A stretch of 64,000 bases of DNA, from NCBI GenBank assembly GCA_000227505.4, contig AGIF02000001.1, positions 1,446,035 to 1,510,034 on the forward strand, in the 5' to 3' direction. A program made the translations under genes and the position numbers. Under the pieces are notes generated by a model. That model saw nothing but the letters and a program-made list of their open reading frames with translations. It made no database searches and was not told the DNA's origin. The DNA is from a gamma proteobacterium HIMB55. Its GTDB lineage: Bacteria; Pseudomonadota; Gammaproteobacteria; Pseudomonadales; Halieaceae. Shown here in pieces: positions 1-64,000 of this stretch (positions are counted from its first letter, which is position 1; the number at the start of each line of letters is the position of its first letter).

Positions 1-1338
1 GGAAAAACCGGCCGCAAGCATTTGTTAGCGATAAAAGAGCATCTCAAGGATGAGTCTGCGCTGTTGATCTTCCCTGCAGGTGAGGTTTCCAGGTTCGGCG
101 CCAAGGGCGTTCGAGATCCGGCCTGGCAAAGTGGTTTTATCAAACTTGCGTCCGCCACCAAGGCACCGATTCTGCCTATCTTCGTGGGTGGTCGGAACTC
201 TGTCTTCTTTTACAGCCTGAGTGTGCTCGCAAAGCCTTTGTCAACGGCGTGGCTCATCAGGGAGATGTTTAAGCAAAGTCACAACACAATCGATGCCCGC
301 ATTGGAAGGGCCATCCCGCACGAGGTTTACGCAGCGAACAAATTTTCTGCGGCGACCCTCGCGGACATGTTCAAGCAACACGTCTACCGACTGGCGAAGA
401 ATCGAAAACCGATTTTTGACTCTGTTAAGACCGTGGCTCCGCCCGAGTCTCCAGTGCTCGTTAAGCGTGAGGTTTCGGTCTGCGAGCGTTTAGGTACAAC
501 GCCCGACGGTAAGCGCATTCTCCTTACGACCGCTAAGCAATCGCCTTGCATCATGCGCGAAATCGGCAGGCTCAGAGAAATGACTTTCAGACTTGTCGGC
601 GAAGGGTCAGGTGCACCCCGGGATATGGACATTTTCGATAAAACCTATGACCAATTATTCCTTTGGGACGAGGATGAACTGGAGATTGTCGGTGCCTACA
701 GATTGGGTGATGCGCGCCTACTCACTGAACGTGGCGGAGTATCGGCCTTGTACACAAGCACGCTTTTTGAGTTTTCGTCCTCAATGCAGCGCTACTTCGC
801 ACAGGGACTCGAACTCGGTCGCAGCTTTGTTCAGCCAAAATATCAGACGCGCAATGCGCTTGATTACCTGTGGTATGGCATCGGCGCATACGTGTCGAGC
901 AGACCGCACATCCGGTACCTGTTTGGGCCTACTTCTATCTCGCGGTTTTACAGCCCAGAGGCGATAGCGCGGATCGCCTATTTCTACTCGGAAAACTACA
1001 ACAGCCTTCCCGTTGAGGTGGATCCTAGAACGCCTTTCACTATTTCCGATGAGGTCAAAGCAAAGCTGGATACTGAATTTTTTGGCATCGACCGAGACGA
1101 GGACTTTAAAGCTTTAAAACACTACCTCGCATCGGAGGGGTTGAAGGTGCCGACGCTTTACAAGCATTACTCACAGACAACCGAACATACAGGCGTCACA
1201 TTTTGCGCCTTTAATCGGGACGCAGACTTTGGTGACTGCGTTGATGGCTTTGTCATCGCCGATCTCACCCTGCTGAAACCGAAGAAAAAAGCACGTTATT
1301 TAGGGAAGGATTGGCGTTATGTTGGAGATCAAGCCTAA
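1..1338 (+). CDS. Acyltransferase-GNAT fusion protein, OlsF-like (5' end outside window)
   Basis: The reading frame is open from the first base, so the N-terminus lies upstream. The visible first half is a lysophospholipid acyltransferase (PlsC/hemolysin-like) domain: an FPAGEVSR block resembling the family FPEGTRS motif, followed by a hydrophobic PILPIFVGG segment. The second half (from roughly 570 onwards) reads as an OlsB-like GNAT domain, with REIGRLREMTFR followed by an acidic stretch and IVGAYRLG. This two-domain order is that of bifunctional ornithine-lipid synthase OlsF, which N-acylates ornithine and then O-acylates the lyso-lipid. The OlsF assignment is inference from domain order. 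A plainer reading is a hemolysin-like acyltransferase of unknown substrate. Its end overlaps the next gene's ATG by 20 bases, suggesting co-transcription. Confidence 0.7.
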   Translation, partial: GKTGRKHLLAIKEHLKDESALLIFPAGEVSRFGAKGVRDPAWQSGFIKLASATKAPILPIFVGGRNSVFFYSLSVLAKPLSTAWLIREMFKQSHNTIDARIGRAIPHEVYAANKFSAATLADMFKQHVYRLAKNRKPIFDSVKTVAPPESPVLVKREVSVCERLGTTPDGKRILLTTAKQSPCIMREIGRLREMTFRLVGEGSGAPRDMDIFDKTYDQLFLWDEDELEIVGAYRLGDARLLTERGGVSALYTSTLFEFSSSMQRYFAQGLELGRSFVQPKYQTRNALDYLWYGIGAYVSSRPHIRYLFGPTSISRFYSPEAIARIAYFYSENYNSLPVEVDPRTPFTISDEVKAKLDTEFFGIDRDEDFKALKHYLASEGLKVPTLYKHYSQTTEHTGVTFCAFNRDADFGDCVDGFVIADLTLLKPKKKARYLGKDWRYVGDQA

Positions 1339-2135
1339 AGACGTTTTGACATGCCGTTCCGTGTGGATCTCTGATGTCCACTTAGGTAGCAAGTACTGCA
1401 AAGCAAAACAGTTGCTGCAAGTTCTCGATCGTATTGAGTTCGAGCAGCTATATCTCGTAGGCGATATCATTGACCTGCTAGCGATGAAGAAACGTGTGCA
1501 CTGGCCAGCAGCACACAACAAAGTCATTTCCCGCTTTATGAAATTAGCGCGGCGAAAAAACAGTCGCGTTATCTACATACCCGGCAATCATGACTTTGCG
1601 TTTAGAAGCATCGGAAAAAAAACAACCATGGTGACATCGCTGTTCATCGTAACTTTATTCACCAGACTGCCGACGTAAAACGACTACTGGTGATCCATGG
1701 AGACGAACTGGACTACGCGGTCCGCTTCTCAAAACTTAATCGCGTAATCGGTGACTTTGCTTGTACCTTCATGATGTGGAGCAATACAAAAATCGATCAA
1801 TTCCGAGATCAATTCGGTCTTCCCTATTGGTCATTAGCTAAATGGGGGAAACGCAATTCGAAAAAAGCGGAAGAAGCGATCGACGCCTATCAACTTGCCG
1901 CGATCAACATGATCAAAAATAAAAACTATGACGGCACCACTGCGGTCATCTGCATTACCCCACTATCCGAGAGTTAGACGGCGTCCGTTACATGAACGAT
2001 GGTGACTGGGTCGAGAACTGCTCAGCCCTCATCGAGCTTGGCGACGGTCAAATCCGCCTTATCAAAGGGGTTTCACATCCCGAATCTGTCAAAGAAATGA
2101 TCTTTGTCGACGCGACGGACGAATTTACCCGATAA
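1319..2135 (+). pseudogene. LpxH/UDP-2,3-diacylglucosamine diphosphatase-family phosphoesterase, two frameshifts
   Basis: Three successive frames together spell one metallophosphoesterase. The first (1319-~1620) carries the metal-binding motifs SDVHLG, GDIID and GNHDF. The second (~1622-1953) carries VIHGDELD and continues the family-typical tail. The third (1953-2135) resumes with PTIRELDG and MNDGDW. The first switch lies at a run of eight A (1615-1622) and is a -1 shift. The second lies at 1951-1955, also -1, where the expected GHTH metal ligands are missing; by comparison with family sequence, about 10 bases seem lost. With the last metal motif gone, the gene is probably inactive. Sequencing error could explain the A-run but explains the GHTH loss less well. 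Its start overlaps the upstream acyltransferase by 20 bases. The intact family removes UMP from UDP-diacylglucosamine or acts on related substrates. Confidence 0.75.
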
Positions 2136-2230
2136 TGTCCAAAATAAGTCGCTGAGCGAAACTTTGAAGACTTGAGTTTGTCTCAGCATAACCCCATGTT
2201 TTTGGGGAAGTCGCTGTAGGTAAATATCAC

Positions 2231-3187
2231 ATGACACACGCTGCAATATCCGGTCTAGAAAGCTGGCTCGGTCAACAAATTATTGGGCAAGCCGATCTCG
2301 TCCGAAAACTCCTCATCGCCATTTTGGCTGACGGCCACCTCTTGGTTGAGGGCGCTCCGGGGTTAGCAAAAACCCGCGCTATCAAAATGATGGCTGAAGG
2401 TGTCGAAGGCGACTTCCACCGAGTTCAGTTCACGCCCGATCTACTGCCGGGCGACATCACGGGTACCGATATCTTCCGGCCGCAATTGGGGACCTTCGAG
2501 TTCCAAGCGGGTCCTATATTCCACAATCTGATTCTTGCTGACGAGATCAACCGCGCACCCGCAAAAGTTCAGTCGGCCTTGCTAGAGGCAATGGCTGAGC
2601 GCCAGGTGAGTGTGGGTGGAACCACGTATCCGCTACCACAGCTATTTCTTGTAATGGCAACCCAAAACCCTATCGAACAGGAAGGCACTTATCCGCTGCC
2701 CGAGGCGCAGCTCGACCGATTCCTTATGCACGTTAAGGTGGACTATCCGAACTCCAGCGCCGAGCGTGAAATTCTCAAGCTTGCGCGTCGCGAGGCCTCA
2801 ACAGGTGAATCGCTTGACCAGCCCGAGGTGTCTGAGGCCACCGTATTCGCAGCACGCGAGGAGGTATTGAAGCTACACATGTCCGATGCGGTCGAGGAGT
2901 ATATCGTGCAGCTGATCATGGCAACACGGCAGCCCGAGGCTTATGACGCTGAGCTTGCGAGCTGGATTGAATATGGCGCCTCACCTCGCGCAACCATTGG
3001 ACTGGATCGTTGTGCCCGAGCCCATGCATGGCTATTGGGTAAAGATTTTGTCAGTCCCGACGATGTTAAAGCGATGGCGCATGATGTCTTGCGACACCGA
3101 CTTGTCGTGAGCTACGACGGAGAGATTGCAGGTGTTACAGCCGACAGTGTTATCGACAAGCTACTGGATCTGGTTCCCGTAGCCTAA
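2231..3187 (+). CDS. MoxR-family AAA+ ATPase
   Basis: A 318-residue AAA+ ATPase of the MoxR group, the usual length for the family. The Walker A region reads GAPGLAKTR (near residue 40), Walker B reads LILADEINRAP, and sensor 1 is MATQNP. These proteins act as chaperone-like ATPases, often working on VWA-domain partners such as those encoded just downstream. It is the first gene of a tight same-strand run reaching 8951; the next gene starts 10 bases after its stop. The region before it (2136-2230) must carry the operon promoter, but I cannot assign -35 and -10 boxes with confidence. The exact client is unknown in most MoxR systems. Confidence 0.92.
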   Translation: MTHAAISGLESWLGQQIIGQADLVRKLLIAILADGHLLVEGAPGLAKTRAIKMMAEGVEGDFHRVQFTPDLLPGDITGTDIFRPQLGTFEFQAGPIFHNLILADEINRAPAKVQSALLEAMAERQVSVGGTTYPLPQLFLVMATQNPIEQEGTYPLPEAQLDRFLMHVKVDYPNSSAEREILKLARREASTGESLDQPEVSEATVFAAREEVLKLHMSDAVEEYIVQLIMATRQPEAYDAELASWIEYGASPRATIGLDRCARAHAWLLGKDFVSPDDVKAMAHDVLRHRLVVSYDGEIAGVTADSVIDKLLDLVPVA

Positions 3188-3197
3188 GTACTTTGAC

Positions 3198-4124
3198 GTG
3201 TTGGAGTTTCTCCCCAAAGGGCACAAAGTCTCGGCAGAGCGACTCGTAGAGGGTCGTCACGTTGCGCAGTCGATTAACATCAATGCGCAATCCAAAGCGC
3301 TCGCATTGCTGGCAGGGCGTCGCAAAATTCGCCAGCGCGGACGTGGCGTAGACTTTGAGGAAGTAAGACTTTATGCACCGGGTGATGACGTGCGCTCGAT
3401 AGATTGGCGCGTAACAGCTCGATCTGGAGATCCGCACACCAAGCTTTTCCAGGAAGATCGAGAGCAGCCTATTGTGTTGCTTGTCGATCTCCGCTCGCCC
3501 ATGTGGTTTGGCTCTAAAAACTGCTTTAAAACCGTTCTCGCCTCACATATCGCCTCGGTGCTCGCATGGGCTGGACTCGACGCTGGAGAACGCGTCGGCG
3601 GTATAGCCATGACCAATTCTGGGCTCTTTGAGATTAAGCCGCAGCGCTCAAAGCGTTCGGTCTTGCGGTTGCTGCGTCTTATGGAGTCAGCCCCTGCGCC
3701 CTCTTTCTCACCCAACAACGAAGAAAGCGATACATGGTCCGTCGCACTGAGTCAGCTCAAGAGCCTTTCGCGACCCGGTGCACGACTGATGTTAATCAGT
3801 GACTTTACGGATCTGCTCACCGATACATCGGTAGAAAAAACACTCCGCGACATTGTCAGCCACAGACAAGTGGTTTGTTTCAAAATCACAGATCCGCTCG
3901 ACGCTGAACTACCCCCCTCTGGGAAGTACGCGCTGACGGATGGAAACAAACAGATAAAAATGGATACGTCGATGCAGCGCTTGCGCAGCGCATACAAAGA
4001 CGACTTTGAAAGATCTCAAGCTGAGGTAACTGAGTACCTTCGCCGTTATCAGGTGCCGCTAGTCCCCGTCGATACCAGTGAAAACCCTAATGAGCTACTG
4101 CAGAGGGTGTTTCCAAAACGATGA
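3198..4124 (+). CDS. DUF58 domain-containing protein
   Basis: A 308-residue DUF58 protein. It has the family signature around YAPGDDVRSIDWRVTAR (near residue 55) followed by a VWA-like fold (LLVDLRSPMWFG, LMLISDFTD). It begins with GTG at 3198, ten bases after the MoxR stop; TTG at 3201 is an alternative start. Its stop overlaps the next start by four bases (ATGA-type coupling). DUF58 proteins almost always accompany MoxR and Bat proteins. Their role is thought to be in assembling or protecting envelope or periplasmic complexes, but the biochemistry is not established. No membrane segment is evident, unlike many longer DUF58 proteins. Confidence 0.88.
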   Translation: MLEFLPKGHKVSAERLVEGRHVAQSININAQSKALALLAGRRKIRQRGRGVDFEEVRLYAPGDDVRSIDWRVTARSGDPHTKLFQEDREQPIVLLVDLRSPMWFGSKNCFKTVLASHIASVLAWAGLDAGERVGGIAMTNSGLFEIKPQRSKRSVLRLLRLMESAPAPSFSPNNEESDTWSVALSQLKSLSRPGARLMLISDFTDLLTDTSVEKTLRDIVSHRQVVCFKITDPLDAELPPSGKYALTDGNKQIKMDTSMQRLRSAYKDDFERSQAEVTEYLRRYQVPLVPVDTSENPNELLQRVFPKR

Positions 4125-4576
4125 ATCCCGAGCAGCTGCTAGAACAACTCGCACCTTTGAGGGCACCCGACGCCATTGGTTTGTTGCCACTGGCACCCGG
4201 TTGGTGGGCAGTTATCGCGATACTTGCGTTTGCAGTGGGAACACTCCTCTACCTTGCCTTTAGACGTTATCAACGCGCCGCTTATCGCCGTGCTGGTGTT
4301 CAGTGGCTCACTGAACTCGAGGCTGACTCCGCGGATGTTCAAATGCTCAGTCGCGCGTTGAAAGCGACTGCGCTGAAGGCTTACTCGCCCATTACGGTCG
4401 CTGGATTGTCTGGCGATGATTGGCCGAACTTCCTCCGTCAAACCTGCAGCAAGCTGGATAATGACGCGCTGACCATTTTGTCCCAGGTACACCGCGCGGA
4501 CCCTGAATCACCTACAACCGTTGATTGGTATCACGCTCGTCTATGGATGAAACAGCACGAGGTGGCCAGTGCTTGA
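4121..4576 (+). CDS. DUF4381 domain-containing membrane protein
   Basis: A 151-residue protein matching the DUF4381 pattern: a short N-terminal region (LLEQLAPLRAPDAIGLLPLAPGWW), one membrane helix at about residues 24-45, a basic stretch after it (FRRYQRAAYRR), and a soluble cytoplasmic domain ending in a conserved Trp/Tyr-rich segment. It overlaps both neighbours, four bases with the DUF58 gene and eight with batA. DUF4381 is known only from MoxR/Bat-type operons and has no assigned biochemical activity. A single-pass adaptor between ATPase and VWA proteins is a reasonable inference. Confidence 0.82.
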   Translation: MNPEQLLEQLAPLRAPDAIGLLPLAPGWWAVIAILAFAVGTLLYLAFRRYQRAAYRRAGVQWLTELEADSADVQMLSRALKATALKAYSPITVAGLSGDDWPNFLRQTCSKLDNDALTILSQVHRADPESPTTVDWYHARLWMKQHEVASA

Positions 4577-5561
4577 TTTTCTGTGGCCCTGGGCCTTCGC
4601 ACTTGTGGTACTCCCACTGCTTATGCGGCTACTGCCACCTGCCTCGGAATCGCTAGGGGCAGCTATTAGCGCGCCGTTTAGTGCACGCTGGCAGCGGCTT
4701 CAAGGCGAAGGGCAAGTTTCAGCATCGGTTAGCACGTTTAGGGTGCTCGGTTTATTCCTCGCCTGGATCTGTATTGTGACGGCAATAGCGCGTCCGCAGT
4801 GGGTCGGCGAGCCTATCGAACTCCCCAATACCGGCCGCGACCTTATGCTGAGCCTAGACTTGTCCGGGAGTATGCAAATTCGGGATATGCAGGTTGGGAA
4901 CCGCACTATTTCCCGTGTTGAAGCCGTTAAAGCGATTGCCTCCGACTTCACCGAGCGCCGGGTTGGCGATCGCGTGGGTTTGATTTTGTTTGGCTCGAAA
5001 GCCTATGTCCAAGCGCCACTGACCTTCGATACAACCACCGTGACGCAATTTATCCGAGAGGCACAGCTCGGCTTTGCGGGCGAGGATACGGCCATTGGCG
5101 ACGCCCTGGGTTTAGCCATCAAACGCTTGCGTGACCGGCCCGCCGCCTCTCGGGTTCTTATTTTGCTCACCGATGGACAAGACACGGCTAGCAGCGTTGA
5201 ACCTATGGAGGCAGCGGCGCTCGCGGCACAACAGAACGTCAAGGTGTACACCATCGGCATCAGCCGGAATCTCGGTACGACGAGCGCACGTGGTGGTGAG
5301 GTCGATGAGGCGCTACTGCGTGCGATCGCCGAGGCCACCGGTGGCGAGTATTTCCGCGCGCGCGACCCTCGAGAACTGCAGGCCATCTACGGCATCATCG
5401 ACCAACTCGAGCCGGTCGAGCAGGACGCAAGTACCTTCCGCCCTCGTAGGTCACTGAGCTACTGGGCAATGCTCGCGGGCCTCTGCCTAGGCAGTATTGT
5501 ATTGCTTACGGGTGGACTGTTGACTGGCTTGAGATCTCGAAGTGGAGGCGCTGCCGCATGA
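4569..5561 (+). CDS. batA: BatA-like VWA-domain membrane protein
   Basis: A 330-residue protein with N-terminal membrane helices (about residues 3-22 and 57-75), a VWA domain, and a C-terminal helix (about 300-320). The metal-ion-dependent adhesion site is intact: DLSGSM near residue 95, with downstream TFDTTT and LTDGQD. This layout is that of BatA in Bacteroides-type aerotolerance operons. The Bat proteins are thought to form a membrane complex with the MoxR ATPase, but their molecular role is unresolved. It overlaps DUF4381 by eight bases and the next gene by four. Confidence 0.88.
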   Translation: MLDFLWPWAFALVVLPLLMRLLPPASESLGAAISAPFSARWQRLQGEGQVSASVSTFRVLGLFLAWICIVTAIARPQWVGEPIELPNTGRDLMLSLDLSGSMQIRDMQVGNRTISRVEAVKAIASDFTERRVGDRVGLILFGSKAYVQAPLTFDTTTVTQFIREAQLGFAGEDTAIGDALGLAIKRLRDRPAASRVLILLTDGQDTASSVEPMEAAALAAQQNVKVYTIGISRNLGTTSARGGEVDEALLRAIAEATGGEYFRARDPRELQAIYGIIDQLEPVEQDASTFRPRRSLSYWAMLAGLCLGSIVLLTGGLLTGLRSRSGGAAA

Positions 5562-7318
5562 CAGACATCCACCTCATTCGCCCTGAGCTTCTCTGGCTGT
5601 TACCCGCCGTTCTGCCGCTACTGCTGGTCGCATGGCGGCGACAGTCACAAGGCGGCGACTGGTCTAAAGCCATCGACAGTGACCTGCTACCACACCTGAT
5701 CGCCGAGGAAGGTGCCCGCGGCAACCGATTGCGTCAGCTTTGGTGGCTAGCACTTCCGATACTTGTAATAGGTGCGGCAGGCCCCTCGCTTGAGCGCGCA
5801 GAATTACCCGTTTTCGAAAAGTCAGACGCACTCGTCATTGTCTTGGATCTCAGTCAGTCGATGTGGGCAACAGATACACAACCCAGTCGTGTTCGACGAG
5901 CTCGACAGAAGATCATGGATGTCCTCGACACGCGTTCAGAGGGTGTCACTGGCATGGTGGTATTCGCAGGCGATGCGCATGTGGTAACGCCGCTTACGGA
6001 CGATGCCCGCACCATTGAGAATTTATTAAGCGCCCTATCGCCCGATATCATGCCGCTACAGGGATCCAATGCCACCGAGGCACTCGTCCTTTCAGCAGGA
6101 CTGCTCGAGACCGCAGGCCTTACAAACGGTAGCGTGTTGCTAATAACCGACGGTTTACCCAAATTTTCCGTGAGCGATGCACGCGACGCGCTGGGCCGAG
6201 TCAATGCGACGCTGAGCATTCTCACAGTGGGGTCAGAGACTGGTGCGCCCATCCCATTACCCGAGGGTGGATTCCTCAGAGACAGTGAAGACCAAATTGT
6301 CATCCCCGCCGTCGATAAAGAAGTGATAAATCGCATAGCGTCCGAGCTACAGGCGAAGACAGCCGATGCCTCTGTCGACGACGCCGACATCCAGTTTTTA
6401 CTCTCGGGTAATGAGTCGAGTATCACAGCCGAGGACTCGCTTGAGCGTAAAACAGACACCTGGATCGATCTCGGCTTTTGGCTAGCGGCTTTGGCGGCAC
6501 TCTTTATGCTGCCGCTGTTTCGACGCGGGGCCCTCAGCGTCCTACTCGCGGGCCTCTTTTTGACGCACGCAGATACCAGCGAAGCGAGTATCCTCGACAA
6601 CCTCTGGTCGACGCCCGATCAGAAAGCGGCGAAGGCACTGGAGGCCGGTGATGCCGAGCGCGCTGCGGTCTTGTTCGAGGACACAGATTGGCGAGGCACG
6701 GCGCATTACGAAGCTGGCGATTATCGATCAGCCTCGGCCGAGTTTGGCAAAGGCGAATCGGCAGACGCGCTATACAACCGAGCGAACGCGCTAGCACTTG
6801 CCGGAGACTTACAAGGCGCCATCGATAGCTACGATAAATCGTTGGCGATTGAACCCGAGCAACAGGACGCGATAGCGAATCGAGAGCTGGTGAAGTCGCT
6901 TCTCGAACAAGAGCAGCAGCAACAAGAAAATAACGAGCAGGATGGCGACAGCGATCAGTCGGAAGAGCAGGGTGACTCTCAGGAATCCGAAAGTGACTCT
7001 TCTGCTCAAGATCAACAGAGCGAGAGTGATTCGCAGGAAGGTGAATCAGAATCTCAAGATCAGCAACCCAGTGATCAGGACACGCAGCCGGGAGCCGAGG
7101 GTGAGATGAGCGAGGACATGGATATGTCTGAGCTCGAGCAAGCCACCGAGGAGCAAATGGCGCGCTTTAATGAGGCACTGGAAGAGCAACAGGCGCTTGA
7201 ACAATGGCTTCGACGCGTGCCCGATGATCCCGGTGGTCTGCTCCGGCGCAAATTCCGCTATCAAACAATCCAACGCCTTAGAAACGGAGAGGAACCCGAT
7301 GAAGACGTTCGCTGGTAA
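5558..7318 (+). CDS. batB: BatB-BatC fusion: VWA domain plus TPR and acidic low-complexity tail
   Basis: A 586-residue protein. The N-terminal half repeats the BatA plan: two membrane helices, a VWA domain with DLSQSM near residue 95, LITDG, and a further helix pair at about 305-345. The C-terminal half carries tetratricopeptide repeats (YNRANALALAGDLQGAIDSY, about residues 408-440). A roughly 85-residue stretch dominated by Gln, Glu, Asp and Ser (about 445-530) follows, then a conserved basic end (LLRRKFRYQ). BatB and BatC are separate proteins in Bacteroides; here they are fused, as is common in gammaproteobacteria. The TPR part probably mediates protein contacts in the periplasm. The gene is overlapped by batD at its 3' end. 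Confidence 0.87.
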   Translation: MTDIHLIRPELLWLLPAVLPLLLVAWRRQSQGGDWSKAIDSDLLPHLIAEEGARGNRLRQLWWLALPILVIGAAGPSLERAELPVFEKSDALVIVLDLSQSMWATDTQPSRVRRARQKIMDVLDTRSEGVTGMVVFAGDAHVVTPLTDDARTIENLLSALSPDIMPLQGSNATEALVLSAGLLETAGLTNGSVLLITDGLPKFSVSDARDALGRVNATLSILTVGSETGAPIPLPEGGFLRDSEDQIVIPAVDKEVINRIASELQAKTADASVDDADIQFLLSGNESSITAEDSLERKTDTWIDLGFWLAALAALFMLPLFRRGALSVLLAGLFLTHADTSEASILDNLWSTPDQKAAKALEAGDAERAAVLFEDTDWRGTAHYEAGDYRSASAEFGKGESADALYNRANALALAGDLQGAIDSYDKSLAIEPEQQDAIANRELVKSLLEQEQQQQENNEQDGDSDQSEEQGDSQESESDSSAQDQQSESDSQEGESESQDQQPSDQDTQPGAEGEMSEDMDMSELEQATEEQMARFNEALEEQQALEQWLRRVPDDPGGLLRRKFRYQTIQRLRNGEEPDEDVRW

Positions 7319-8951
7319 GCTTTTAGCTGCGTTAACAGTGATGGCCCTAGCGTTTCTGAGCGCTACGGCAAGCGCCGAGATCAGATCGGATGTTGATCGA
7401 CGCACGATCAGCATGGGTGAATCCTTGCGACTTACGATCACGGGCGACGCCAGTGAGCGTTTGGATCAGCTCGATCTGGCGGCGCTCCAATTCGACTGGG
7501 AGATTCTTAGTAGCAGTAGCTCGACGAACACCTCCTTTGTCAACGGATCGCGGTCGACCACACGTACACTCACACTGGATCTCCTCCCCCTACGTGATGG
7601 CCTCTTATCCATTCCAGCATTGAGCACCGGTGGCAAACGAACAACACCCATCGCCATTACAGTGAATCCACAAACCGTGAGTGCAGGTGGTGGTGATTCT
7701 GTTAGGTTTAACATCGATATCGATAAGCAGTCCGTCTACATCCAAGAACAGATCGTACTCACGGTCACCATCGAACAGGCGATTAATCTCGATGGTGCCG
7801 AGGTGACGCAGTTAGAGCTTGAGAACGCGATCGTTGAAGAGCTCACACGCCGCAACTTCCAACGGCAAATCAATGGTCGTTTATGGCGCGTCACCCAGCT
7901 TCGATATGCGATTTATCCGCAGCAGCGTGGCACGCTTGAAATTCCCGCACTCGCCTTGACCGCGAGAGAAGTGCTGCCGGGTCGCTCGCTACTCGGTGCA
8001 CGACTTGGCAAACGCTTTAGGTTGTCTGAGGACCCTGTCAGCATCACTGTGAAGCCCGTCCCAGAGTCTTTTACGGGCAGCGTTTGGTTACCCGCGAATT
8101 CGCTTGAATTAACACAGTCTTGGTCAAAAGCGCCGGAGACGATGGAAATTGGAGACTCTACGACTCGGACGCTATCGCTGGCGGCAGATGGCCTCCTAAG
8201 CAGTCAGCTACCGCCCATTACCAGCATGAGCGACAGCAGTGCAATCAGCGGCATTAGGGTTTACCCCGATCAAGAATCGAGTGATCAAATCGAGCGCACT
8301 GAGGGCTTCCTTGGAAAGCGCACGCGAAGTGAGGCTTTGGTAGCCAGCGGCTCTGGCTCGTGGACGCTGCCCGAAGTGCGTGTCCCTTGGTGGAATACAA
8401 AGACGGATACGCTCGAGTACGCGGTATTGCCCTCCACCACCATTTCAGTAGGTAGCCCCACCGTAGACATACCGACGCCAACCTCAGTCACCACTCCGGC
8501 GCCAACCTCAAGTGGTGCATTACCTGCTTGGATCGGCGCAGTCGCGGCCGCTGGCTGGATCATAGCCCTCGTGCTCGGAATACTCTTGTGGCGAACGCGA
8601 GCCCGCGGCACAAGCGTCCAGCCGAGTGAAAATAGAGAAGAGACCTTGCGTCCTCTACTATCGGCACTGAAGGCAAGCACTGCGCAGAACGACGCCTCAA
8701 AAAGTCGCGATCTAGTTCTGCGCTGGGCATCGCTTCATGCAGGAGCGCCAATCAGGACGCTGAATGCAATACGTGCAGTGTGCTCGGAAGAATTGAGCCA
8801 ACAAATAGCTGAATTAGAACAGCGTCTCTATGCCAGTGATGACGAGAGTTGGTCTGATGGCGCGGCACTGTATCGCGCCATATCTCGAGAGCCGTCTTGG
8901 TCGGTTGAAGATTCAGTCGGCACTGCCCGGGCGCTGTACCCCACGGCCTAA
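7299..8951 (+). CDS. batD: BatD-like protein (oxygen-tolerance family)
   Basis: A protein of 550 residues starting at ATG 7299. This start has a GGAGAGG ribosome site just upstream and opens a clear signal peptide (MKTFAGKLLAALTVMALAFL, cleavage near ATASA). A longer in-frame extension from 7170 lies inside batB and lacks these signs. The mature part consists of beta-rich immunoglobulin-like domains typical of BatD. A membrane helix (about residues 410-430, PAWIGAVAAAGWIIALVLG) follows, then a small cytoplasmic helical domain. It overlaps batB by 20 bases and is the last gene of the operon, followed by a hairpin at 8973. Confidence 0.85.
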   Translation: MKTFAGKLLAALTVMALAFLSATASAEIRSDVDRRTISMGESLRLTITGDASERLDQLDLAALQFDWEILSSSSSTNTSFVNGSRSTTRTLTLDLLPLRDGLLSIPALSTGGKRTTPIAITVNPQTVSAGGGDSVRFNIDIDKQSVYIQEQIVLTVTIEQAINLDGAEVTQLELENAIVEELTRRNFQRQINGRLWRVTQLRYAIYPQQRGTLEIPALALTAREVLPGRSLLGARLGKRFRLSEDPVSITVKPVPESFTGSVWLPANSLELTQSWSKAPETMEIGDSTTRTLSLAADGLLSSQLPPITSMSDSSAISGIRVYPDQESSDQIERTEGFLGKRTRSEALVASGSGSWTLPEVRVPWWNTKTDTLEYAVLPSTTISVGSPTVDIPTPTSVTTPAPTSSGALPAWIGAVAAAGWIIALVLGILLWRTRARGTSVQPSENREETLRPLLSALKASTAQNDASKSRDLVLRWASLHAGAPIRTLNAIRAVCSEELSQQIAELEQRLYASDDESWSDGAALYRAISREPSWSVEDSVGTARALYPTA

Positions 8952-8972
8952 TCCAGTAGCCTCTCAACGAGT

Positions 8973-8996
8973 AGCGTGGCGAGCATTTGCCACGCT
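8973..8996. terminator. Hairpin between convergent bat operon and pepN
   Basis: An 8-bp perfect inverted repeat, AGCGTGGC and GCCACGCT, with an 8-nt loop, lies 22 bases after the batD stop. No T-tract follows, so it may be a bidirectional structure or a weak terminator. The rest of 8952-9158 holds no gene that I can see. Confidence 0.5.
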
Positions 8997-9158
8997 AACT
9001 CGCCCAAGGCAAGGCGCTATCAGGCAATGCGCAGCGCTTCCAATTAGCAATAAGCAAACCCGTAACGTATGGGTAGCAACCACTCGGTCACTACGCAGGG
9101 ACTGCGCAGTTAATACACAGTTAACGCTCAATGACTTACGATTACGTGCAGTTACTTC

Positions 9159-11765
9159 TCAGCCGTCGCTTAACGAGCGCTGAACAACCTCGAACACATC
9201 CTGAGACAGATTGTCCAAGGCCGCGATCGATGACAGCTCCGCACGCATCATTTCCTGGCCATGGGCATAGCGCTTAAAGCGCGTTAGCGGTGCTAGCATG
9301 CGCGAGGCAATCTGCGGGTTTTCCGACTGCAGCCTTCTTACCGCATCGCCCAGTAGCGCGTATCCACTACCGTCAGTGCTATGGAAAGCAACGGGATTCG
9401 CACCCGCAAACGAGCTGATAAGCGAACGCACCTTATTCGGGTTTCGCCAATCAAATGCAGCGTGCTCCGTAAGCGCATTAACAGCTGCCACTGTGGACAT
9501 TTCGGGCCGCGTCGCTTGCATGACGAACCACTGGTTGACCACCAAATTTTCAGACTGCCAACGGTCAAAGAAATGCTGCAGCACCTCCTCGCGATGCACG
9601 TCGTCCCCGTAATGAACGACGAGGCGAGCCGCGCAAAGGCGGTCCGATAAATTTGTTGCTGCGAAGTACATCTCACGGGCGGTGTTGAGCCAATTTGAGT
9701 CGCTCGCGACCAGTAAATTGAGTGCTGTATGTACCAAGGCGCGATCACCGATTTGTGCCGCAGACGGTGCATACGGCTCGCTGGCGGCCATACCCTTACT
9801 AACGATATGTGTTAGCTCATCGCGCAGCCCTTCTCCCAAGGCGCTAGCCACACTTTGTTTTGACGCGTGAATTTTGTGGACATCCACAAGGCCACTCTGT
9901 GAGTGTCGATCTGCGATCGACGCCTCCGTCGGTAATGCAAGAAGCTGTGCTTTCATCGCAGCTTCAGATGGACCTGCAAGCACCCGCCGAAGCGCATCGA
10001 CATAATCGGGTGCGAGCATTCCTGTACCCTCGTCAATCGCCTCGAAGGCCAAACGCTGAGATGCGTCCCAGCGAACATAGGGATCATCATCAAAGCCTAT
10101 AAGTGCCACAAGCTCGTCGCTTGATTGCTCGAGCTCCAAGCGAACAGGTGCAGAGAAACCTCGCAGCAGAGAGAGCACCGGTTGTTTGGACAGCCCATTG
10201 ATACTGATCGTCTCAGAAGCTTCAGTAAGCTCCACAACACGCTCTTTCTCGCCTTCGCCAAGGTCGTGATGCTTCCCATCGACCAGTAGCGACATAGCCA
10301 CAGGTATATGAAGCGGTGGCTTGGTGTCCTGACCAGGCGTTGGTGGATTGCGCTGCTCGAATGAAATGTCGAAGTTCCCGGATGCCTCGTCGAACTTAGT
10401 CTCAACAGCAATAACGGGCGTACCAGCTTGTTCATACCAACGGCGGAATTGACTGAGATCCTTGCCAGAGGCTTCTTGCATCGCATCGACAAAGTCATCG
10501 CAGGTAACTGCCATGCCATCAAATCGCTCGAAATACAGGCTGGCACCGCAATAGAAGGCCTCGTCACCCAACAACGTGTTGAGCATGCGCACAACCTCGG
10601 CGCCCTTCTCGTAGACGGTCATCGTATAAAAGTTCGATATCTCAATGAACGAATCAGGTCGAACAGGATGCGCCATAGGGCCCGCATCCTCCGCGAACTG
10701 ATGGGTTCGCAAAAATGCCACGTCCTCGATACGCTTCACGCCCCTAGAGTTCATATCCGCTGAGAACTCGGCGTCACGATATACGGTGAAGCCTTCTTTC
10801 AAACTGAGCTGGAACCAATCCCGACAGGTAACACGGTTCCCTGAGAAGTTGTGGAAGTACTCGTGTGCAACAACCGATTCCACGCGCTGATAGCCAAGGT
10901 CCGTGGTGATATCTGGGTGTGCAAGTACACAAGAGGTATTAAAAATATTGAGGCTCTTGTTTTCCATCGCCCCCATATTGAAGTCATCGACGGCGACAAT
11001 ATTGAAAAGATCAAGATCGTACTCGAGCCCGTACCGCTCCTCGTCCCAGCGCATTGACGCTTTCAGCGATGTCATCGCATGCTCGCAGTAGCCAATGTCC
11101 TTAGCTTCAACCCATATCCTAAGATCGACCGTCTTCCCTGATATTGTCTTAAAGGTGTCTGAAACTAGTTCGAGGTCACCTGCAACAATGGCAAATAGAT
11201 AGCTGGGCTTGGGGTGTGGGTCATGCCAAACGACGGTGTGTCGATTATTGTCGGCCGAGCTTCGGCTAACCTCGTTGCCGTTACTAAGGAGCACCGGGCA
11301 AGTGTTTTTGTCGGCTGTGAGCGATACCGTGTAAGTCGAGAGCACATCAGGACGATCCAAACCAAAGGTGATCTTGCGATAGCCCTCTGCCTCACACTGC
11401 GTGCAATACATCGTTCGTGAGCGATATAAGCCCTCAAGCGATGTATTTTTCTCGGGTACGATATCGACCTCTGCTTCGAAACAGACTTGGTCGGGCACGT
11501 TCTCGATGGTTAGTTTGCCGTTAGCATAGCGATATTCGTCGGCACTCAGCGCTCGTCCATTAATCACCAGGCTGACGATCTCCAATGACTCGCCATCTAA
11601 TACGAGCGGCGCGTGGTTTTTGCCGTTGCGCTGGATAGTAAGTTTGCTCGCAACGCGCGTTCGTCCATCAAAAATATCGAACGCCAACTCAACGGAGTCG
11701 ATAAAGAAATCGGGGGCTTTGTAGTCCTTCCGATAGATCGTTTTTGGTGCGCCCTCACGCATCAT
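9159..11765 (-). CDS. pepN: Aminopeptidase N (M1 family)
   Basis: An 868-residue protein, close to the 870 residues of the Escherichia coli enzyme. It is a zinc aminopeptidase that removes N-terminal residues from peptides in the cytoplasm. Visible signatures are the exopeptidase motif GAMEN (substrate amine recognition), the zinc motif HEYFHNF with the distal Glu in the following SLKEGFTVYRD, and the C-terminal helical PepN-type domain (ending RYAHGQEMMRAELSS). It is the last gene of the lipA-to-pepN minus-strand run. Its ATG overlaps the stop of the DUF2797 gene by four bases. No signal peptide is present. Confidence 0.96.
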   Translation of the reverse strand: MMREGAPKTIYRKDYKAPDFFIDSVELAFDIFDGRTRVASKLTIQRNGKNHAPLVLDGESLEIVSLVINGRALSADEYRYANGKLTIENVPDQVCFEAEVDIVPEKNTSLEGLYRSRTMYCTQCEAEGYRKITFGLDRPDVLSTYTVSLTADKNTCPVLLSNGNEVSRSSADNNRHTVVWHDPHPKPSYLFAIVAGDLELVSDTFKTISGKTVDLRIWVEAKDIGYCEHAMTSLKASMRWDEERYGLEYDLDLFNIVAVDDFNMGAMENKSLNIFNTSCVLAHPDITTDLGYQRVESVVAHEYFHNFSGNRVTCRDWFQLSLKEGFTVYRDAEFSADMNSRGVKRIEDVAFLRTHQFAEDAGPMAHPVRPDSFIEISNFYTMTVYEKGAEVVRMLNTLLGDEAFYCGASLYFERFDGMAVTCDDFVDAMQEASGKDLSQFRRWYEQAGTPVIAVETKFDEASGNFDISFEQRNPPTPGQDTKPPLHIPVAMSLLVDGKHHDLGEGEKERVVELTEASETISINGLSKQPVLSLLRGFSAPVRLELEQSSDELVALIGFDDDPYVRWDASQRLAFEAIDEGTGMLAPDYVDALRRVLAGPSEAAMKAQLLALPTEASIADRHSQSGLVDVHKIHASKQSVASALGEGLRDELTHIVSKGMAASEPYAPSAAQIGDRALVHTALNLLVASDSNWLNTAREMYFAATNLSDRLCAARLVVHYGDDVHREEVLQHFFDRWQSENLVVNQWFVMQATRPEMSTVAAVNALTEHAAFDWRNPNKVRSLISSFAGANPVAFHSTDGSGYALLGDAVRRLQSENPQIASRMLAPLTRFKRYAHGQEMMRAELSSIAALDNLSQDVFEVVQRSLSDG

Positions 11766-12613
11766 TGCATGCTCTCCAGTTGTACGTGGTACCCGCCAAA
11801 TTTGCGGACATTCAAAACCCCAGTATCAAACATCAAGTACTGCCCTTTGATGCCCATCAGTCGGCCTTCAACTCTCGGGGTTTTATCAAAATTATGTGCT
11901 TTTACTTTGGTTGGAAATTCGATCACGGGGTAGTCGATATCCACCGCTGGTTGATCTTCCAACAACGTGATCGCTTGTAAGCCAAATCGGTCCTGAAGCG
12001 CGGAAATGTCGTCGGCGCATAACTCCATCAACTCTTTTCTCTTTTCTTCCAAAGAGACCGGCTCACCGTTACCTTTTAACATCGTCTGCCAAGCAGTTTT
12101 GTCCTTAACGTGATTAGCCAACGCCGTCTCCAGTAAGCCCGAAAGCTGTCGGTGACGGACACGCGCAATAGGCTGCGCCTGCGTTGCGCCCTGATCCATC
12201 CAGCGGGTTGGAACTTGGGAGTGCCGTGTAATGCCAACCTTCACACCCGAGGTATTTGCCAGATAAACGATATGGTCGACGAAACAATTATTCTCCGCCC
12301 AATCGGGTTCGCGGCAGGTGCCCTCGTCAAAGTGACACCTCTCTGGACTCACGATACAACTATCGCAAGCAGCTAGTTTTTTAAAGCAAGGAAAACAGTG
12401 CCCTTGATTAAAGCTCTTATTCGTCTTCCGGGCGCAATGCACACAGTTGATGACCCCGGTAAATTCGAGCGCAATATGGCTGCCAATCAGTGGATTGAGC
12501 GCTACCCGCGCTTCACCAATGGGTAATTTGTAATGCACGCTGGAGTCTAGCTCCGTAAGCATTTTGCGTAAGTTTCCCGATGCGATCATTAACTGAGTCT
12601 CTCTTATTGCCAC
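11762..12613 (-). CDS. DUF2797 domain-containing protein
   Basis: A 283-residue protein of the DUF2797 family. It carries a cysteine-rich block near residues 60-115 (CVHCARK, CFPCFKK, CDSC, then further Cys and His), which suggests one or two bound zinc ions. The middle contains YLANTSGVKVGITRHSQVPTRW, resembling a GIY-YIG-like fold region. The C-terminal part ends with GIKGQYLMFDTGVLNVRK. The function of the family is not known. It sits between DUF1315 and pepN with overlaps of 10 and 4 bases, so it is surely co-translated with them. Confidence 0.85.
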   Translation of the reverse strand: MAIRETQLMIASGNLRKMLTELDSSVHYKLPIGEARVALNPLIGSHIALEFTGVINCVHCARKTNKSFNQGHCFPCFKKLAACDSCIVSPERCHFDEGTCREPDWAENNCFVDHIVYLANTSGVKVGITRHSQVPTRWMDQGATQAQPIARVRHRQLSGLLETALANHVKDKTAWQTMLKGNGEPVSLEEKRKELMELCADDISALQDRFGLQAITLLEDQPAVDIDYPVIEFPTKVKAHNFDKTPRVEGRLMGIKGQYLMFDTGVLNVRKFGGYHVQLESMQ

Positions 12614-12873
12614 TTGAGTGGAACAGGGTCGTCACAGGTATCACCCGCTTTTGCACCCTTATCGATGAATCCCACGCGCTCCTCCGCTGGCAAGTGAAAC
12701 TGCCCCCAAAGTAAAACCGCTTCCATCGTCTCTTTTCTCTGTGTTTCCGTCAGTGTCCGACCGTCCGGCCAGCGCCCGGTAGAGAGTGCATCAACCATCC
12801 TCTGATACAGCTCTCTCGGCATAGCCTTCACCGCATTTTCATATGCGCCAGACCCTTCATTTTCGTTCGACAT
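12604..12873 (-). CDS. DUF1315 (YeaC-like) protein
   Basis: An 89-residue protein matching the YeaC/DUF1315 family. Recognisable parts are the MPRELYQRMVDALSTGRWPDG segment and the conserved C-terminal VLLWGQFHLP and DPVPLKW. The family is widespread in gammaproteobacteria and uncharacterised. It overlaps the DUF2797 gene by ten bases and begins nine bases after the rhomboid stop. Confidence 0.85.
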   Translation of the reverse strand: MSNENEGSGAYENAVKAMPRELYQRMVDALSTGRWPDGRTLTETQRKETMEAVLLWGQFHLPAEERVGFIDKGAKAGDTCDDPVPLKWQ

Positions 12874-12882
12874 AAGCGCTCG

Positions 12883-13512
12883 TTATCCTCTTGGTAAGAC
12901 GCGGGCAATGATGATGCCTGTCAGAATGCCAACCAATAAACCACCTAAATGCGCACCATTGGCGATCGATCCTAAACCCAACAGTTTGAGAACATCGGTG
13001 AAGCCGATTAGCAGCCAAACCCACATAAAGGTAAGAACCGACGGGACAGGAATAAGAACCAACCCGGGTCGCATGCGGGACAAGACCCAGAGGCAACCCA
13101 TATAGGCGTAAACAACACCGGATAAGCCGCCAAAAATAGAGGGGCCTTCCCACCAGTACTGAAGCAAGTTGCCGCCCACGGCACCGGCAAGGAAGAGGTT
13201 AAATACGAAAACTGAGCCTAAGCGAAGCTCGAGCCGGCTACCGAACTCCCAAATCCACAGTGAATTAAACACAAGGTGTAACAGACCAAAGTGAATCAGC
13301 GCGGGACTCACGTAGCGCCAGTAATCGGTTCCCGGACTTACAAGTTCAAAACGCCGGCCGTTGTATTCGACTTTGTTGAACGCCAGCCAGTCTAAAACGA
13401 TGGAATCGCCAAACACCTCCATCAGCAAAAAGACGCTGACGGCTGCAACCAGCACTAAAACCGTTACGGGAACCTGTCGCCAATGAATAGTCAGATCAGG
13501 ATGTGAGTGCAT
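12883..13512 (-). CDS. Rhomboid-family intramembrane serine protease
   Basis: A 209-residue multi-pass membrane protein with the core six-helix rhomboid layout. The catalytic serine is in GGLSGVVYAYMG (near residue 127) and the catalytic histidine in NGAHLGGLLVG (near residue 188). The family's WR-type loop region appears as TDYWRYVSPALIHFGLLHLVFN, with the conserved HxxxN. Rhomboids cleave transmembrane segments of client proteins in the inner membrane; the client is unknown. The start overlaps the nadK 3' end by 17 bases. Confidence 0.9.
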   Translation of the reverse strand: MHSHPDLTIHWRQVPVTVLVLVAAVSVFLLMEVFGDSIVLDWLAFNKVEYNGRRFELVSPGTDYWRYVSPALIHFGLLHLVFNSLWIWEFGSRLELRLGSVFVFNLFLAGAVGGNLLQYWWEGPSIFGGLSGVVYAYMGCLWVLSRMRPGLVLIPVPSVLTFMWVWLLIGFTDVLKLLGLGSIANGAHLGGLLVGILTGIIIARVLPRG

Positions 13513-14380
13513 CAGACCATCTTAGTTTGTCCCGACAACTCGCATAAAAGCTGTAGCCCGGTGGGTGCAGTAACCGAAGTGCCCGTGGCTTTTTCCTTAC
13601 GACAACCGAGTCACCTGGCTTCAATGTCAGTGACACTTGGCCATCACATGTAACCAGCGGATTGTTTTTGTTTCGCTCCAGTGTGTCTATTTGGATGACG
13701 CTATCTCCGTGAACAACCATAGGACGGCTATTCAATGAATGAGGAAACATGGGCACGAGAGCAACGGCATCAAGTTTAGGGTTCATGATAGGACCTCCCG
13801 CTGACATTGAGTAAGCGGTAGAGCCAGTCGGTGTGGCGATAATTAAACCGTCAGCGTTCATCCGATAAACGAAATCGTCGTCCACTTGAAGCTGAAACTC
13901 GATCATCTGCGCAGATGTACCGGAGTTCACAACAACGTCATTCAACGCCTCGGCGCGACCCGTTGTGTTACCACCACTCGATACTTCAACATCGAGAAGG
14001 AAGCGTCGGTCGGTCGTGTAATCACCGTCAAGAACGCTACTCACGTGAGCAGCTAACTCCTCGTCTGGACTCACGTCGGTCAAGAAACCGAGCCGCCCGC
14101 GGTTCACGCCGATCACGGGACAGTCATGGCGCACCAGTGTTCGAGCGGCGCTCAACAAACTCCCATCACCACCAATCACAATTGCCAGATCAACATTCGC
14201 GCCAATAGCGTCTCTGGGCTGCATGGCACGCGTTTCAAAATGAGCGAGAGTAGCCAGTCGGTCCTCGAGAACAACATCGATGCCCCGGCTATCAAGTAAG
14301 TCCAATAGGTGAGCAACCACTTGAGAAACTCCCGGGTGCTCGCGCCTTCCCAGTAAACCCACTCGTTTAAATTCGCTCAT
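13496..14380 (-). CDS. nadK: NAD kinase
   Basis: A 294-residue cytosolic enzyme that phosphorylates NAD to NADP. The diagnostic GGDGSLLSAAR motif is near residue 70. It is followed by GVNRGRLGFLTD and the conserved ALNDVVV segment that binds the nicotinamide side. The length matches the gammaproteobacterial enzyme (292 in Escherichia coli). It begins 11 bases after the glycosyltransferase stop within the operon headed by lipA. Confidence 0.96.
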   Translation of the reverse strand: MSEFKRVGLLGRREHPGVSQVVAHLLDLLDSRGIDVVLEDRLATLAHFETRAMQPRDAIGANVDLAIVIGGDGSLLSAARTLVRHDCPVIGVNRGRLGFLTDVSPDEELAAHVSSVLDGDYTTDRRFLLDVEVSSGGNTTGRAEALNDVVVNSGTSAQMIEFQLQVDDDFVYRMNADGLIIATPTGSTAYSMSAGGPIMNPKLDAVALVPMFPHSLNSRPMVVHGDSVIQIDTLERNKNNPLVTCDGQVSLTLKPGDSVVVRKKPRALRLLHPPGYSFYASCRDKLRWSDALTS

Positions 14381-14391
14381 GGTAACCCGCC

Positions 14392-15579
14392 CTACTTTCG
14401 ATCGCCTTTATCGGCAAAATCGCGTAATAAATAACGTCGCATTGCATGCGCCACTTCATGATAAGCCAGCAATCCCGACCCCATTTGTAACGATCGATCG
14501 CTTAGCGCCTGCCAAAGCGTCGCCTCCGACAGAATCCGCCGCAAGTTCAGTACCATATGGGCAGGACTATCGGCAATCGACACACTATCACCTAATTCCA
14601 ATCGTGCATTCGATATGGCCTCACGAGTCGTCGCCAAGGGAATCCCTCGAACCATCGCATTCACGAGCTTCGCTTCAACGTGACTCTCGTTTAGCAGTGG
14701 CTCGACCATGGCACGAATACCCAGCTCCGTGATTTTTAAATCGTTACTGTCACGATGAAGTAATACGTCATTGCGCGATGCGAGATCATTGACGAGTTCC
14801 TCATTCGCATCGAGCCCGAGAACGTGAAGCTCTAAGCCCGGAATCGCATCTCGGATACCGCTCCAAACATGGTCTAAAAACCAAAGCAGGCTGTTTACGT
14901 TATCCGAATCACCAAGGTAGCCTGCATAGCCAATACGCATTCGCGTTGCAGTAAAACCTGACACCACCGCTGTCGGTCGCGAAGGTGAGGGTGGCGTAGA
15001 TTCGTCAACTAACTTTCCCAGCGATATTCCTAGGGCGAGCAGATCCTTGGACACGTCTGTGGTTGAGAACACACGATCGCAACGAGATAAATTGCCATGC
15101 TCATAACGACGAATACGTTTTACCCTTCGTGATCCTAAAAGGCCTTTGGCAAGCGCAGGTGAATCCGACTCAATTCGCTGTACAAAAAACGCGGTGCGCC
15201 CCGAAATGCCCAGCGGTAGGTAAGGTATCGCATCAAGTGAATCCACAACGACAGATTCAAAATCAGCGGCTCTACGCTGAATAGCCGCTTTTAATCGCGC
15301 ATTTACAAGGGTGCTCACACCGCGCCCCTCGAGTAACAATTTCAACTCAGGATCGACGGGCTTATCCCCGTCACCTCGTTCAAACCCACCGGCAACCCTG
15401 ACAACGCCGAGATCAATGCGCAAAGAATTCAAGTCAGCGGTATTCGCTGGACCCGCTACTGCTAATGAAATCTCGAAGTCACGCGAGAGAATACTGATGA
15501 CCGATCGAGTTGCCTCAGTCAGTGCGGGCTTATCCCTCTGGGTTTGGACAGCGGTTATGTAGAGTAACTTTCCCTTCAT
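14392..15579 (-). CDS. Glycosyltransferase family 4-like protein
   Basis: A 395-residue protein that reads as a GT-B fold glycosyltransferase. The C-terminal half contains RIGYAGYLGDSDNVNSLLWF (typical donor-domain start of GT4 proteins), LELHVLGLDANEE, and then a VEPLLNESHVEAKLVNAM segment corresponding to the family's G/E-rich donor-binding region. The N-terminal acceptor domain is poorly conserved. Acceptor and donor are unknown. It lies 11 bases after lipA and 11 before nadK, an unusual position inside an otherwise housekeeping operon; no other sugar-polymer gene is nearby. Confidence 0.7.
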   Translation of the reverse strand: MKGKLLYITAVQTQRDKPALTEATRSVISILSRDFEISLAVAGPANTADLNSLRIDLGVVRVAGGFERGDGDKPVDPELKLLLEGRGVSTLVNARLKAAIQRRAADFESVVVDSLDAIPYLPLGISGRTAFFVQRIESDSPALAKGLLGSRRVKRIRRYEHGNLSRCDRVFSTTDVSKDLLALGISLGKLVDESTPPSPSRPTAVVSGFTATRMRIGYAGYLGDSDNVNSLLWFLDHVWSGIRDAIPGLELHVLGLDANEELVNDLASRNDVLLHRDSNDLKITELGIRAMVEPLLNESHVEAKLVNAMVRGIPLATTREAISNARLELGDSVSIADSPAHMVLNLRRILSEATLWQALSDRSLQMGSGLLAYHEVAHAMRRYLLRDFADKGDRK

Positions 15580-15590
15580 CCACCCAACCC

Positions 15591-16592
15591 CTAGGGAGAT
15601 TCAAGACCTACGTTATTGAACTCTAAAACGCGTTCGGCTCGGTAACTAGATCTCACAAAAACGCCCGAAACGACCTCTTTAAAGCCCTTTTTCAATCCCC
15701 ACTCACGGTAGCGCTCAAATTCATCGGGCGTTACAAAACGTTCTACTGGCAGATGGTTCTTTGTGGGCTGCAGATACTGCCCAAGGGTCAGGACATCGAC
15801 AGAGGCATTCCGTAAGTCATCCATACACTCGAGGAGTTCGTCGTCAGTCTCACCGAGGCCAAGCATCAAGGACGTTTTAGTGATGACATCAGAGGTTTGA
15901 GCCGCGTATTTCAATACGTTCAAGGTTTGCTCATAGCCGGCTCGGGGATCACGAACAGGATGAGTCAGTCGCTTTACGGTCTCTACATTTTGAGCGAATA
16001 CATCGAGCCCCGAATCTAGAAGCGTATCGATAGCTAACTCCAGGCCCAGAAAGTCGGGCGTCAGCGCCTCAACCCCAGTATCCGGGTTGAGCCGTTTAAC
16101 CTCTTTAATCGTCTTAGCGTAATGTCCAGCACCGCCGTCGGGTAAGTCGTCGCGATTAACAGACGTCAAAACGACATAAGACAACCCCATTAGCTGAACC
16201 GCTTTAGCTGTGTTCTCGGGCTCTTCAGCATCCAACCAGCCCTTGGGATTACCCGTGTTTACGGAGCAGAACCGGCAGGCGCGAGTACAGACCTCGCCCA
16301 TGAGCATAATGGTGGCAGTCCCAGCGCTCCAACATTCGCTGATATTGGGGCATTTAGCTTCTTCACAAACCGTCGCAAGCCGGTGCTGCTTAACGATATC
16401 TTTTACCGACTCATACTTAGGTGAGTGGCGCACGCGCATGCGCAAAAAATCGGGCTTTTTGAGTCGCTGGGAATCCGCCTTAGAGGATTTGATACCGTCT
16501 TTGATCGCATGAATGCCGGAAGGGGTAACAAACTTCTCCCCACTCGGTACGTTAACCGCTGGAATCAAATTTGACTCACCTTTTTCGCCCAT
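15591..16592 (-). CDS. lipA: Lipoyl synthase
   Basis: A 333-residue radical-SAM enzyme that inserts two sulfur atoms into protein-bound octanoyl groups. Both iron-sulfur clusters are represented: the auxiliary-cluster cysteines in [12 protein letters not shown] (about residues 96-107) and the radical-SAM CTRACRFC (about 122-129). The C-terminal SSYRAE holds the serine ligand of the auxiliary cluster. The length is slightly above the usual 320 because of an N-terminal extension. It appears to be the promoter-proximal gene of the minus-strand run ending in pepN. lipB, its usual neighbour, is absent here. Confidence 0.96.
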
Positions 16593-16846
16593 GTCTCGGC
16601 AACTCCACCCGATCTACCCCTGCACAGCGAAGTTTACACCAATGTTAGAAACAAGAACTGCTCGACCAGGTCTCTAAGCATGCTGTGCATCGCAAATACG
16701 CGAAAAAATCGGCCCTATGCGAGGTAGCCGAGCCTAAATATCACTCTGTACCCCAAGGTCGATCGAGCCAATCGTCAAACCTCTGTCCTGAGTCCTTAGC
16801 CGGCTAGCAAGTGAACTGAGCCCCGAAGAAACGAGTAGAACCGCAG

Positions 16847-17023
16847 ATGAAGCGTCAAAAAGATTGTTACGACTGCAAGACGGCAATGGCTGTGCTTTAT
16901 CGGTCTCGAGCAGGTAAAACTGAAGGTTGGCAATTCCGGTGTGAGGCATGCCTGCTGAAATTTAAAGCGGCACAATCTGATGCGTACCAATACGGTGGGA
17001 CGTGGAAGGCGCGCAAACAATGA
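16847..17023 (+). CDS. Small zinc-ribbon-like protein (58 residues)
   Basis: A 58-residue reading frame starting at ATG 16847 and ending with TGA at 17021. It has two CxxC pairs, CYDC near residue 7 and CEAC near residue 32, spaced as in a zinc ribbon. It ends with a YQYGGTWKARK tail, which I recognise from small conserved gammaproteobacterial proteins that end in YGGTWK. Function unknown. It is alone on the plus strand between the lipA operon (divergent) and a convergent small membrane protein. A hairpin follows at 17064. The 254 bases before it (16593-16846) hold no gene I can see. Confidence 0.72.
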   Translation: MKRQKDCYDCKTAMAVLYRSRAGKTEGWQFRCEACLLKFKAAQSDAYQYGGTWKARKQ

Positions 17024-17063
17024 CACTCTTATTCTATCTCGCGTATTACCGCATTCTCTAGAA

Positions 17064-17083
17064 CGCCCACATTAATTTGGGCG
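17064..17083. terminator. Hairpin between two convergent small genes
   Basis: A 6-bp inverted repeat, CGCCCA and TGGGCG, with an AT-rich 8-nt loop. It lies 40 bases after the 58-residue gene and beyond the end of the minus-strand 47-residue gene. There is no long T-tract. A bidirectional terminator is the simplest reading. Confidence 0.4.
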
Positions 17084-17157
17084 CGAGTGATTGCCATTTT
17101 CTACGGGGAGCTATCCGTGCGAAGACTCCTAGAACAGGACAAAACAATCGTTTCCTA

Positions 17158-17301
17158 TTACAGATACCCCAGAAGCCAAAGAACAAAAACCGCGGTAAAA
17201 GCGCCTTTGAAGTAAGCAAACCAGAGTGCTACGTAGTCAGACATGCCTAGCTTTTGTAACCACCAATCCGTTTGTCGTTTGTGCCAACTAAAGAATTTCA
17301 T
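17158..17301 (-). CDS. Small single-pass membrane protein (47 residues)
   Basis: A 47-residue frame, ATG at 17299-17301 and TAA at 17158-17160. A GAGG ribosome site sits about six bases before the start. The N-terminal half is basic and tryptophan-rich (WHKRQTDWWLQKLG). The C-terminal half is one strongly hydrophobic helix (about residues 26-46, ending FVLWLLGYL). It starts 24 bases after the stop of the MFS gene and on the same strand, so it is probably the second gene of that transcript. I do not recognise a named family. The helix, codon pattern and ribosome site make chance unlikely. A transporter-associated small protein is an inference from position only. Confidence 0.62.
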   Translation of the reverse strand: MKFFSWHKRQTDWWLQKLGMSDYVALWFAYFKGAFTAVFVLWLLGYL

Positions 17302-17325
17302 GGGAAACCTCGTCAACCGTATCTT

Positions 17326-18660
17326 TCACTGTTCCCGTTCACGCAATGCTCCCGCGTAAGGCGCACTGCCGCGTATGTAAGCGAGGCCACCAATAAGGCT
17401 CAGACTCACACCAATCGACAAACCGTATCGCACAGAGTCCGCACCAAACTGAGAAAAGCTATCGCTCAGTGCACCGACCAGCAGCGGCCCCAGCCCCATA
17501 CCCAACAGATTAATCGCCAGCAACATCAACGCTGACGCCTGTGTTCGCCAATATTGTGGAACAAGATTTTGCACGGCAGCGTAGCTCGGGGCGATCCAAA
17601 AGCTAGCGAATACAGCAGAAAGTCCCATGAACACGAGCGCAAACGGTACGTCGATAGTGCCCATTACCAGTCGGTGCTCGACGGGCCAGAGCAGGAATGC
17701 AAGCTGGGTGGGTAGCGCAAGGAAAATTCCGATAGCAGGTAGCCACAACTGCCAACGCTTATCGTCACGCGCAAGCCTATCGACAAGCAGTCCACTGGAA
17801 ATCGTACCGAGACCGCCACCGAAGACGCCGATCAAACCCAGATAAAGTCCTGCATCGACAAGACTCATGTCATGAACGCGCACCAAAAAGCTCGGCGACC
17901 AAACACCGAGACCGTAGCCTGCAATCCCGGTAAAGCCCACACCCACCATAATGTGAGCAAACGAAGGGAGCCTGAAAATATTTCCCAGTGCAGCGAACAG
18001 TCCTGCCTGAGCTTGCCCTTCAGGTAAACTTACCTTGAGGGGCTCTCTCACAGTGAGTTGAATCAAAATGGCGAGTAGTACCCCGGGAATGCCAAACACT
18101 AGGAACACTGAACGCCACCCATAGGCCTCGGCAATAACGGCGCCACCAAACAAGCCCACCAAAATGCCAATGTTCGGCGCGGTCGCTAAAATACCCTGCG
18201 CGAAAGCCCGCTTCTCCGGAGGAAAATAGTCAGCCAAGAGCGACTGTGACGGTGGCGTGCCGCCTGCCTCACCAACCCCAACACCTATCCGAAGTAACAA
18301 CAGATGCCAAAAGCCGGTTGCCGTTGCGCAAAGCGCTGTAACCGCACTCCAAGTCGTCATTGAGATGGCAAGCACATTTCTGCGCGACCATCGATCTGCA
18401 AGGCGCGCTACGGGTATTCCAAGCGTTGCATAGAACAAAGCGAATGCCAGTCCCGATAACAATCCCATCTGAGTATCGGTCGCACCGAATTCCGTTTTGA
18501 TCGGTTCAATCAGGATCGTCATGACCTGACGATCGACAAAATTAAAGACGTAACCCAAAGTCAGTAACGCCAGGACGTAGTAGCGGTACCTGCTTGAAAA
18601 GGCCTCGTGAGGCGCAGCCATTGCTGATGCTGAAGTTTGTTCCGTCACGCTGTGGGACAC
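17326..18660 (-). CDS. MFS transporter, spinster-like
   Basis: A 444-residue major facilitator with twelve predicted helices. Early in the protein come FVDRQVMTILIEPIKTEFG and then GIPVARLADRWSRRNV, the loop 2-3 motif of the family. This arrangement is typical of the spinster-like branch that is abundant in marine gammaproteobacteria. These transporters usually carry organic acids, lipids or amphiphilic compounds, but the substrate cannot be read from sequence. It is followed on the same strand by the 47-residue membrane protein. Confidence 0.88.
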   Translation of the reverse strand: MSHSVTEQTSASAMAAPHEAFSSRYRYYVLALLTLGYVFNFVDRQVMTILIEPIKTEFGATDTQMGLLSGLAFALFYATLGIPVARLADRWSRRNVLAISMTTWSAVTALCATATGFWHLLLLRIGVGVGEAGGTPPSQSLLADYFPPEKRAFAQGILATAPNIGILVGLFGGAVIAEAYGWRSVFLVFGIPGVLLAILIQLTVREPLKVSLPEGQAQAGLFAALGNIFRLPSFAHIMVGVGFTGIAGYGLGVWSPSFLVRVHDMSLVDAGLYLGLIGVFGGGLGTISSGLLVDRLARDDKRWQLWLPAIGIFLALPTQLAFLLWPVEHRLVMGTIDVPFALVFMGLSAVFASFWIAPSYAAVQNLVPQYWRTQASALMLLAINLLGMGLGPLLVGALSDSFSQFGADSVRYGLSIGVSLSLIGGLAYIRGSAPYAGALREREQ

Positions 18661-18907
18661 CCTTTTTTATCGTTTGTTCTTATCGTTTTTTTGTTGATGC
18701 AATAGCCGCGCTCGAAACTCGAGCATCGCCTGCACCACACTTACTAACAGGGAGGAGAGTATCCCGAAAATGGCCAGCGCCACAGCGTCCAAAATAGTCC
18801 ATATCAATTGGCGTTATTGCTACTTGCGCGCTTAGGAACATCATTCATTTTCTATTGGCGATTATTATTGAGCCCCCAATGTCGACCTGACGCATTGCTG
18901 CGCTCTG
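18661..18907. other. Intergenic region between divergent MFS genes, before the repeat array
   Basis: No gene is visible in the 247 bases between the first MFS gene and the repeat array. The stretch next to the minus-strand gene contains T-runs separated by ATCG and TTCTTATCG, probably part of that gene's promoter and leader. No tRNA- or riboswitch-like structure was noticed. Confidence 0.5.
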
Positions 18908-19019
18908 TTTGCTAAGGGCTGTTTGCTAAGGGCTATTTGCTAAGGGCTATTTGCTAAGGGCTATTTGCTAAGGGCTATTTGCTAAGGGCTATTTGCTAAG
19001 GGCTATTTGCTAAGGGCTA
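18908..19019 (+). repeat. Tandem repeat: eight exact-length copies of a 14-bp unit
   Basis: Eight contiguous copies of TTTGCTAAGGGCTA run from 18908 to 19019. The first unit ends in G instead of A; the other seven are identical. The array ends 52 bases before the ATG of the second MFS transporter, inside its likely promoter region. A 14-bp unit is not a multiple of three and the array is not within a coding frame. Near-identity suggests recent expansion by slippage, so copy number may vary between strains and alter the promoter context. Confidence 0.95.
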
Positions 19020-19071
19020 TGCAATGCCATCACTGATATAGTGCAGAGCAAAATAGGACGGCAACTGTGTA

Positions 19072-20430
19072 ATGAACAACATCCAGCAGAACGAGCAAAG
19101 ACCGATATTCGCCTCACGACGGATCTTGCTCAATTTCATCCTCATCACATTGTGCTCCCAGTTCACCTTCGCTTTGCTAGCAATGAAAGGCGTACTGCTG
19201 CCGCAAATTCTCGAGTTGTGGGATGTATCCAAAACACAATTCGGTTTGCTTCTGTCTATTTACGGGCTGGCCAGCAACTTCATGTACGTGTTGCTGAGCT
19301 GGGCACAAGACCGTTACGCACCCCGCCAACTGATATCCATCACGATGATTATTGGCGGCATAACGACATCCTTTTTGGGCAAAACCTCAGACTTCTATGT
19401 CCTGTTGAGTTTGTTGTTAGTGCTCGCAATTTGCTGCGAGGGCGCCTTTTGGCCGGCTATTTTGTCATCGGTGAGAAAATCTGCCTCGGATGAAGATCAG
19501 CCTAAAGTCTTTGGGATTCTTGAGGGTGGCCGTGGGCTGATCGAATTTCTGCAAAACGCCATCACCCTGGGACTTTACGCATGGCTTGGTAACAGCGTGC
19601 TGGGGCTTGAGGTCGCCTTTATGCTCAACGGGGGCGTAATGGTAGTGCTGGGAATTCTCTGCTGGTTCGCACTACCGAGAGACCCCCTCCTGAAATCAAG
19701 CGAGTCCTCCGGAGATATGATGCAAGAGGTTCGTGAAGGCATGAAAATCACGCTTGCGATGCCAGAGGTGTGGCTCGCTGGTGTAAGTGGATTCTTCATC
19801 TACTTCGCTTATACCAGCCTCCCGTATTACGTCACCTACCTCGATGAGAGTTACGCGCTTCCTGCCCTCGCCGCATCGATCTTCGCAATTCTTTCGACCT
19901 CAGTGGGGCGCATCAGCTCAGCGTTCGTCGCGGGCTTTGTGACGAACCGACTCTTTGGTAGCTCGGCAGGTGGGATGCAGACAGGCCTCGTTCTCATCGC
20001 TGTACTGGGAACAACGCTCGCACTGATGCCAACGACACAGTCACTCGTTTGGGTGGCAATGGGTCTACTGATGCCTCTGGTGTTCATCATCTTCTTCATG
20101 CGCGCTCTCTACTTCGCGCCGTATGGCGAGATGGGGCTACCCCCACGATTTTCGGGATCGGTCATCGCTGTCGCCGCGTTTGTGGTCTATGCGCCCTCAT
20201 CCTTTGGCTACTTAGTCTGGGGGCTTTTACTCGATAATTTCCCTGGCGATACAGGCTATCGCTATCTGTTCACAACGCTTGCGGTCATTGGTGTGTCTGG
20301 CGCTGTTGCCGCTATCTTCCTGCGTCGGCGCATGGGCGAGGGACTTAGAGAGCGCATTGCGCGAAAAGTCGCTGTACTGGACGAGAAATTAGGTCTAGAA
20401 GGCGAAGAAAAAACGTTTGCTCAGCTCTGA
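19072..20430 (+). CDS. MFS transporter
   Basis: A 452-residue major facilitator with about twelve membrane segments. The first starts near residue 18 (ILLNFILITLCSQFTFALLA). A loop motif, SWAQDRYAPRQ, follows helix 2, and a charged C-terminus ends the protein. It differs in sequence from the spinster-like transporter encoded divergently at 17326-18660, so the two are not a recent duplication. The substrate is unknown. The upstream region is unusual: a 14-bp tandem array ends 52 bases before the start codon, and a TATAGT that could serve as a -10 lies at 19037-19042. Confidence 0.87.
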   Translation: MNNIQQNEQRPIFASRRILLNFILITLCSQFTFALLAMKGVLLPQILELWDVSKTQFGLLLSIYGLASNFMYVLLSWAQDRYAPRQLISITMIIGGITTSFLGKTSDFYVLLSLLLVLAICCEGAFWPAILSSVRKSASDEDQPKVFGILEGGRGLIEFLQNAITLGLYAWLGNSVLGLEVAFMLNGGVMVVLGILCWFALPRDPLLKSSESSGDMMQEVREGMKITLAMPEVWLAGVSGFFIYFAYTSLPYYVTYLDESYALPALAASIFAILSTSVGRISSAFVAGFVTNRLFGSSAGGMQTGLVLIAVLGTTLALMPTTQSLVWVAMGLLMPLVFIIFFMRALYFAPYGEMGLPPRFSGSVIAVAAFVVYAPSSFGYLVWGLLLDNFPGDTGYRYLFTTLAVIGVSGAVAAIFLRRRMGEGLRERIARKVAVLDEKLGLEGEEKTFAQL

Positions 20431-20505
20431 AGCGTCAGGTGTTTATTAAGGGTGCCTGAGCGATCACACGCGAAAACCTCATGTTTAACAACGTGCCACT
20501 CGACG

Positions 20506-20533
20506 CTCGCCAAATCGAAAGATCCTTGGCGAG
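20506..20533. terminator. Inverted repeat between convergent genes
   Basis: An 8-bp perfect inverted repeat, CTCGCCAA and TTGGCGAG, with a 12-nt loop, lies between the MFS gene (stop at 20430) and the convergent amidohydrolase (stop at 20649). There is no T-run, so function as a terminator is plausible rather than shown. Confidence 0.4.
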
Positions 20534-20648
20534 TCATGGTCGTACGTCTTTCCCATAAAACGAGAAATCAACGAGTAAGCACCGAAAATGAAACGTGAAA
20601 GCGGCGGGAAGATAGTCCTTGAACCCCTAAGCCGACTGGAAGGTCCGC

Positions 20649-22319
20649 CTATTGAGCTGCCTCTTTACTCGCCTCAGATTCACGCGCTGTAGTCACCATA
20701 TCGCGAACATCTTGCAGGAGGACTTTTGCGTCGTAAACAACCCCATCTTTAACGGTATAGGACACGCCGCCCACGCGCTCGATAACGCCTTTTTCGCGAT
20801 TGAGCTTCATGTGGCCTGTGCCATAGAGAAGCTTGAAATTAGAGACGGGATTACCCTCCACCAGCACAATATCAGCCCGCTTTCCTGGCGAGATAGCGCC
20901 GATCTCATCCTCCATTCCTAGGAGTTCCGCGCCATTTCGCGTAGCAGCCTGAATTACTTCCAATGGATGGAAGCCCGCCTCCTGGAGCATCTCTAATTCA
21001 CGGATGTAACCAAAGCCAAACAACTTGTAGATGAAGCCCGAGTCTGAGCCCGCTGCCACGCGGCCTCCCGCATTTTTATAGTCGTTTACAAAACTCATCC
21101 ACCGCCGAAAGTTGTCTCGCCAAGCGACTTCCATACCGGTAGTCCAATCGAAATGATAAGAGCCATGTAGTCTTGGATCAGGTTCGAAAAAGCGCATTAA
21201 CGCAGGGAGCGTGAAATCATCGTGCCACTCTGCGTTCCGCTCACGCATGACGTCGCGGTTCGCCTCATAAATCGTGAACGTCGGCACGAGCGTGAAATTA
21301 AGACTGAGAAGCTCGTCGATGGTCGACTGCCAGGTCGCACTCCCCCGCTCTGCTGACTGCTTCCAGAGCGTGCCGGCCTCACCAAAGCGCCACTGCTCGT
21401 CAGAGTAGTTATAGTCCGCTGGATAATCCTGAATGGTTCTGTCGGTGAACATGGCCTCGGGTAGCCCATACCAGTGCTCCATACTATCGAGACCTAGGCG
21501 TGCGCTATCGAGCACGTTCATGTGATAGACGCCGTTTTGATCGTGGTGACTTGCGGTCCCCATACCCAGTTTTTGGGCCTCGTCATACACAGCAGCTAGC
21601 GCCTCGGCAGTGCCACCCCGCAGTTTCACACCCTTAGCGCCTCGCTTTTTCACAGCGCGAACCCATTCGCGTGCGCCCTCATCGGAACTAACGTCGAATT
21701 CGGCCACGGCGGTTCCGGGGAACATGGCGTACGGCACAATATCAGGGGCAGCGATCTCGTTGCGTGCCGCGCGCTCTGACTGACCTACCGTCCAGCCCAG
21801 TCCCATTACTGAACCTGTATCACGGACTGTTGTGATGCCATGACCCAGCCAAAGCTTGAACACATACTCTGGTGGGGAAATCGGACCTACGACGCCTTCA
21901 TAGGGATTACCAATATGTACATGCGAGTCAATAAATCCGGGAAGCGCCGTCATACCGCTAGCATCCATGCGTTGCTCACCCGCCTTTGGCTTCGGTGAGG
22001 AGCCTAGAATCTGCGATATTCGCTCGCCTTCAATAACAATGGAAACCGGGCCCCTAGGTGGCGAGCCGAGACCATCAACCAACATCACATTATCGATAAC
22101 AAGGCGTTCATACGGCCCCTGACCTTCGGTAGGAGATCGGTCTGGGGCGGGCTGAGGAATCACCACTCCGTAGGCTTTAAACGTCGAAGGGCCCTCCTCG
22201 CCGGGTAAGACTTCGTAATCCGCACTCCACGCCGGCACAGCGCTAAAGAGAAGGCTAAGTAAAAAAGCGGAAGCGCCGTCCTTGCTCAGGAGCGTGCTGA
22301 GGCATTTCTTATTTTTCAT
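20649..22319 (-). CDS. Exported amidohydrolase-family protein
   Basis: A 556-residue protein with an N-terminal signal peptide (hydrophobic FLLSLLFSAVPAW, probable cleavage after AWS). A metal-dependent hydrolase domain follows. It has the first metal motif GFIDSHVHIGNP (near residue 130), a conserved lysine region KGVKLRGG, SHHDQNG, a SDSGF segment carrying the catalytic Asp, and the imidazolonepropionase-like ending RADIVLVEGNPVSN. Such periplasmic enzymes hydrolyse cyclic amides, dipeptides or related compounds. The substrate is not deducible. It stands alone, convergent with the MFS gene. Confidence 0.85.
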   Translation of the reverse strand: MKNKKCLSTLLSKDGASAFLLSLLFSAVPAWSADYEVLPGEEGPSTFKAYGVVIPQPAPDRSPTEGQGPYERLVIDNVMLVDGLGSPPRGPVSIVIEGERISQILGSSPKPKAGEQRMDASGMTALPGFIDSHVHIGNPYEGVVGPISPPEYVFKLWLGHGITTVRDTGSVMGLGWTVGQSERAARNEIAAPDIVPYAMFPGTAVAEFDVSSDEGAREWVRAVKKRGAKGVKLRGGTAEALAAVYDEAQKLGMGTASHHDQNGVYHMNVLDSARLGLDSMEHWYGLPEAMFTDRTIQDYPADYNYSDEQWRFGEAGTLWKQSAERGSATWQSTIDELLSLNFTLVPTFTIYEANRDVMRERNAEWHDDFTLPALMRFFEPDPRLHGSYHFDWTTGMEVAWRDNFRRWMSFVNDYKNAGGRVAAGSDSGFIYKLFGFGYIRELEMLQEAGFHPLEVIQAATRNGAELLGMEDEIGAISPGKRADIVLVEGNPVSNFKLLYGTGHMKLNREKGVIERVGGVSYTVKDGVVYDAKVLLQDVRDMVTTARESEASKEAAQ

Positions 22320-22523
22320 TATTGACCTATTTATCCGGTACTGGCTATTGGGTACTCGTTGTCCAGAGCATAACTTCTTCGCTGCGATATTTGCACATAG
22401 CCATGCTCAAAAAGGGGCTAATAACAGCTGGTTCGTGGACCTATTTCCGAGGACGCTTACATAAGTCTTGCTTTAATCGCCTCGCCTATCGAGCTCGAGA
22501 GCGAACGACAGCAATATCGGGAT

Positions 22524-23330
22524 CTACAGGGTAAAAACGCTTGCGGCATTTCCGCCCAGAAATAGCGCCTCTGCCTCTTCACTGAGCTCTAAATCCTGCA
22601 AGCCGTTCAGGGCCTGCTCGGGTGTAATCATTGGGTAATTGGTGCCAAATAGGACTTTCCGCTTACCGTGCCCACGCATGAAATCGACCAGTGCTGACGG
22701 GTAACGCTTAACGGTGTACGCCGACGTATCGATAAAGACATTTTCATGTTTAGTGGCGACGGCAATGGCTTCGTCGGTCCAGGGATATCCGATATGACCA
22801 CCAACGATCTTTAGTTCAGGAAAATCAAGCGCCACCTGATCGAGATAAATAGGACGTCCAACCTCGGAGGGCATTAGTGGTCCGGTGTGACCAATCTGAG
22901 TGCAAAACGGCACATTCATCTCACAACACGCAGCGAACACAGGATAAAACCGACGATCGGTTGGCGGCACTTCCCAAAGCCAAGGTAATACTCGAATCGC
23001 CTTGAAACCGAGCTCCTCAACGCAACGTCTTACCTCGCGCATCGCAACCATGGGCTTGTTGATATCGACCGACCCCACACCAACTAGCCGATCAGGTGCT
23101 TCTGCAACAAAACCGGCGACATCTTCATTAGAAATCATTGTGTTGCGGGGTGCCTCCCAAGCAGAAATCAGCGCTTTATCAACGCGAGCACGGTCCATCA
23201 GTGCAACGGTGGCCGAAACCGGCAACTCCTCGGTTGGTACTTCGCCGCCTGTCCATCGACGCAATGAGTCAAATATCGGGTCGCGCGAGTGTTTGAGTGT
23301 GGGGTGCTGTGCCCAAGCATCAATGATCAA
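22524..23330 (-). CDS. Amidohydrolase-2 family protein (TIM-barrel metal hydrolase/decarboxylase)
   Basis: A 268-residue protein of the amidohydrolase-related (ACMSD-like) family. It opens with MIIDAWAQHP, where the usual HxH metal pair is altered to AxAxH. Later come GFKAIRVLPWLWEVPPTDRRFYPVF, the barrel segment KIVGGHIGYPWTDEA carrying a metal histidine, and FGTNYPMITPEQAL, whose usual Asp is Asn. The changed metal ligands suggest either a different metal need or loss of classical hydrolysis. Substrate unknown. The upstream amidohydrolase gene belongs to a different subfamily. Confidence 0.8.
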   Translation of the reverse strand: MIIDAWAQHPTLKHSRDPIFDSLRRWTGGEVPTEELPVSATVALMDRARVDKALISAWEAPRNTMISNEDVAGFVAEAPDRLVGVGSVDINKPMVAMREVRRCVEELGFKAIRVLPWLWEVPPTDRRFYPVFAACCEMNVPFCTQIGHTGPLMPSEVGRPIYLDQVALDFPELKIVGGHIGYPWTDEAIAVATKHENVFIDTSAYTVKRYPSALVDFMRGHGKRKVLFGTNYPMITPEQALNGLQDLELSEEAEALFLGGNAASVFTL

Positions 23331-23434
23331 AATAGGTCTCTCTTCTTGTTATCGAAATGGGTGTGACTTTAGAAGCGCATGAGTGAGAAGTGCACGAGTC
23401 GCGTTCTGAACTTTCTCGCACAGAAGTCTACGAT

Positions 23435-23878
23435 TTACTCGGTCGAGAAGCTGTATTTTCGAAACTCTGTTTCCAGCTCATAACCCAGCCCTTCGTAAAC
23501 GGACTGTGCCGTTGTATTCGTGTGCGCCGTCTCGAGCACAACACGAAAAGCGCCTTGGGACTTCGCCCAGGCATGGGCATGGTTTAAGAGTGCTGACCCG
23601 ATACCTTTGGTGCGGTGGTTGCGCGTTACAAACAGATCGTAAAGTACATAAAACGGTTTCATTTCGACCGAGCAAAATGCAGGGTACAACTGCGTGAAGC
23701 CAACCACTGAGCCCTCTTCCTCGCAGACAAAAATCGTCGATCTTTCAAGCCTTAAGTTATCGTTTATGCAGGCCCTTGCCCCGTCCAAATCACTATTTTG
23801 ACCGTAGAACTCGCGGTAGGCATTAAACAAGGGTGCAACAAGCGGTACATCGCTCTTTGTTGCAGTTCGTATACGCAT
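23435..23878 (-). CDS. GNAT-family N-acetyltransferase
   Basis: A 147-residue acetyltransferase. I place the start at the ATG at 23878 because AGGAGG sits about five bases upstream. A longer frame to 23899 would place that ribosome site inside the coding region. The acetyl-CoA-binding motif A is visible as LFVTRNHRTKGIGSALLNHA (near residue 80), followed by the LETAHTNTTAQSVYEGLGY segment of motif B. The acceptor is unknown. It is divergent from the flavoprotein at 24033. Confidence 0.88.
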   Translation of the reverse strand: MRIRTATKSDVPLVAPLFNAYREFYGQNSDLDGARACINDNLRLERSTIFVCEEEGSVVGFTQLYPAFCSVEMKPFYVLYDLFVTRNHRTKGIGSALLNHAHAWAKSQGAFRVVLETAHTNTTAQSVYEGLGYELETEFRKYSFSTE

Positions 23879-24032
23879 TAGACCTCCTAGGGGCTGCATT
23901 CTTGTCGCCCAACGTGAGGCGGCCGATTAAAGTGATGTCGAGCGTGGAACGAACACTGCCACCTCTCGTCGTAATTGAAAAGCCGTCATCCATGAGAAAT
24001 GTAAACGCAATGGCTGGATTGAAAACAACAAA

Positions 24033-25151
24033 ATGCTAGGACCAAACAAAGAGAAGCCAACCGTTTTGATTCTAGGAATGGGTGATACCGGAGTGCTGGT
24101 GGCTTCGCGTCTAAGTCGCCACTTTAACGTCGTGGGTGTGAGCACAAAACCCAATCTACTGAGTGGCCAAGAGCTGGGTAAGCGACTCACTGATCTGTCA
24201 TGGTGGCAGACGAACTACAATACACCGCTCAAGCAGTTCAAAGCTCTTGAGGCCGTATCAATTGTGCACGGTAAAGCTGAGTGCGTTGATGTGGCGGCAA
24301 ACACTGTAACCGTCGTGCGAGTCGATGGTGAGACCGAGTCCATCAGCTACGACTACCTCGTAATTGCCTCTGGCACCTCGAATGGTTTTTGGCGGACTGA
24401 TCGCGTTCAATCCTCCCGTGAAATTAGCATTGAGCTCTCAAACCAAGCAGAGCGAATACAGGCGGCTTCATCAGTTACTGTGGTTGGAGGGGGTCCTAGC
24501 GGTGTAAGTGTTGCGCTGAACATCAAGCGTAAAGATCCTGCAAAGCAGGTGACTCTCTGTCTCTCGACAGCCTTACCACTACCTGGCTATCACCCCGATG
24601 CTAGAAGCTTCTACCAAAACGCCCTCACCGAGGCGGGCGTCGACATAGTCTATGAGAATCGTGTAACAACCGTCGATGAATCGCAATCGTCGGGCACGTT
24701 GACCCTCTCCTCCGGCACCACCCTCTCAAGTGATACGATCATTTGGACAATTGGCCGGCGCAAGCCCCATACGGACTTCTTACCCGATCACCTGCTAGAC
24801 GAGGAGCGTTTTGTTCAGACCAAGCCCACGCTCGAGGTTGAGGGGACTGATAATATTTTCGCGATAGGAGACGTTGCTTCGACCGACCCAGACCGCTCGT
24901 CTGCTCGCAATTGGGCATACAGCATCTTAGTTCATAACCTGAAACGGAAAGCTACAGGAAAGCCTGCTAACAGGTATTATCAGGCTCCCAAAAAACGTTG
25001 GGGGTCGATCGTTGGACCGCAAGAAGACGGCCTTACCCTTCACCAAGCGAATGGAAAGCAGACACGGCTGTCGAAACGGTTGGTCGATAAGCTTTTGTTA
25101 CCCGTAATCGTCCGCCGGATTATTTATCGCGGCGTACGAAGAGCCGGGTAA
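24033..25151 (+). CDS. FAD-dependent NAD(P)H oxidoreductase, NDH-2/FSP1-like
   Basis: A 372-residue two-dinucleotide-domain flavoprotein. The N-terminal FAD motif is slightly degenerate (VLILGMGDTGVLVASRL), the NAD(P)H motif is VTVVGGGPSGVSVAL (near residue 149), and the second FAD contact is IFAIGDVAS (near residue 284). This is the architecture of AIF/FSP1-like and type II NADH dehydrogenases, which reduce quinones. The N-terminal motif lacks the canonical GxGxxG spacing. The basic, hydrophobic C-terminus (LLPVIVRRIIYRGVRR) could associate with the membrane. The gene is monocistronic and convergent with the gene at 25159. Confidence 0.82.
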   Translation: MLGPNKEKPTVLILGMGDTGVLVASRLSRHFNVVGVSTKPNLLSGQELGKRLTDLSWWQTNYNTPLKQFKALEAVSIVHGKAECVDVAANTVTVVRVDGETESISYDYLVIASGTSNGFWRTDRVQSSREISIELSNQAERIQAASSVTVVGGGPSGVSVALNIKRKDPAKQVTLCLSTALPLPGYHPDARSFYQNALTEAGVDIVYENRVTTVDESQSSGTLTLSSGTTLSSDTIIWTIGRRKPHTDFLPDHLLDEERFVQTKPTLEVEGTDNIFAIGDVASTDPDRSSARNWAYSILVHNLKRKATGKPANRYYQAPKKRWGSIVGPQEDGLTLHQANGKQTRLSKRLVDKLLLPVIVRRIIYRGVRRAG

Positions 25152-25158
25152 CCTTCCG

Positions 25159-26169
25159 CTACGCAGCCTTTCTCATTGGGAAACGGATAAACGTATCAAC
25201 AAGTAGCTGCGCAAATGCCGTCGGCTCTGGACGTGCGCCCGACAAGACGCCTCGGTCTCTCAATTCGCTCTCGAGGGTCTGCAGGATTTGCTCCAATGTC
25301 AGATCGTCCGATTTTGTCGCCCACTTCTCCTGCTCCACCTCATCCCTGAAGCAGTAGGCCTTCCAAGAAATCGAATATCGCAAATCCGCCCATGTGTACT
25401 GAGCAACCTCCTCACCATTAGGGTTGGCTAATGACCACTGGTTATCTCCCTTAAAGGTGAGCGTCGCTCCTTTGTCGATCTCTGGAAACAAGGCCTTCGG
25501 GGTCACACGCTCAACACCGTGAAAGACCTGGTCAGTGTCGATCAAGATAGCTGTGTTATGAGTCGCCGCCATCGATTCACGGACGCCTTGCGCCCCCTCC
25601 GGGTAATAAGCAAAAGCGCCGCCCGGATTTGCCCCAAACCAAGACACACAGGTTGCGATCGGGATTCGGTAGTCATCAAATAGCTCCGAATGAAGCATGG
25701 TGACAAGTAGCCATTGCGGCATGCGCTTTCGATCCGCACCGCGGAACTCCGGTACGTCTGTGTGGATAGCAAGTTCCTGTCCGGGAGTGAGAATATTGGC
25801 GTAGACAATAGCTGGAACAATTAAGGGTCTACCCGTAACCTCGCTCGCCACTCGCAGGAGATCCGGATGCGTGAAGAATGGCTCGACACCCGGTGCCTGT
25901 ATATCAGTGCCGTAAGCATAGGTCTCGCGAAAGTAATTGGTGCGCTGTGCAGCTGTTGTGACGTCATCGCTATTACCTAGACCGTCAATTCCGTGCTGGA
26001 TGTAATTGAACGCCGCATCGAACCGCTGCGGTAGTGATTCGCCAATGCCGTCATTCAAAGCTTCCTCAGCATAGGTCCGAAACACCCCCCGCTCTTCCGC
26101 GATGCGTAACATGCGGTCTGCCTCAGCAGTTGTCATAAAAGGATTCATCGCTTGGTAACTTGCACGCAT
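25159..26169 (-). CDS. 2-oxoglutarate/Fe(II) oxygenase-like protein
   Basis: A 336-residue protein that I assign to the cupin-type oxygenases by its iron-ligand pattern: H136 and D138 in AIHTDVPEF and H217 in DQVFHGVERV. These form the HxD...H facial triad with typical spacing. The surrounding segments NILTPGQEL and GGAFAYYPEG fit the double-stranded beta-helix. No close named family comes to mind. The substrate could be a small molecule or a protein. The 405 bases upstream contain no convincing gene. Confidence 0.55.
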   Translation of the reverse strand: MRASYQAMNPFMTTAEADRMLRIAEERGVFRTYAEEALNDGIGESLPQRFDAAFNYIQHGIDGLGNSDDVTTAAQRTNYFRETYAYGTDIQAPGVEPFFTHPDLLRVASEVTGRPLIVPAIVYANILTPGQELAIHTDVPEFRGADRKRMPQWLLVTMLHSELFDDYRIPIATCVSWFGANPGGAFAYYPEGAQGVRESMAATHNTAILIDTDQVFHGVERVTPKALFPEIDKGATLTFKGDNQWSLANPNGEEVAQYTWADLRYSISWKAYCFRDEVEQEKWATKSDDLTLEQILQTLESELRDRGVLSGARPEPTAFAQLLVDTFIRFPMRKAA

Positions 26170-26575
26170 AGTATTGCCCGTCCCTTCTCTCGTTATTATT
26201 TTCCTTCGCTCGTTTTATGCTTCATGCATCACGGTAGCGACTGCAATCAGTCACGCTGACCCGTGCTGACTGTCCGTCACTGCCATCAATAACTACCAGC
26301 AATCACTGCTCTCGATCAGCAAGACCAACAATAAGCTCTCATTTAAGCTCACTTTGTTCAATATCGATCAAAATTAACATCAGGAGTATCAGCTTTAGCT
26401 ACCAGCTGCCCCTCATTCTAGATAAGCGGTAGACGCCGATGAGGCTCATGGCAAATCTTGTCTTCTCAAAGAAAACCCCTGTCCTTACACCCCAAGCGTT
26501 AAACGCCAGGCCCAAACGTTATGTCCCAAGAGAATGGCGCTGGATGAGGTTGGACCTTGTGTATTTCGTAGCGAC
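26170..26575. other. Gene-poor interval
   Basis: A 406-base stretch between two minus-strand genes. It should hold the promoter of the oxygenase-like gene and the end of the quinone reductase transcript. A 46-residue plus-strand frame (26439-26579) exists but has no ribosome site or recognisable features. No tRNA, repeat array or strong hairpin was found. Confidence 0.5.
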
Positions 26576-27550
26576 TTAGGGGATGAGAACCGAGCTTCCC
26601 GTTGTTAATCGACCCTCAAGCTCGTTATGCGCTTTGACAACATCCTCTAGCGGATAGCGCTGATTAATCTCCACTGAGAGCGCACCCGAACTAATCAAAC
26701 CAAAAATACGATCGGCCGACGCCTGCATCCATCCTGGCCGAGCCATATGAGTGGCGAGCGTTGGGCGCGTAAAATACAGCGACCCGCCGAGCGCGAGCTC
26801 ACCCGGCACAACCGCATCAATAGGACCGGACGCATTACCAAAGCTGACAAACGTACCAAGGGGTGCCAACAAGCCTAAACTAAGACGGTAGGTCGATTTG
26901 CCTACACTATCGTAAACAACCGGGAATCCCTCAGGCGCGTGCTGTCTCAATTTGTCAGCGAGCTCGGGATCACCACTCAAGTAACAGTGCGCGGCTCCAT
27001 GCCGAATGGCGAGATCACATTTCTCTTGAGTGCTTGCCGTGCCAATTAATTCAACACCGAGATGCCTAGCCCACTGACAAGCAATTAAGCCAACGCCGCC
27101 GGCCGCTGCATGAAAAAGAACGGTCTCACCGCCGTGGAGTGGGAAGGTATCATTGAACAGATAATCTACCGTCATGGCTTTTAGCAGAACCGCTGCGGCC
27201 TGCTCATCCGAGACAGTGTCGGGGATGCGCACGAGCGAGGCACGAGGAAGCGCAATGGCTTCGGCATACGCACCCATGGCCATCGCAAAAGCGACTCGAT
27301 CGCCTACGGCAAGGTCGTCCACACCCTCACCCACAGCATCGACAACCCCCGCCCCCTCACAGCCCAGTCCTGTCGGAAGCGGTAAAGGATAGAGACCCGA
27401 CCGGTGGTATGTATCGATTAGATTGATACCACAAGCGCTCATACGGACTCGAACCTGTCCCGCATCAGGGGTTGGTTCCGGCACATTTTGCACCGTCATC
27501 TGCTCTGCGGCGCCGCAAGTTTCAACCCTCACTGCTCTTATCGTGCTCAT
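26576..27550 (-). CDS. Quinone oxidoreductase, zinc-independent MDR family
   Basis: A 324-residue medium-chain dehydrogenase/reductase of the NADPH:quinone reductase group. Visible features are GLGCEGAGVVDAVGEGV in the catalytic domain and the nucleotide-binding AAAGGVGLIACQWARHLG (near residue 148). The GTFVSFGNASGP segment of QOR proteins is also present. The structural and catalytic zinc cysteines of alcohol dehydrogenases are missing, as expected for this subfamily. It reduces quinones or alkenals using NADPH. It starts 25 bases after the stop of the peptidase gene on the same strand, so the two may form an operon. Confidence 0.92.
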   Translation of the reverse strand: MSTIRAVRVETCGAAEQMTVQNVPEPTPDAGQVRVRMSACGINLIDTYHRSGLYPLPLPTGLGCEGAGVVDAVGEGVDDLAVGDRVAFAMAMGAYAEAIALPRASLVRIPDTVSDEQAAAVLLKAMTVDYLFNDTFPLHGGETVLFHAAAGGVGLIACQWARHLGVELIGTASTQEKCDLAIRHGAAHCYLSGDPELADKLRQHAPEGFPVVYDSVGKSTYRLSLGLLAPLGTFVSFGNASGPIDAVVPGELALGGSLYFTRPTLATHMARPGWMQASADRIFGLISSGALSVEINQRYPLEDVVKAHNELEGRLTTGSSVLIP

Positions 27551-27575
27551 CGCATCTTTTCCTTTCTACGTCTCG

Positions 27576-28748
27576 TTACAAACAATAGCGCCGAATAAGT
27601 TCGCGCAACGTGTCAATGGCCGGCTGTATCTGATCCATTGGCATATATTCATTGGGTTGGTGCGCCACGTCGATAGATCCTGGCCCCATAACAATGGTCT
27701 CGAGGCCCAACGACTTAAGAAAAGGCGCTTCAGTTGCGAAATTTACGGCGTCCGACGCATGGCCTGAAGCCTGCTCACAAGCAACCACCAACTCGCTTTC
27801 GGCCGCCTGCTCAAAAGCGGGGACTGGCTCGACCAGACGACGCATCTCGATATCAATATCGTGTTGAGCAGCGATCTCGACAAGGCGCGCATTCAAATCT
27901 CGCTCCACATCCTGATATTCGAGACCGGGCAACATGCGCACGTCGAAACTAAAATCGAGTTCACCACAGATACGATTGGGGCTATCGCCCCCGTGGACAC
28001 AGCCAAAATTGATCGTGGGCACGGGTACAGCCATCAACTCACAACGAAATTTTGTGGCGAGCTCATCTCGATAGCTCGATAAAACAGAAAGAAGCGTTGG
28101 GAGTGCATCGATGACATTGTTACCAAGGCTGGGGTCAGAGGAATGACCGCTTTGCCCACGCAGCTTGACCCCTTGCATCATAATGCCCTTGTGCATTCGC
28201 ATTGGTCGCAAGTCTGTCGGCTCTCCCACCACAGCGGCACGCGCGAGTGGGAGATGGTCCTTTCGCAGCGAGCGCGCTCCGCGCATCGTGCTCTCCTCGT
28301 CTGCCGTGGCAAGAAGATATAGCGGCGCTTTTAAGTCCTTGGGATCGAAGGCAGACGCCGCCTCGAGCGCAATCGCGAAGAACCCCTTCATATCAGTACT
28401 ACCGAGACCATAAAGCCGTCCGTCGCGCTCGGTTAGGCCCAGTGGGTCAGAATTCCATCCGCCCGCGTCGAAAGGCACCGTATCAGTATGCCCTGATAAG
28501 ACCAGTCCAGCCGGTTCTGAGGCGTCAGATGCGACCTCTCCAAGCGTAGCAATGAGATTGGCCTTGCCATCGGCTGTCTCCTCAAGTGACTGGACATCCA
28601 CTGACCAACCGTCTTGCTCTGCGTAATTAGTGATGTGCGATATCACACGTCGATTGCTGCTATCCCAACTCGGATCAGGCGAGCTAACTGAGTCGGCCGC
28701 AACGAGTTCGGAGACACGTTTAACGATTTGCTGTTCACTGGTAGGCAT
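27576..28748 (-). CDS. argE: Acetylornithine deacetylase (M20 family)
   Basis: A 390-residue M20 metallopeptidase. The first metal motif SGHTDTVPF (near residue 93), the catalytic-acid motif TADEESTMRGAR (near residue 150) and the dimerisation domain (MHKGIMMQGVKLRGQSGHSSDP) are present. Length and sequence fit ArgE, which removes acetyl from N-acetylornithine in arginine synthesis. Related M20 members such as succinyl-diaminopimelate desuccinylase are an alternative. No other arg gene is nearby. The next gene on this strand follows 25 bases later. Confidence 0.85.
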   Translation of the reverse strand: MPTSEQQIVKRVSELVAADSVSSPDPSWDSSNRRVISHITNYAEQDGWSVDVQSLEETADGKANLIATLGEVASDASEPAGLVLSGHTDTVPFDAGGWNSDPLGLTERDGRLYGLGSTDMKGFFAIALEAASAFDPKDLKAPLYLLATADEESTMRGARSLRKDHLPLARAAVVGEPTDLRPMRMHKGIMMQGVKLRGQSGHSSDPSLGNNVIDALPTLLSVLSSYRDELATKFRCELMAVPVPTINFGCVHGGDSPNRICGELDFSFDVRMLPGLEYQDVERDLNARLVEIAAQHDIDIEMRRLVEPVPAFEQAAESELVVACEQASGHASDAVNFATEAPFLKSLGLETIVMGPGSIDVAHQPNEYMPMDQIQPAIDTLRELIRRYCL

Positions 28749-28874
28749 ACTGAGTAACTCTTATTCGGCCGTCGAATTTTTGACCACTCAAGATTAACGA
28801 TATCGGCGATTATCGTCACCTTTACATCGAGCATGGTGATCGATTGTCGCGACTGATTTCAGTTAGGCTAGGTT

Positions 28875-29855
28875 ATGACCCAAAGCCACAGAATTTCACT
28901 CGCGACTTCAGACCAACAACGGGGTATCTCGGTTGATTTGCTCAACCGTGGTGCAACTATTGCAGGGATACGAGTGCACGGTGTGGGCAACCTACCTGAG
29001 GTCGATACGGTACTCAGGTACGCATCCGATTCTGATTATGATGCCGACCGGTTTTACCTTGGATCGAGCGTTGGCCCAGTAGCAAATCGTTTGGATGGTG
29101 GGCGTTTTGATCTACCCTCGGGCAATTTTCAGTTGGCAATCAACGAACCAGGTCGGCAAAACCTGCTTCATGGCGGCGACTTAGGTCTCCATCAGCAGAT
29201 CTTTCAGCCATCGCCGACCCGTGACTCGCATCGGCACGTCTTCTCGCTTGCCCTACCCCATCTCTCAGATGGATTTCCCGGCGACCGCTTGGTAACGATT
29301 CGTTATGAGCTGATCGACCCAACGAGTCTGCAGTGCGACTTTATGGCTAGCACCGATCGACCTACGGTGATGAACCTTGCCAACCATGCTTACTTCAACT
29401 TAGGTGGTTCCCTCGAAGCACACGAACTCCGTATTTTTGCCACAGGCTACACACCTGCAAACGATCGGCAGATTCCGACCGGAGCCATTGCGGGGCTCTC
29501 GGAGACAACAGATAAGGGGGATGACTTGGACTTTCGTGACTGGCGGGCGCTTCGAGATCAGACTCTGGACCATAATTTCGTCTTAATTGGAGGCGCCAAG
29601 TTGCGGGAGGCTGCCAGCCTGAGACTCATAGAATCCAATTTGCAGCTCGATGTCCTAAGTACTCAGCCTGCTATTCAGGTTTATACGGGCGATGGATTAG
29701 CGTCGCCCTTTGCTCCAAGGGATGGTATTTGTCTTGAAGCTCAGGGGTTCCCAGACGCACCCAACCAACCTGCGTTTCCAAGCATCCTTCTGGAGCCTGG
29801 CCAGACGTATCGCCAGCGCACCGTCTACCGGTTTAGTGAAATTAAAGACGTGTAG
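28875..29855 (+). CDS. galM: Aldose 1-epimerase (galactose mutarotase)
   Basis: A 326-residue protein of the galactose mutarotase family, which interconverts alpha and beta anomers of aldoses. Conserved segments are YLGSSVGPVANRLDGGRFDL, NLLHGG, the catalytic-histidine region NLANHAYFNLGG (near residue 168), DHNFVL and a catalytic-acid region LEAQGFPDAPN near the C-terminus. The length is usual. It is divergent from argE and has no sugar-utilisation neighbours. The window's beta-galactosidase lies about 30 kb away. Confidence 0.93.
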   Translation: MTQSHRISLATSDQQRGISVDLLNRGATIAGIRVHGVGNLPEVDTVLRYASDSDYDADRFYLGSSVGPVANRLDGGRFDLPSGNFQLAINEPGRQNLLHGGDLGLHQQIFQPSPTRDSHRHVFSLALPHLSDGFPGDRLVTIRYELIDPTSLQCDFMASTDRPTVMNLANHAYFNLGGSLEAHELRIFATGYTPANDRQIPTGAIAGLSETTDKGDDLDFRDWRALRDQTLDHNFVLIGGAKLREAASLRLIESNLQLDVLSTQPAIQVYTGDGLASPFAPRDGICLEAQGFPDAPNQPAFPSILLEPGQTYRQRTVYRFSEIKDV

Positions 29856-29907
29856 GAAATTTATCGGAACCGATTCTTTGTCGAATCAGTCAGCCCGATG
29901 CAATGAC

Positions 29908-30453
29908 TCAATCGCTTTGCCGCTTTGCGGCAGTTACCAGACGCACAAATGTCATGAATCCGTAAGCTAGATTGATAGCGAGCGCAATATTGTAAAGATA
30001 TCCGTCTCTTACCCACACTACGTTTACGCCCAGCATGGCAATGACACCAAAGAACGAGAGGTAAAACACCAAATCATAGTTGAGTGATTTGTGATGTTCT
30101 CTACTGAGTATTTCTCGTCCCCAAACAACCATAAAAACAGCGCAAATGCAGATGTAGATAGAACTGGAGATGATCCAGAAGAGTTCATAGTTGCCTGCGC
30201 TGTAACTACCACCGGTTTGTGACGAAAAGATGAGCGGCGTCAGCGACGCAAATAACGCTATGCCACTCTGTTGCAAAAGTGTCTTCAGCTCGTGCCGACG
30301 CCGAGAATCAAAGCCACCATCAAAAATGCCAACGACCCCGGAGAAACCGGACAGGGTTATCGCAATTTGAGCAATAGCTATGAGTATTTGCTGATCGATC
30401 ACTTTATTTATCTCGCTATCTACACAAACCTGCTGACAACTCTCCACCTTCAC
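29908..30453 (-). CDS. Hypothetical multi-pass membrane protein
   Basis: A 181-residue protein with about five hydrophobic helices, beginning near residue 23 (ILIAIAQIAITLSGFSGVVGIF). The others are near residues 63-80, 90-112, 128-147 and 150-170, and a short basic tail ends the protein. I do not recognise a family. The start is uncertain because there is no clear ribosome site. The gene lies between galM (convergent) and the crotonase gene (same strand). Confidence 0.6.
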   Translation of the reverse strand: MKVESCQQVCVDSEINKVIDQQILIAIAQIAITLSGFSGVVGIFDGGFDSRRRHELKTLLQQSGIALFASLTPLIFSSQTGGSYSAGNYELFWIISSSIYICICAVFMVVWGREILSREHHKSLNYDLVFYLSFFGVIAMLGVNVVWVRDGYLYNIALAINLAYGFMTFVRLVTAAKRQSD

Positions 30454-30490
30454 ACAGACGTTTGAAGACTGAGCAAAATCCGTTGATAGG

Positions 30491-30565
30491 AGTCCCCTAT
30501 TTGAAAAATATCTACTTTACAGTCTTCTATTTCAAAGCCTTTTATTGCAGAGCCTTCTATTTAAA
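30491..30565. repeat. Degenerate 15-bp tandem repeats
   Basis: Five 15-bp units in a row, related to AGTCTTCTATTTCAA, run from 30491 to 30565. Units 1, 3, 4 and 5 are clearly similar; unit 2 (30506-30520) is weak. The last unit overlaps the stop region of the crotonase gene, whose minus-strand end is at 30557. Confidence 0.55.
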
Positions 30566-31405
30566 GTCACGCTCTTCCCACCAAGGGAAAAATTCGGGCA
30601 TATCGCTACTGACCTTACCCGGGTAGCTCGCTGGGCGCTTCTCGAGGAATGATTTAACGCCCTCCTGCGCGTCTGCGGACTTGCCTGTGAAATAAACACC
30701 ACGGGAATCGACCTGATGTGCTTCCATAGGATGATCTGCACCCAGCATTTTCCACATCATCTGGCGCGCCATCGCAACGGATACCGCGGATGTCTCATTA
30801 CAGAACTCTTTTGCCAGTGCTCGCGCAGCGGGTAGCAGCTCATCTGCCGGATAGACGGTTCTCACGAACCCTCGCTGTAGTGCCTCGTCCGCCTTGAATA
30901 CACGCCCTGAGAACGTCCACTCCAGTGCAGTGCTTATGCCCACGACGCGAGGAAGAAACCAACTGGATGCGGCCTCGGGAACAATACCTCGCTTAGAAAA
31001 CACAAAGCCATACTTTGCATTCTCCGAGGCCAGGCGAATATCCATGGCGCATTGCATGGTCGCGCCGATACCCACTGCAGGTCCGTTGCAGGCTGAAATC
31101 ACTGGCTTCAGACACTCGTAAATTCGTAGCGTGAGCAGTCCACCGCCATCGCGGGGGATGCCGGGATCTTTTGGCTTGTAATTAAACGTATCTCCGCCGC
31201 CGCCAAGGTCAGCGCCGGCACAAAATGCCCGACCCGACCCGGTGAAAATAATCGCCTTTACCTCATCGTCAGCATCCGCAGCATCGAGCGCTGCAATGAC
31301 TTCATCGCGCATAACGTTGTTAAAGGCGTTTAATCGGTCGGGACGATTTAGTGTGATCGTGAGTATTCCGTCCTCAACATCGTAAAGAATGGTTTCGAAA
31401 GTCAT
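30557..31405 (-). CDS. Enoyl-CoA hydratase/isomerase (crotonase family)
   Basis: A 282-residue crotonase. I start it at ATG 31405 (MTFETILYDVEDG), which has GAGGAG about nine bases upstream. A frame extending to 31504 runs into the upstream gene and lacks family similarity. The oxyanion-hole motifs are visible: GSGRAFCAGADLGG (near residue 65) and NGPAVGIGATMQCAMDIRLA (near residue 108). The residues after these fit an enoyl-CoA hydratase, including KYGFVFSKRGIVPEAAS with the second catalytic glutamate. It probably serves fatty-acid or amino-acid breakdown. The SRPBCC gene upstream lies 79 bases away. Confidence 0.9.
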   Translation of the reverse strand: MTFETILYDVEDGILTITLNRPDRLNAFNNVMRDEVIAALDAADADDEVKAIIFTGSGRAFCAGADLGGGGDTFNYKPKDPGIPRDGGGLLTLRIYECLKPVISACNGPAVGIGATMQCAMDIRLASENAKYGFVFSKRGIVPEAASSWFLPRVVGISTALEWTFSGRVFKADEALQRGFVRTVYPADELLPAARALAKEFCNETSAVSVAMARQMMWKMLGADHPMEAHQVDSRGVYFTGKSADAQEGVKSFLEKRPASYPGKVSSDMPEFFPWWEERDFK

Positions 31406-31484
31406 CGTTATTTTCTCCTCAATGTCTTTAGGAATTCGCTGCTCCACTGCGCTCCGAAATCCGTTTAACTTCTGCGAATTGTCC

Positions 31485-31865
31485 CTACTGCAGCATTTCC
31501 TCAAGCCGAGTAATACAGCCTTCCATGCTGCCCTTAATGAAGGGCTCTATGACCTCAGGCTTAACCTCGGCCTGCCATTGCAAACGACAGCCACCGTCAG
31601 TGGCTGTGATTTCCATTTTTGCTCGGTGTGACTCCAATGCACCGGGACTCTCAAAGCAGGAATACTCCAGGATGCGCGCCTCGCTGTCGTGGTTAAGTAT
31701 GCGCTCCTTAATGGCTCCAGCACCCGGCAAATCGAGTGAGCGAACCTCGCCGTCAAACGTGCAGCTTGTTACGCCTGGAACCCAATCGACACGATCAGGC
31801 GTGCCCAAGATTTCCCAAAGTTGCTCGGCTGAAGCTTTGAACTCGTGATCAATGACAACTGGCAC
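31485..31865 (-). CDS. SRPBCC-family protein (polyketide cyclase/START-like)
   Basis: A 126-residue single-domain protein with the START/Bet v1-like signature: an opening beta strand (VVIDHEFKASAEQLWEIL), a Trp-Val-Pro-Gly-Val turn at the start of the second half of the sheet, and a long C-terminal helix (PFIKGSMEGCITRLEEML). The family binds hydrophobic ligands in a deep cavity. No ligand can be named. It is divergent from the ArsC-like gene and upstream of the crotonase on the same strand. Confidence 0.82.
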   Translation of the reverse strand: MPVVIDHEFKASAEQLWEILGTPDRVDWVPGVTSCTFDGEVRSLDLPGAGAIKERILNHDSEARILEYSCFESPGALESHRAKMEITATDGGCRLQWQAEVKPEVIEPFIKGSMEGCITRLEEMLQ

Positions 31866-32000
31866 GGTCTTTCCTTAAATTTTTTCACATTATTGTTACC
31901 GCACATTACCCAAAAACACCCGAGCGGAGCAACGTCCTTCAAATATGGGAATGGATTGATTTTCAAGGTAAAAACTCTCACCCTTTTCCTGCGTTTTGAC

Positions 32001-32019
32001 CTGTGTTGTTTAAACACAG
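32001..32019. promoter_or_regulatory. Inverted repeat upstream of the arsC-like gene
   Basis: A 7-bp inverted repeat, CTGTGTT and AACACAG, with 5 bases between arms, lies 52 bases before the ATG at 32071. It sits in the divergent interval with the SRPBCC gene. It could be a regulator's operator; no matching regulator gene is adjacent. Confidence 0.35.
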
Positions 32020-32070
32020 AATCTATCCAAACACATGCGCCAACACTTCAGCGCGAAAAAAGGACAGCTC

Positions 32071-32418
32071 ATGACAACAGTCACAATTTGGCACAATCCG
32101 CGCTGCTCGAAATCTCGCGCTGCATTGGCGATTCTTGAAGAGAACGGCGTAACACCTACAGAGTTCAGGTACCTCGAAACGCCGCCAAGTAAGGGCGACA
32201 TCATTACAGTGCTGGCGGCGCTAGAGATGGGTGCGAGAGACATTGTTAGAAAGGGCGAAGCTGTCTACAAATCATTGAACCTTTCAGCACAGAGTACCAA
32301 TGAGGAGATCCTGAACGCCCTCGTTGAAAATCCGATTTTAATTGAGCGCCCTATTATCCTCTCCGGAGACCGAGCGGTCATCGGAAGACCCCCCGAAAAC
32401 GTCACGTCACTATTGTAG
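32071..32418 (+). CDS. arsC: ArsC-like arsenate reductase (glutaredoxin-dependent)
   Basis: A 115-residue ArsC-family protein. The start at ATG 32071 is supported by AGGA upstream. A 12-residue extension from 32035 has no family counterpart. The catalytic cysteine lies in HNPRCSKSR (near residue 12), and the conserved C-terminal ILIERPIILSGDRAVIGRP forms the arsenate-binding arginine region. The enzyme reduces arsenate using glutathione and glutaredoxin. No arsR or arsenite exporter is nearby, so a housekeeping role is possible. Confidence 0.9.
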   Translation: MTTVTIWHNPRCSKSRAALAILEENGVTPTEFRYLETPPSKGDIITVLAALEMGARDIVRKGEAVYKSLNLSAQSTNEEILNALVENPILIERPIILSGDRAVIGRPPENVTSLL

Positions 32419-32450
32419 TAGCTCGCTAACAGTGCAGGAATAAAGGGCGT

Positions 32451-32466
32451 TACGACTGCAGTCGTA
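32451..32466. promoter_or_regulatory. Perfect 16-bp palindrome
   Basis: TACGACTGCAGTCGTA reads identically on both strands, with no spacer. It lies 33 bases after the arsC-like stop and 150 bases before the LysE-family gene. It could be part of a terminator or a binding site for a dimeric regulator. Confidence 0.45.
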
Positions 32467-32615
32467 GGTGTAATTTAGTTGCTTGAGCAAACATCGGCGA
32501 AGCTTTTTACTTGTCTTCGATACTAACGCTTTTCACAAACATACTTAACCACTCCCAACATGTGACTTTAACGCTACCTTGTTAGTTTCGAGGCACAAAC
32601 CAAAAACACTCCTCT

Positions 32616-33299
32616 ATGCCTGACTTCCAGTTACTAATCGCATTCTTCGCCTCCGCCGCAGTATTTGCCTACGCTCCCGGCCCTTCGACATTGTATGCAG
32701 CGGCTCAAACAATTGCAGGCGGGCGAAAGCAAGGGTTACAAGCTGCCTTCGGAATTCATCTCGGTGGCTACTTTCATGTGGCCATCGTAGCGCTGGGTGT
32801 AGCAAGTCTATTCACGGCGATGCCGATCGCTTACACAGCTATGAAAGTCGTTGGTAGCGTTTATCTGTGTGTGCTTGGAATCACTATGTGGCGGAGTACG
32901 GCCACTCGTCAGATCGATCAGCGTACCAGCACCGATGCCGCGGACTCAATTGAACGACACGTTGATGGATCTAACGACACTGGCGCCGAGCGTACCGGAG
33001 GCGAGAAAACACTTTTTCAAAGTGCACTGGTCGAAATTCTTAATCCCAAGACCGCCATCTTTTATCTCGCGTTTTTACCCCAATTCACAGATCCCGCAGG
33101 TGCATGGCCTGTTTCGATCCAGCTATTGATACTAGGGACAATTGTTAACTTCCTCTTCTCAAGCGCCGATTTACTATGTGTTTTCTTTGCGGAGAGAATC
33201 GTTTCAATAATGGCGAATGGGCAGACCAGTACCAGTGTGGCGAGTCGTATTGCCGGTGTGCTGCTGATATTGCTGGGCGTGAATCTATTTCTGACCTGA
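32616..33299 (+). CDS. LysE-family amino acid exporter
   Basis: A 227-residue membrane protein with about six helices and the LysE/RhtB pattern. It has the conserved YAPGPSTLYAAAQTIAGGRKQG stretch (helix 1 and loop, near residue 20), a central acidic, charged loop (residues 90-130, longer than usual) and ALVEILNPKTAIFYLAFLPQFTD. The family exports basic or neutral amino acids and homoserine lactones. The extended loop (RQIDQRTSTDAADSIERH) is somewhat unusual. The substrate is unknown. Confidence 0.9.
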   Translation: MPDFQLLIAFFASAAVFAYAPGPSTLYAAAQTIAGGRKQGLQAAFGIHLGGYFHVAIVALGVASLFTAMPIAYTAMKVVGSVYLCVLGITMWRSTATRQIDQRTSTDAADSIERHVDGSNDTGAERTGGEKTLFQSALVEILNPKTAIFYLAFLPQFTDPAGAWPVSIQLLILGTIVNFLFSSADLLCVFFAERIVSIMANGQTSTSVASRIAGVLLILLGVNLFLT

Positions 33300-33377
33300 C
33301 TCAGCCTGGCTCCAGTCACGTAGATTCAAGTTAGCCCTTGAGTTGAAGGCGCCCGGCACAATTCATAACTCAGAAGT

Positions 33378-33392
33378 CGCCCCGGAGGGGCG
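33378..33392. terminator. Hairpin between convergent genes
   Basis: A GC-rich 6-bp stem, CGCCCC and GGGGCG, with a three-base loop, lies between the LysE-family gene (stop at 33299) and the convergent lipoprotein gene (stop at 33396). It is a compact bidirectional terminator candidate without a strong T-tract. Confidence 0.5.
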
Positions 33393-33395
33393 CGG

Positions 33396-33947
33396 CTACT
33401 TCCAGTCTTCAGGCCAGGGCGGAAGGTTACCCGCTGACTTTTGATACGGAATACCGCCAGTGCTCAATCCAAATACATCACCGGTGCGCTTATCGACAAC
33501 GAACGCCCCGCTTAGCGTCTGAGCCGCAGACACACATTCGTTAGGCTCAAACTCCCCTGTCACACCGTGGTAAGCACCGAAGTATTTAAAGCACGCTCGA
33601 GGCGTCGCGTAATCATCAGCTATGCCCCAAGTGCCGCCAACCGCAACGAAATTCCCCGGGTACCACATATAAAGGCGTCCATCGGGTGCGGTGTACTCTA
33701 CATATATGCCGTGACCTGTTTGTTTCACGATCGTGGTGACGTCCGTCAACTCTGCCAAAAGACGGGCCCTGACTTCCTCGCGGCTAATTTCAAGCAGTTC
33801 TGCCCTGGCCATGCGGAGCTTACCGCTTGACTCCCGCTCAAATGCCAGCGCTTGCTCAAAACTCATTTGGTTGGCATTCCTCGGGTCGGTTGCACAAGCC
33901 ACCAGCGTCGCCAGTAAAACCACGAGTATCCCATGACGTAATTTCAT
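33396..33947 (-). CDS. Hypothetical lipoprotein
   Basis: A 183-residue protein with a lipoprotein signal peptide ending in the lipobox LVAC (Cys near residue 18). The mature part begins with a helical region (MSFEQALAFERESSGKLRMARAELLEISREE), then a beta-rich domain with GIYVEYTAPDGRLYMWYPGN. Three cysteines (two in the CFKY-to-NECV region, one lipidated) may include a disulfide. No family recognised. It lies 22 bases after the stop of another lipoprotein gene on the same strand, forming a likely two-gene operon. Confidence 0.72.
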   Translation of the reverse strand: MKLRHGILVVLLATLVACATDPRNANQMSFEQALAFERESSGKLRMARAELLEISREEVRARLLAELTDVTTIVKQTGHGIYVEYTAPDGRLYMWYPGNFVAVGGTWGIADDYATPRACFKYFGAYHGVTGEFEPNECVSAAQTLSGAFVVDKRTGDVFGLSTGGIPYQKSAGNLPPWPEDWK

Positions 33948-33969
33948 AGCAGTTGCCTCACTGTCGCTC

Positions 33970-34434
33970 TTAATTGGTGGGACACTCGAAGCCGTTGATC
34001 ACATCGATATCCCTGACGGGCAGCCACGTCCCATCAGTTTTGTCGTACACCACTGGCGTACACAATTCGTGCATAACAACGTAATCGCGTCCGTTTTCCG
34101 GCGTAAATCCCAAATAAGACCAACACCAAGGGCCGTAGATGTTCTGGTTAGGGACCGAATGCATTGCAAAATGAAGGCGCTGGCCCACTGGAAAACGAGC
34201 CGTCTTAATGAACTCACCGTCAAAAGAAAAGCCCGTTATCCGCTGAAAACTCTCGCACTGTGGACTCTCGAGGAGGTCGTAGCCTTGATAAGGCTCATTG
34301 TTCACTGCCCTGACACCCTCTTTATTTCGCTGAAACGTGATCGTCGCATGAGGCTCTTCGATAGGAACGTCCACGTAACTTGTGGCACAGCCCCCCAAAA
34401 CCAATGCTGCTAACACGAGAGATAATCGATACAT
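33970..34434 (-). CDS. Hypothetical lipoprotein
   Basis: A 154-residue protein with a lipoprotein signal peptide (lipobox LGGC, Cys near residue 15). The mature domain contains beta-type segments such as HATITFQRNKEGVRAV, VGQRLHFAMHSVPNQ and GRDYVVMHELCTP. The cysteines at CESF, WCW and ELC suggest disulfides. I know no family for it. It is the upstream partner of the lipoprotein at 33396 (22-base gap). The paired tRNA genes lie upstream. Confidence 0.68.
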   Translation of the reverse strand: MYRLSLVLAALVLGGCATSYVDVPIEEPHATITFQRNKEGVRAVNNEPYQGYDLLESPQCESFQRITGFSFDGEFIKTARFPVGQRLHFAMHSVPNQNIYGPWCWSYLGFTPENGRDYVVMHELCTPVVYDKTDGTWLPVRDIDVINGFECPTN

Positions 34435-34561
34435 TAACTATTTTTCTTAACTTCTATTATTGTTTAGACCACACATCTAAGGTCTTTGTGCGCGACCGCA
34501 CAATTCATCGAATCTGGACATCGGCGCGCCAGATCAGACGTTAGGTGCTGAGATAAGAAAA

Positions 34562-34638
34562 TGGCGGAGCGGACGGGACTCGAACCCGCGACCCCCGGCG
34601 TGACAGGCCGGTATTCTAACCAACTGAACTACCGCTCC
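34562..34638 (-). tRNA. tRNA-Asp (GTC)
   Basis: A 77-base cloverleaf on the minus strand, from GGAGCGG to a genomically encoded CCA. The anticodon loop reads CTGTCAC, giving anticodon GTC. Acceptor, D, anticodon and T arms are all regular. It lies 48 bases downstream of tRNA-Val on the same strand, so the two are probably processed from one transcript. Confidence 0.97.
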
Positions 34639-34686
34639 AGGTAGTCGACACTTGAGGTGCCGATAGATCCAAACCCCAGAGGAATT

Positions 34687-34762
34687 TGGTGGGTGGTGAC
34701 GGGATCGAACCGCCGACCCTCTGCTTGTAAGGCAGATGCTCTCCCAGCTGAGCTAACCACCC
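34687..34762 (-). tRNA. tRNA-Val (TAC)
   Basis: A 76-base cloverleaf on the minus strand, starting GGGTGGT and ending in an encoded CCA. The anticodon loop is CTTACAA, giving anticodon TAC, and the T arm has the usual GTTCGATCC. It precedes tRNA-Asp on the same strand, a common Val-Asp pairing in gammaproteobacteria. Confidence 0.97.
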
Positions 34763-34911
34763 TGGCAAGGAATCGGCGATTATAGAGACGCATACTGGCC
34801 TGTCAATTACCTTTCAAAAATTAATCGTGATTTTTGCGTTTTCTATCACTTGTCTCGTCCAAGTTGTGTACACTCGCGCGGCGATTGAAACGGGGCAGCG
34901 CAGGTAACAAC

Positions 34912-35268
34912 GTGGAATTGTACGCAGACTTTCGATTCGAAGCCGCGCATCGGCTTCCCATGGTGCCTGAGGGACATAAATGCGCCCGCTTACACGGACA
35001 CTCTTACTTCGTCCGACTTGGCATTGCCGGAGAGGTCAATCAAGACACCGGATGGGTGTTTGACTTCGAAGATATACAGGAAGCCTTCGGGCCTCTTTAC
35101 GATCAACTAGACCATCACTACCTGAACGAGGTTGAGGGGTTGGAGAACCCAACGAGTGAAAATCTAGCGCAATGGATCTGGTCTCGACTGAGGCCCCGCC
35201 TCCCTGAGTTGGACTACGTCGAAATTCGTGAAACTTGCGATTTTGGCTGCATTTACAGAGGGGTTTGA
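34912..35268 (+). CDS. queD: 6-carboxytetrahydropterin synthase
   Basis: A 118-residue enzyme of the PTPS/QueD family, which makes 6-carboxytetrahydropterin for queuosine. I choose the GTG at 34912 (translating as [13 protein letters not shown]), preceded by AGGT. An ATG 26 codons upstream overlaps the promoter zone and gives a non-conserved extension. The zinc histidines are visible in FEAAHRL and the LHGHSY pair. The catalytic cysteine is in [11 protein letters not shown], and the glutamate in IRET near the end is present. No other queuosine gene is adjacent. Confidence 0.9.
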
Positions 35269-35603
35269 GTGGCGCTTGTAACAGTAATTCCCCTGCCTAT
35301 CTAGACCACTTTTCCAATTTTTTATCTTTTTTCTCTTTTTTTTTCTAAAAAAACTGTTGACTCGAAAAAAATCTTATTCACATCTGAGCCAAATAATTAC
35401 ACTTTGGTTAACTTACTCTTAACAGTCGCAATTTAGCTTAAAGAAAGACTCTTAACTTATTGTTTTTATTGAAAAATATCTTATTGGTTAAAAATTAACC
35501 AATTTGGCAATGATGACAGAGTTACGCCGTTTCGTAACCGAACAAACAAATTACCCACCAAATTATCCACAGGTTGTGTGGACAGAAATGATGTGGAATC
35601 GCC
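35269..35603. other. AT-rich intergenic region with DnaA-box sequences, origin-like
   Basis: A 335-base gene-free stretch, much richer in A and T than its surroundings. It holds two perfect DnaA-box sequences, TTATTCACA (35374-35382) and TTATCCACA (35563-35571). Two weaker matches flank the second one (35551-35559, and 35577-35585 on the opposite strand). A perfect 9-bp inverted repeat, ATTGGTTAA/TTAACCAAT with three bases between, lies at 35483-35503. These are features of a replication origin, but no dnaA, dnaN, gyrB or mnmG gene is nearby. It could equally be an AT-rich promoter region. Confidence 0.4.
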
Positions 35604-36395
35604 TCACTCAGCGGCGTCAAAAAACTGTCGCACCGCTTTCTGGACAACCTCTGCCTCTTCTTGGTGCAACCAATGTCCAGCCCCGCTTACAGTGACCACG
35701 TCAACCTTTGAAAAAAGGAAGGAAAATTGGGCTCCATGGTCATCAGAAACGTAATCGGAGAGCTCGCCACGTAACACTAGCAAGGGCCCCGAAAACACTT
35801 CAGTGACTCCCTTCGCAGGCGATACTGCACCCAAGATCTTCACATACCCGGACTGCAAGCCTTCCAAATTAAAACGCCATTCAATGCTCCCGTCCTCACC
35901 TATCCGCGCACTGGTCAGTAAGAAGTCCGCGACTCGAGGCTCATCTAAAAGGGGTGCCATGACCGCCTTTGCCTCCACTCGCGAAGTGACCTGCTCGGCC
36001 AGTACAGCTCTTAGCGCACTAAAGACATTGTCGTGACGACTCGGGTAAGACACAGGGGCAATATCCAGAACAACTAAGCGCTCCACTAACGAGGGATAAT
36101 CGAGTGCTAATTGCATCGCAACCTTACCACCGAGCGAGTGCCCTATAACTCTGCACTGCTTGATGTCGTTATTGCGCAACCATGTAGCTACAGCTTCCGA
36201 GTAAGCCTCGACCGACGCGTAAGTCAGCCATGCTGACTTACCATGATCGGGCAAATCCACACTGAATACTCGATGGTCCTCTTTAAATGCTCGCGCTAAC
36301 TGCCCCAAGTTATTTGCCGAACCGAATAAGCCATGCAAAAGCAAGAGATTCGAGGCACCCTCTCCTGACACCTTTACATGTAAATTCTCTGCCAC
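35604..36395 (-). CDS. Alpha/beta hydrolase, YbfF-like esterase
   Basis: A 263-residue alpha/beta hydrolase. I start it at GTG 36395, which has AAAGGAGG seven bases upstream. An ATG far upstream (36608) would overlap the divergent lipoprotein gene and add a non-conserved 71 residues. The fold elements are LLLHGLFGSANNLG (oxyanion loop), VDLPDHGKS, the nucleophile elbow GHSLGGK (Ser near residue 100) and the histidine GAGHWLHQE near the C-terminus. This fits the YbfF group of short-chain acyl esterases. The true substrate is unknown. Confidence 0.88.
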   Translation of the reverse strand: MAENLHVKVSGEGASNLLLLHGLFGSANNLGQLARAFKEDHRVFSVDLPDHGKSAWLTYASVEAYSEAVATWLRNNDIKQCRVIGHSLGGKVAMQLALDYPSLVERLVVLDIAPVSYPSRHDNVFSALRAVLAEQVTSRVEAKAVMAPLLDEPRVADFLLTSARIGEDGSIEWRFNLEGLQSGYVKILGAVSPAKGVTEVFSGPLLVLRGELSDYVSDDHGAQFSFLFSKVDVVTVSGAGHWLHQEEAEVVQKAVRQFFDAAE

Positions 36396-36456
36396 TTCGA
36401 AGCCTCCTTTGTTAGCATCGCGCAGGGCACATGAATCGATAATGAAAGGGGGAATC

Positions 36457-37269
36457 ATGTCAAACGGAAGATTAGCCAAAAAGGCGCTGCGCGTGGCAAC
36501 ACTAGCGATTTGTGTTTCGCTACTCAACGCCTGTGCTTCAGGCGGCAATGTGAGTGGCAGTGGCTTCAATCCAACGACACCCAAAAACGCTATCGATACT
36601 GATGCCATTCAGGCGGCAAATATAAAGCGCGTTGTGATCGCCGATGTAAACCTGGGCTCTCCCTCGCGAAAATACCTACAGAAGCGCGAAGGGGATGTTG
36701 ATGCCATCATCGCAGAAGCTTTCGAGCGCAATGGTTGGGAGGTTGTCTCTCCTCGCGAGTTCACCCAGCGATGGCGGAATGCGGTTTCAATGCACGGTGA
36801 CCCAGTCGACCCAACAACGGGTCGAGTGAACAGCCGCACATTTTCTCGCATCATCAACACGATTAAAGATCAGATGATGGAGTCCTCTAGCATTGACGCA
36901 TTGGTATTTACCGACTTGCTAGAGAAGGACGTTTACTTTGCTACAGGTGTGAACCGTGTCGCGCGGTGGGACGGTGTAACGCGTAAACCACCAACACAAG
37001 GTGGCGGACAAGGTGTTTCGGTAAACTTCAACTGGAGCGTGCCTGTGGCGGCCACCACCGTTCGCATCTCGATATTCAACAGTGATCTCGAGCGCATGTT
37101 CGTTGGGGAAGGCGGCATAGCACTCAACGAGGCCGTGGACACCCGCAGCGGCACTGGCTTTGTGCGTCGCCGCGAGATTCTCGGTAACGAGACTCATATC
37201 CGTGAAGGCGTCGCACTTGCGCTGCATCCACTTATGCCAATGAAAAACTGGCCTGGTGACCCCGACTAA
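36457..37269 (+). CDS. Hypothetical lipoprotein
   Basis: A 270-residue protein with a lipoprotein signal ending in LLNAC (Cys near residue 26). The start at ATG 36457 has GGGGGA in good position. Upstream ATGs at 36409 and 36442 would enclose that ribosome site. The mature protein includes IKRVVIADVNLGSPSRKYL, EAFERNGWEVVSPREF and IDALVFTDLLEKDVYFATG, suggesting an alpha/beta fold. I do not recognise a family. It is divergent from the YbfF-like gene, 61 bases away, with the shared promoters in between. Confidence 0.75.
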   Translation: MSNGRLAKKALRVATLAICVSLLNACASGGNVSGSGFNPTTPKNAIDTDAIQAANIKRVVIADVNLGSPSRKYLQKREGDVDAIIAEAFERNGWEVVSPREFTQRWRNAVSMHGDPVDPTTGRVNSRTFSRIINTIKDQMMESSSIDALVFTDLLEKDVYFATGVNRVARWDGVTRKPPTQGGGQGVSVNFNWSVPVAATTVRISIFNSDLERMFVGEGGIALNEAVDTRSGTGFVRRREILGNETHIREGVALALHPLMPMKNWPGDPD

Positions 37270-37287
37270 GGCTGGGATCTACAGCGA

Positions 37288-38265
37288 TTACGCGAAAAGC
37301 GCACCCGTCCGCTCGAGCACCCAAAACGTGGAGATGGCTCCGAGAACATAAACCGGGGCCAGCTTTAGCCATGGCGCTGAGCTCATACGGGAGATGACGA
37401 CACCGACCATCGTGAGCAATGCCACAAAAACCAGCTGCCCTATTTCAATACCCACGTTAAAAAACAATAACGCCGTCGGTAAATGGACCTGCGGTAATCC
37501 TGTTTCAGCCAGCGCTCCCGCAAACCCCATCCCGTGAAGCAAACCGAACGCACCAGCCAAATACCAGGGACGCTCCCATAGTCGACTTTGCTTATCGGGG
37601 GTAGAGAGCTCGTACGCCAGCGCCCAAATAGAGACCGCAATTAACCATTCGATTAACGCCTCGGGATTCGTAACGATCCCCAATGACACCAGCGCCAAGG
37701 TAATACTGTGGCCCACGGTAAATGCGGTTATGGTGTAAACCAAGCGCCGCCCCCAGCTAACCAAAAGCAACAATCCAGCGACAAAGAATAAATGGTCAAT
37801 ACCAATAGCTATGTGCTCAGCACCCAACCACAGATAGTGCCCTGCCGTTTCCAACAAGGTGCGCTGTGCGGGAACAACAAATACGGGCTCTGAAACAGTC
37901 AACACCTCCTGAAAAAACACCTCGGGTTGAGGTCGAACAGACACCACCGCGGATGACTGGTTTTCTGCCAGCCCGGATACGCTGAATGCCAGGCCCTCCA
38001 TTGACTCGCTCTCACATTGCCACTGCTGACGAAGGACTTTGCCTGTACCTTCGGGAAACCACGGCGTTTGAGAAACGACCGAGCACTCTGTGGGCAGCAC
38101 CGGCAGCATTGGAACATTTGATGTCGCTTGCGCTGGCGTTTTCCATACGACCGATATGTCGCCATTAGAGAGCGCTCGCACGTCGAGTGCAGAGGGCGCA
38201 AATCGATGCGCTTGTGCCGCGAGCGGCATCAGAATCATCAACACAAGAGTGATCAGACGGCTCAT
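37288..38265 (-). CDS. HupE/UreJ-type membrane protein
   Basis: A 325-residue protein with a signal peptide (MSRLITLVLMILMPLAAQAH), a periplasmic beta-rich domain of about 120 residues, and then a HupE/UreJ_2 membrane domain with several helices. The latter begins near residue 140 (HYLWLGAEHIAIGIDHLFFV) and has the characteristic AFTVGHSITLAL. Single-domain HupE/UreJ proteins are implicated in nickel or cobalt uptake. The role of this longer version is unknown. It overlaps the upstream parvulin gene by four bases, a recurrent pairing in this type of genome. Confidence 0.82.
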   Translation of the reverse strand: MSRLITLVLMILMPLAAQAHRFAPSALDVRALSNGDISVVWKTPAQATSNVPMLPVLPTECSVVSQTPWFPEGTGKVLRQQWQCESESMEGLAFSVSGLAENQSSAVVSVRPQPEVFFQEVLTVSEPVFVVPAQRTLLETAGHYLWLGAEHIAIGIDHLFFVAGLLLLVSWGRRLVYTITAFTVGHSITLALVSLGIVTNPEALIEWLIAVSIWALAYELSTPDKQSRLWERPWYLAGAFGLLHGMGFAGALAETGLPQVHLPTALLFFNVGIEIGQLVFVALLTMVGVVISRMSSAPWLKLAPVYVLGAISTFWVLERTGALFA

Positions 38266-39197
38266 AGAATCACCTCGTAACTGGCGAGTTGTGCATCAAC
38301 CCACTTCTCAACGGCGGCATCCTCTGCAGCTCGTCTCAGGTCGCGGATGAGGTCGACGGACACCTCATCGATCGTCTTGACTCTGCCGGGCGTCTGACTG
38401 TCCAACCATACCCAGTGTTGCCCAAAGATTGAGGTTAGCGGCCCTAGCCACGCGCCTTCAGTATTATTTTTATCACTGAGTTTTGCCGAGAGCTCAATGG
38501 CGAACTGGTCGCCAAACTGCCTAGAGACGTCGAGCAGGCTTGCATTCCGGAAACGATAACCCGCTAGGAAAACATCGCTGCTGCCGCGAGCCTCATCGGG
38601 AGTCGCACCAGCCCTTATTGCTTTGACAAGCGTTGCTGCGCGCTCACTGGTCGAATCAGGGCGAAGAAAAACATGCGCGAAACTCAGACGCGCGGGCTCC
38701 TCAAATTCAGAGAGTCGCTTGTTGTACTCATCGAGGAGCTCAGCATCTGTTGGCGTGTAAGGGGGCTGTGTCGCTACGATGAGCGTCTCCATGACCTGAA
38801 CCGTTCGACGGCGGACAACCTCATCCGCAAGATGCAATCGGAGCTCCCAAGCCTCTGACAGTAGTGCCTCATCCGTTGCATCGCGCTCTGGGCTCATAAA
38901 CCGCATATTGCGAATCAAGCGGCGCTGCACCACCAAATCTTGATCAATCACACCGCGCTCAACCGCCTCAACAAAAAGAAGCTCCTCGCGAAGCTCCCGC
39001 TTCTTAATCCTTTCAATCTGTTGTTCTGTGAGCTGAGTTTGCTGCAACTGCTGCAGGGCTTCAGCTTGGAGCTGAACACGCTCTGGATTTGGCGGACCCA
39101 ACTGTGGTTTCGGCTCAGGGAAGAGCCAAAGGTTAAGAATAAATAAAACAACGCCCGTAAATACGAATTGATTTACGACGGACCGAAAAAACCGCAT
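38262..39197 (-). CDS. Membrane-anchored parvulin-type peptidyl-prolyl isomerase
   Basis: A 311-residue protein, start taken at ATG 39197 with GGGGGAG upstream; a TTG five codons earlier would include that site. It has an N-terminal membrane anchor (residues 8-24, QFVFTGVVLFILNLWLF), a Gln- and Glu-rich helical linker (QLQAEALQQLQQTQLTEQQIE), a SurA-like N-terminal helix domain and a degenerate parvulin domain near residue 170 (LSFAHVFLRPDS). Its stop overlaps the HupE/UreJ start by four bases. It may help fold or assemble that partner. Confidence 0.72.
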   Translation of the reverse strand: MRFFRSVVNQFVFTGVVLFILNLWLFPEPKPQLGPPNPERVQLQAEALQQLQQTQLTEQQIERIKKRELREELLFVEAVERGVIDQDLVVQRRLIRNMRFMSPERDATDEALLSEAWELRLHLADEVVRRRTVQVMETLIVATQPPYTPTDAELLDEYNKRLSEFEEPARLSFAHVFLRPDSTSERAATLVKAIRAGATPDEARGSSDVFLAGYRFRNASLLDVSRQFGDQFAIELSAKLSDKNNTEGAWLGPLTSIFGQHWVWLDSQTPGRVKTIDEVSVDLIRDLRRAAEDAAVEKWVDAQLASYEVIL

Positions 39198-39218
39198 GTA
39201 ACACTCCCCCAAGGAGCG

Positions 39219-39779
39219 CTAAAAGTGCGTCAGGAAATCTCTTGGGTCAAGCTCAGGAAGTTTTTTTGATGGTCCTTTTCGAGTACCCACGTAGAGGAAG
39301 CCAATAACTTCGTCATGCGCGCTTCCACCCAGCGCTTCGACAACGTGTGGATCCGTTGCGTATTGTCCCGTGCGCCACATCGCCCCATAACCTAGTGCGT
39401 TGGCGGCCAGAGACATGGCATAGGTTGCAGCTGCTGCAGAACCGACCTGCTCGGTACGATCGACTTTAGGGTGAGCTTTATAGTCCAACATCACCGCCAC
39501 CACCAACGGCGCCCGCAATGGTGCCTTCAGAGCCTTAGCCAACTGTGCCTCGTCGGTCACACCTCGTAAGCGCAAGCTCTCGTGAAGGACGACACCGAGA
39601 GCCTCACGACGATCGCCTTCAACAGCAACAAAACGCCAAGGCCTCAGGAGCGCGTGGTCAGGCGCACGAAGCGCAGCGTGCGTCATAAGCTCGATCTCAT
39701 CGGCACTAGGTCCGGGAGTTTCTAAGCTACCGTGTGAAACGCGCTCGGTGAGCGTGGTTAAAACGTCATGATTTGTCAT
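39219..39779 (-). CDS. Nitroreductase-family protein (YdjA-like)
   Basis: A 186-residue short nitroreductase. Segments that fit YdjA-type FMN enzymes are MTHAALRAPDHALLRPWRFV (near residue 30), VAVMLDYKAHPKVDRTEQ (near residue 95) and NALGYGAMWRTGQYA (near residue 128). They reduce nitro groups and quinones using NADPH. It begins 21 bases upstream of the parvulin gene's start region on the same strand, so the three genes may form one transcript. The other nitroreductases in the window belong to a longer subfamily. Confidence 0.88.
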   Translation of the reverse strand: MTNHDVLTTLTERVSHGSLETPGPSADEIELMTHAALRAPDHALLRPWRFVAVEGDRREALGVVLHESLRLRGVTDEAQLAKALKAPLRAPLVVAVMLDYKAHPKVDRTEQVGSAAAATYAMSLAANALGYGAMWRTGQYATDPHVVEALGGSAHDEVIGFLYVGTRKGPSKKLPELDPRDFLTHF

Positions 39780-39962
39780 GTACTAAGCTTACCAATCGTC
39801 TTGCTCTGATATAAGCGGAAAGTTATTCCGGCATTACGTTTATTTGTATTGAGGCTACAGCGTCCCTTGGTAACCCTTCCCTGATTAACATCGCTCGGCG
39901 ACGCATGACGCCAAACATGGTCCTCCATTAATAAAGTTCTAACGAATGCGTAAAACGAAGGC

Positions 39963-39986
39963 GTCTGGGGGCTTAACGACCCAGAC
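39963..39986 (-). terminator. Terminator after the FabY-like gene
   Basis: A 7-bp stem, GTCTGGG and CCCAGAC, with a 10-base loop, lies 15 bases beyond the stop of the minus-strand ketosynthase. On that strand the hairpin is followed by GCCTTCGTTTT, a short T-rich stretch. The interval 39780-40001 holds no other feature I can support. Confidence 0.6.
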
Positions 39987-40001
39987 CGGAGGCCTGTCTG
40001 C

Positions 40002-41804
40002 TCAGCTCTTGATGGTCCAGTCGTCATAGACGACACGCTCATTTGTATCGATCATAAGATCGCCGATCACCAGCTGACCTGCCTCTACACGGACATCCTC
40101 ATCAGCTAACACACCGTCGTTGAAACGATACATTGGCTGCCAATCACCACACAGACGCGCACTTTCGATATCGTTGCGACTTCGATCAACGGCCTCATTA
40201 GCATGCTGCCAATTAGAAATTGCGCCCGCCGAATGACGTTTTTCAACTAAGGCCCTCGAAACGCCAGGGCTCAACACCGTCGCCGTGGCGTTGTTGCCAC
40301 CGAAGCCTTTACTGTTTACGAGTGCATAGGCGCAGTCTGCGGTCTCGACATCTCTCAGGGCGAAGCTCAAGCGATCGGTCACAACATCATCGGCCAGCTT
40401 ATCGATCGATCCGATGCCCGGCACCCAACCTGACTCCCAAATACCCAAAAGCGCAGCCATCTGATCGCCTGCGGCAGCACCTAAGGAATGGCCCGTGTGG
40501 CTTTTGATTGCTGAGACACGCCAATCATCAACTGATAGTGCCTGTGCGACCGTACTGAATATCGCAGACTCTGAGCTGCGATTTTGGGGCGTCCCCGTAC
40601 CGTGCGCCATGACCAAGCCATCGCGTTTAAACGAAGCCTCGTCGAGAATATCACGCGCCGCCTGTGCAGCACGCGCCATCGTCAAGTAATTACCGGCGCC
40701 GGGACCGGGAATGGACTTTTTAGCGCCATCCGCATGTACCGACACAAAAGGCACAGCACCCAGAATCTGTGCTCCCTGCTCGAGGGCCAGTGTGTCATCC
40801 ATGAGGATCATAATCTGCGCTGACTCGCCCATCACAAACCCACAGTTTTCTCCAAACGGGCGACACGCGGATCGGTAATGGATGAGACCCTCCTCTCCGA
40901 CCCCTTGCAGCTGCCTGAGCTCTTTATCGGTAGCCAGCGCACCCATCGCCACATAACCGTCCATAAGCTCGGGAATAATTGGCGCCTCCGAGGCGCCCAC
41001 TACTGCGATACGAGCGCGACCCGACTTAATGTCATCGACGCCACGTTGAAGGTTATAGAGAAACGTCGCGCAAGCACCCAAGGCGGGACCGGTGTGGCCC
41101 AAGGACTTCAGAACATAGGCGTTGATAAAGTCGCCGGGCATCTCAGCAAAACCTAAAGGGCAATTCTTGGCACTCACGCGCTCTCCACGGTGCCCTGCTG
41201 TCATCATTCCGCCGGTGGCTGCATCATCAAGCTGCCCCATCGAACTGGAAACGTAGACACTCACGGCATCGGGCGGCAGCGAGCCCGCGAGTTGATCCCA
41301 GTCCAACCCCAAGTCCGCAAGCGCATCCGACATTGCATAGATCGACATCTGTAAACCACGAGGATGATTTCGTGACGTGTAAAGCGCGCCCGGATCAAAT
41401 CCCATCGGTAATTGACCCGCTACGCTGACTTCAAACTCACGTTGGGTAGGCACGAGCACCGTATCACCCGACGACAGCCCGCGCAGTGCGTTCTGGGCAC
41501 GAGACGTCGTGAAGCCATCGGGGGATAAATTGACCACCCCGTGAACGTCATCAATTCGGTAACGATGGTTGATCGCGACGGAGGATGGATCGAAATGTTG
41601 GTGCTCGATTCTGCGAACGAGCGTTCTCGCTAAGATCTCATCCTCAATGTCCGAGTCCATCATGACGCCAAGCGCCTTAATCGTCCGGTTCCTCGATTCA
41701 GCGTCAATCGAGTTGATGACGAGACGGTTGTGCGCATGACGCTGCGATGAGCGCCCTGCAGTGTTGATACCCCCGGATGCAACGATGACAGGTAGATTGG
41801 GCAT
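40002..41804 (-). CDS. fabY: FabY-like beta-ketoacyl-ACP synthase
   Basis: A 600-residue ketosynthase, far longer than FabB or FabF and close to Pseudomonas FabY. Its opening (MPNLPVIVASGGINTAGRSS) matches the recognisable FabY start. The thiolase-fold triad is present: cysteine in GACATFLYNL (near residue 255), histidine in MAHGTGTPQNR (near residue 395) and histidine in KSHTGHSLGAAAG (near residue 435). FabY condenses acetyl-CoA with malonyl-ACP to start fatty-acid synthesis. The identity is by sequence similarity and architecture. It is divergent from a GlxA-type regulator, with 85 bases between the two starts. Confidence 0.85.
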   Translation of the reverse strand: MPNLPVIVASGGINTAGRSSQRHAHNRLVINSIDAESRNRTIKALGVMMDSDIEDEILARTLVRRIEHQHFDPSSVAINHRYRIDDVHGVVNLSPDGFTTSRAQNALRGLSSGDTVLVPTQREFEVSVAGQLPMGFDPGALYTSRNHPRGLQMSIYAMSDALADLGLDWDQLAGSLPPDAVSVYVSSSMGQLDDAATGGMMTAGHRGERVSAKNCPLGFAEMPGDFINAYVLKSLGHTGPALGACATFLYNLQRGVDDIKSGRARIAVVGASEAPIIPELMDGYVAMGALATDKELRQLQGVGEEGLIHYRSACRPFGENCGFVMGESAQIMILMDDTLALEQGAQILGAVPFVSVHADGAKKSIPGPGAGNYLTMARAAQAARDILDEASFKRDGLVMAHGTGTPQNRSSESAIFSTVAQALSVDDWRVSAIKSHTGHSLGAAAGDQMAALLGIWESGWVPGIGSIDKLADDVVTDRLSFALRDVETADCAYALVNSKGFGGNNATATVLSPGVSRALVEKRHSAGAISNWQHANEAVDRSRNDIESARLCGDWQPMYRFNDGVLADEDVRVEAGQLVIGDLMIDTNERVVYDDWTIKS

Positions 41805-41889
41805 AGATGTTATGTAATTCGGTTACCACTAACGGCTTTGATTGTAGGAACAGCGCCTTTTATACTTTTGTATTTTTCAGACATTTACC

Positions 41890-42894
41890 ATGAAAAAACC
41901 GACGGAAAAATTTCGCATACCCCGTATTGCAGCGCTCATCCATAGCGACGCACTGGCAAGTTCGGTGACCTTGCCCATGGAACTCTCAATGGCAGCAGCG
42001 CAAACGGCGGGGCAACTGATCCCTAATGAAAACAACGTTCTACTCGTCTCTGAAAATGGTGGTCAGGTCACAACAAGTGGCGGCCTAAAGGTGGAAACGC
42101 AAGCCATTGAGACAGTCGGTAGACTTGATTTACTTGTCATCTCGGCGATCTGGAGAGATCCCAAGCGCGTCCTCAAGAGACACCCCTCGTTAGTTCCGTT
42201 TATTCGAAGGGTAGCGCAGTCAGGTACTGCAATCGCAGCGGTAGGGACGGGAAGTTTTCTTCTCGCCGAAACGGGTCTTTTAAATCGGAAAGCAGCGACA
42301 ACGCACTGGTTCTGGTTTGATGAATTCGCGAAGCGCTATCCTGAAGTTGATCTGCGTCGCGACCAGCTAATCGTTCAATCAAACAACCTTTATTGCGCGG
42401 GTAGCGTGAACTCGATCAGTGACCTCTTGGTATTCCTCATGGGCAGCTTTTATAACCCGGAGGTGGCAAGACGCATCGAGAACCAATTCTCACCTGAGAT
42501 ACGTCAGCGTTTTCGCACGACCCAGTTGGGTTCCCATACATTGCAAGACCACTACGACGAAGTCGTCATGGACTTGCAGTTGTTCATGCGCGAAAAGCTC
42601 CGCGCTCCCGTCTCGATGGAAGATTTTGCACGCCGATACGCTCTTTCTGAGCGCACCCTTTCTAGGCGGTTCCAGCGAGCCACCGGAACAACTCCCTGGC
42701 AATTTCTATTGAGTCTGAGAATGAGCGAAGCAGCATCACTTCTCAGAAGTACAAGTCTCTCAGTCACTCAGGTGGCAGCTGAAGTCGGTATCACTGATTC
42801 GGCGCATTTCGCGAGACAATTCAAGAAGGCAAATCAACTGACACCTTCCGAGTATCGAAAAGCGGTCCGAGGGAAAATGTTTTCCGCCAATTGA
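41890..42894 (+). CDS. GlxA-family transcriptional regulator (DJ-1/PfpI plus AraC HTH)
   Basis: A 334-residue protein with an N-terminal DJ-1/PfpI domain (residues 1-190; AAVGTGSFLLAETGLL holds the nucleophile-elbow region, with Gly/Thr/Gly in place of Cys) and a C-terminal AraC-type double helix-turn-helix (about 240-330, MEDFARRYALSERTLSRRF). Such regulators sense a small ligand in the DJ-1 domain. The cysteine is absent, so catalysis is unlikely. It reads away from the ketosynthase gene and is followed 80 bases later by a thiolase, a possible regulatory target. Confidence 0.88.
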   Translation: MKKPTEKFRIPRIAALIHSDALASSVTLPMELSMAAAQTAGQLIPNENNVLLVSENGGQVTTSGGLKVETQAIETVGRLDLLVISAIWRDPKRVLKRHPSLVPFIRRVAQSGTAIAAVGTGSFLLAETGLLNRKAATTHWFWFDEFAKRYPEVDLRRDQLIVQSNNLYCAGSVNSISDLLVFLMGSFYNPEVARRIENQFSPEIRQRFRTTQLGSHTLQDHYDEVVMDLQLFMREKLRAPVSMEDFARRYALSERTLSRRFQRATGTTPWQFLLSLRMSEAASLLRSTSLSVTQVAAEVGITDSAHFARQFKKANQLTPSEYRKAVRGKMFSAN

Positions 42895-42973
42895 GGGATG
42901 TCTTTTCATTGAGACGCAGGTGCCACTGTGGCTTAATCGCTCCCCTTATTTAATCGCACGGAAGTCTTGTCTC

Positions 42974-44152
42974 ATGTCCGAAGAAATCTACATTGTGAGT
43001 GGTGCCAGAACCCCTATGGGTGGGCTAATGGGCGACCTCGCTGCCGTCACCGCCCCGCAACTCGGCAGTACGGCGATCAAGGCCGCCGTTGAGCGCTCAG
43101 GTTTGGGCGGGGACAAGATTGATGAGGTCTTCATGGGCTGTGTGCTCCCAGCGGGCCTTAAGCAATGTCCCGCACGGCAGGCAAGTCGGTACGCGGGCCT
43201 GCCAGACCAGGTGGGCGCAGTCACTGTAAACAAGGCCTGTGGTAGCGGTATGCAAGCCACAATCTTTGGCATTGACAGCATTCGTGCTGGCACCAACAAA
43301 ATCGCTATAGCGGGTGGCCTTGAGAGCATGTCTAACGCACCGCACCTCATGCCCAGCGGCCGAGCGGGTCAGCGATTGGGCCATACGCAGATTTATGACC
43401 ATATGTTCATGGACGGTTTGGAAGACGCCTACACGGGCGGCGCAATGGGCAGCTTCGCTCAAGCCACAGCCGATGAACATGGCATCACCCGCGAGGCGAT
43501 GGATGACTTTGCGATTCAGAGCCTTACGCGTGCCAAGAACGCAATCGAGCAAGGTCTGCTCAAGGCTGAGACTGCCGCTGTCGAGGTAAAAACACGTCGC
43601 GAGACCATTACGGTTGTTGACGACGAGCAACCTCATAAGGGCCGCGTCGACAAGATACCTGGTTTGCGAGCGGCGTTTGCCAAAGACGGTACGATCACCG
43701 CAGCGAATGCCAGCTCGATTTCCGACGGTGCTAGTGCGCTTATTCTCGCGAGCGAGTCCGCTGTCAACGAATATGGCTTGACGCCAATGGCTAAAATCGT
43801 GGCGCACTCGCGCGCTAGCCGCGATCCAGCTGAGTTCACGCTCGCACCTGTGGATGCGATTTCTTCGCTGATGGAGAAAACCGGTTGGTCGGCGAGTGAC
43901 GTAGATCTGTGGGAGATTAACGAGGCCTTCGCTATGGTGACTATGCTGGCCATGCAAGCGCACGGATTGGACCCTGAAAAGGTCAACGTACACGGTGGTG
44001 CCTGCGCACAGGGTCACCCCATCGGCTCCACAGGCTCTCGAATCATCATCACCCTAATGCATGCCATGCACCACTATGGCAAGGACAAAGGTGTAGCTGC
44101 GCTGTGCATTGGTGGCGGCGAGGCGACTGCTGTTGCCATTGAGAAGTGCTGA
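42974..44152 (+). CDS. Acetyl-CoA C-acetyltransferase (thiolase)
   Basis: A 392-residue thiolase. The ATG at 42974 ([17 protein letters not shown]) is the family start; an upstream frame to 42920 is not conserved. The nucleophile is in [12 protein letters not shown] (Cys near residue 88). The second signature, [12 protein letters not shown], and the C-terminal [17 protein letters not shown] contain the catalytic His and neighbouring Gly-rich loop. A further Cys-Ile-Gly-Gly-Gly near the end is present. It makes or cleaves acetoacetyl-CoA or longer ketoacyl-CoA. It sits 15 bases before ribB. Confidence 0.95.
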
Positions 44153-44167
44153 GTTAGGAGAGGTTTC

Positions 44168-45268
44168 ATGCCGCTAGATTCGGTTCCGGATATCCTTGAC
44201 GATATCCGCGAAGGAAAAATGGTCATTCTCATGGATGACGAAGACCGTGAAAACGAGGGAGACCTCGTGATTGCGGCGGAAAAAGTCACGCCAGAAATTA
44301 TCAATTTCTTTGCGACCGAGGCTTGCGGCTTGATCTGCATGCCTATCACAGCTGAACGAGCACGCCAGCTGCGCATACCCCTCATGGTGCGCGATAATCG
44401 CTCACAGCATGAGACAAACTTCACGGTATCTATCGACGCCACGCATGCGGTCGGTCCCGGTGTCAGTGCAAAGCAACGTGCTCACACAATCTTAGAAGCG
44501 GTGAAGGGTGACGCTAAACCCTCTGACATCTCACAGCCAGGCCATATATTCCCACTGGTAGCGAAGCCAGGTGGCGTTTTGCAGCGTGCAGGCCACACGG
44601 AAGCAGGTGTTGACCTTGCACGGATGGCAGGTTGTGAGCCTGCGGCCGTAATCGTAGAGATCATGAACGAAGATGGCACGATGGCGCGACGTCCAGAGTT
44701 AGAGGTCTTCGCTGAGAAGCACAACCTTCGCATCGGTACGATTGCAGATCTGATCGAGTACCGCGCATTACACGAGCAATCAGTTCGCTGCACCGGTGAA
44801 TTTCCTATCGATACGCGTTGGGGGGCATTCACGCTGACTACTTTTGAAGATCTGGTGGACGGGCAGATTCAATACGCACTTCATAAGGGCGACCTCACTG
44901 CGCCCGATCTGCCGGTCCGGATTCAGCCGATCAATACCTTGCGTGACGTCCTTGGCACAAAGCTTCCCAGTGGCTCTCAAGGTTGGTCTTACGAATCTGC
45001 CATGGCTTATATTGCGGAACAGGGGCGAGGCTTGGTGGTAATGCTCGGCGGTTGGGAATCACCTGACACCATCATGCGCAATATTGCGCAGCTCGCCGGC
45101 ACCGCTGACGTCGAGGCACCACCGCAGAATTATCGGGTTATTGGTACAGGTGCACAGATGCTTCGACACCTTGGCGTCACTAACATGAAAGTCATGTCAG
45201 CACCCATTAAGTTCAACGCGATATCCGGTTTCCAACTTGAGGTATCGGGCTTCATTCCGCGCCTATAA
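44168..45268 (+). CDS. ribB: 3,4-dihydroxy-2-butanone-4-phosphate synthase with degenerate GTP cyclohydrolase II-like domain
   Basis: A 366-residue protein. Residues 1-200 form RibB, which converts ribulose 5-phosphate to a riboflavin precursor. The metal- and acid-bearing motif [10 protein letters not shown] (near residue 24) and the [13 protein letters not shown] signature are intact. Residues 210-366 resemble GTP cyclohydrolase II ([26 protein letters not shown]). They lack the CxC-type zinc cysteines, so this half is probably not catalytic. This is the RibBX arrangement found in several gammaproteobacteria. The gap to the thiolase is only 15 bases, so there is no room for an FMN riboswitch there. 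Confidence 0.92.
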
Positions 45269-45280
45269 CCCCATGAAAAC

Positions 45281-45302
45281 AAGGCGCTTAGCGCGGCGCC
45301 TT
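45281..45302 (+). terminator. Terminator after ribB
   Basis: A 7-bp stem, AAGGCGC and GCGCCTT, with an 8-base loop, lies 12 bases after the ribB stop and is followed by TTCTTCGG. It fits a rho-independent terminator with a weak T-tract. Confidence 0.6.
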
Positions 45303-45326
45303 CTTCGGCTGAACGTCATTCCGCAC

Positions 45327-45530
45327 CTATTTGGTCGCGTTGGATCTTGAAGTAGAAATTAAATAATTGATGGACGGGCCGGTTAAGACCACTAGGCCTA
45401 ATACGACCATCCAGTACTTCTCCTCCAATGTTTCTCCCGTAAGGTAACGAAACGCACCGTAGCCTAAAACGATTACGAGAAGAGCAAGACTGACATACGA
45501 ATTCCAAACTACGAATTTCTTCCAACCAAT
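45327..45530 (-). CDS. Small two-helix membrane protein candidate, probable ATT start
   Basis: A 67-residue frame on the minus strand, ending with TAG at 45327-45329. It contains two hydrophobic helices separated by a charged loop: SLALLVIVLGYGAFRYL (near residue 14) and WMVVLGLVVLTGPSINYLI (near residue 40). Between them is TGETLEEK. No ATG, GTG or TTG occurs near its beginning. The only plausible start is ATT at 45528-45530, just after AGGGT. A slightly earlier ATG is in another frame, so a lost base is also possible. The clean pattern of two helices makes this the best frame in an otherwise empty 365-base interval. Confidence 0.42.
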   Translation of the reverse strand: MGWKKFVVWNSYVSLALLVIVLGYGAFRYLTGETLEEKYWMVVLGLVVLTGPSINYLISTSRSNATK

Positions 45531-45633
45531 ACCCTATTCATCCCAAGAAAGCGTCTTTCATAACGGAGCAAAATGAAGCTGAGAGCGCTTGAAATCCAAT
45601 GCAACCGCGTGGTTTGCGCCCCTTAGTAGAGAA

Positions 45634-46305
45634 TCAACTATGGAACGTGACCGCTGAGTTCAGATCTGTGCGGTCTGTGACTACGTCATTGATTGGGGTA
45701 TCAACGGGATAGCCAAACGACAAACCGAACATCAGTTTGTGGTGCTCCGGCACGTCGATCACTTCGCGGATTTGCTTTGCCATAAAGCCGAGTGCTGTCT
45801 GCGGGCAGGAGCCTAGTCCCTGCGCGGTCAAGCCCAACATTACCGTTTGCGTGAACATCCCCAAATCGCAGGCTTCTCTCAAGCCAAATCCGTCGGGAAG
45901 CATGAAGAACGCTACCGCGGGTGCGTCAAAGAAACGGAAGTTACCAAGGAACCACTCCTGCCGCTTAGCTTTCTCTTCTCGAGGAATGCCTAAGGCATCG
46001 TAGAGGGCCTTGGCTGCTCCATACTGACGGTCTTTGTAGACACCCTCGTAGACACCGTCATAAGGAAAGTCAGGCGCCACATCGCCCTTTGCGAAAGCCA
46101 TAGGCAGTACTTCTCGAAGCTTCTCAAGCTTTTCTCCAGTGACGATGTGGACAAACCATGGCTGTGTATTGCAATTGCTTGGAGCACGAAGCGCTGGTGC
46201 AAATACCGCATCGATAACGTCGCGCTCGACAGGGTCCGATTTGAATGCACGGATCGAGCGTCGCTCATTTACGATAGCTTGGAAGGTTTCAGCCGCACTG
46301 CTCAT
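45634..46305 (-). CDS. Nitroreductase-family protein
   Basis: A 223-residue FMN-dependent nitroreductase. Typical parts are NERRSIRAFKSDPVERDVI, the FMN-binding ALRAPSNCNTQPW (near residue 35) and LGLTAQGLGSCPQTALG (near residue 155). The C-terminus MFGLSFGYPVD matches the family. It resembles the enzyme at 57890 more than the short one at 39219. The substrate is unknown. A hairpin separates it from the S41 protease gene upstream. Confidence 0.9.
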   Translation of the reverse strand: MSSAAETFQAIVNERRSIRAFKSDPVERDVIDAVFAPALRAPSNCNTQPWFVHIVTGEKLEKLREVLPMAFAKGDVAPDFPYDGVYEGVYKDRQYGAAKALYDALGIPREEKAKRQEWFLGNFRFFDAPAVAFFMLPDGFGLREACDLGMFTQTVMLGLTAQGLGSCPQTALGFMAKQIREVIDVPEHHKLMFGLSFGYPVDTPINDVVTDRTDLNSAVTFHS

Positions 46306-46393
46306 GGTTACTCCTACAGAATCAAAAAAGCCTAAACATCAAAAACATCGAAGGAACGAGGCTACACCGACTTACACAACAGGTGAATAGCGC

Positions 46394-46412
46394 AAACAGG
46401 TCGCTCCTGTTT
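46394..46412. terminator. Hairpin between S41 protease and nitroreductase genes
   Basis: A perfect 7-bp inverted repeat, AAACAGG and CCTGTTT, with a 5-base loop and a further partial GCG/CGC pairing outside, lies between the stop of the protease gene (46569, minus strand) and the start of the nitroreductase (46305). It can act as a terminator for the former. The remaining interval (46306-46568) contains no gene that I see. Confidence 0.5.
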
Positions 46413-46568
46413 ACGCAGATTCTATTCACGCGCGTTTGGTTACCAACTTTATTTCCTGCTCGGCTTTCACTGTGCTTCACACACCACCAATCAGCACACG
46501 CAACGAAGCTGAGATACCCTCTTCACAAGCATCGACTGCAGGCTAATCTGTGTTCTGCCTGACGCTCT

Positions 46569-48041
46569 CTAGAAAGACCTAACGCTCCCATCGGGATTTA
46601 GCGGCGCATCTTTGTTAACGGGCCAAGAAGCATCAAAGCTTGCAACCGCTAACGGCTCTACTGGCGCGGATTTACTATCGTCAGCGTCGTTAACCTTGGG
46701 CTGAACACCACTCAGCCAATTGAAAGCCGCGGCAAATGAATCTTCCTGCGCGTCACCAAATGGACGTGTCGCGTCATCGGCAGCTTCAAAAAAGGTAAAC
46801 CGCCCTGTGCTGACTAGGCCCGTAAAATAACCGCCCTGCCCTTCGCCATTTTGAATCTCAAATGCGATCAATCTAAGGCGTGTCTCACAAGCATCAGGAT
46901 CAAGATCAAAGGCGTATTGACCAACCGCTTTACCCGATGTCTCAGAGCCTACAATGGCGAGCTCGATATGAGGGTCGAGGCCGTTGATCAATAGCTCACT
47001 CGCAGAAGCCGACCCTCCGGTGGTAATGAAGGCAATTCGCAGTGGGCTAAATGTCTCAGCAAGTGGTGCAAAGTTAGCCGTACTGTTCTGGTCTTGATGC
47101 TTGTCGTTAAGGTTAACGATGTAGCTCAGCTGACCGTTAGCTGTATCACCAGCGAGCAAATTCAAGAATGTTTCCGCAACTCTCACCAAACCGCCGCCGT
47201 TGTAGCGAAGGTCGATAATGAGATCGGTAACACCTGCCTCCCGGAAAGTCGTCGCAGCCGCTCTGAGAGGGCCGTCGGCTGCATCAATGAAGGTACGGAA
47301 ATTGATGTAGCCCACAGGCGTACCGTTATCCCGCTCGATCACCAAAGCCTCACCCGCCAGCGGTGGCGTAGTGGTCTCAGCGGTCGTCACCGAAATTTCG
47401 CTTTCCTCCCCCTCGTATTCAACGCGAAAAACAGTGGTTTGGAGCTCTCCTCTTGCGCCAAACACCGCCGTGGGAAGCTCAGCGTTGCGCGCTACTAGCG
47501 CATCCCAGGTCTCAAAATCAGCTTCTCCGTCGCGCTTGACTGCGAGCAGACGCTGGCCACGTCGAATACCGGCGGTATGCGCAGGCCCTTCCTCGTAAGC
47601 GTCCGAGAAGTAGAAGTTGTTGTTAATAATCCGATAGCGGACGCCATAGCCATAGAAGGTTCCAGACGTAAAACGCTGTGTGTCTTCTTCAATGGTCGTC
47701 AGGTACGAAAATCCAGGATCACGGCCGGTTCCATCGGTCCAAATGGGCTGCATGATGGCCGAGAGGTATTCAGAGGGGTCTGAATAATCCTCAGCATCAA
47801 CTTGTGCTAGCTCGTCATACCAGTAGTAATAACTCTCAGAGACCTCTTTCACGAACTGCACCTGCGCATCAGCCCCACAAGCATCGGTGCTCCCGCCTCC
47901 GCTTGAACCGGATCCCGTGCCAGAGCCCGATCCTGTGCCGCCACCAGCGACGGGCGCCGGTGATGACGAACCTCCGCCGCCACCGCCGCAAGCAACGACG
48001 CTGAGACTAAGAACAAGAACGGTAATTAATTTGTGGGACAT
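46569..48041 (-). CDS. S41-family serine protease, lipoprotein
   Basis: A 490-residue protein with a lipoprotein signal (LSVVAC, Cys near residue 18). A glycine- and serine-rich linker of some 35 residues (GGGGGGSSSPAPVAGGG and so on) precedes a helical region, a PDZ-like segment (GIRRGQRLLAV) and a C-terminal peptidase domain. The catalytic serine lies in TGGSASASELLI (near residue 345) and the general-base lysine in SETSGKAVGQY (near residue 370). Substrates are unknown. The glycine tract is characteristic of many surface lipoproteins in this group. Confidence 0.88.
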   Translation of the reverse strand: MSHKLITVLVLSLSVVACGGGGGGSSSPAPVAGGGTGSGSGTGSGSSGGGSTDACGADAQVQFVKEVSESYYYWYDELAQVDAEDYSDPSEYLSAIMQPIWTDGTGRDPGFSYLTTIEEDTQRFTSGTFYGYGVRYRIINNNFYFSDAYEEGPAHTAGIRRGQRLLAVKRDGEADFETWDALVARNAELPTAVFGARGELQTTVFRVEYEGEESEISVTTAETTTPPLAGEALVIERDNGTPVGYINFRTFIDAADGPLRAAATTFREAGVTDLIIDLRYNGGGLVRVAETFLNLLAGDTANGQLSYIVNLNDKHQDQNSTANFAPLAETFSPLRIAFITTGGSASASELLINGLDPHIELAIVGSETSGKAVGQYAFDLDPDACETRLRLIAFEIQNGEGQGGYFTGLVSTGRFTFFEAADDATRPFGDAQEDSFAAAFNWLSGVQPKVNDADDSKSAPVEPLAVASFDASWPVNKDAPLNPDGSVRSF

Positions 48042-48178
48042 TGCTTTTTCCTAACTATTTCCTGACGATTTCCTGACTTTTCCGAACGCTAACGAGCCGC
48101 TTTTATTCGCGGGCACGATAGAGAAAGTCCCTATCCGTGCCAACTCATTATGTAACGCTTCAAGTTGTTTTTTCTGTT

Positions 48179-48193
48179 GCATCTTTAAGATGC
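48179..48193. promoter_or_regulatory. Short palindromic hairpin GCATCTT-T-AAGATGC
   Basis: A 7-bp inverted repeat with one central base lies 20 bases beyond the GST stop, between the GST gene and the S41 protease start. It could be a GST terminator or a binding site upstream of the protease. Confidence 0.3.
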
Positions 48194-48212
48194 TTGCCCA
48201 ACCTGAGAGTCG

Positions 48213-48824
48213 TTATTTCATATTGATTGCAGTTTGGAAACACGGCCGCTGAGTAATGCGCTCAACGTAGGCCTTCACATTAGGCATATCCTCAGAGACA
48301 CAGCCCATGCGATTACTCATAAAGCACGCGTGCCCCAACATGATGTCCGCTGCAGAGAAGTCTCCTATTAGGTACTCACGGCCCTCCAGAGCCTCGTTGA
48401 CCGGCTTTAGCGCATTATTTAGCAAGCGCTGCGCCTGACCGAGAACAACCGGATCTCGACGATCCTCTGGAAGAAGAATAGTGTGAACAACGATGGTGTT
48501 CATGGGGGGCATCACCATACCCTCACAGTAGTGGAACCACTGTAGAAACTCAGGGAACATGTTGCTCTCTGGTGCAGGTTTCAAACCACCATCTTTGTGG
48601 CGTGCAAGGATGTACTCAACGATTGCACCCGACTCGTAAATCGAAACGTCACCGTCCTCGAGTACAGGCACCCGCCCTAGCGGATGGCGATCACGGTGCT
48701 CGTCTGACTTCAGATCTTTCGGATGAAACGACATCGCGTTGAGCTCGTAAGGCAACTCAAGTTCTTCAAGCAGCCAGAGAATACGGCCGGCGCGTGAGTT
48801 AGGAGCGAAATGGAGTTTAAGCAT
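48213..48824 (-). CDS. Glutathione S-transferase family protein
   Basis: A 203-residue protein of the soluble GST fold. The N-terminal thioredoxin-like domain starts MLKLHFAPNSRAGRILW; here the catalytic Ser/Tyr is probably Asn-Ser. The cis-proline lies in HPLGRVPVLEDGD, and the conserved SGAIVEYIL contacts glutathione. The C-terminal helical domain contains the N-capping motif FSAADIMLGHACFMSN. The function may be detoxification. It is divergent from the ArsR-methyltransferase gene. Confidence 0.9.
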   Translation of the reverse strand: MLKLHFAPNSRAGRILWLLEELELPYELNAMSFHPKDLKSDEHRDRHPLGRVPVLEDGDVSIYESGAIVEYILARHKDGGLKPAPESNMFPEFLQWFHYCEGMVMPPMNTIVVHTILLPEDRRDPVVLGQAQRLLNNALKPVNEALEGREYLIGDFSAADIMLGHACFMSNRMGCVSEDMPNVKAYVERITQRPCFQTAINMK

Positions 48825-48967
48825 AATGTTTCCCCTTATTTTATTTTTTCGTCTGTTTCTGTGGCAGGCGATGCTACCTTACCCAGATAGGCGCTTGTCG
48901 ACATAAGTGCCGGCCTCGGCCTATGTGAAGATCACATCAAAGCTCAACGCTGTGAATCCCCAAGTCA

Positions 48968-48986
48968 CACAAGCGTATCGCTTGTG
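48968..48986. promoter_or_regulatory. Inverted repeat, probable operator for the ArsR-type regulator
   Basis: A perfect 8-bp inverted repeat, CACAAGCG and CGCTTGTG, separated by TAT, lies 60 bases before the start of the ArsR-methyltransferase gene and 144 bases before the divergent GST gene. ArsR-family dimers bind such repeats, and self-regulation is common. Direct evidence is lacking. Confidence 0.5.
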
Positions 48987-49045
48987 ACCTGAAAAATCTT
49001 GTTTGCCCGTATTCATTTTGCTCACATAAAGCTATCTTTATACGC

Positions 49046-49969
49046 ATGAATATCGATGCGTTATCACAGTGTTTAAAGGCGGCCGCAGATCCCAGTCGGC
49101 TTCGCCTGCTGTTCCTTTGCAATCAGGGCGAGCTTACTGTGACAGACCTTGTGCGCATCACGGGCCACAGTCAGCCCAGAACCTCGCGCCACCTAAAAAT
49201 ATTGCAAGACGCAGGACTACTTGAAAGCTTCCGCGAGCAGCACTTCATCTTTTATCGGGTAAATCGCAGAGCGCCGTATGACGATATTCTTAGTACGCTT
49301 TTGGGCAGTATCAATGCGACCGACAGCACTATCGAAGAGGACAGCCGCCGACTGTCTGTTATCCGCGAGGCACGCGCGCAGCTCGCAGAGAGCTACGTTG
49401 AGGATGAAGTACCGGAGTGGCTTGAACTTCACCGCTATCACGGCGATCAGCAAACGTTTAGAGAGCACGTGACCGCGCTGTTAGAGGGCCACAACGTGGG
49501 CCATCTACTCGACGTCGCCACCGGTACTGGGCGAATGCTGGGGTTGGTGGGACCCATGGCTGCGAGCGGCTATGGCGTGGATCTCTCGAAGAAAATGGTG
49601 GTCGTCGCAAGAGACGCCATCGAAAAAGCCGGCATGACGCACCTGTCAGTCCGACAGGAAGACATGTACCAAATGCGCTTTGCCGCAAATAGCTTCGATA
49701 CGGTGACTATTGATCAGGTTCTCTACTTTGCCGATGATCCAGCAGCGCTTTTTCAAGAAGCAACGCGGGTGCTCAAGCGAGGTGGGAAAATGCTCGTAGT
49801 CGCCTTCACCCAACACGAAGGTGAAAACGTGGAACAGATCTCCGTCAGCGTTGATATGAAATCGATCATGGCATGGCTAGTGAATGAAGATTTGTCCGTA
49901 GAACAAATCGATAAGATCCCAGGTGAGTCACTCGACATCAGCCTGATACTTGCGACTAAAACGGGATAG
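49046..49969 (+). CDS. ArsR-family regulator fused to a SAM-dependent methyltransferase
   Basis: A 307-residue fusion. Residues 1-95 form an ArsR winged helix (LKAAADPSRLRLLFL, recognition helix HSQPRTSRHLKIL). Residues 130-300 form a class I methyltransferase: motif I LLDVATGTGRMLGLV (near residue 152), GYGVDLS, then VTIDQVLYFADDP and the acidic motif IV. The ELCVCDL metal-sensing sequence of classical ArsR proteins is replaced by ELTVTDL without cysteines, so metal sensing is unlikely. SAM or its derivatives could be the effector. Target genes are unknown. An inverted repeat at 48968 lies in its promoter region, and a lipoprotein gene follows three bases later. Confidence 0.88.
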   Translation: MNIDALSQCLKAAADPSRLRLLFLCNQGELTVTDLVRITGHSQPRTSRHLKILQDAGLLESFREQHFIFYRVNRRAPYDDILSTLLGSINATDSTIEEDSRRLSVIREARAQLAESYVEDEVPEWLELHRYHGDQQTFREHVTALLEGHNVGHLLDVATGTGRMLGLVGPMAASGYGVDLSKKMVVVARDAIEKAGMTHLSVRQEDMYQMRFAANSFDTVTIDQVLYFADDPAALFQEATRVLKRGGKMLVVAFTQHEGENVEQISVSVDMKSIMAWLVNEDLSVEQIDKIPGESLDISLILATKTG

Positions 49970-49972
49970 TCT

Positions 49973-50389
49973 ATGCGCCGAATATCGCAGCTCTGGTTAT
50001 CAACTCTGTTCCTCTTTTTGATGGGCTGTACTAGCCTCTTGGCTATGAAGTCAGTTGATCTACGAAATACCAGCGAGTTTCCCAACTACGACCTCTCCGC
50101 CGCCATTGATGACACTTGCTCGGAGCGTCTAGTGAAATCGGATAAGCGGACTCGAGACGAGTTCATTGCGCAGTGGGAAAACGCTACCAACGAGGAATTG
50201 GTCATGCTCTGGTTATGGCACAACGGTGAGGTCAGAGAGATTTATCGACTGCCGCCACAAACCCTTGCGCGCACTAGCCTTTTGGACGGCATGGGCATCG
50301 CTGTCATCAGCAAGCGCAATGGAAAATGTTTGTTTAACCAAGTCGTCACAAGACAGTCGCTCGGGGACGTCACACAGCGGTTTGATTGA
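49973..50389 (+). CDS. Hypothetical lipoprotein
   Basis: A 138-residue protein beginning three bases after the ArsR-methyltransferase stop. The signal peptide ends with the lipobox LMGC (Cys near residue 19). The mature part has no named family: a short charged segment, EEQLVMLW-like central helix (NEELVMLWLWHNGEVREIYRL) and a beta-rich end. Two further cysteines (ICSERL-type and CLFNQ) may pair. Close spacing implies co-expression with the regulator. Confidence 0.68.
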   Translation: MRRISQLWLSTLFLFLMGCTSLLAMKSVDLRNTSEFPNYDLSAAIDDTCSERLVKSDKRTRDEFIAQWENATNEELVMLWLWHNGEVREIYRLPPQTLARTSLLDGMGIAVISKRNGKCLFNQVVTRQSLGDVTQRFD

Positions 50390-50440
50390 ACTGTCGAATA
50401 ATCTGCTTCTTAAGTAATTCTGATGCGAAGAGAATCATCC

Positions 50441-52600
50441 ATGAAAAAATTCGTATTTTGTCTATTCCTCGTTCTTAATTTCTCCGGTTGCGGCGGTGAG
50501 TCGGCGGTCGATGACAAGATTGCGGGGACTTCTCCTATCAACCTAGCCGAAACACGGAGAGGTGATCACGTTGATACGTATTTCGGCGTCGAGGTTTCAG
50601 ACCCCTATCGATGGTTGGAAGATGATTTAAGCGAAGAGACTGCAGCGTGGATTGGTGATCAAAATAACGTAACGCGGGACTATTTAGCCGATATCGCGAT
50701 TCGAGATGACGTCAAAGAAACCGTCGCACGATTGATCAATTTTGAGCGCGAGGGTGCGCCCTTCGTTGCGGGTGATAATCGCTACGTCTACCGAAATTCT
50801 GGCTTACAAAACCAGAGCATTCTTTATCGCGTTGCCGATGATGGCAGCGAGACCGTATTCCTAGACCCTAACGGGTTTAGCGACGACGGCACCGTGAGTA
50901 TGTCGGGCGTGAGCTTTACCGAAGACGGCACCAAGGTTGCTTACCAGCTCTCTATTGGCGGCAGCGACTGGCGCTCTATTGTTGTGCGCGACGTTGCGAG
51001 CGGTGATGTCGTTGAAACGCCACTCGAGGACGTGAAATTCTCAGGCATATCGTGGTTAGGGACCGAAGGCTTCTTCTACTCAAGCTACGACAAGCCCGAT
51101 GGCAGTGAGCTCTCTGCCAAGACCGATCAACACAAACTCTACTTCCACAAAATCGGAACGCCACAAAGCGATGATCAATTGGTCTTTGGTGGCACCACCG
51201 AGCAAAAGCACCGTTATGTGGGTGCAGATGTTGGCGGTGATGACCGTTACTTACTGATCAGCGCCGCTAATTCCACTTCGGGTAATAAGCTCTTCGTTAA
51301 AGATCTCTCCTTTGAGACCAGCGAACTCATTACGATCTTTGCTGATGAAGGGGCTGATACGTTCTTACTTGAGAGCGATGGCGAAACCCTGCTTATGGGA
51401 ACTAATCATGAGGCCCCAAAGGGTCGTGTCATCGCGATAGACCCACAAAATCCAGACGAAGCTAACTGGCGTGACATCATTCCAGAGTCCGACGTTGTTC
51501 TTACCGCGCGCACGGGTGCTGGCTATATTTTTGCTGAGTACATGATTGACGCTATCAGTCAGGTCAAGCAATTCGACTTGAAGGGTAATCTCGTTCGAGA
51601 TATCGAATTGCCGGATTTGGGCACAGCATCAGGCTTTTCCGGTAAGAAGGATCAGGAGGAGATCTACTTTACCTTCACCAACTATCGTATTGCGCCAGCC
51701 ATTTTCTCACTGGATCCCGAGTCCGGTGAGGTCACGCTGTACCGTGCGTCCAAATCACCGTTCGATGGCAACCGCTACAAAACAGAGCAGGTGTTCTACA
51801 CATCAAAAGACGGCACGCGAATTCCCATGATCATCACCTATGGGAAGGACACGGTGCTAGACGGTTCGACACCTACCATCTTGTACGCCTATGGCGGCTT
51901 CAACATCAGTATCCGTCCGCGCTTCAGTAGCACCGTCGCTGCTTGGCTTGAAATGGGCGGCATGTACGCCGTGCCCAACATCCGCGGTGGTGGCGAGTAC
52001 GGAAAAGCTTGGCACATTGCTGGCACCAAGTTGCAAAAGCAGAACGTCTTCGACGACTTTATTGCAGCAGCCGAATTTCTCATCGACGAGGGCTACACGA
52101 GTAAAGAGCGGCTTGCGGTGAGCGGCCGATCCAACGGTGGTCTCTTGGTGGGTGCCGTGACAACACAACGTCCCGATCTCTTCCAAGTGTCACTGCCAGG
52201 TGTAGGCGTACTCGATATGCTGCGCTATCACACCTTTACCGCAGGCGCGGGCTGGGCCTATGACTACGGCACGGCGGATGAAAGTAAGGAAATGTTCGAG
52301 TACTTGCTTGGCTATTCGCCCGTGCACAACACCAAACCGGGCACTGCCTACCCCGCCACCCTGATCACAACCGCTGAGCGTGATGATCGGGTTGTACCTG
52401 CGCACTCATTCAAGTTCGCGGCTCAAATGCAATACGATCACACCGGTGATGCGCCAGTATTGATCCGTATTGATAGTGATGCTGGACACGGTGCGGGAAC
52501 ACCGACCGATAAAATCATCGATCAGTACGCCGACATCTACAGTTTTACTTTGAAGAACATGGGCGTTGAGACCATTCGAGATTCGGGGGCGTCGCTTTGA
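50441..52600 (+). CDS. Prolyl oligopeptidase (S9A), lipoprotein
   Basis: A 719-residue prolyl oligopeptidase. The start at ATG 50441 gives a signal peptide with lipobox FSGC (MKKFVFCLFLVLNFSGC); an ATG six codons earlier lacks a ribosome site. The N-terminal propeller domain begins with the canonical PYRWLEDD. The catalytic domain contains PTILYAYGGF, the nucleophile in SGRSNGGLL (near residue 565) and the histidine in SDAGHGAG (near residue 680). It cleaves peptides after proline in the periplasm. It lies 51 bases after the lipoprotein gene. Confidence 0.95.
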   Translation: MKKFVFCLFLVLNFSGCGGESAVDDKIAGTSPINLAETRRGDHVDTYFGVEVSDPYRWLEDDLSEETAAWIGDQNNVTRDYLADIAIRDDVKETVARLINFEREGAPFVAGDNRYVYRNSGLQNQSILYRVADDGSETVFLDPNGFSDDGTVSMSGVSFTEDGTKVAYQLSIGGSDWRSIVVRDVASGDVVETPLEDVKFSGISWLGTEGFFYSSYDKPDGSELSAKTDQHKLYFHKIGTPQSDDQLVFGGTTEQKHRYVGADVGGDDRYLLISAANSTSGNKLFVKDLSFETSELITIFADEGADTFLLESDGETLLMGTNHEAPKGRVIAIDPQNPDEANWRDIIPESDVVLTARTGAGYIFAEYMIDAISQVKQFDLKGNLVRDIELPDLGTASGFSGKKDQEEIYFTFTNYRIAPAIFSLDPESGEVTLYRASKSPFDGNRYKTEQVFYTSKDGTRIPMIITYGKDTVLDGSTPTILYAYGGFNISIRPRFSSTVAAWLEMGGMYAVPNIRGGGEYGKAWHIAGTKLQKQNVFDDFIAAAEFLIDEGYTSKERLAVSGRSNGGLLVGAVTTQRPDLFQVSLPGVGVLDMLRYHTFTAGAGWAYDYGTADESKEMFEYLLGYSPVHNTKPGTAYPATLITTAERDDRVVPAHSFKFAAQMQYDHTGDAPVLIRIDSDAGHGAGTPTDKIIDQYADIYSFTLKNMGVETIRDSGASL

Positions 52601-52641
52601 TCAGTTCTCGGAGCGCCCCGCTACAGAGCGGCGGTTAAACC

Positions 52642-54105
52642 ATGAGTTGGTTTGTCGAGCACTGGATTGCAAGTAGCGTCCTAGCGGCCTATGTCGCTGC
52701 GCTGTTTTATAACGCCTACCTGGGTAACAAAGCCGCCACGGGCATGGGCGGCTACTACGTAGGGAATCGAGAAATGGGCGGCGCAGTTGTCGGCATCTCC
52801 TTCTTCGCAACCTTTGCTTCTACCAACACGTTTATTGGTCACGCAGGCAAAGGCTATGAGTATGGCGTCGCTTGGTTCACCCTTGCCGTACTTTTGGTTG
52901 TCTTCGCTTGGGTCTCCTGGCGATGGATAGGACCACCCCTCAGACGCTTCGCAGCTGAGTGGGATGCGCTAACCATCCCTGACTACATCAAAGGCCGCAT
53001 CTTGAATAACGAAGCGTCCGCCGACCGGCATCCGGTGCTTCTATTGTCGGCCTCGGTCATTGTCTTTGCGAGCCTCTTGTATCTCCTCGCTATCTTTAAG
53101 GGCGCAGGTCACCTCTTTCAGATTTTCCTCGGTGTGCCTTATGAAGTTGCGGTTGGCGTAACGCTGGTCGTAGTTGTTCTCTACACCTCAATTGGTGGCT
53201 TTGTTTCCGTTGTAAGAACTGACGCTATCCAAGGTGTATTCATGCTACTCGGTGCCATGACCATCTTCTATTTCGTGACGAAAGCCGCTGGCGGCATAGG
53301 TGCCGTCACAAAACTGGTGGATATGCCGACCAAACAGCACCTTTTTGATCTTAATGGCGCAATGCCGTTCGCCGTTGTGTTGGGTGTTTCGCTTTCCGGT
53401 GCGCTCAAGCTGATCGTTGATCCTCGCCAGCTGTCGCGCTTCTATGGCTTAAAAAACGATGCGGAAGTAAAGCGCGGCATGTGGATCGCGATAGCGGGCT
53501 TAACACTGATTCTTGTCTGCATGTTCCCCATCGGGATTTACGCGCACTTGATTTTAGATAACGTGGCGGACACAGACCTGATCGTGCCCACATTGGTCAA
53601 TGACGCGACCATTTTTCCATTTTGGGTAACCGATCTACTCATCGTATCCATCGTGTCTGCGGCGATGTCGTCGATGGATAGTGTCCTTCTCGTCGCCTCT
53701 TCGACGCTGTACAAAAACCTCATCGCCCCGTTCAAAAAGGTGGAGAACGAGGTGCGTTTATCCCGCGTTGCAGTGATTGGTTTCGCTTGCCTAGCTGCCT
53801 TTCTCGCGCTCAATCCTCCTGGCGATATCGTCGGTATCACCATTTTCTCCGGCAGCCTTTACGCAGTCTGCTTTTTCCCGCCTGTCGTCTTTGGCCTTTA
53901 CGGCAGAGTCGCGTCTGCTTCACGCGTCTTTGTCGCTATGCTCTTTGGTATAGCAACACTCATCGCGTGGATTGGACTTGGGCTGAGCAGCCTACTCCAC
54001 GAAGTATTCCCTGGTTTGGTCGTATCTACCGCTATTTACCTCGCGTTTTCTAAGCGTGTGGACGATCAGCCAGTGAGTGAAGCGCACGAGCGCCTCGTCA
54101 CTTAA
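52642..54105 (+). CDS. Sodium:solute symporter (SSS family)
   Basis: A 487-residue protein with about thirteen membrane segments typical of the SSS family (TC 2.A.21). Recognisable segments are GMGGYYVGNREMGG (near residue 35), the early-helix FFATFASTNTFIGHAG and the sodium-site region PFWVTDLLIVSIVSAAMSSMDS (near residue 330), with the Ser/Ser of the second half. These proteins couple sodium influx to uptake of sugars, amino acids, proline or vitamins. The substrate is not evident. It is followed 63 bases later by selA and is preceded by the prolyl oligopeptidase, so peptide or amino-acid uptake is one speculative link. Confidence 0.9.
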   Translation: MSWFVEHWIASSVLAAYVAALFYNAYLGNKAATGMGGYYVGNREMGGAVVGISFFATFASTNTFIGHAGKGYEYGVAWFTLAVLLVVFAWVSWRWIGPPLRRFAAEWDALTIPDYIKGRILNNEASADRHPVLLLSASVIVFASLLYLLAIFKGAGHLFQIFLGVPYEVAVGVTLVVVVLYTSIGGFVSVVRTDAIQGVFMLLGAMTIFYFVTKAAGGIGAVTKLVDMPTKQHLFDLNGAMPFAVVLGVSLSGALKLIVDPRQLSRFYGLKNDAEVKRGMWIAIAGLTLILVCMFPIGIYAHLILDNVADTDLIVPTLVNDATIFPFWVTDLLIVSIVSAAMSSMDSVLLVASSTLYKNLIAPFKKVENEVRLSRVAVIGFACLAAFLALNPPGDIVGITIFSGSLYAVCFFPPVVFGLYGRVASASRVFVAMLFGIATLIAWIGLGLSSLLHEVFPGLVVSTAIYLAFSKRVDDQPVSEAHERLVT

Positions 54106-54168
54106 GTCAGTGTCCTAAGACCCAACAATCGGGCTACACTGCTTCGCAGAAACCGGGGGAAAACGAGC

Positions 54169-55569
54169 GTGAACGACGACATACAAGCAAAGCTGAGGGA
54201 ACTCCCCTCAGTCAGCGTCGTACTCGATGAGATGGCTGATGATATCACTCAGCACGGGCACCAAGCTGTCACCAAGGCAGTGCGGGCTCACCTGTCGCTC
54301 GTTCGAGAACAACTACAGCTAGGAGCGATAGCGGACGTGGTCACAGACAGCGTTCTGTCTGCGGTTCGGCAAGCGCTCAACGGCTTAAATCATTCCTCGC
54401 TTGTCCCCGTATTCAACCTCACGGGAATCGTCCTTCACAGCAACTTGGGTCGAGCCACGCTCGCTGAATCAGCGATCACTGCAATGGCCGAAGTCGCGTC
54501 GGGTGCATCTACCCTCGAATACGACATCGCCGAGGGCAAACGTGGCGACCGGGACAGTCACATTGAAGCCATCCTATGCGAACTCACGGGGGCAGAAGCC
54601 GCTACCGTGGTAAACAACAACGCCGCTGCCGTTTTGCTTACGTTAAATACACTCGCGTTGAACAAATCTGTGCCCGTTTCGCGCGGTGAGCTGGTGGAAA
54701 TTGGTGGTTCATTTCGTGTTCCCGACATAATGAGCCGCTCAGGCTGTCGACTCGTTGAAGTGGGTACAACAAACCGCACGCATTTGGCCGATTATGCAGA
54801 CGCTATAGACGCCGATACTGCGTTACTGATGCGCGTACATACCAGCAACTACCGCATCGAAGGCTTCACCAAAGCGGTGCCTGAAAGCGAGCTCGCTCAT
54901 TTGGCTGCGCAGCATGAAATCCCATTTATCGTTGATATGGGGTGCGGCAACTTGATCGACGTAAAAAAGCTTGGGCTGCCCCATGAAGCCACCGCCCAAG
55001 ACACCCTGCGCAACGGCGCCGATCTCGTCTTATTCAGTGGCGACAAGTTACTCGGCGGTCCTCAGGCCGGCATTATTGCAGGTAAGAAATCGCTGGTTGC
55101 GCAAATCAAGAAGAACCCCATCAAGCGTGCTTTACGGCTAGACAAAGTGACGCTGGCGGCGTTGGAAGCAACACTACAGCTTTATCGCAATCCCGAGGCC
55201 CTCATCTCCCAACTACCAACACTTCGATTGCTCACGCGCAGCGAAGCCGATATTCAGCTTCAGGCCGAGCGATTATGTGATCCCGTAACGAGTGCATTGG
55301 ACAAGAACTTCTCCGTAGAGGTTGCCCGCGTTTCAAGCCAAATAGGCAGTGGCTCCTTCCCTGTCGAGGTACTCCCCAGTGCAGGACTCTCGATCGCATC
55401 CAAAAATGGCGAAGACGCTGAACTGCGCGCGCTCGATCGGCGCCTGCATGAGCTACCCAAGCCCATCATCGGGCGAATCAGCAACGGCGCGTTGATACTG
55501 GACCTTAGGTGCCTGGAGTCAGACCACGAACCTCAATTCCTCGAGCAGTTTAAAGATCTCACGCTGTGA
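54169..55569 (+). CDS. selA: L-seryl-tRNA(Sec) selenium transferase
   Basis: A 466-residue PLP enzyme that converts seryl-tRNA(Sec) to selenocysteyl-tRNA(Sec) using selenophosphate. The PLP-binding lysine is K293 in LFSGDKLLGGPQAG, matching K295 in Escherichia coli. Conserved segments NLTGIVLHSNLGRA and VVNNNAAAVLL are present. The GTG start at 54169 has GGGGGA about eight bases upstream. The stop overlaps the GTG of selB by four bases (GTGA). The length is normal (463 in Escherichia coli). No frame damage was seen. Confidence 0.97.
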   Translation: MNDDIQAKLRELPSVSVVLDEMADDITQHGHQAVTKAVRAHLSLVREQLQLGAIADVVTDSVLSAVRQALNGLNHSSLVPVFNLTGIVLHSNLGRATLAESAITAMAEVASGASTLEYDIAEGKRGDRDSHIEAILCELTGAEAATVVNNNAAAVLLTLNTLALNKSVPVSRGELVEIGGSFRVPDIMSRSGCRLVEVGTTNRTHLADYADAIDADTALLMRVHTSNYRIEGFTKAVPESELAHLAAQHEIPFIVDMGCGNLIDVKKLGLPHEATAQDTLRNGADLVLFSGDKLLGGPQAGIIAGKKSLVAQIKKNPIKRALRLDKVTLAALEATLQLYRNPEALISQLPTLRLLTRSEADIQLQAERLCDPVTSALDKNFSVEVARVSSQIGSGSFPVEVLPSAGLSIASKNGEDAELRALDRRLHELPKPIIGRISNGALILDLRCLESDHEPQFLEQFKDLTL

Positions 55570-57551
55570 TCATCGCAACAGCAGGACATGTTGATCACGG
55601 CAAGACGTCGCTGGTCAAAGCGCTCACCGGTATCGATACTGACACGCTTGCCGAGGAGAAGGCCCGCGGCCTGACCATAAATCTCGGTTATGCCTACTTG
55701 CCTACAGACACGGGTAAACCGATCGGCTTTATTGATGTCCCCGGGCATCACCGCTTCATTAACAATATGATTGCTGGCGCCTCCAGCATTGATCGCGCCT
55801 TACTGATCGTTGCTGCCGATGATGGCGTCATGCCGCAGACACGTGAACACTTAGATGTACTGATGCTCTTGGGAGTTCGGCAGATCGATATCGTCATCAC
55901 TAAAATCGACCGCGTCTCGGAGATCCAAGTTGCCTCAGTATGTTCTGCGTCCAAGTCCCTAATTCTCGAGGAACTTGGCACAGAGCCTCGTGTTTTCCAT
56001 GTCTCGAATACAACTGGCAAAGGCATCGATGGCTTACGTACCCACCTTTTTGACTGCAACATCGACGTAGAGAAAAAGAAAACCGCTGACGGCGGAGCGC
56101 ACGGGTTTCGCCTGTCGATCGATCGACGCTTTCATGTCAAAGGTGCGGGCGTGGTAGTCACAGGTACCGCAAGTGCTGGCAGGGTTTGTGTCGGCGATAC
56201 GCTGCGCTTGCTGCCTCGAGGCGTCGATGTGCGCGTCAAGGAAGTGCGCGCAAATGACGTCAAAGACGAAACCGCGAGCGCCGGCCAACGGGTAGCACTC
56301 TGTATATCGGGAAAGGTCGAACTCACCGACATCGACCGCGGCGATCTTTTAGTCGATCCCGACTTCTGTGATGTGTCTGAGAGAATCGACGTTTCTCTAA
56401 AGCTTTTGCCGAGACTATCTCGTCCGCTCAAGCATCTGACACCTGTGAAAGTGCACATTGGCGCAAAACGACTCGCCGCACAGCTGGCGCTTATTAATAA
56501 TCAAACAAGTAAGTTAAGTCCGGGAGAGTCGAGCAAAGCGCAATTGATACTCCAAGAGGATCTTTGCGCTACCCACGGCGAACGTTTTGTCATTCGCGAC
56601 GACTCCGAAATGGAAACCCTCGGTGGCGGTAAGGTTCTTGATCCGATCGGCCCCAAATATGGGAAGTCCAAAACTGACCGTCTCGAATGGCTCAGTGCGC
56701 TGGAACACGCCGACATCGCCCTGACAGCGAATGCGCTTATTCAGCAAGGCCACTGCGTCGATTTTGAACGGTTGACGACCTGCTTCAACCGGAAAGATTT
56801 GATGCCATCGACCCTGACACCAGAGGACTGCGTCAGCTTCCAAGCAGGTGGGAAACGTTGGATTACAAAGAAGTCCAACCTGGCAAAAACAAGGAAGTCA
56901 CTGGTGGACGCCGTTCAACGTAGTGAGGAAGTTGGCAGCACACCGACGTGTGACGCGGTGACTCATCAATCAGCGATCACCAACGCAGATACGGGGCGCA
57001 AACAACCCGGCATCATCAAGGACAAATTACTCGCACTAGCTGGACGCAGTACCCACCCCGCGCTCGCAGAAGCGACGCTGGCTATTCTAGTAAAACAGGG
57101 CAAGCTGGCGAACGCAGACGGTAGAATCAGGCGACCCAGCAGTCTCGATGCGCCCAATCCGCACGATGCTCTGTGGCAATCATTTGAGCACGCGCTTCTG
57201 ACTGCCGGTGTGAACGTTCCCGTGATTTCAGAAGCGAGATCTCAAGCAAGACTCAGTGATGTCGACATGAAAATCGCCATCAAACTAGGCCGCGAGCGTG
57301 GGCTCTTACATCGCGTAAATGCAGAGCGATTCATATTGACTCAAACGCTCATCAAGTTTGCAAAAGCGGCCGAAAAGACCGTTGAGAGTGAACCCTTGTC
57401 AGTCGTTGCGTTTAAAAACCAGCTCGGTATTGGGCGCAAACTGGCCATCGACATACTCGAGTATTTTGACGGTATTGGCTTTACACGTCGAAACGGAGAT
57501 CAACGGACAATCGTCAATAGAGGGGTTATAGAAAAACGCTTCGTTACCTAG
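55566..57551 (+). CDS. selB: Selenocysteine-specific elongation factor
   Basis: A 661-residue GTPase that brings selenocysteyl-tRNA to ribosomes paused at UGA next to a SECIS. G1 is GHVDHGKTS (residue 7), G3 is DVPGHHRF (near residue 58) and G4 is TKID (near residue 115). Domains II and III follow. The C-terminal winged-helix region that binds the SECIS extends from about residue 390; the last modules are seen around [10 protein letters not shown] and [16 protein letters not shown]. It is slightly longer than the Escherichia coli protein (614) because of the C-terminal half. It is translationally coupled to selA. Confidence 0.97.
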
Positions 57552-57603
57552 CAGCCTAACTACTTTAGGATACAACCTCACAGCCTGTTAGCGACTCTTA
57601 TCA

Positions 57604-57697
57604 GGAAGAGCGACATCCCCGGTGGGGTGCCTGGTCTTCAAAACCAGTGAGGTGCTGAGACAGCGCCTGGTGGGTTCGACTCCTACCTCTTCCGCCA
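57604..57697 (+). tRNA. selC: tRNA-Sec (TCA), unusual 12-bp acceptor/T arm
   Basis: A 94-base selenocysteine tRNA with an encoded CCA, 52 bases after selB. The anticodon stem CTGGT/ACCAG encloses CTTCAAA, giving anticodon TCA. The D stem has six pairs (CATCCC with GGGGTG). The long variable arm has a 7-bp stem (AGGTGCT/AGCGCCT) and the T loop is TTCGACT, all tRNA-Sec hallmarks. The acceptor pairs seven bases (GGAAGAG with CTCTTCC) and the T stem five (GTGGG with CCTAC), giving 12 stacked pairs. Escherichia coli selC has eight plus five. The discriminator is G. Confidence 0.97.
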
Positions 57698-57889
57698 CAA
57701 TTTGATTAAACCAGCCTCTCGCCTCCTTTCAGAGCTTCGTCATTAAAACCAACTACACTCACTTTTGTGCCGCAGATCCATCTAGCCCTCACCGCAGCCA
57801 CTCCAATGATCAAATAAAGCGCTGAGACCTCTGTTGTTTGCTGTGAGATTGCTCTAGGTTATGGGCCTAAGATGTTTGGGGGGTTTAGC
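57698..57889 (+). other. Interval between tRNA-Sec and the nitroreductase gene
   Basis: No further gene is visible in these 192 bases. They should contain the promoter of the nitroreductase gene. The interval has no obvious SECIS or riboswitch. Confidence 0.5.
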
Positions 57890-58567
57890 ATGCAGTATGA
57901 CGACGTGGTTTTAGGCCGACGGAGCATTCGGGGTTACAAGCCGGATCCAGTTCCCGAGTCCCTGATAAAAGAAGTCTTAGCACTGGCTATGCGCTCGCCC
58001 TCCTCTATGAATACGCAACCCTGGAACTTCACGGTCGTAACCGGCGAAGTGTTGGATCGTATCCGCAAGGGAAACACCGAGCGTAATTTAGCGGGTATTC
58101 CCCACTCGCGTGAATTCCGAATCGGGTCTCCGTTCGCCGGGCAACACAGAGACCGGCAAGTGGGGGTAGCGAAACAGTTGTTTGCGGCCATGGACATTGC
58201 GCGAGAAGATGCCGAAAAACGTCAAGATTGGGTGCTCCGCGGGTTTAGACAGTTTGATGCACCTGTCTGCATCATCATTACCTACGATGCCGTGCTGGCA
58301 GACAGTGACGACACAGCCTTTGACTGCGGCGCGGTCACCACGGCGCTGGTCAACGCAGCTTGGTCTAGAGGTCTCGGAGCAGTCATCAATAGCCAAGGCA
58401 TTATGCAGTCCCCAGTTGTGCGCGAACACGCCAACATTGCTGATGATCAGGTGATCATGAAGGCTGTGGCGCTTGGCTGGCCTGATGACTCATTCCCCGC
58501 CAATGCAGTCGTATCGGAGCGCAAAACGGTTGATGAAGCAGCCACGTTTTTGGGATTTTCTGGGTAA
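57890..58567 (+). CDS. Nitroreductase-family protein
   Basis: A 225-residue FMN-dependent enzyme. I place the start at ATG 57890 (MQYDDVVLGRRSIRGY), preceded by a GGGGGG-containing ribosome site; an ATG six codons upstream precedes that site. The FMN motif RSIRGYKPDPVPESLI is followed by SPSSMNTQPWNF (near residue 40), QRRSR-free linker segments, and VNAAWSRGLGAVINSQG (near residue 160). It resembles the gene at 45634. No selenoprotein link is evident from sequence. Confidence 0.9.
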   Translation: MQYDDVVLGRRSIRGYKPDPVPESLIKEVLALAMRSPSSMNTQPWNFTVVTGEVLDRIRKGNTERNLAGIPHSREFRIGSPFAGQHRDRQVGVAKQLFAAMDIAREDAEKRQDWVLRGFRQFDAPVCIIITYDAVLADSDDTAFDCGAVTTALVNAAWSRGLGAVINSQGIMQSPVVREHANIADDQVIMKAVALGWPDDSFPANAVVSERKTVDEAATFLGFSG

Positions 58568-58711
58568 CACTACCCCTAGTTTTCTGCATCGACGCCCAAG
58601 GCCGTGCCACCAACGGGCGGGGCATTCAATCCGCGCAATCTCTTAGGTCGCACTGCAAAGCTCAGTCAAAGTAACTAACGATGACCGAAATCGGGATCGG
58701 TAAGACTTAAA

Positions 58712-59167
58712 TCAGTTCCACAGCCCTTTGTTGTCTACCCAGCGAATCTGAACTGCGTAGCAGTAAGCCGCTAAAAAGAACAATGGCCCGCCAGCGGCCA
58801 CGGGATAAAACAAAGCCGCAGCGCTGCCTACGAACCCACATACCAGAGAAAACATCTCAAACCGTATCGCCACGCGACGATCACGTATCCCCCAAAATCC
58901 AAACCTCACCCATGCAGGAGCGAGGGCCCACTCCTCTGACTTCTTATCAATCACTGTTATGTCTCCTTTCAACACGTTCAAATCGATTTCGAAGACCGCA
59001 GCAAGGGATTTCAGTGTTTCGAGGCTCGCACTTTCACCGGACTCAACGCGCTGGATTGTGCGGAGACTGAGACCTGACATCTGAGCGAGCTGCTCCTGCG
59101 TGAAGTGGTGCTTGGTTCTCAAATTCTTTATCACTAGTTTATCCCTGGTGTGCTCTTCTGATCGCAA
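58712..59167 (-). CDS. Membrane-attached HTH (XRE-type) regulator
   Basis: A 151-residue protein. Residues 8-62 form a Cro/CI-type helix-turn-helix (IKNLRTKHHFTQEQLAQM, then GLSLRTIQRVESG). After a linker with a conserved-looking WVRFG motif, two hydrophobic helices follow near residues 100-118 and 122-140. It may be a membrane-tethered regulator. An inverted repeat just upstream (59194-59213) could be its own operator. Targets are unknown; the divergent or neighbouring lacZ is possible. Confidence 0.8.
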   Translation of the reverse strand: MRSEEHTRDKLVIKNLRTKHHFTQEQLAQMSGLSLRTIQRVESGESASLETLKSLAAVFEIDLNVLKGDITVIDKKSEEWALAPAWVRFGFWGIRDRRVAIRFEMFSLVCGFVGSAAALFYPVAAGGPLFFLAAYCYAVQIRWVDNKGLWN

Positions 59168-59193
59168 TTGAATCAGAAAGGTTAAAAACTGTA

Positions 59194-59213
59194 GCTGACA
59201 ACGGGGCGTCAGC
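59194..59213. promoter_or_regulatory. Inverted repeat upstream of the HTH gene
   Basis: A 6-bp inverted repeat, GCTGAC and GTCAGC, with an 8-base spacer, lies 27 bases before the start of the regulator and after the end of lacZ. A CAGCGAC repeat follows nearby. It is consistent with an operator but the arms are short. Confidence 0.3.
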
Positions 59214-59327
59214 GACCTGACAGCGACCCGTCACCTCATACCCATCAAAGGCGAGGGAAAAGCGAACTATCTCCCTGATGATCATGGTTCAACTCATTCC
59301 CAGAAAGTACTGAGCCTTAGTATTTCC

Positions 59328-62465
<3,138 letters not shown>

Positions 62466-62505
62466 CTAGCACACACAAATTGGAAAGAGCCGATTTTTGA
62501 GCTGG

Positions 62506-62964
62506 TCACTCGCAATCCTCTGGGCTCGTTGTAAACGTTTGCCAAAGAGTATCGTCGTAGCTGTGCCACCGTCGCATTTCGCTGACGCCATGACTCCGCA
62601 CAAAGCCGTCAGACTTGCATGCCATATCATCTTGAATGGCTTTAAACGCAGCGAGTTCACTAGGGGACGATCGCTTGAGTAATCGATATGAAGCTTCCGC
62701 AGTACCAGGCTTGAGCGAATAGATGACCGTTCCAGTGTCGCAGTCAAACCCTACCTGCATATAGGTCGTGGGCAACCACACAAGGGCGTTCGATTTATCT
62801 ACTTTCCCGCGCGTCGCATTAGACGGCATGCTCACGGTCATCGGTAGCTTCGCACTGAACTCTGCCAATGCGTCAGTAAACGCGGTGCAGAGGGCCTCGC
62901 TGACGGCAGCGTTCGCCTGCAAAGGCAGCAGCATGGAGAAAAACCCTACTAACACACCCTTCAT
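62506..62964 (-). CDS. Hypothetical secreted protein
   Basis: A 152-residue protein. The ATG at 62964 starts a signal peptide (MKGVLVGFFSMLLPLQANA, cleavage near NAA) and has GGAGACAGGT upstream. The longer frame to 63063 adds 33 non-conserved residues. The mature protein has four cysteines (LCTAF, FDCD, MACK, EDCE), possibly forming two disulfides, and a Tyr/Ser-rich central part. I do not recognise a family. It is the gene upstream of lacZ on the same strand, 82 bases away. Confidence 0.65.
   Translation of the reverse strand: MKGVLVGFFSMLLPLQANAAVSEALCTAFTDALAEFSAKLPMTVSMPSNATRGKVDKSNALVWLPTTYMQVGFDCDTGTVIYSLKPGTAEASYRLLKRSSPSELAAFKAIQDDMACKSDGFVRSHGVSEMRRWHSYDDTLWQTFTTSPEDCE
62531..62542. 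promoter_or_regulatory. LacI-family operator-like palindrome upstream of lacZ
   Basis: GTAAACGTTTGC, with the central palindrome AAACGTTT, has the core typical of LacI/GalR-family operators. It lies 108 bases before the lacZ start, but inside the 3' end of the hypothetical gene at 62506. A second, weaker site, GAAACGCTTC (62428-62437), lies five bases before the lacZ ATG. No LacI-family gene is in the window. Confidence 0.35.
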
Positions 62965-63128
62965 TCTTACCTGTCTCCTCGCCTGCGTCATTGCCCCAAT
63001 CAACTCCCCCAGCTGATAACTGCGCTTACCAACGGTAACCGAAGACTCACTTATTGAGAACATTCAGCCAAATCGAATCGCGCAAATCCTCTCTTCAGAT
63101 CCGCAATGCTTTATGGCATCGTCTCTCC

Positions 63129-64000
63129 ATGAAAGCTGAGCGCGATGAACTGGGATTTGATGCGCCTGCCCCCTTGGGGCATCCGGTGCGTGCAAGCATG
63201 CCCGAGCAACATGCCACGGGTCCCCAAATGGGAGAACGTCTCCCTGACTTCAGCGTAAACGACGCCTACGGGAATCGTGTTAACTTCCATGTAGATCGCG
63301 GTGACAGCAAGGCCGCGCTTGTATTCTATCGCTCCGCCGTTTGGTGACCCCCCTGCTGGACGCAGCTAGGTGAGTTGCGAGATTCTTACGCGAAGTTTGA
63401 AGCTGCTGGCATCAAGCTATACGCGCTGTCGTACGACGATCAGGAAACCTTAGCTGAATTTGCCGAAAATCAGCGCATTCCCTACACCCTGCTCTCGGAT
63501 ACGCGCTCGGCGGTTATCAAGCAGTATGGCCTGCTCAACGAGCAGCTAACGGAGGCAGACGGGCCGCTGTACGGAATTCCCTACCCGGGCGTTTACGTGT
63601 GTGACGAACAGGGCGTCGTAACGTCTAAGTTTTTCCACGACTCTTACAAAAAGCGCGAAAGCCCTGAAATGCTGATTGATGCGGCGCTTGGTAAAATTCA
63701 AATCGATGAGTCGGCGCCTAAAGTATCATCCACGGATGGCGGTATTGAAATCACGGCCGCGCTACATGGCGGTAACGGCAGCCTGCGCCAAGGCATTGTA
63801 AGACAGCTTGTCGTGTCCTTTGATTTACCCCAGGGACTGCATATTTACGGTGAGCCAGTGCCTAAAGGCCTGACAGCAACACATATCGAAGTTAAAGGCC
63901 CCGATGGTCTTGTTTTGCTGCCGATGCAGTCGCCTGCCACCCACTCCCTTCATCTCGCTTCGATCGGTGAGACACTTGAAGTCTGGAGTGGTCGGGTGGA
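63129..64000 (+). CDS. Selenocysteine-containing redoxin (in-frame UGA read as Sec; 3' end outside window)
   Basis: An AhpC/TSA-like thioredoxin-fold protein. From ATG 63129 the frame reads to a UGA at 63345-63347 and then continues with family-conserved sequence and no other stop to the window edge. The residue at the UGA is position 73 in ALVFYRSAVW-U-PPC. Homologues there have W-C-P-Y-C, so UGA replaces the attacking cysteine and C76 is the resolving one. Downstream are QLGELRDSYAKFEAAG, KLYALSYDD and TLLSDTRSAVIKQYG, typical of peroxiredoxin-like redoxins. After a linker (near residue 205) a DsbD-alpha-like domain begins (LVVSFDLPQGLHIYGEPVP). The start is uncertain (TTG at 63054 is an alternative). 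It lies 5.6 kb after tRNA-Sec. Confidence 0.9.
63361..63379 (+). promoter_or_regulatory. Bacterial SECIS-like hairpin in the redoxin mRNA
   Basis: A hairpin with a 7-bp stem (CGCAGCU with AGUUGCG, including one G-U pair) and a 5-nt loop AGGUG begins 14 bases after the UGA. The loop lies at +21 to +25 from the UGA. Escherichia coli fdhF has a similar hairpin whose loop begins AGGU, and its G and U contact SelB. Distance and loop both fit bacterial SECIS rules. Confidence 0.8.

Follow-up and report, generated by a model that had tools for sequence, protein, structure and literature searches.

The window analysed here is a stretch of 64,000 nucleotides from the genome of the gammaproteobacterium HIMB55 (contig AGIF02000001.1, positions 1,446,035 to 1,510,034 of the forward strand), and near its end the frame of a redoxin gene runs through a TGA codon at 63345–63347. 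The question raised by this locus is whether that codon specifies selenocysteine (Sec) and, if it does, what chemistry the resulting protein would carry out. The gene lies on the plus strand and occupies 63129–64000 of the window (residues 1–290 of 402); the ATG at 63129 matches the start in most relatives. When TGA is read as U, the product (P0002) has 402 residues with Sec at residue 73, and its frame closes at a TGA at 64335–64337, beyond the window end (14335–14337 of L009, a 20-kb genomic locus that takes in the end of the window; the whole genome, G000, is one contig of 2.74 Mb). The AhpC/TSA domain (PF00578; residues 35–165, 63231–63623, plus strand; 99.4 bits, cut-off 26) is matched in one stretch across the TGA, and the frame has no further stop between this codon and the window end, in agreement with the initial annotation, which had seen one redoxin frame on both sides of the UGA. 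Under translation table 11 the locus reads as a 97-residue ORF with a TTG start (72 residues counted from the ATG) followed by a 320-residue ORF, also with a TTG start; annotation without awareness of Sec would probably cut the gene into two.

The genome encodes the complete bacterial Sec set (SelA, SelB, SelD, and tRNA-Sec). Three of its genes lie in the same window, 5–9 kb upstream of the redoxin gene and on the plus strand: selA, for L-seryl-tRNA(Sec) selenium transferase (54169–55569; TIGR00474, 580.6 bits, cut-off 267.9), selB, for the Sec-specific elongation factor (55566–57551; TIGR00475, 389.7 bits, cut-off 242.25), and selC, for tRNA-Sec with anticodon TCA (57604–57697; Rfam RF01852, 72.5 bits, and ARAGORN). 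selD is located elsewhere (G000:C1:983776-984717, 405.8 bits). Across 140 genomes of the same family, a tRNA-Sec search at E ≤ 0.001 was unspecific (140/140 genomes) and Rfam's own cut-off was passed by 57, so genes were counted at 64 bits or more, above a gap reaching down to about 49 bits, a threshold that was set after the list had been viewed; 43 of the 140 genomes then have a tRNA-Sec. It is present in 17 of the 18 genomes that bear the redoxin and in 26 of the 122 others (Fisher p 1.9e-9, kinship ignored), the one exception being an assembly that is 83% complete (G076). The genomes behind the other redoxin loci, at least two of which are also among the same-family genomes, have a tRNA-Sec in 13 of 16 cases and no clear one in the other three. 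In four of the 18 (G000, G059, G088, and G092) tRNA-Sec and redoxin share a contig at a distance of about 2–6 kb; in HTCC2080 (L018) selB, tRNA-Sec, the redoxin, and a second redoxin (see below) succeed one another within 6.1 kb, and in G056, an assembly of 20 contigs, tRNA-Sec and redoxin are on separate contigs.

Twenty nucleotides after the UGA, the transcript could form a bSECIS-like hairpin, CGCAGCU[AGGUG]AGUUGCG (63361–63379, plus strand). Rules published for bSECIS elements call for a loop of 3–9 nt, a stem of 4–16 bp, a G in the first two loop positions, a spacing of 16–37 nt, and a minimum free energy of −7.5 kcal/mol or lower (PMC13188914), and the hairpin in the window, with its 5-nt loop AGGUG, 7 bp, 20-nt spacing, and −7.9 kcal/mol, lies within all of these constraints. 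An equally stable hairpin that also qualifies occurs at 16 of the 763 TGA sites of L009, the codon 73 site included. When the stem is taken as eight pairs, 93.2% of cells are paired in 24 distinct relatives, vs. 24–48% when it is slid. Covariation in the stem is weak, with a double change at one pair only, in two sequences, and as high a value is reached in 52 of 500 shuffles when changed cells are counted and in 297 of 500 when changed pairs are counted; because covariation alone is unconvincing, the case for a SECIS element is built on the published rules, on conservation, and on the suppression of synonymous change. In 27 genes the synonymous ratio falls to 0.496 at codons 72–82, the lowest of 392 windows along the gene (0.917 overall), and codons ACG78 and GAG82 are fixed in 27/27. 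The best uninterrupted hairpin falls short of −7.5 kcal/mol in eight of 32 loci: in six (L020, L021, L022, L023, L024, and L039) the uninterrupted stem has −4.1 kcal/mol, in L038 it has −6.7 kcal/mol, and in L019, where an N stands in the stem, −2.0 kcal/mol.

Relatives were sought by several routes. A scan of GTDB species genomes with six peptides, one of them WCPPCWTQ and so presumably able to find a site coded with Cys as well, gave 27 loci from genomes titled Halieaceae, Luminiphilus, K189A, other Gammaproteobacteria, Deltaproteobacteria, Myxococcales, and Myxococcota. The two-domain protein (its C-terminal domain is described below) or clear fragments of it were found in 18 of the 140 family genomes, the remaining matches of that search being weaker single-domain redoxins, with TGA in some and without it in others. 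The 117 loci pooled and made distinct (tblastn E ≤ 1e-50) represent 39 genes; codon 73 is included in 38 of these, and in each of the 38 it is TGA, with conserved in-frame flanks on both sides. The C-x4-C pair of the C-terminal domain is present in 37 of the 39; the other two (L038 and L057) are fragments that end before it. Overlapping samples around the window's genome, drawn from its order (390 genomes) and class (369), both at E ≤ 1e-40, and from its phylum (398 at E ≤ 1e-20), gave two-domain matches in 5, 1, and 1 genomes, respectively, with the window's own counted each time and one TGA in each match; the phylum sample gave 10 further matches, all single-domain, none with TGA and one with TAA. 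In 329 genomes drawn from the phylum to which G882 belongs (L026 comes from G882, which is titled Myxococcales), 35 matches were obtained, and all 33 at E ≤ 1e-80 have exactly one TGA and no other stop, its position having been read in 10 of them and the other 23 being judged by TGA count alone; 32 of the 33 span both domains. G890, the genome of L036, holds three two-domain profile matches with one TGA each. In L031 (and in L054, apparently the same gene) the tail beyond a TAG near the C-terminus has diverged, as though this end of the gene were decaying. Viral contigs yielded no relative.

Cysteine does occur at this position in 12 single-domain relatives read from other genomes of the window's family (L058–L069; WCPYC in 11, WCPFC in one), and the GTDB scan, the 140 family genomes, the order, class, and phylum samples, and the 329 genomes of the G882 phylum yielded no two-domain protein with Cys there. 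The Cys homologues that the initial annotation had proposed as a check thus exist for the single-domain redoxins but not, as far as searched, for the two-domain protein. Since all close relatives found that cover the site keep the same stop codon, the two-domain protein looks, by sequence comparison, like a family of enzymes in which selenium is used without exception.

The same data bear on whether the UGA is decoded at all. Its decoding as Sec in a U73-x-x-C76 site, the central proposal of the initial annotation, is strongly supported by the Sec machinery, the TGA kept in 38/38 genes, the bSECIS-like hairpin with its synonymous suppression, and the co-occurrence with tRNA-Sec. A UGA that is instead a real stop, whether between two separate proteins, in a gene undergoing decay, or through a sequencing error, is exceedingly improbable. 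UGA does serve as a normal stop here (it ends 15 of the 37 mechanically called ORFs of at least 250 residues in the window), and the relative L031 has its further TAG close to the C-terminus; against this, the TGA stands at the same codon in every covering orthologue with flanks conserved on both sides, and the Sec machinery is present in the genome. The orthologues likewise rule out chance or a sequencing error at 63345–63347, an error that the initial annotation had named as fatal to its proposal, as the source of the TGA, and these genes together with the count of TGA-terminated ORFs led to the rejection of a pseudogene and of a change of genetic code.

The C-terminal part of the protein matches the DsbD-alpha-like DsbD_N family (PF11412; residues 225–340, 63801–64000 on the plus strand and continuing past the window) at 36.0 bits against a cut-off of 25, so the DsbD-alpha-like extension noted at the outset holds up. 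The orthologue L013 matches at 31.8 bits, and at E ≤ 0.01 the profile is matched by 18 of the 19 members of the alignment, in which the window copy is shortened. Modelled alone, the C-terminal domain of L013 has a pLDDT of 88.9, its top Foldseek match is 3pfu (E 8.4e-6), and of its 11 matches at E ≤ 0.001, 10 are to chains from DsbD entries and one is to the ScsB N-terminal domain; TM-scores to DsbD-alpha are moderate (0.44–0.49 by query length), and a PDB sequence search with the C-terminal profile returned nothing at E ≤ 1. On the strength of this model, the domain is predicted to fold like DsbD-alpha. Its conserved pair, C325-x4-C330, lies beyond the window end and is kept in 31/31 loci that are long enough; the only thiols or selenols that all aligned full-length members share are those at U73, C76, and this pair, and L026, L033, and L036 have no others. 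The immunoglobulin-fold alpha domain of DsbD transfers electrons from one thioredoxin-fold partner to another, and its redox Cys pair sits on a beta-hairpin (PMC7347389). A domain used for docking or structure only, with C-x4-C as a structural disulfide or metal site, would be compatible with a fold match that is no better than moderate, but we consider it quite improbable: the pair is invariant while the other cysteines vary among the eight proteins compared, and in DsbD-alpha the two beta-hairpin cysteines are the redox site (PMC7347389).

DsbD-alpha is periplasmic, whereas P0002 carries no export signal by hydropathy scan. A plain Kyte-Doolittle scan found neither a membrane helix nor a hydrophobic N-terminus in P0002, the best 19-residue value being 0.99 and values in the first 60 residues staying below 0; in the orthologue L021 a stretch close to the C-terminus is borderline hydrophobic (1.63). 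The last 45 residues are strongly basic, with 14 Lys/Arg and 2 Asp/Glu in P0002 and 9–16 Lys/Arg in the seven orthologues counted.

The model of the L013 orthologue, which is 74% identical to P0002, has a Prx/ResA-like N-terminal domain with Foldseek matches to Prx, Bcp, and ResA structures, and P0002 has the feature that defines a Prx-like thiol:disulfide oxidoreductase, a PF00578 domain with a UxxC site, whose second residue is Cys76 (63354–63356, plus strand). The initial annotation had left the choice between a peroxidase and a disulfide reductase. As a selenoprotein peroxidase, the enzyme would reduce hydroperoxides with Sec73, resolve with Cys76, and regenerate the site through the C-terminal dithiol. 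The fold would suit this, as would the closest solved sequences, which are peroxiredoxins of the Bcp/PrxQ type, and the best NCBIfam match, thioredoxin-dependent thiol peroxidase, which at 59.6 against 140 is below its cut-off (no NCBIfam model reaches cut-off). In the alignment to 2cx3, however, it is C76 that takes the place of the Prx cysteine, and U73 stands opposite a Ser. Peroxiredoxins carry the motif PxxxTxxC. The redoxin has RS[AV]VWUPPC instead in 32/32 covering loci, Ser standing where the motif has Pro, and Sec where it has Thr. Sec peroxiredoxins have moreover been described as TxxU and Prx-like selenoproteins as UxxC (PMC1088965). Because the Prx cysteine is matched by C76 rather than U73, and PxxxTxxC is absent, disulfide exchange is likelier than peroxide reduction; the peroxidase half of the earlier proposal is weakened, and a peroxidase now appears unlikely, though less so than a purely structural C-terminal domain. 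The sequence comparisons favor a thiol-disulfide oxidoreductase that has another redox site in the same chain.

It is therefore this enzyme that we regard as the probable product: a 402-residue selenoprotein in which a U73-P-P-C76 thiol-disulfide oxidoreductase exchanges electrons in cis with C325-x4-C330. SelB, Sec-tRNA-Sec, and the hairpin would insert Sec at UGA 63345. Sec73 would attack a disulfide or another oxidized thiol, and Cys76 would resolve the Sec73 intermediate as a selenenylsulfide; the C325-x4-C330 pair of the DsbD-alpha-like domain would then swap electrons with U73/C76 of the same chain, an exchange modelled on that between DsbD-alpha and its thioredoxin-fold partners. The protein would probably work in the cytoplasm, since neither a signal peptide nor a membrane helix is apparent from the hydropathy scan, and may be kept near the membrane by its basic C-terminal tail, with cytosolic thioredoxin as a candidate electron donor.

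The redoxin gene does not stand alone. Just beyond the window end, and tail to tail with it, a second redoxin gene with an in-frame TGA (P0003; L009:14471-15244, minus strand; site HWUPYC) encodes two hydrophobic segments before the redoxin domain. Relatives of P0003 at E ≤ 1e-20 occur in 33 of the 140 family genomes, and each of the best 30 matches of that search, its own gene included, has at least one TGA. Both redoxins are found in 16 family genomes, and in 13 of these the genes are adjacent and convergent. The P0003 hairpin (−6.1 kcal/mol) misses the energy rule, and a clear tRNA-Sec is absent from six of the 33 genomes with P0003 relatives. A third PF00578 match with an in-frame TGA (L008; G000:C1:302700-302915, minus strand) has the site FWUPPC, a hairpin of −9.2 kcal/mol and, by eye, hydrophobic stretches after the redoxin domain. 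On the other side of the redoxin, the gene at 57872–58567 (nitroreductase-like by eye) has relatives that are 94–97% identical beside the redoxin in L013–L016 and L034, where the redoxins are 73–74% identical, and a long minus-strand ORF resembling beta-galactosidase by eye (59328–62423) lies between that gene and the redoxin. No common Pfam family marks a shared upstream partner, except two Polyketide_cyc2 matches, among one upstream ORF each from L018, L019, L021, L025–L028, L032, L035, and L036.

Parts of this design have precedents. The Prx-like UxxC family was listed as already known in 2005 (PMC1088965), and both selenoproteins of this kind and Prx-like fusions are on record (PMC2398784; reviewed in PMC9312934 and PMC13188914). 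With the Prx-like selenoproteins of the Sargasso Sea and GOS surveys, P0002 shares a PF00578-type domain, UxxC, UGA-encoded Sec, and occurrence in marine bacteria (PMC1088965; PMC2398784; PMC13188914), but P0002 carries in addition a DsbD-alpha-like domain with C-x4-C, and whereas Prx-like 1 has 2,740 Cys homologues in the GOS table (PMC2398784), the searches above found no Cys counterpart of the fusion. Unknown_3 is likewise a Prx-like UxxC selenoprotein with an extra domain holding conserved Cys; as compared by its published description, it has three conserved Cys including CxxC, unlike the C-x4-C pair of P0002 (PMC2398784). The resemblance to the DsbD alpha domain extends to the PF11412 match, the fold, and two conserved cysteines near the domain end, but their spacing is x4 rather than the x5 of C103/C109 in E. 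coli DsbD (PMC7347389), and P0002 differs from whole DsbD in lacking the eight-helix membrane domain (by hydropathy and Pfam) and any visible export signal. SelL-related redox proteins (NF040769) have a related redoxin domain, which all 19 alignment members match at E ≤ 0.001, but P0002 itself scores 34.9 bits against a cut-off of 120. TsoB (NF045694, rhodanese/DsbD fusion-like, UxxxxU) is also a DsbD-type fusion selenoprotein with an x4-spaced pair (PMC13188914); it differs in being a rhodanese with Sec in that pair, and P0002, a redoxin, has no NF045694 match at E ≤ 0.1. No redoxin–DsbD_N selenoprotein appears among the table entries consulted in a 2026 review (PMC13188914), nor was one found in a literature search that covered mostly open-access work, including the text of the GOS report. 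What appears new is the apparently Sec-only two-domain fusion and, in the window's family, also its tail-to-tail second TGA redoxin.

A wider reading is possible, but we hold it only tentatively: that this is an obligate-Sec family, common to marine Halieaceae-type bacteria and Myxococcota, in which a UxxC redoxin located in the cytoplasm and a dithiol domain of the DsbD-alpha type, joined in one chain, form a self-contained two-site electron relay that never occurs with Cys, and whose members in Halieaceae-type genomes would cooperate with a second Sec redoxin, bound to the membrane and encoded by the convergent neighbouring gene. Cys homologues are said to be numerous for nearly every selenoprotein, a property that prediction methods use, and the authors of deep-Sep state that selenoproteins without them may be filtered out (PMC12013277). 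The family described here brings the DsbD-alpha fold into an apparently cytoplasmic protein, and with no Cys form of the two-domain protein in the searched data, though its redoxin domain has Cys relatives, it offers a natural case in which to ask why Sec has not been replaced.
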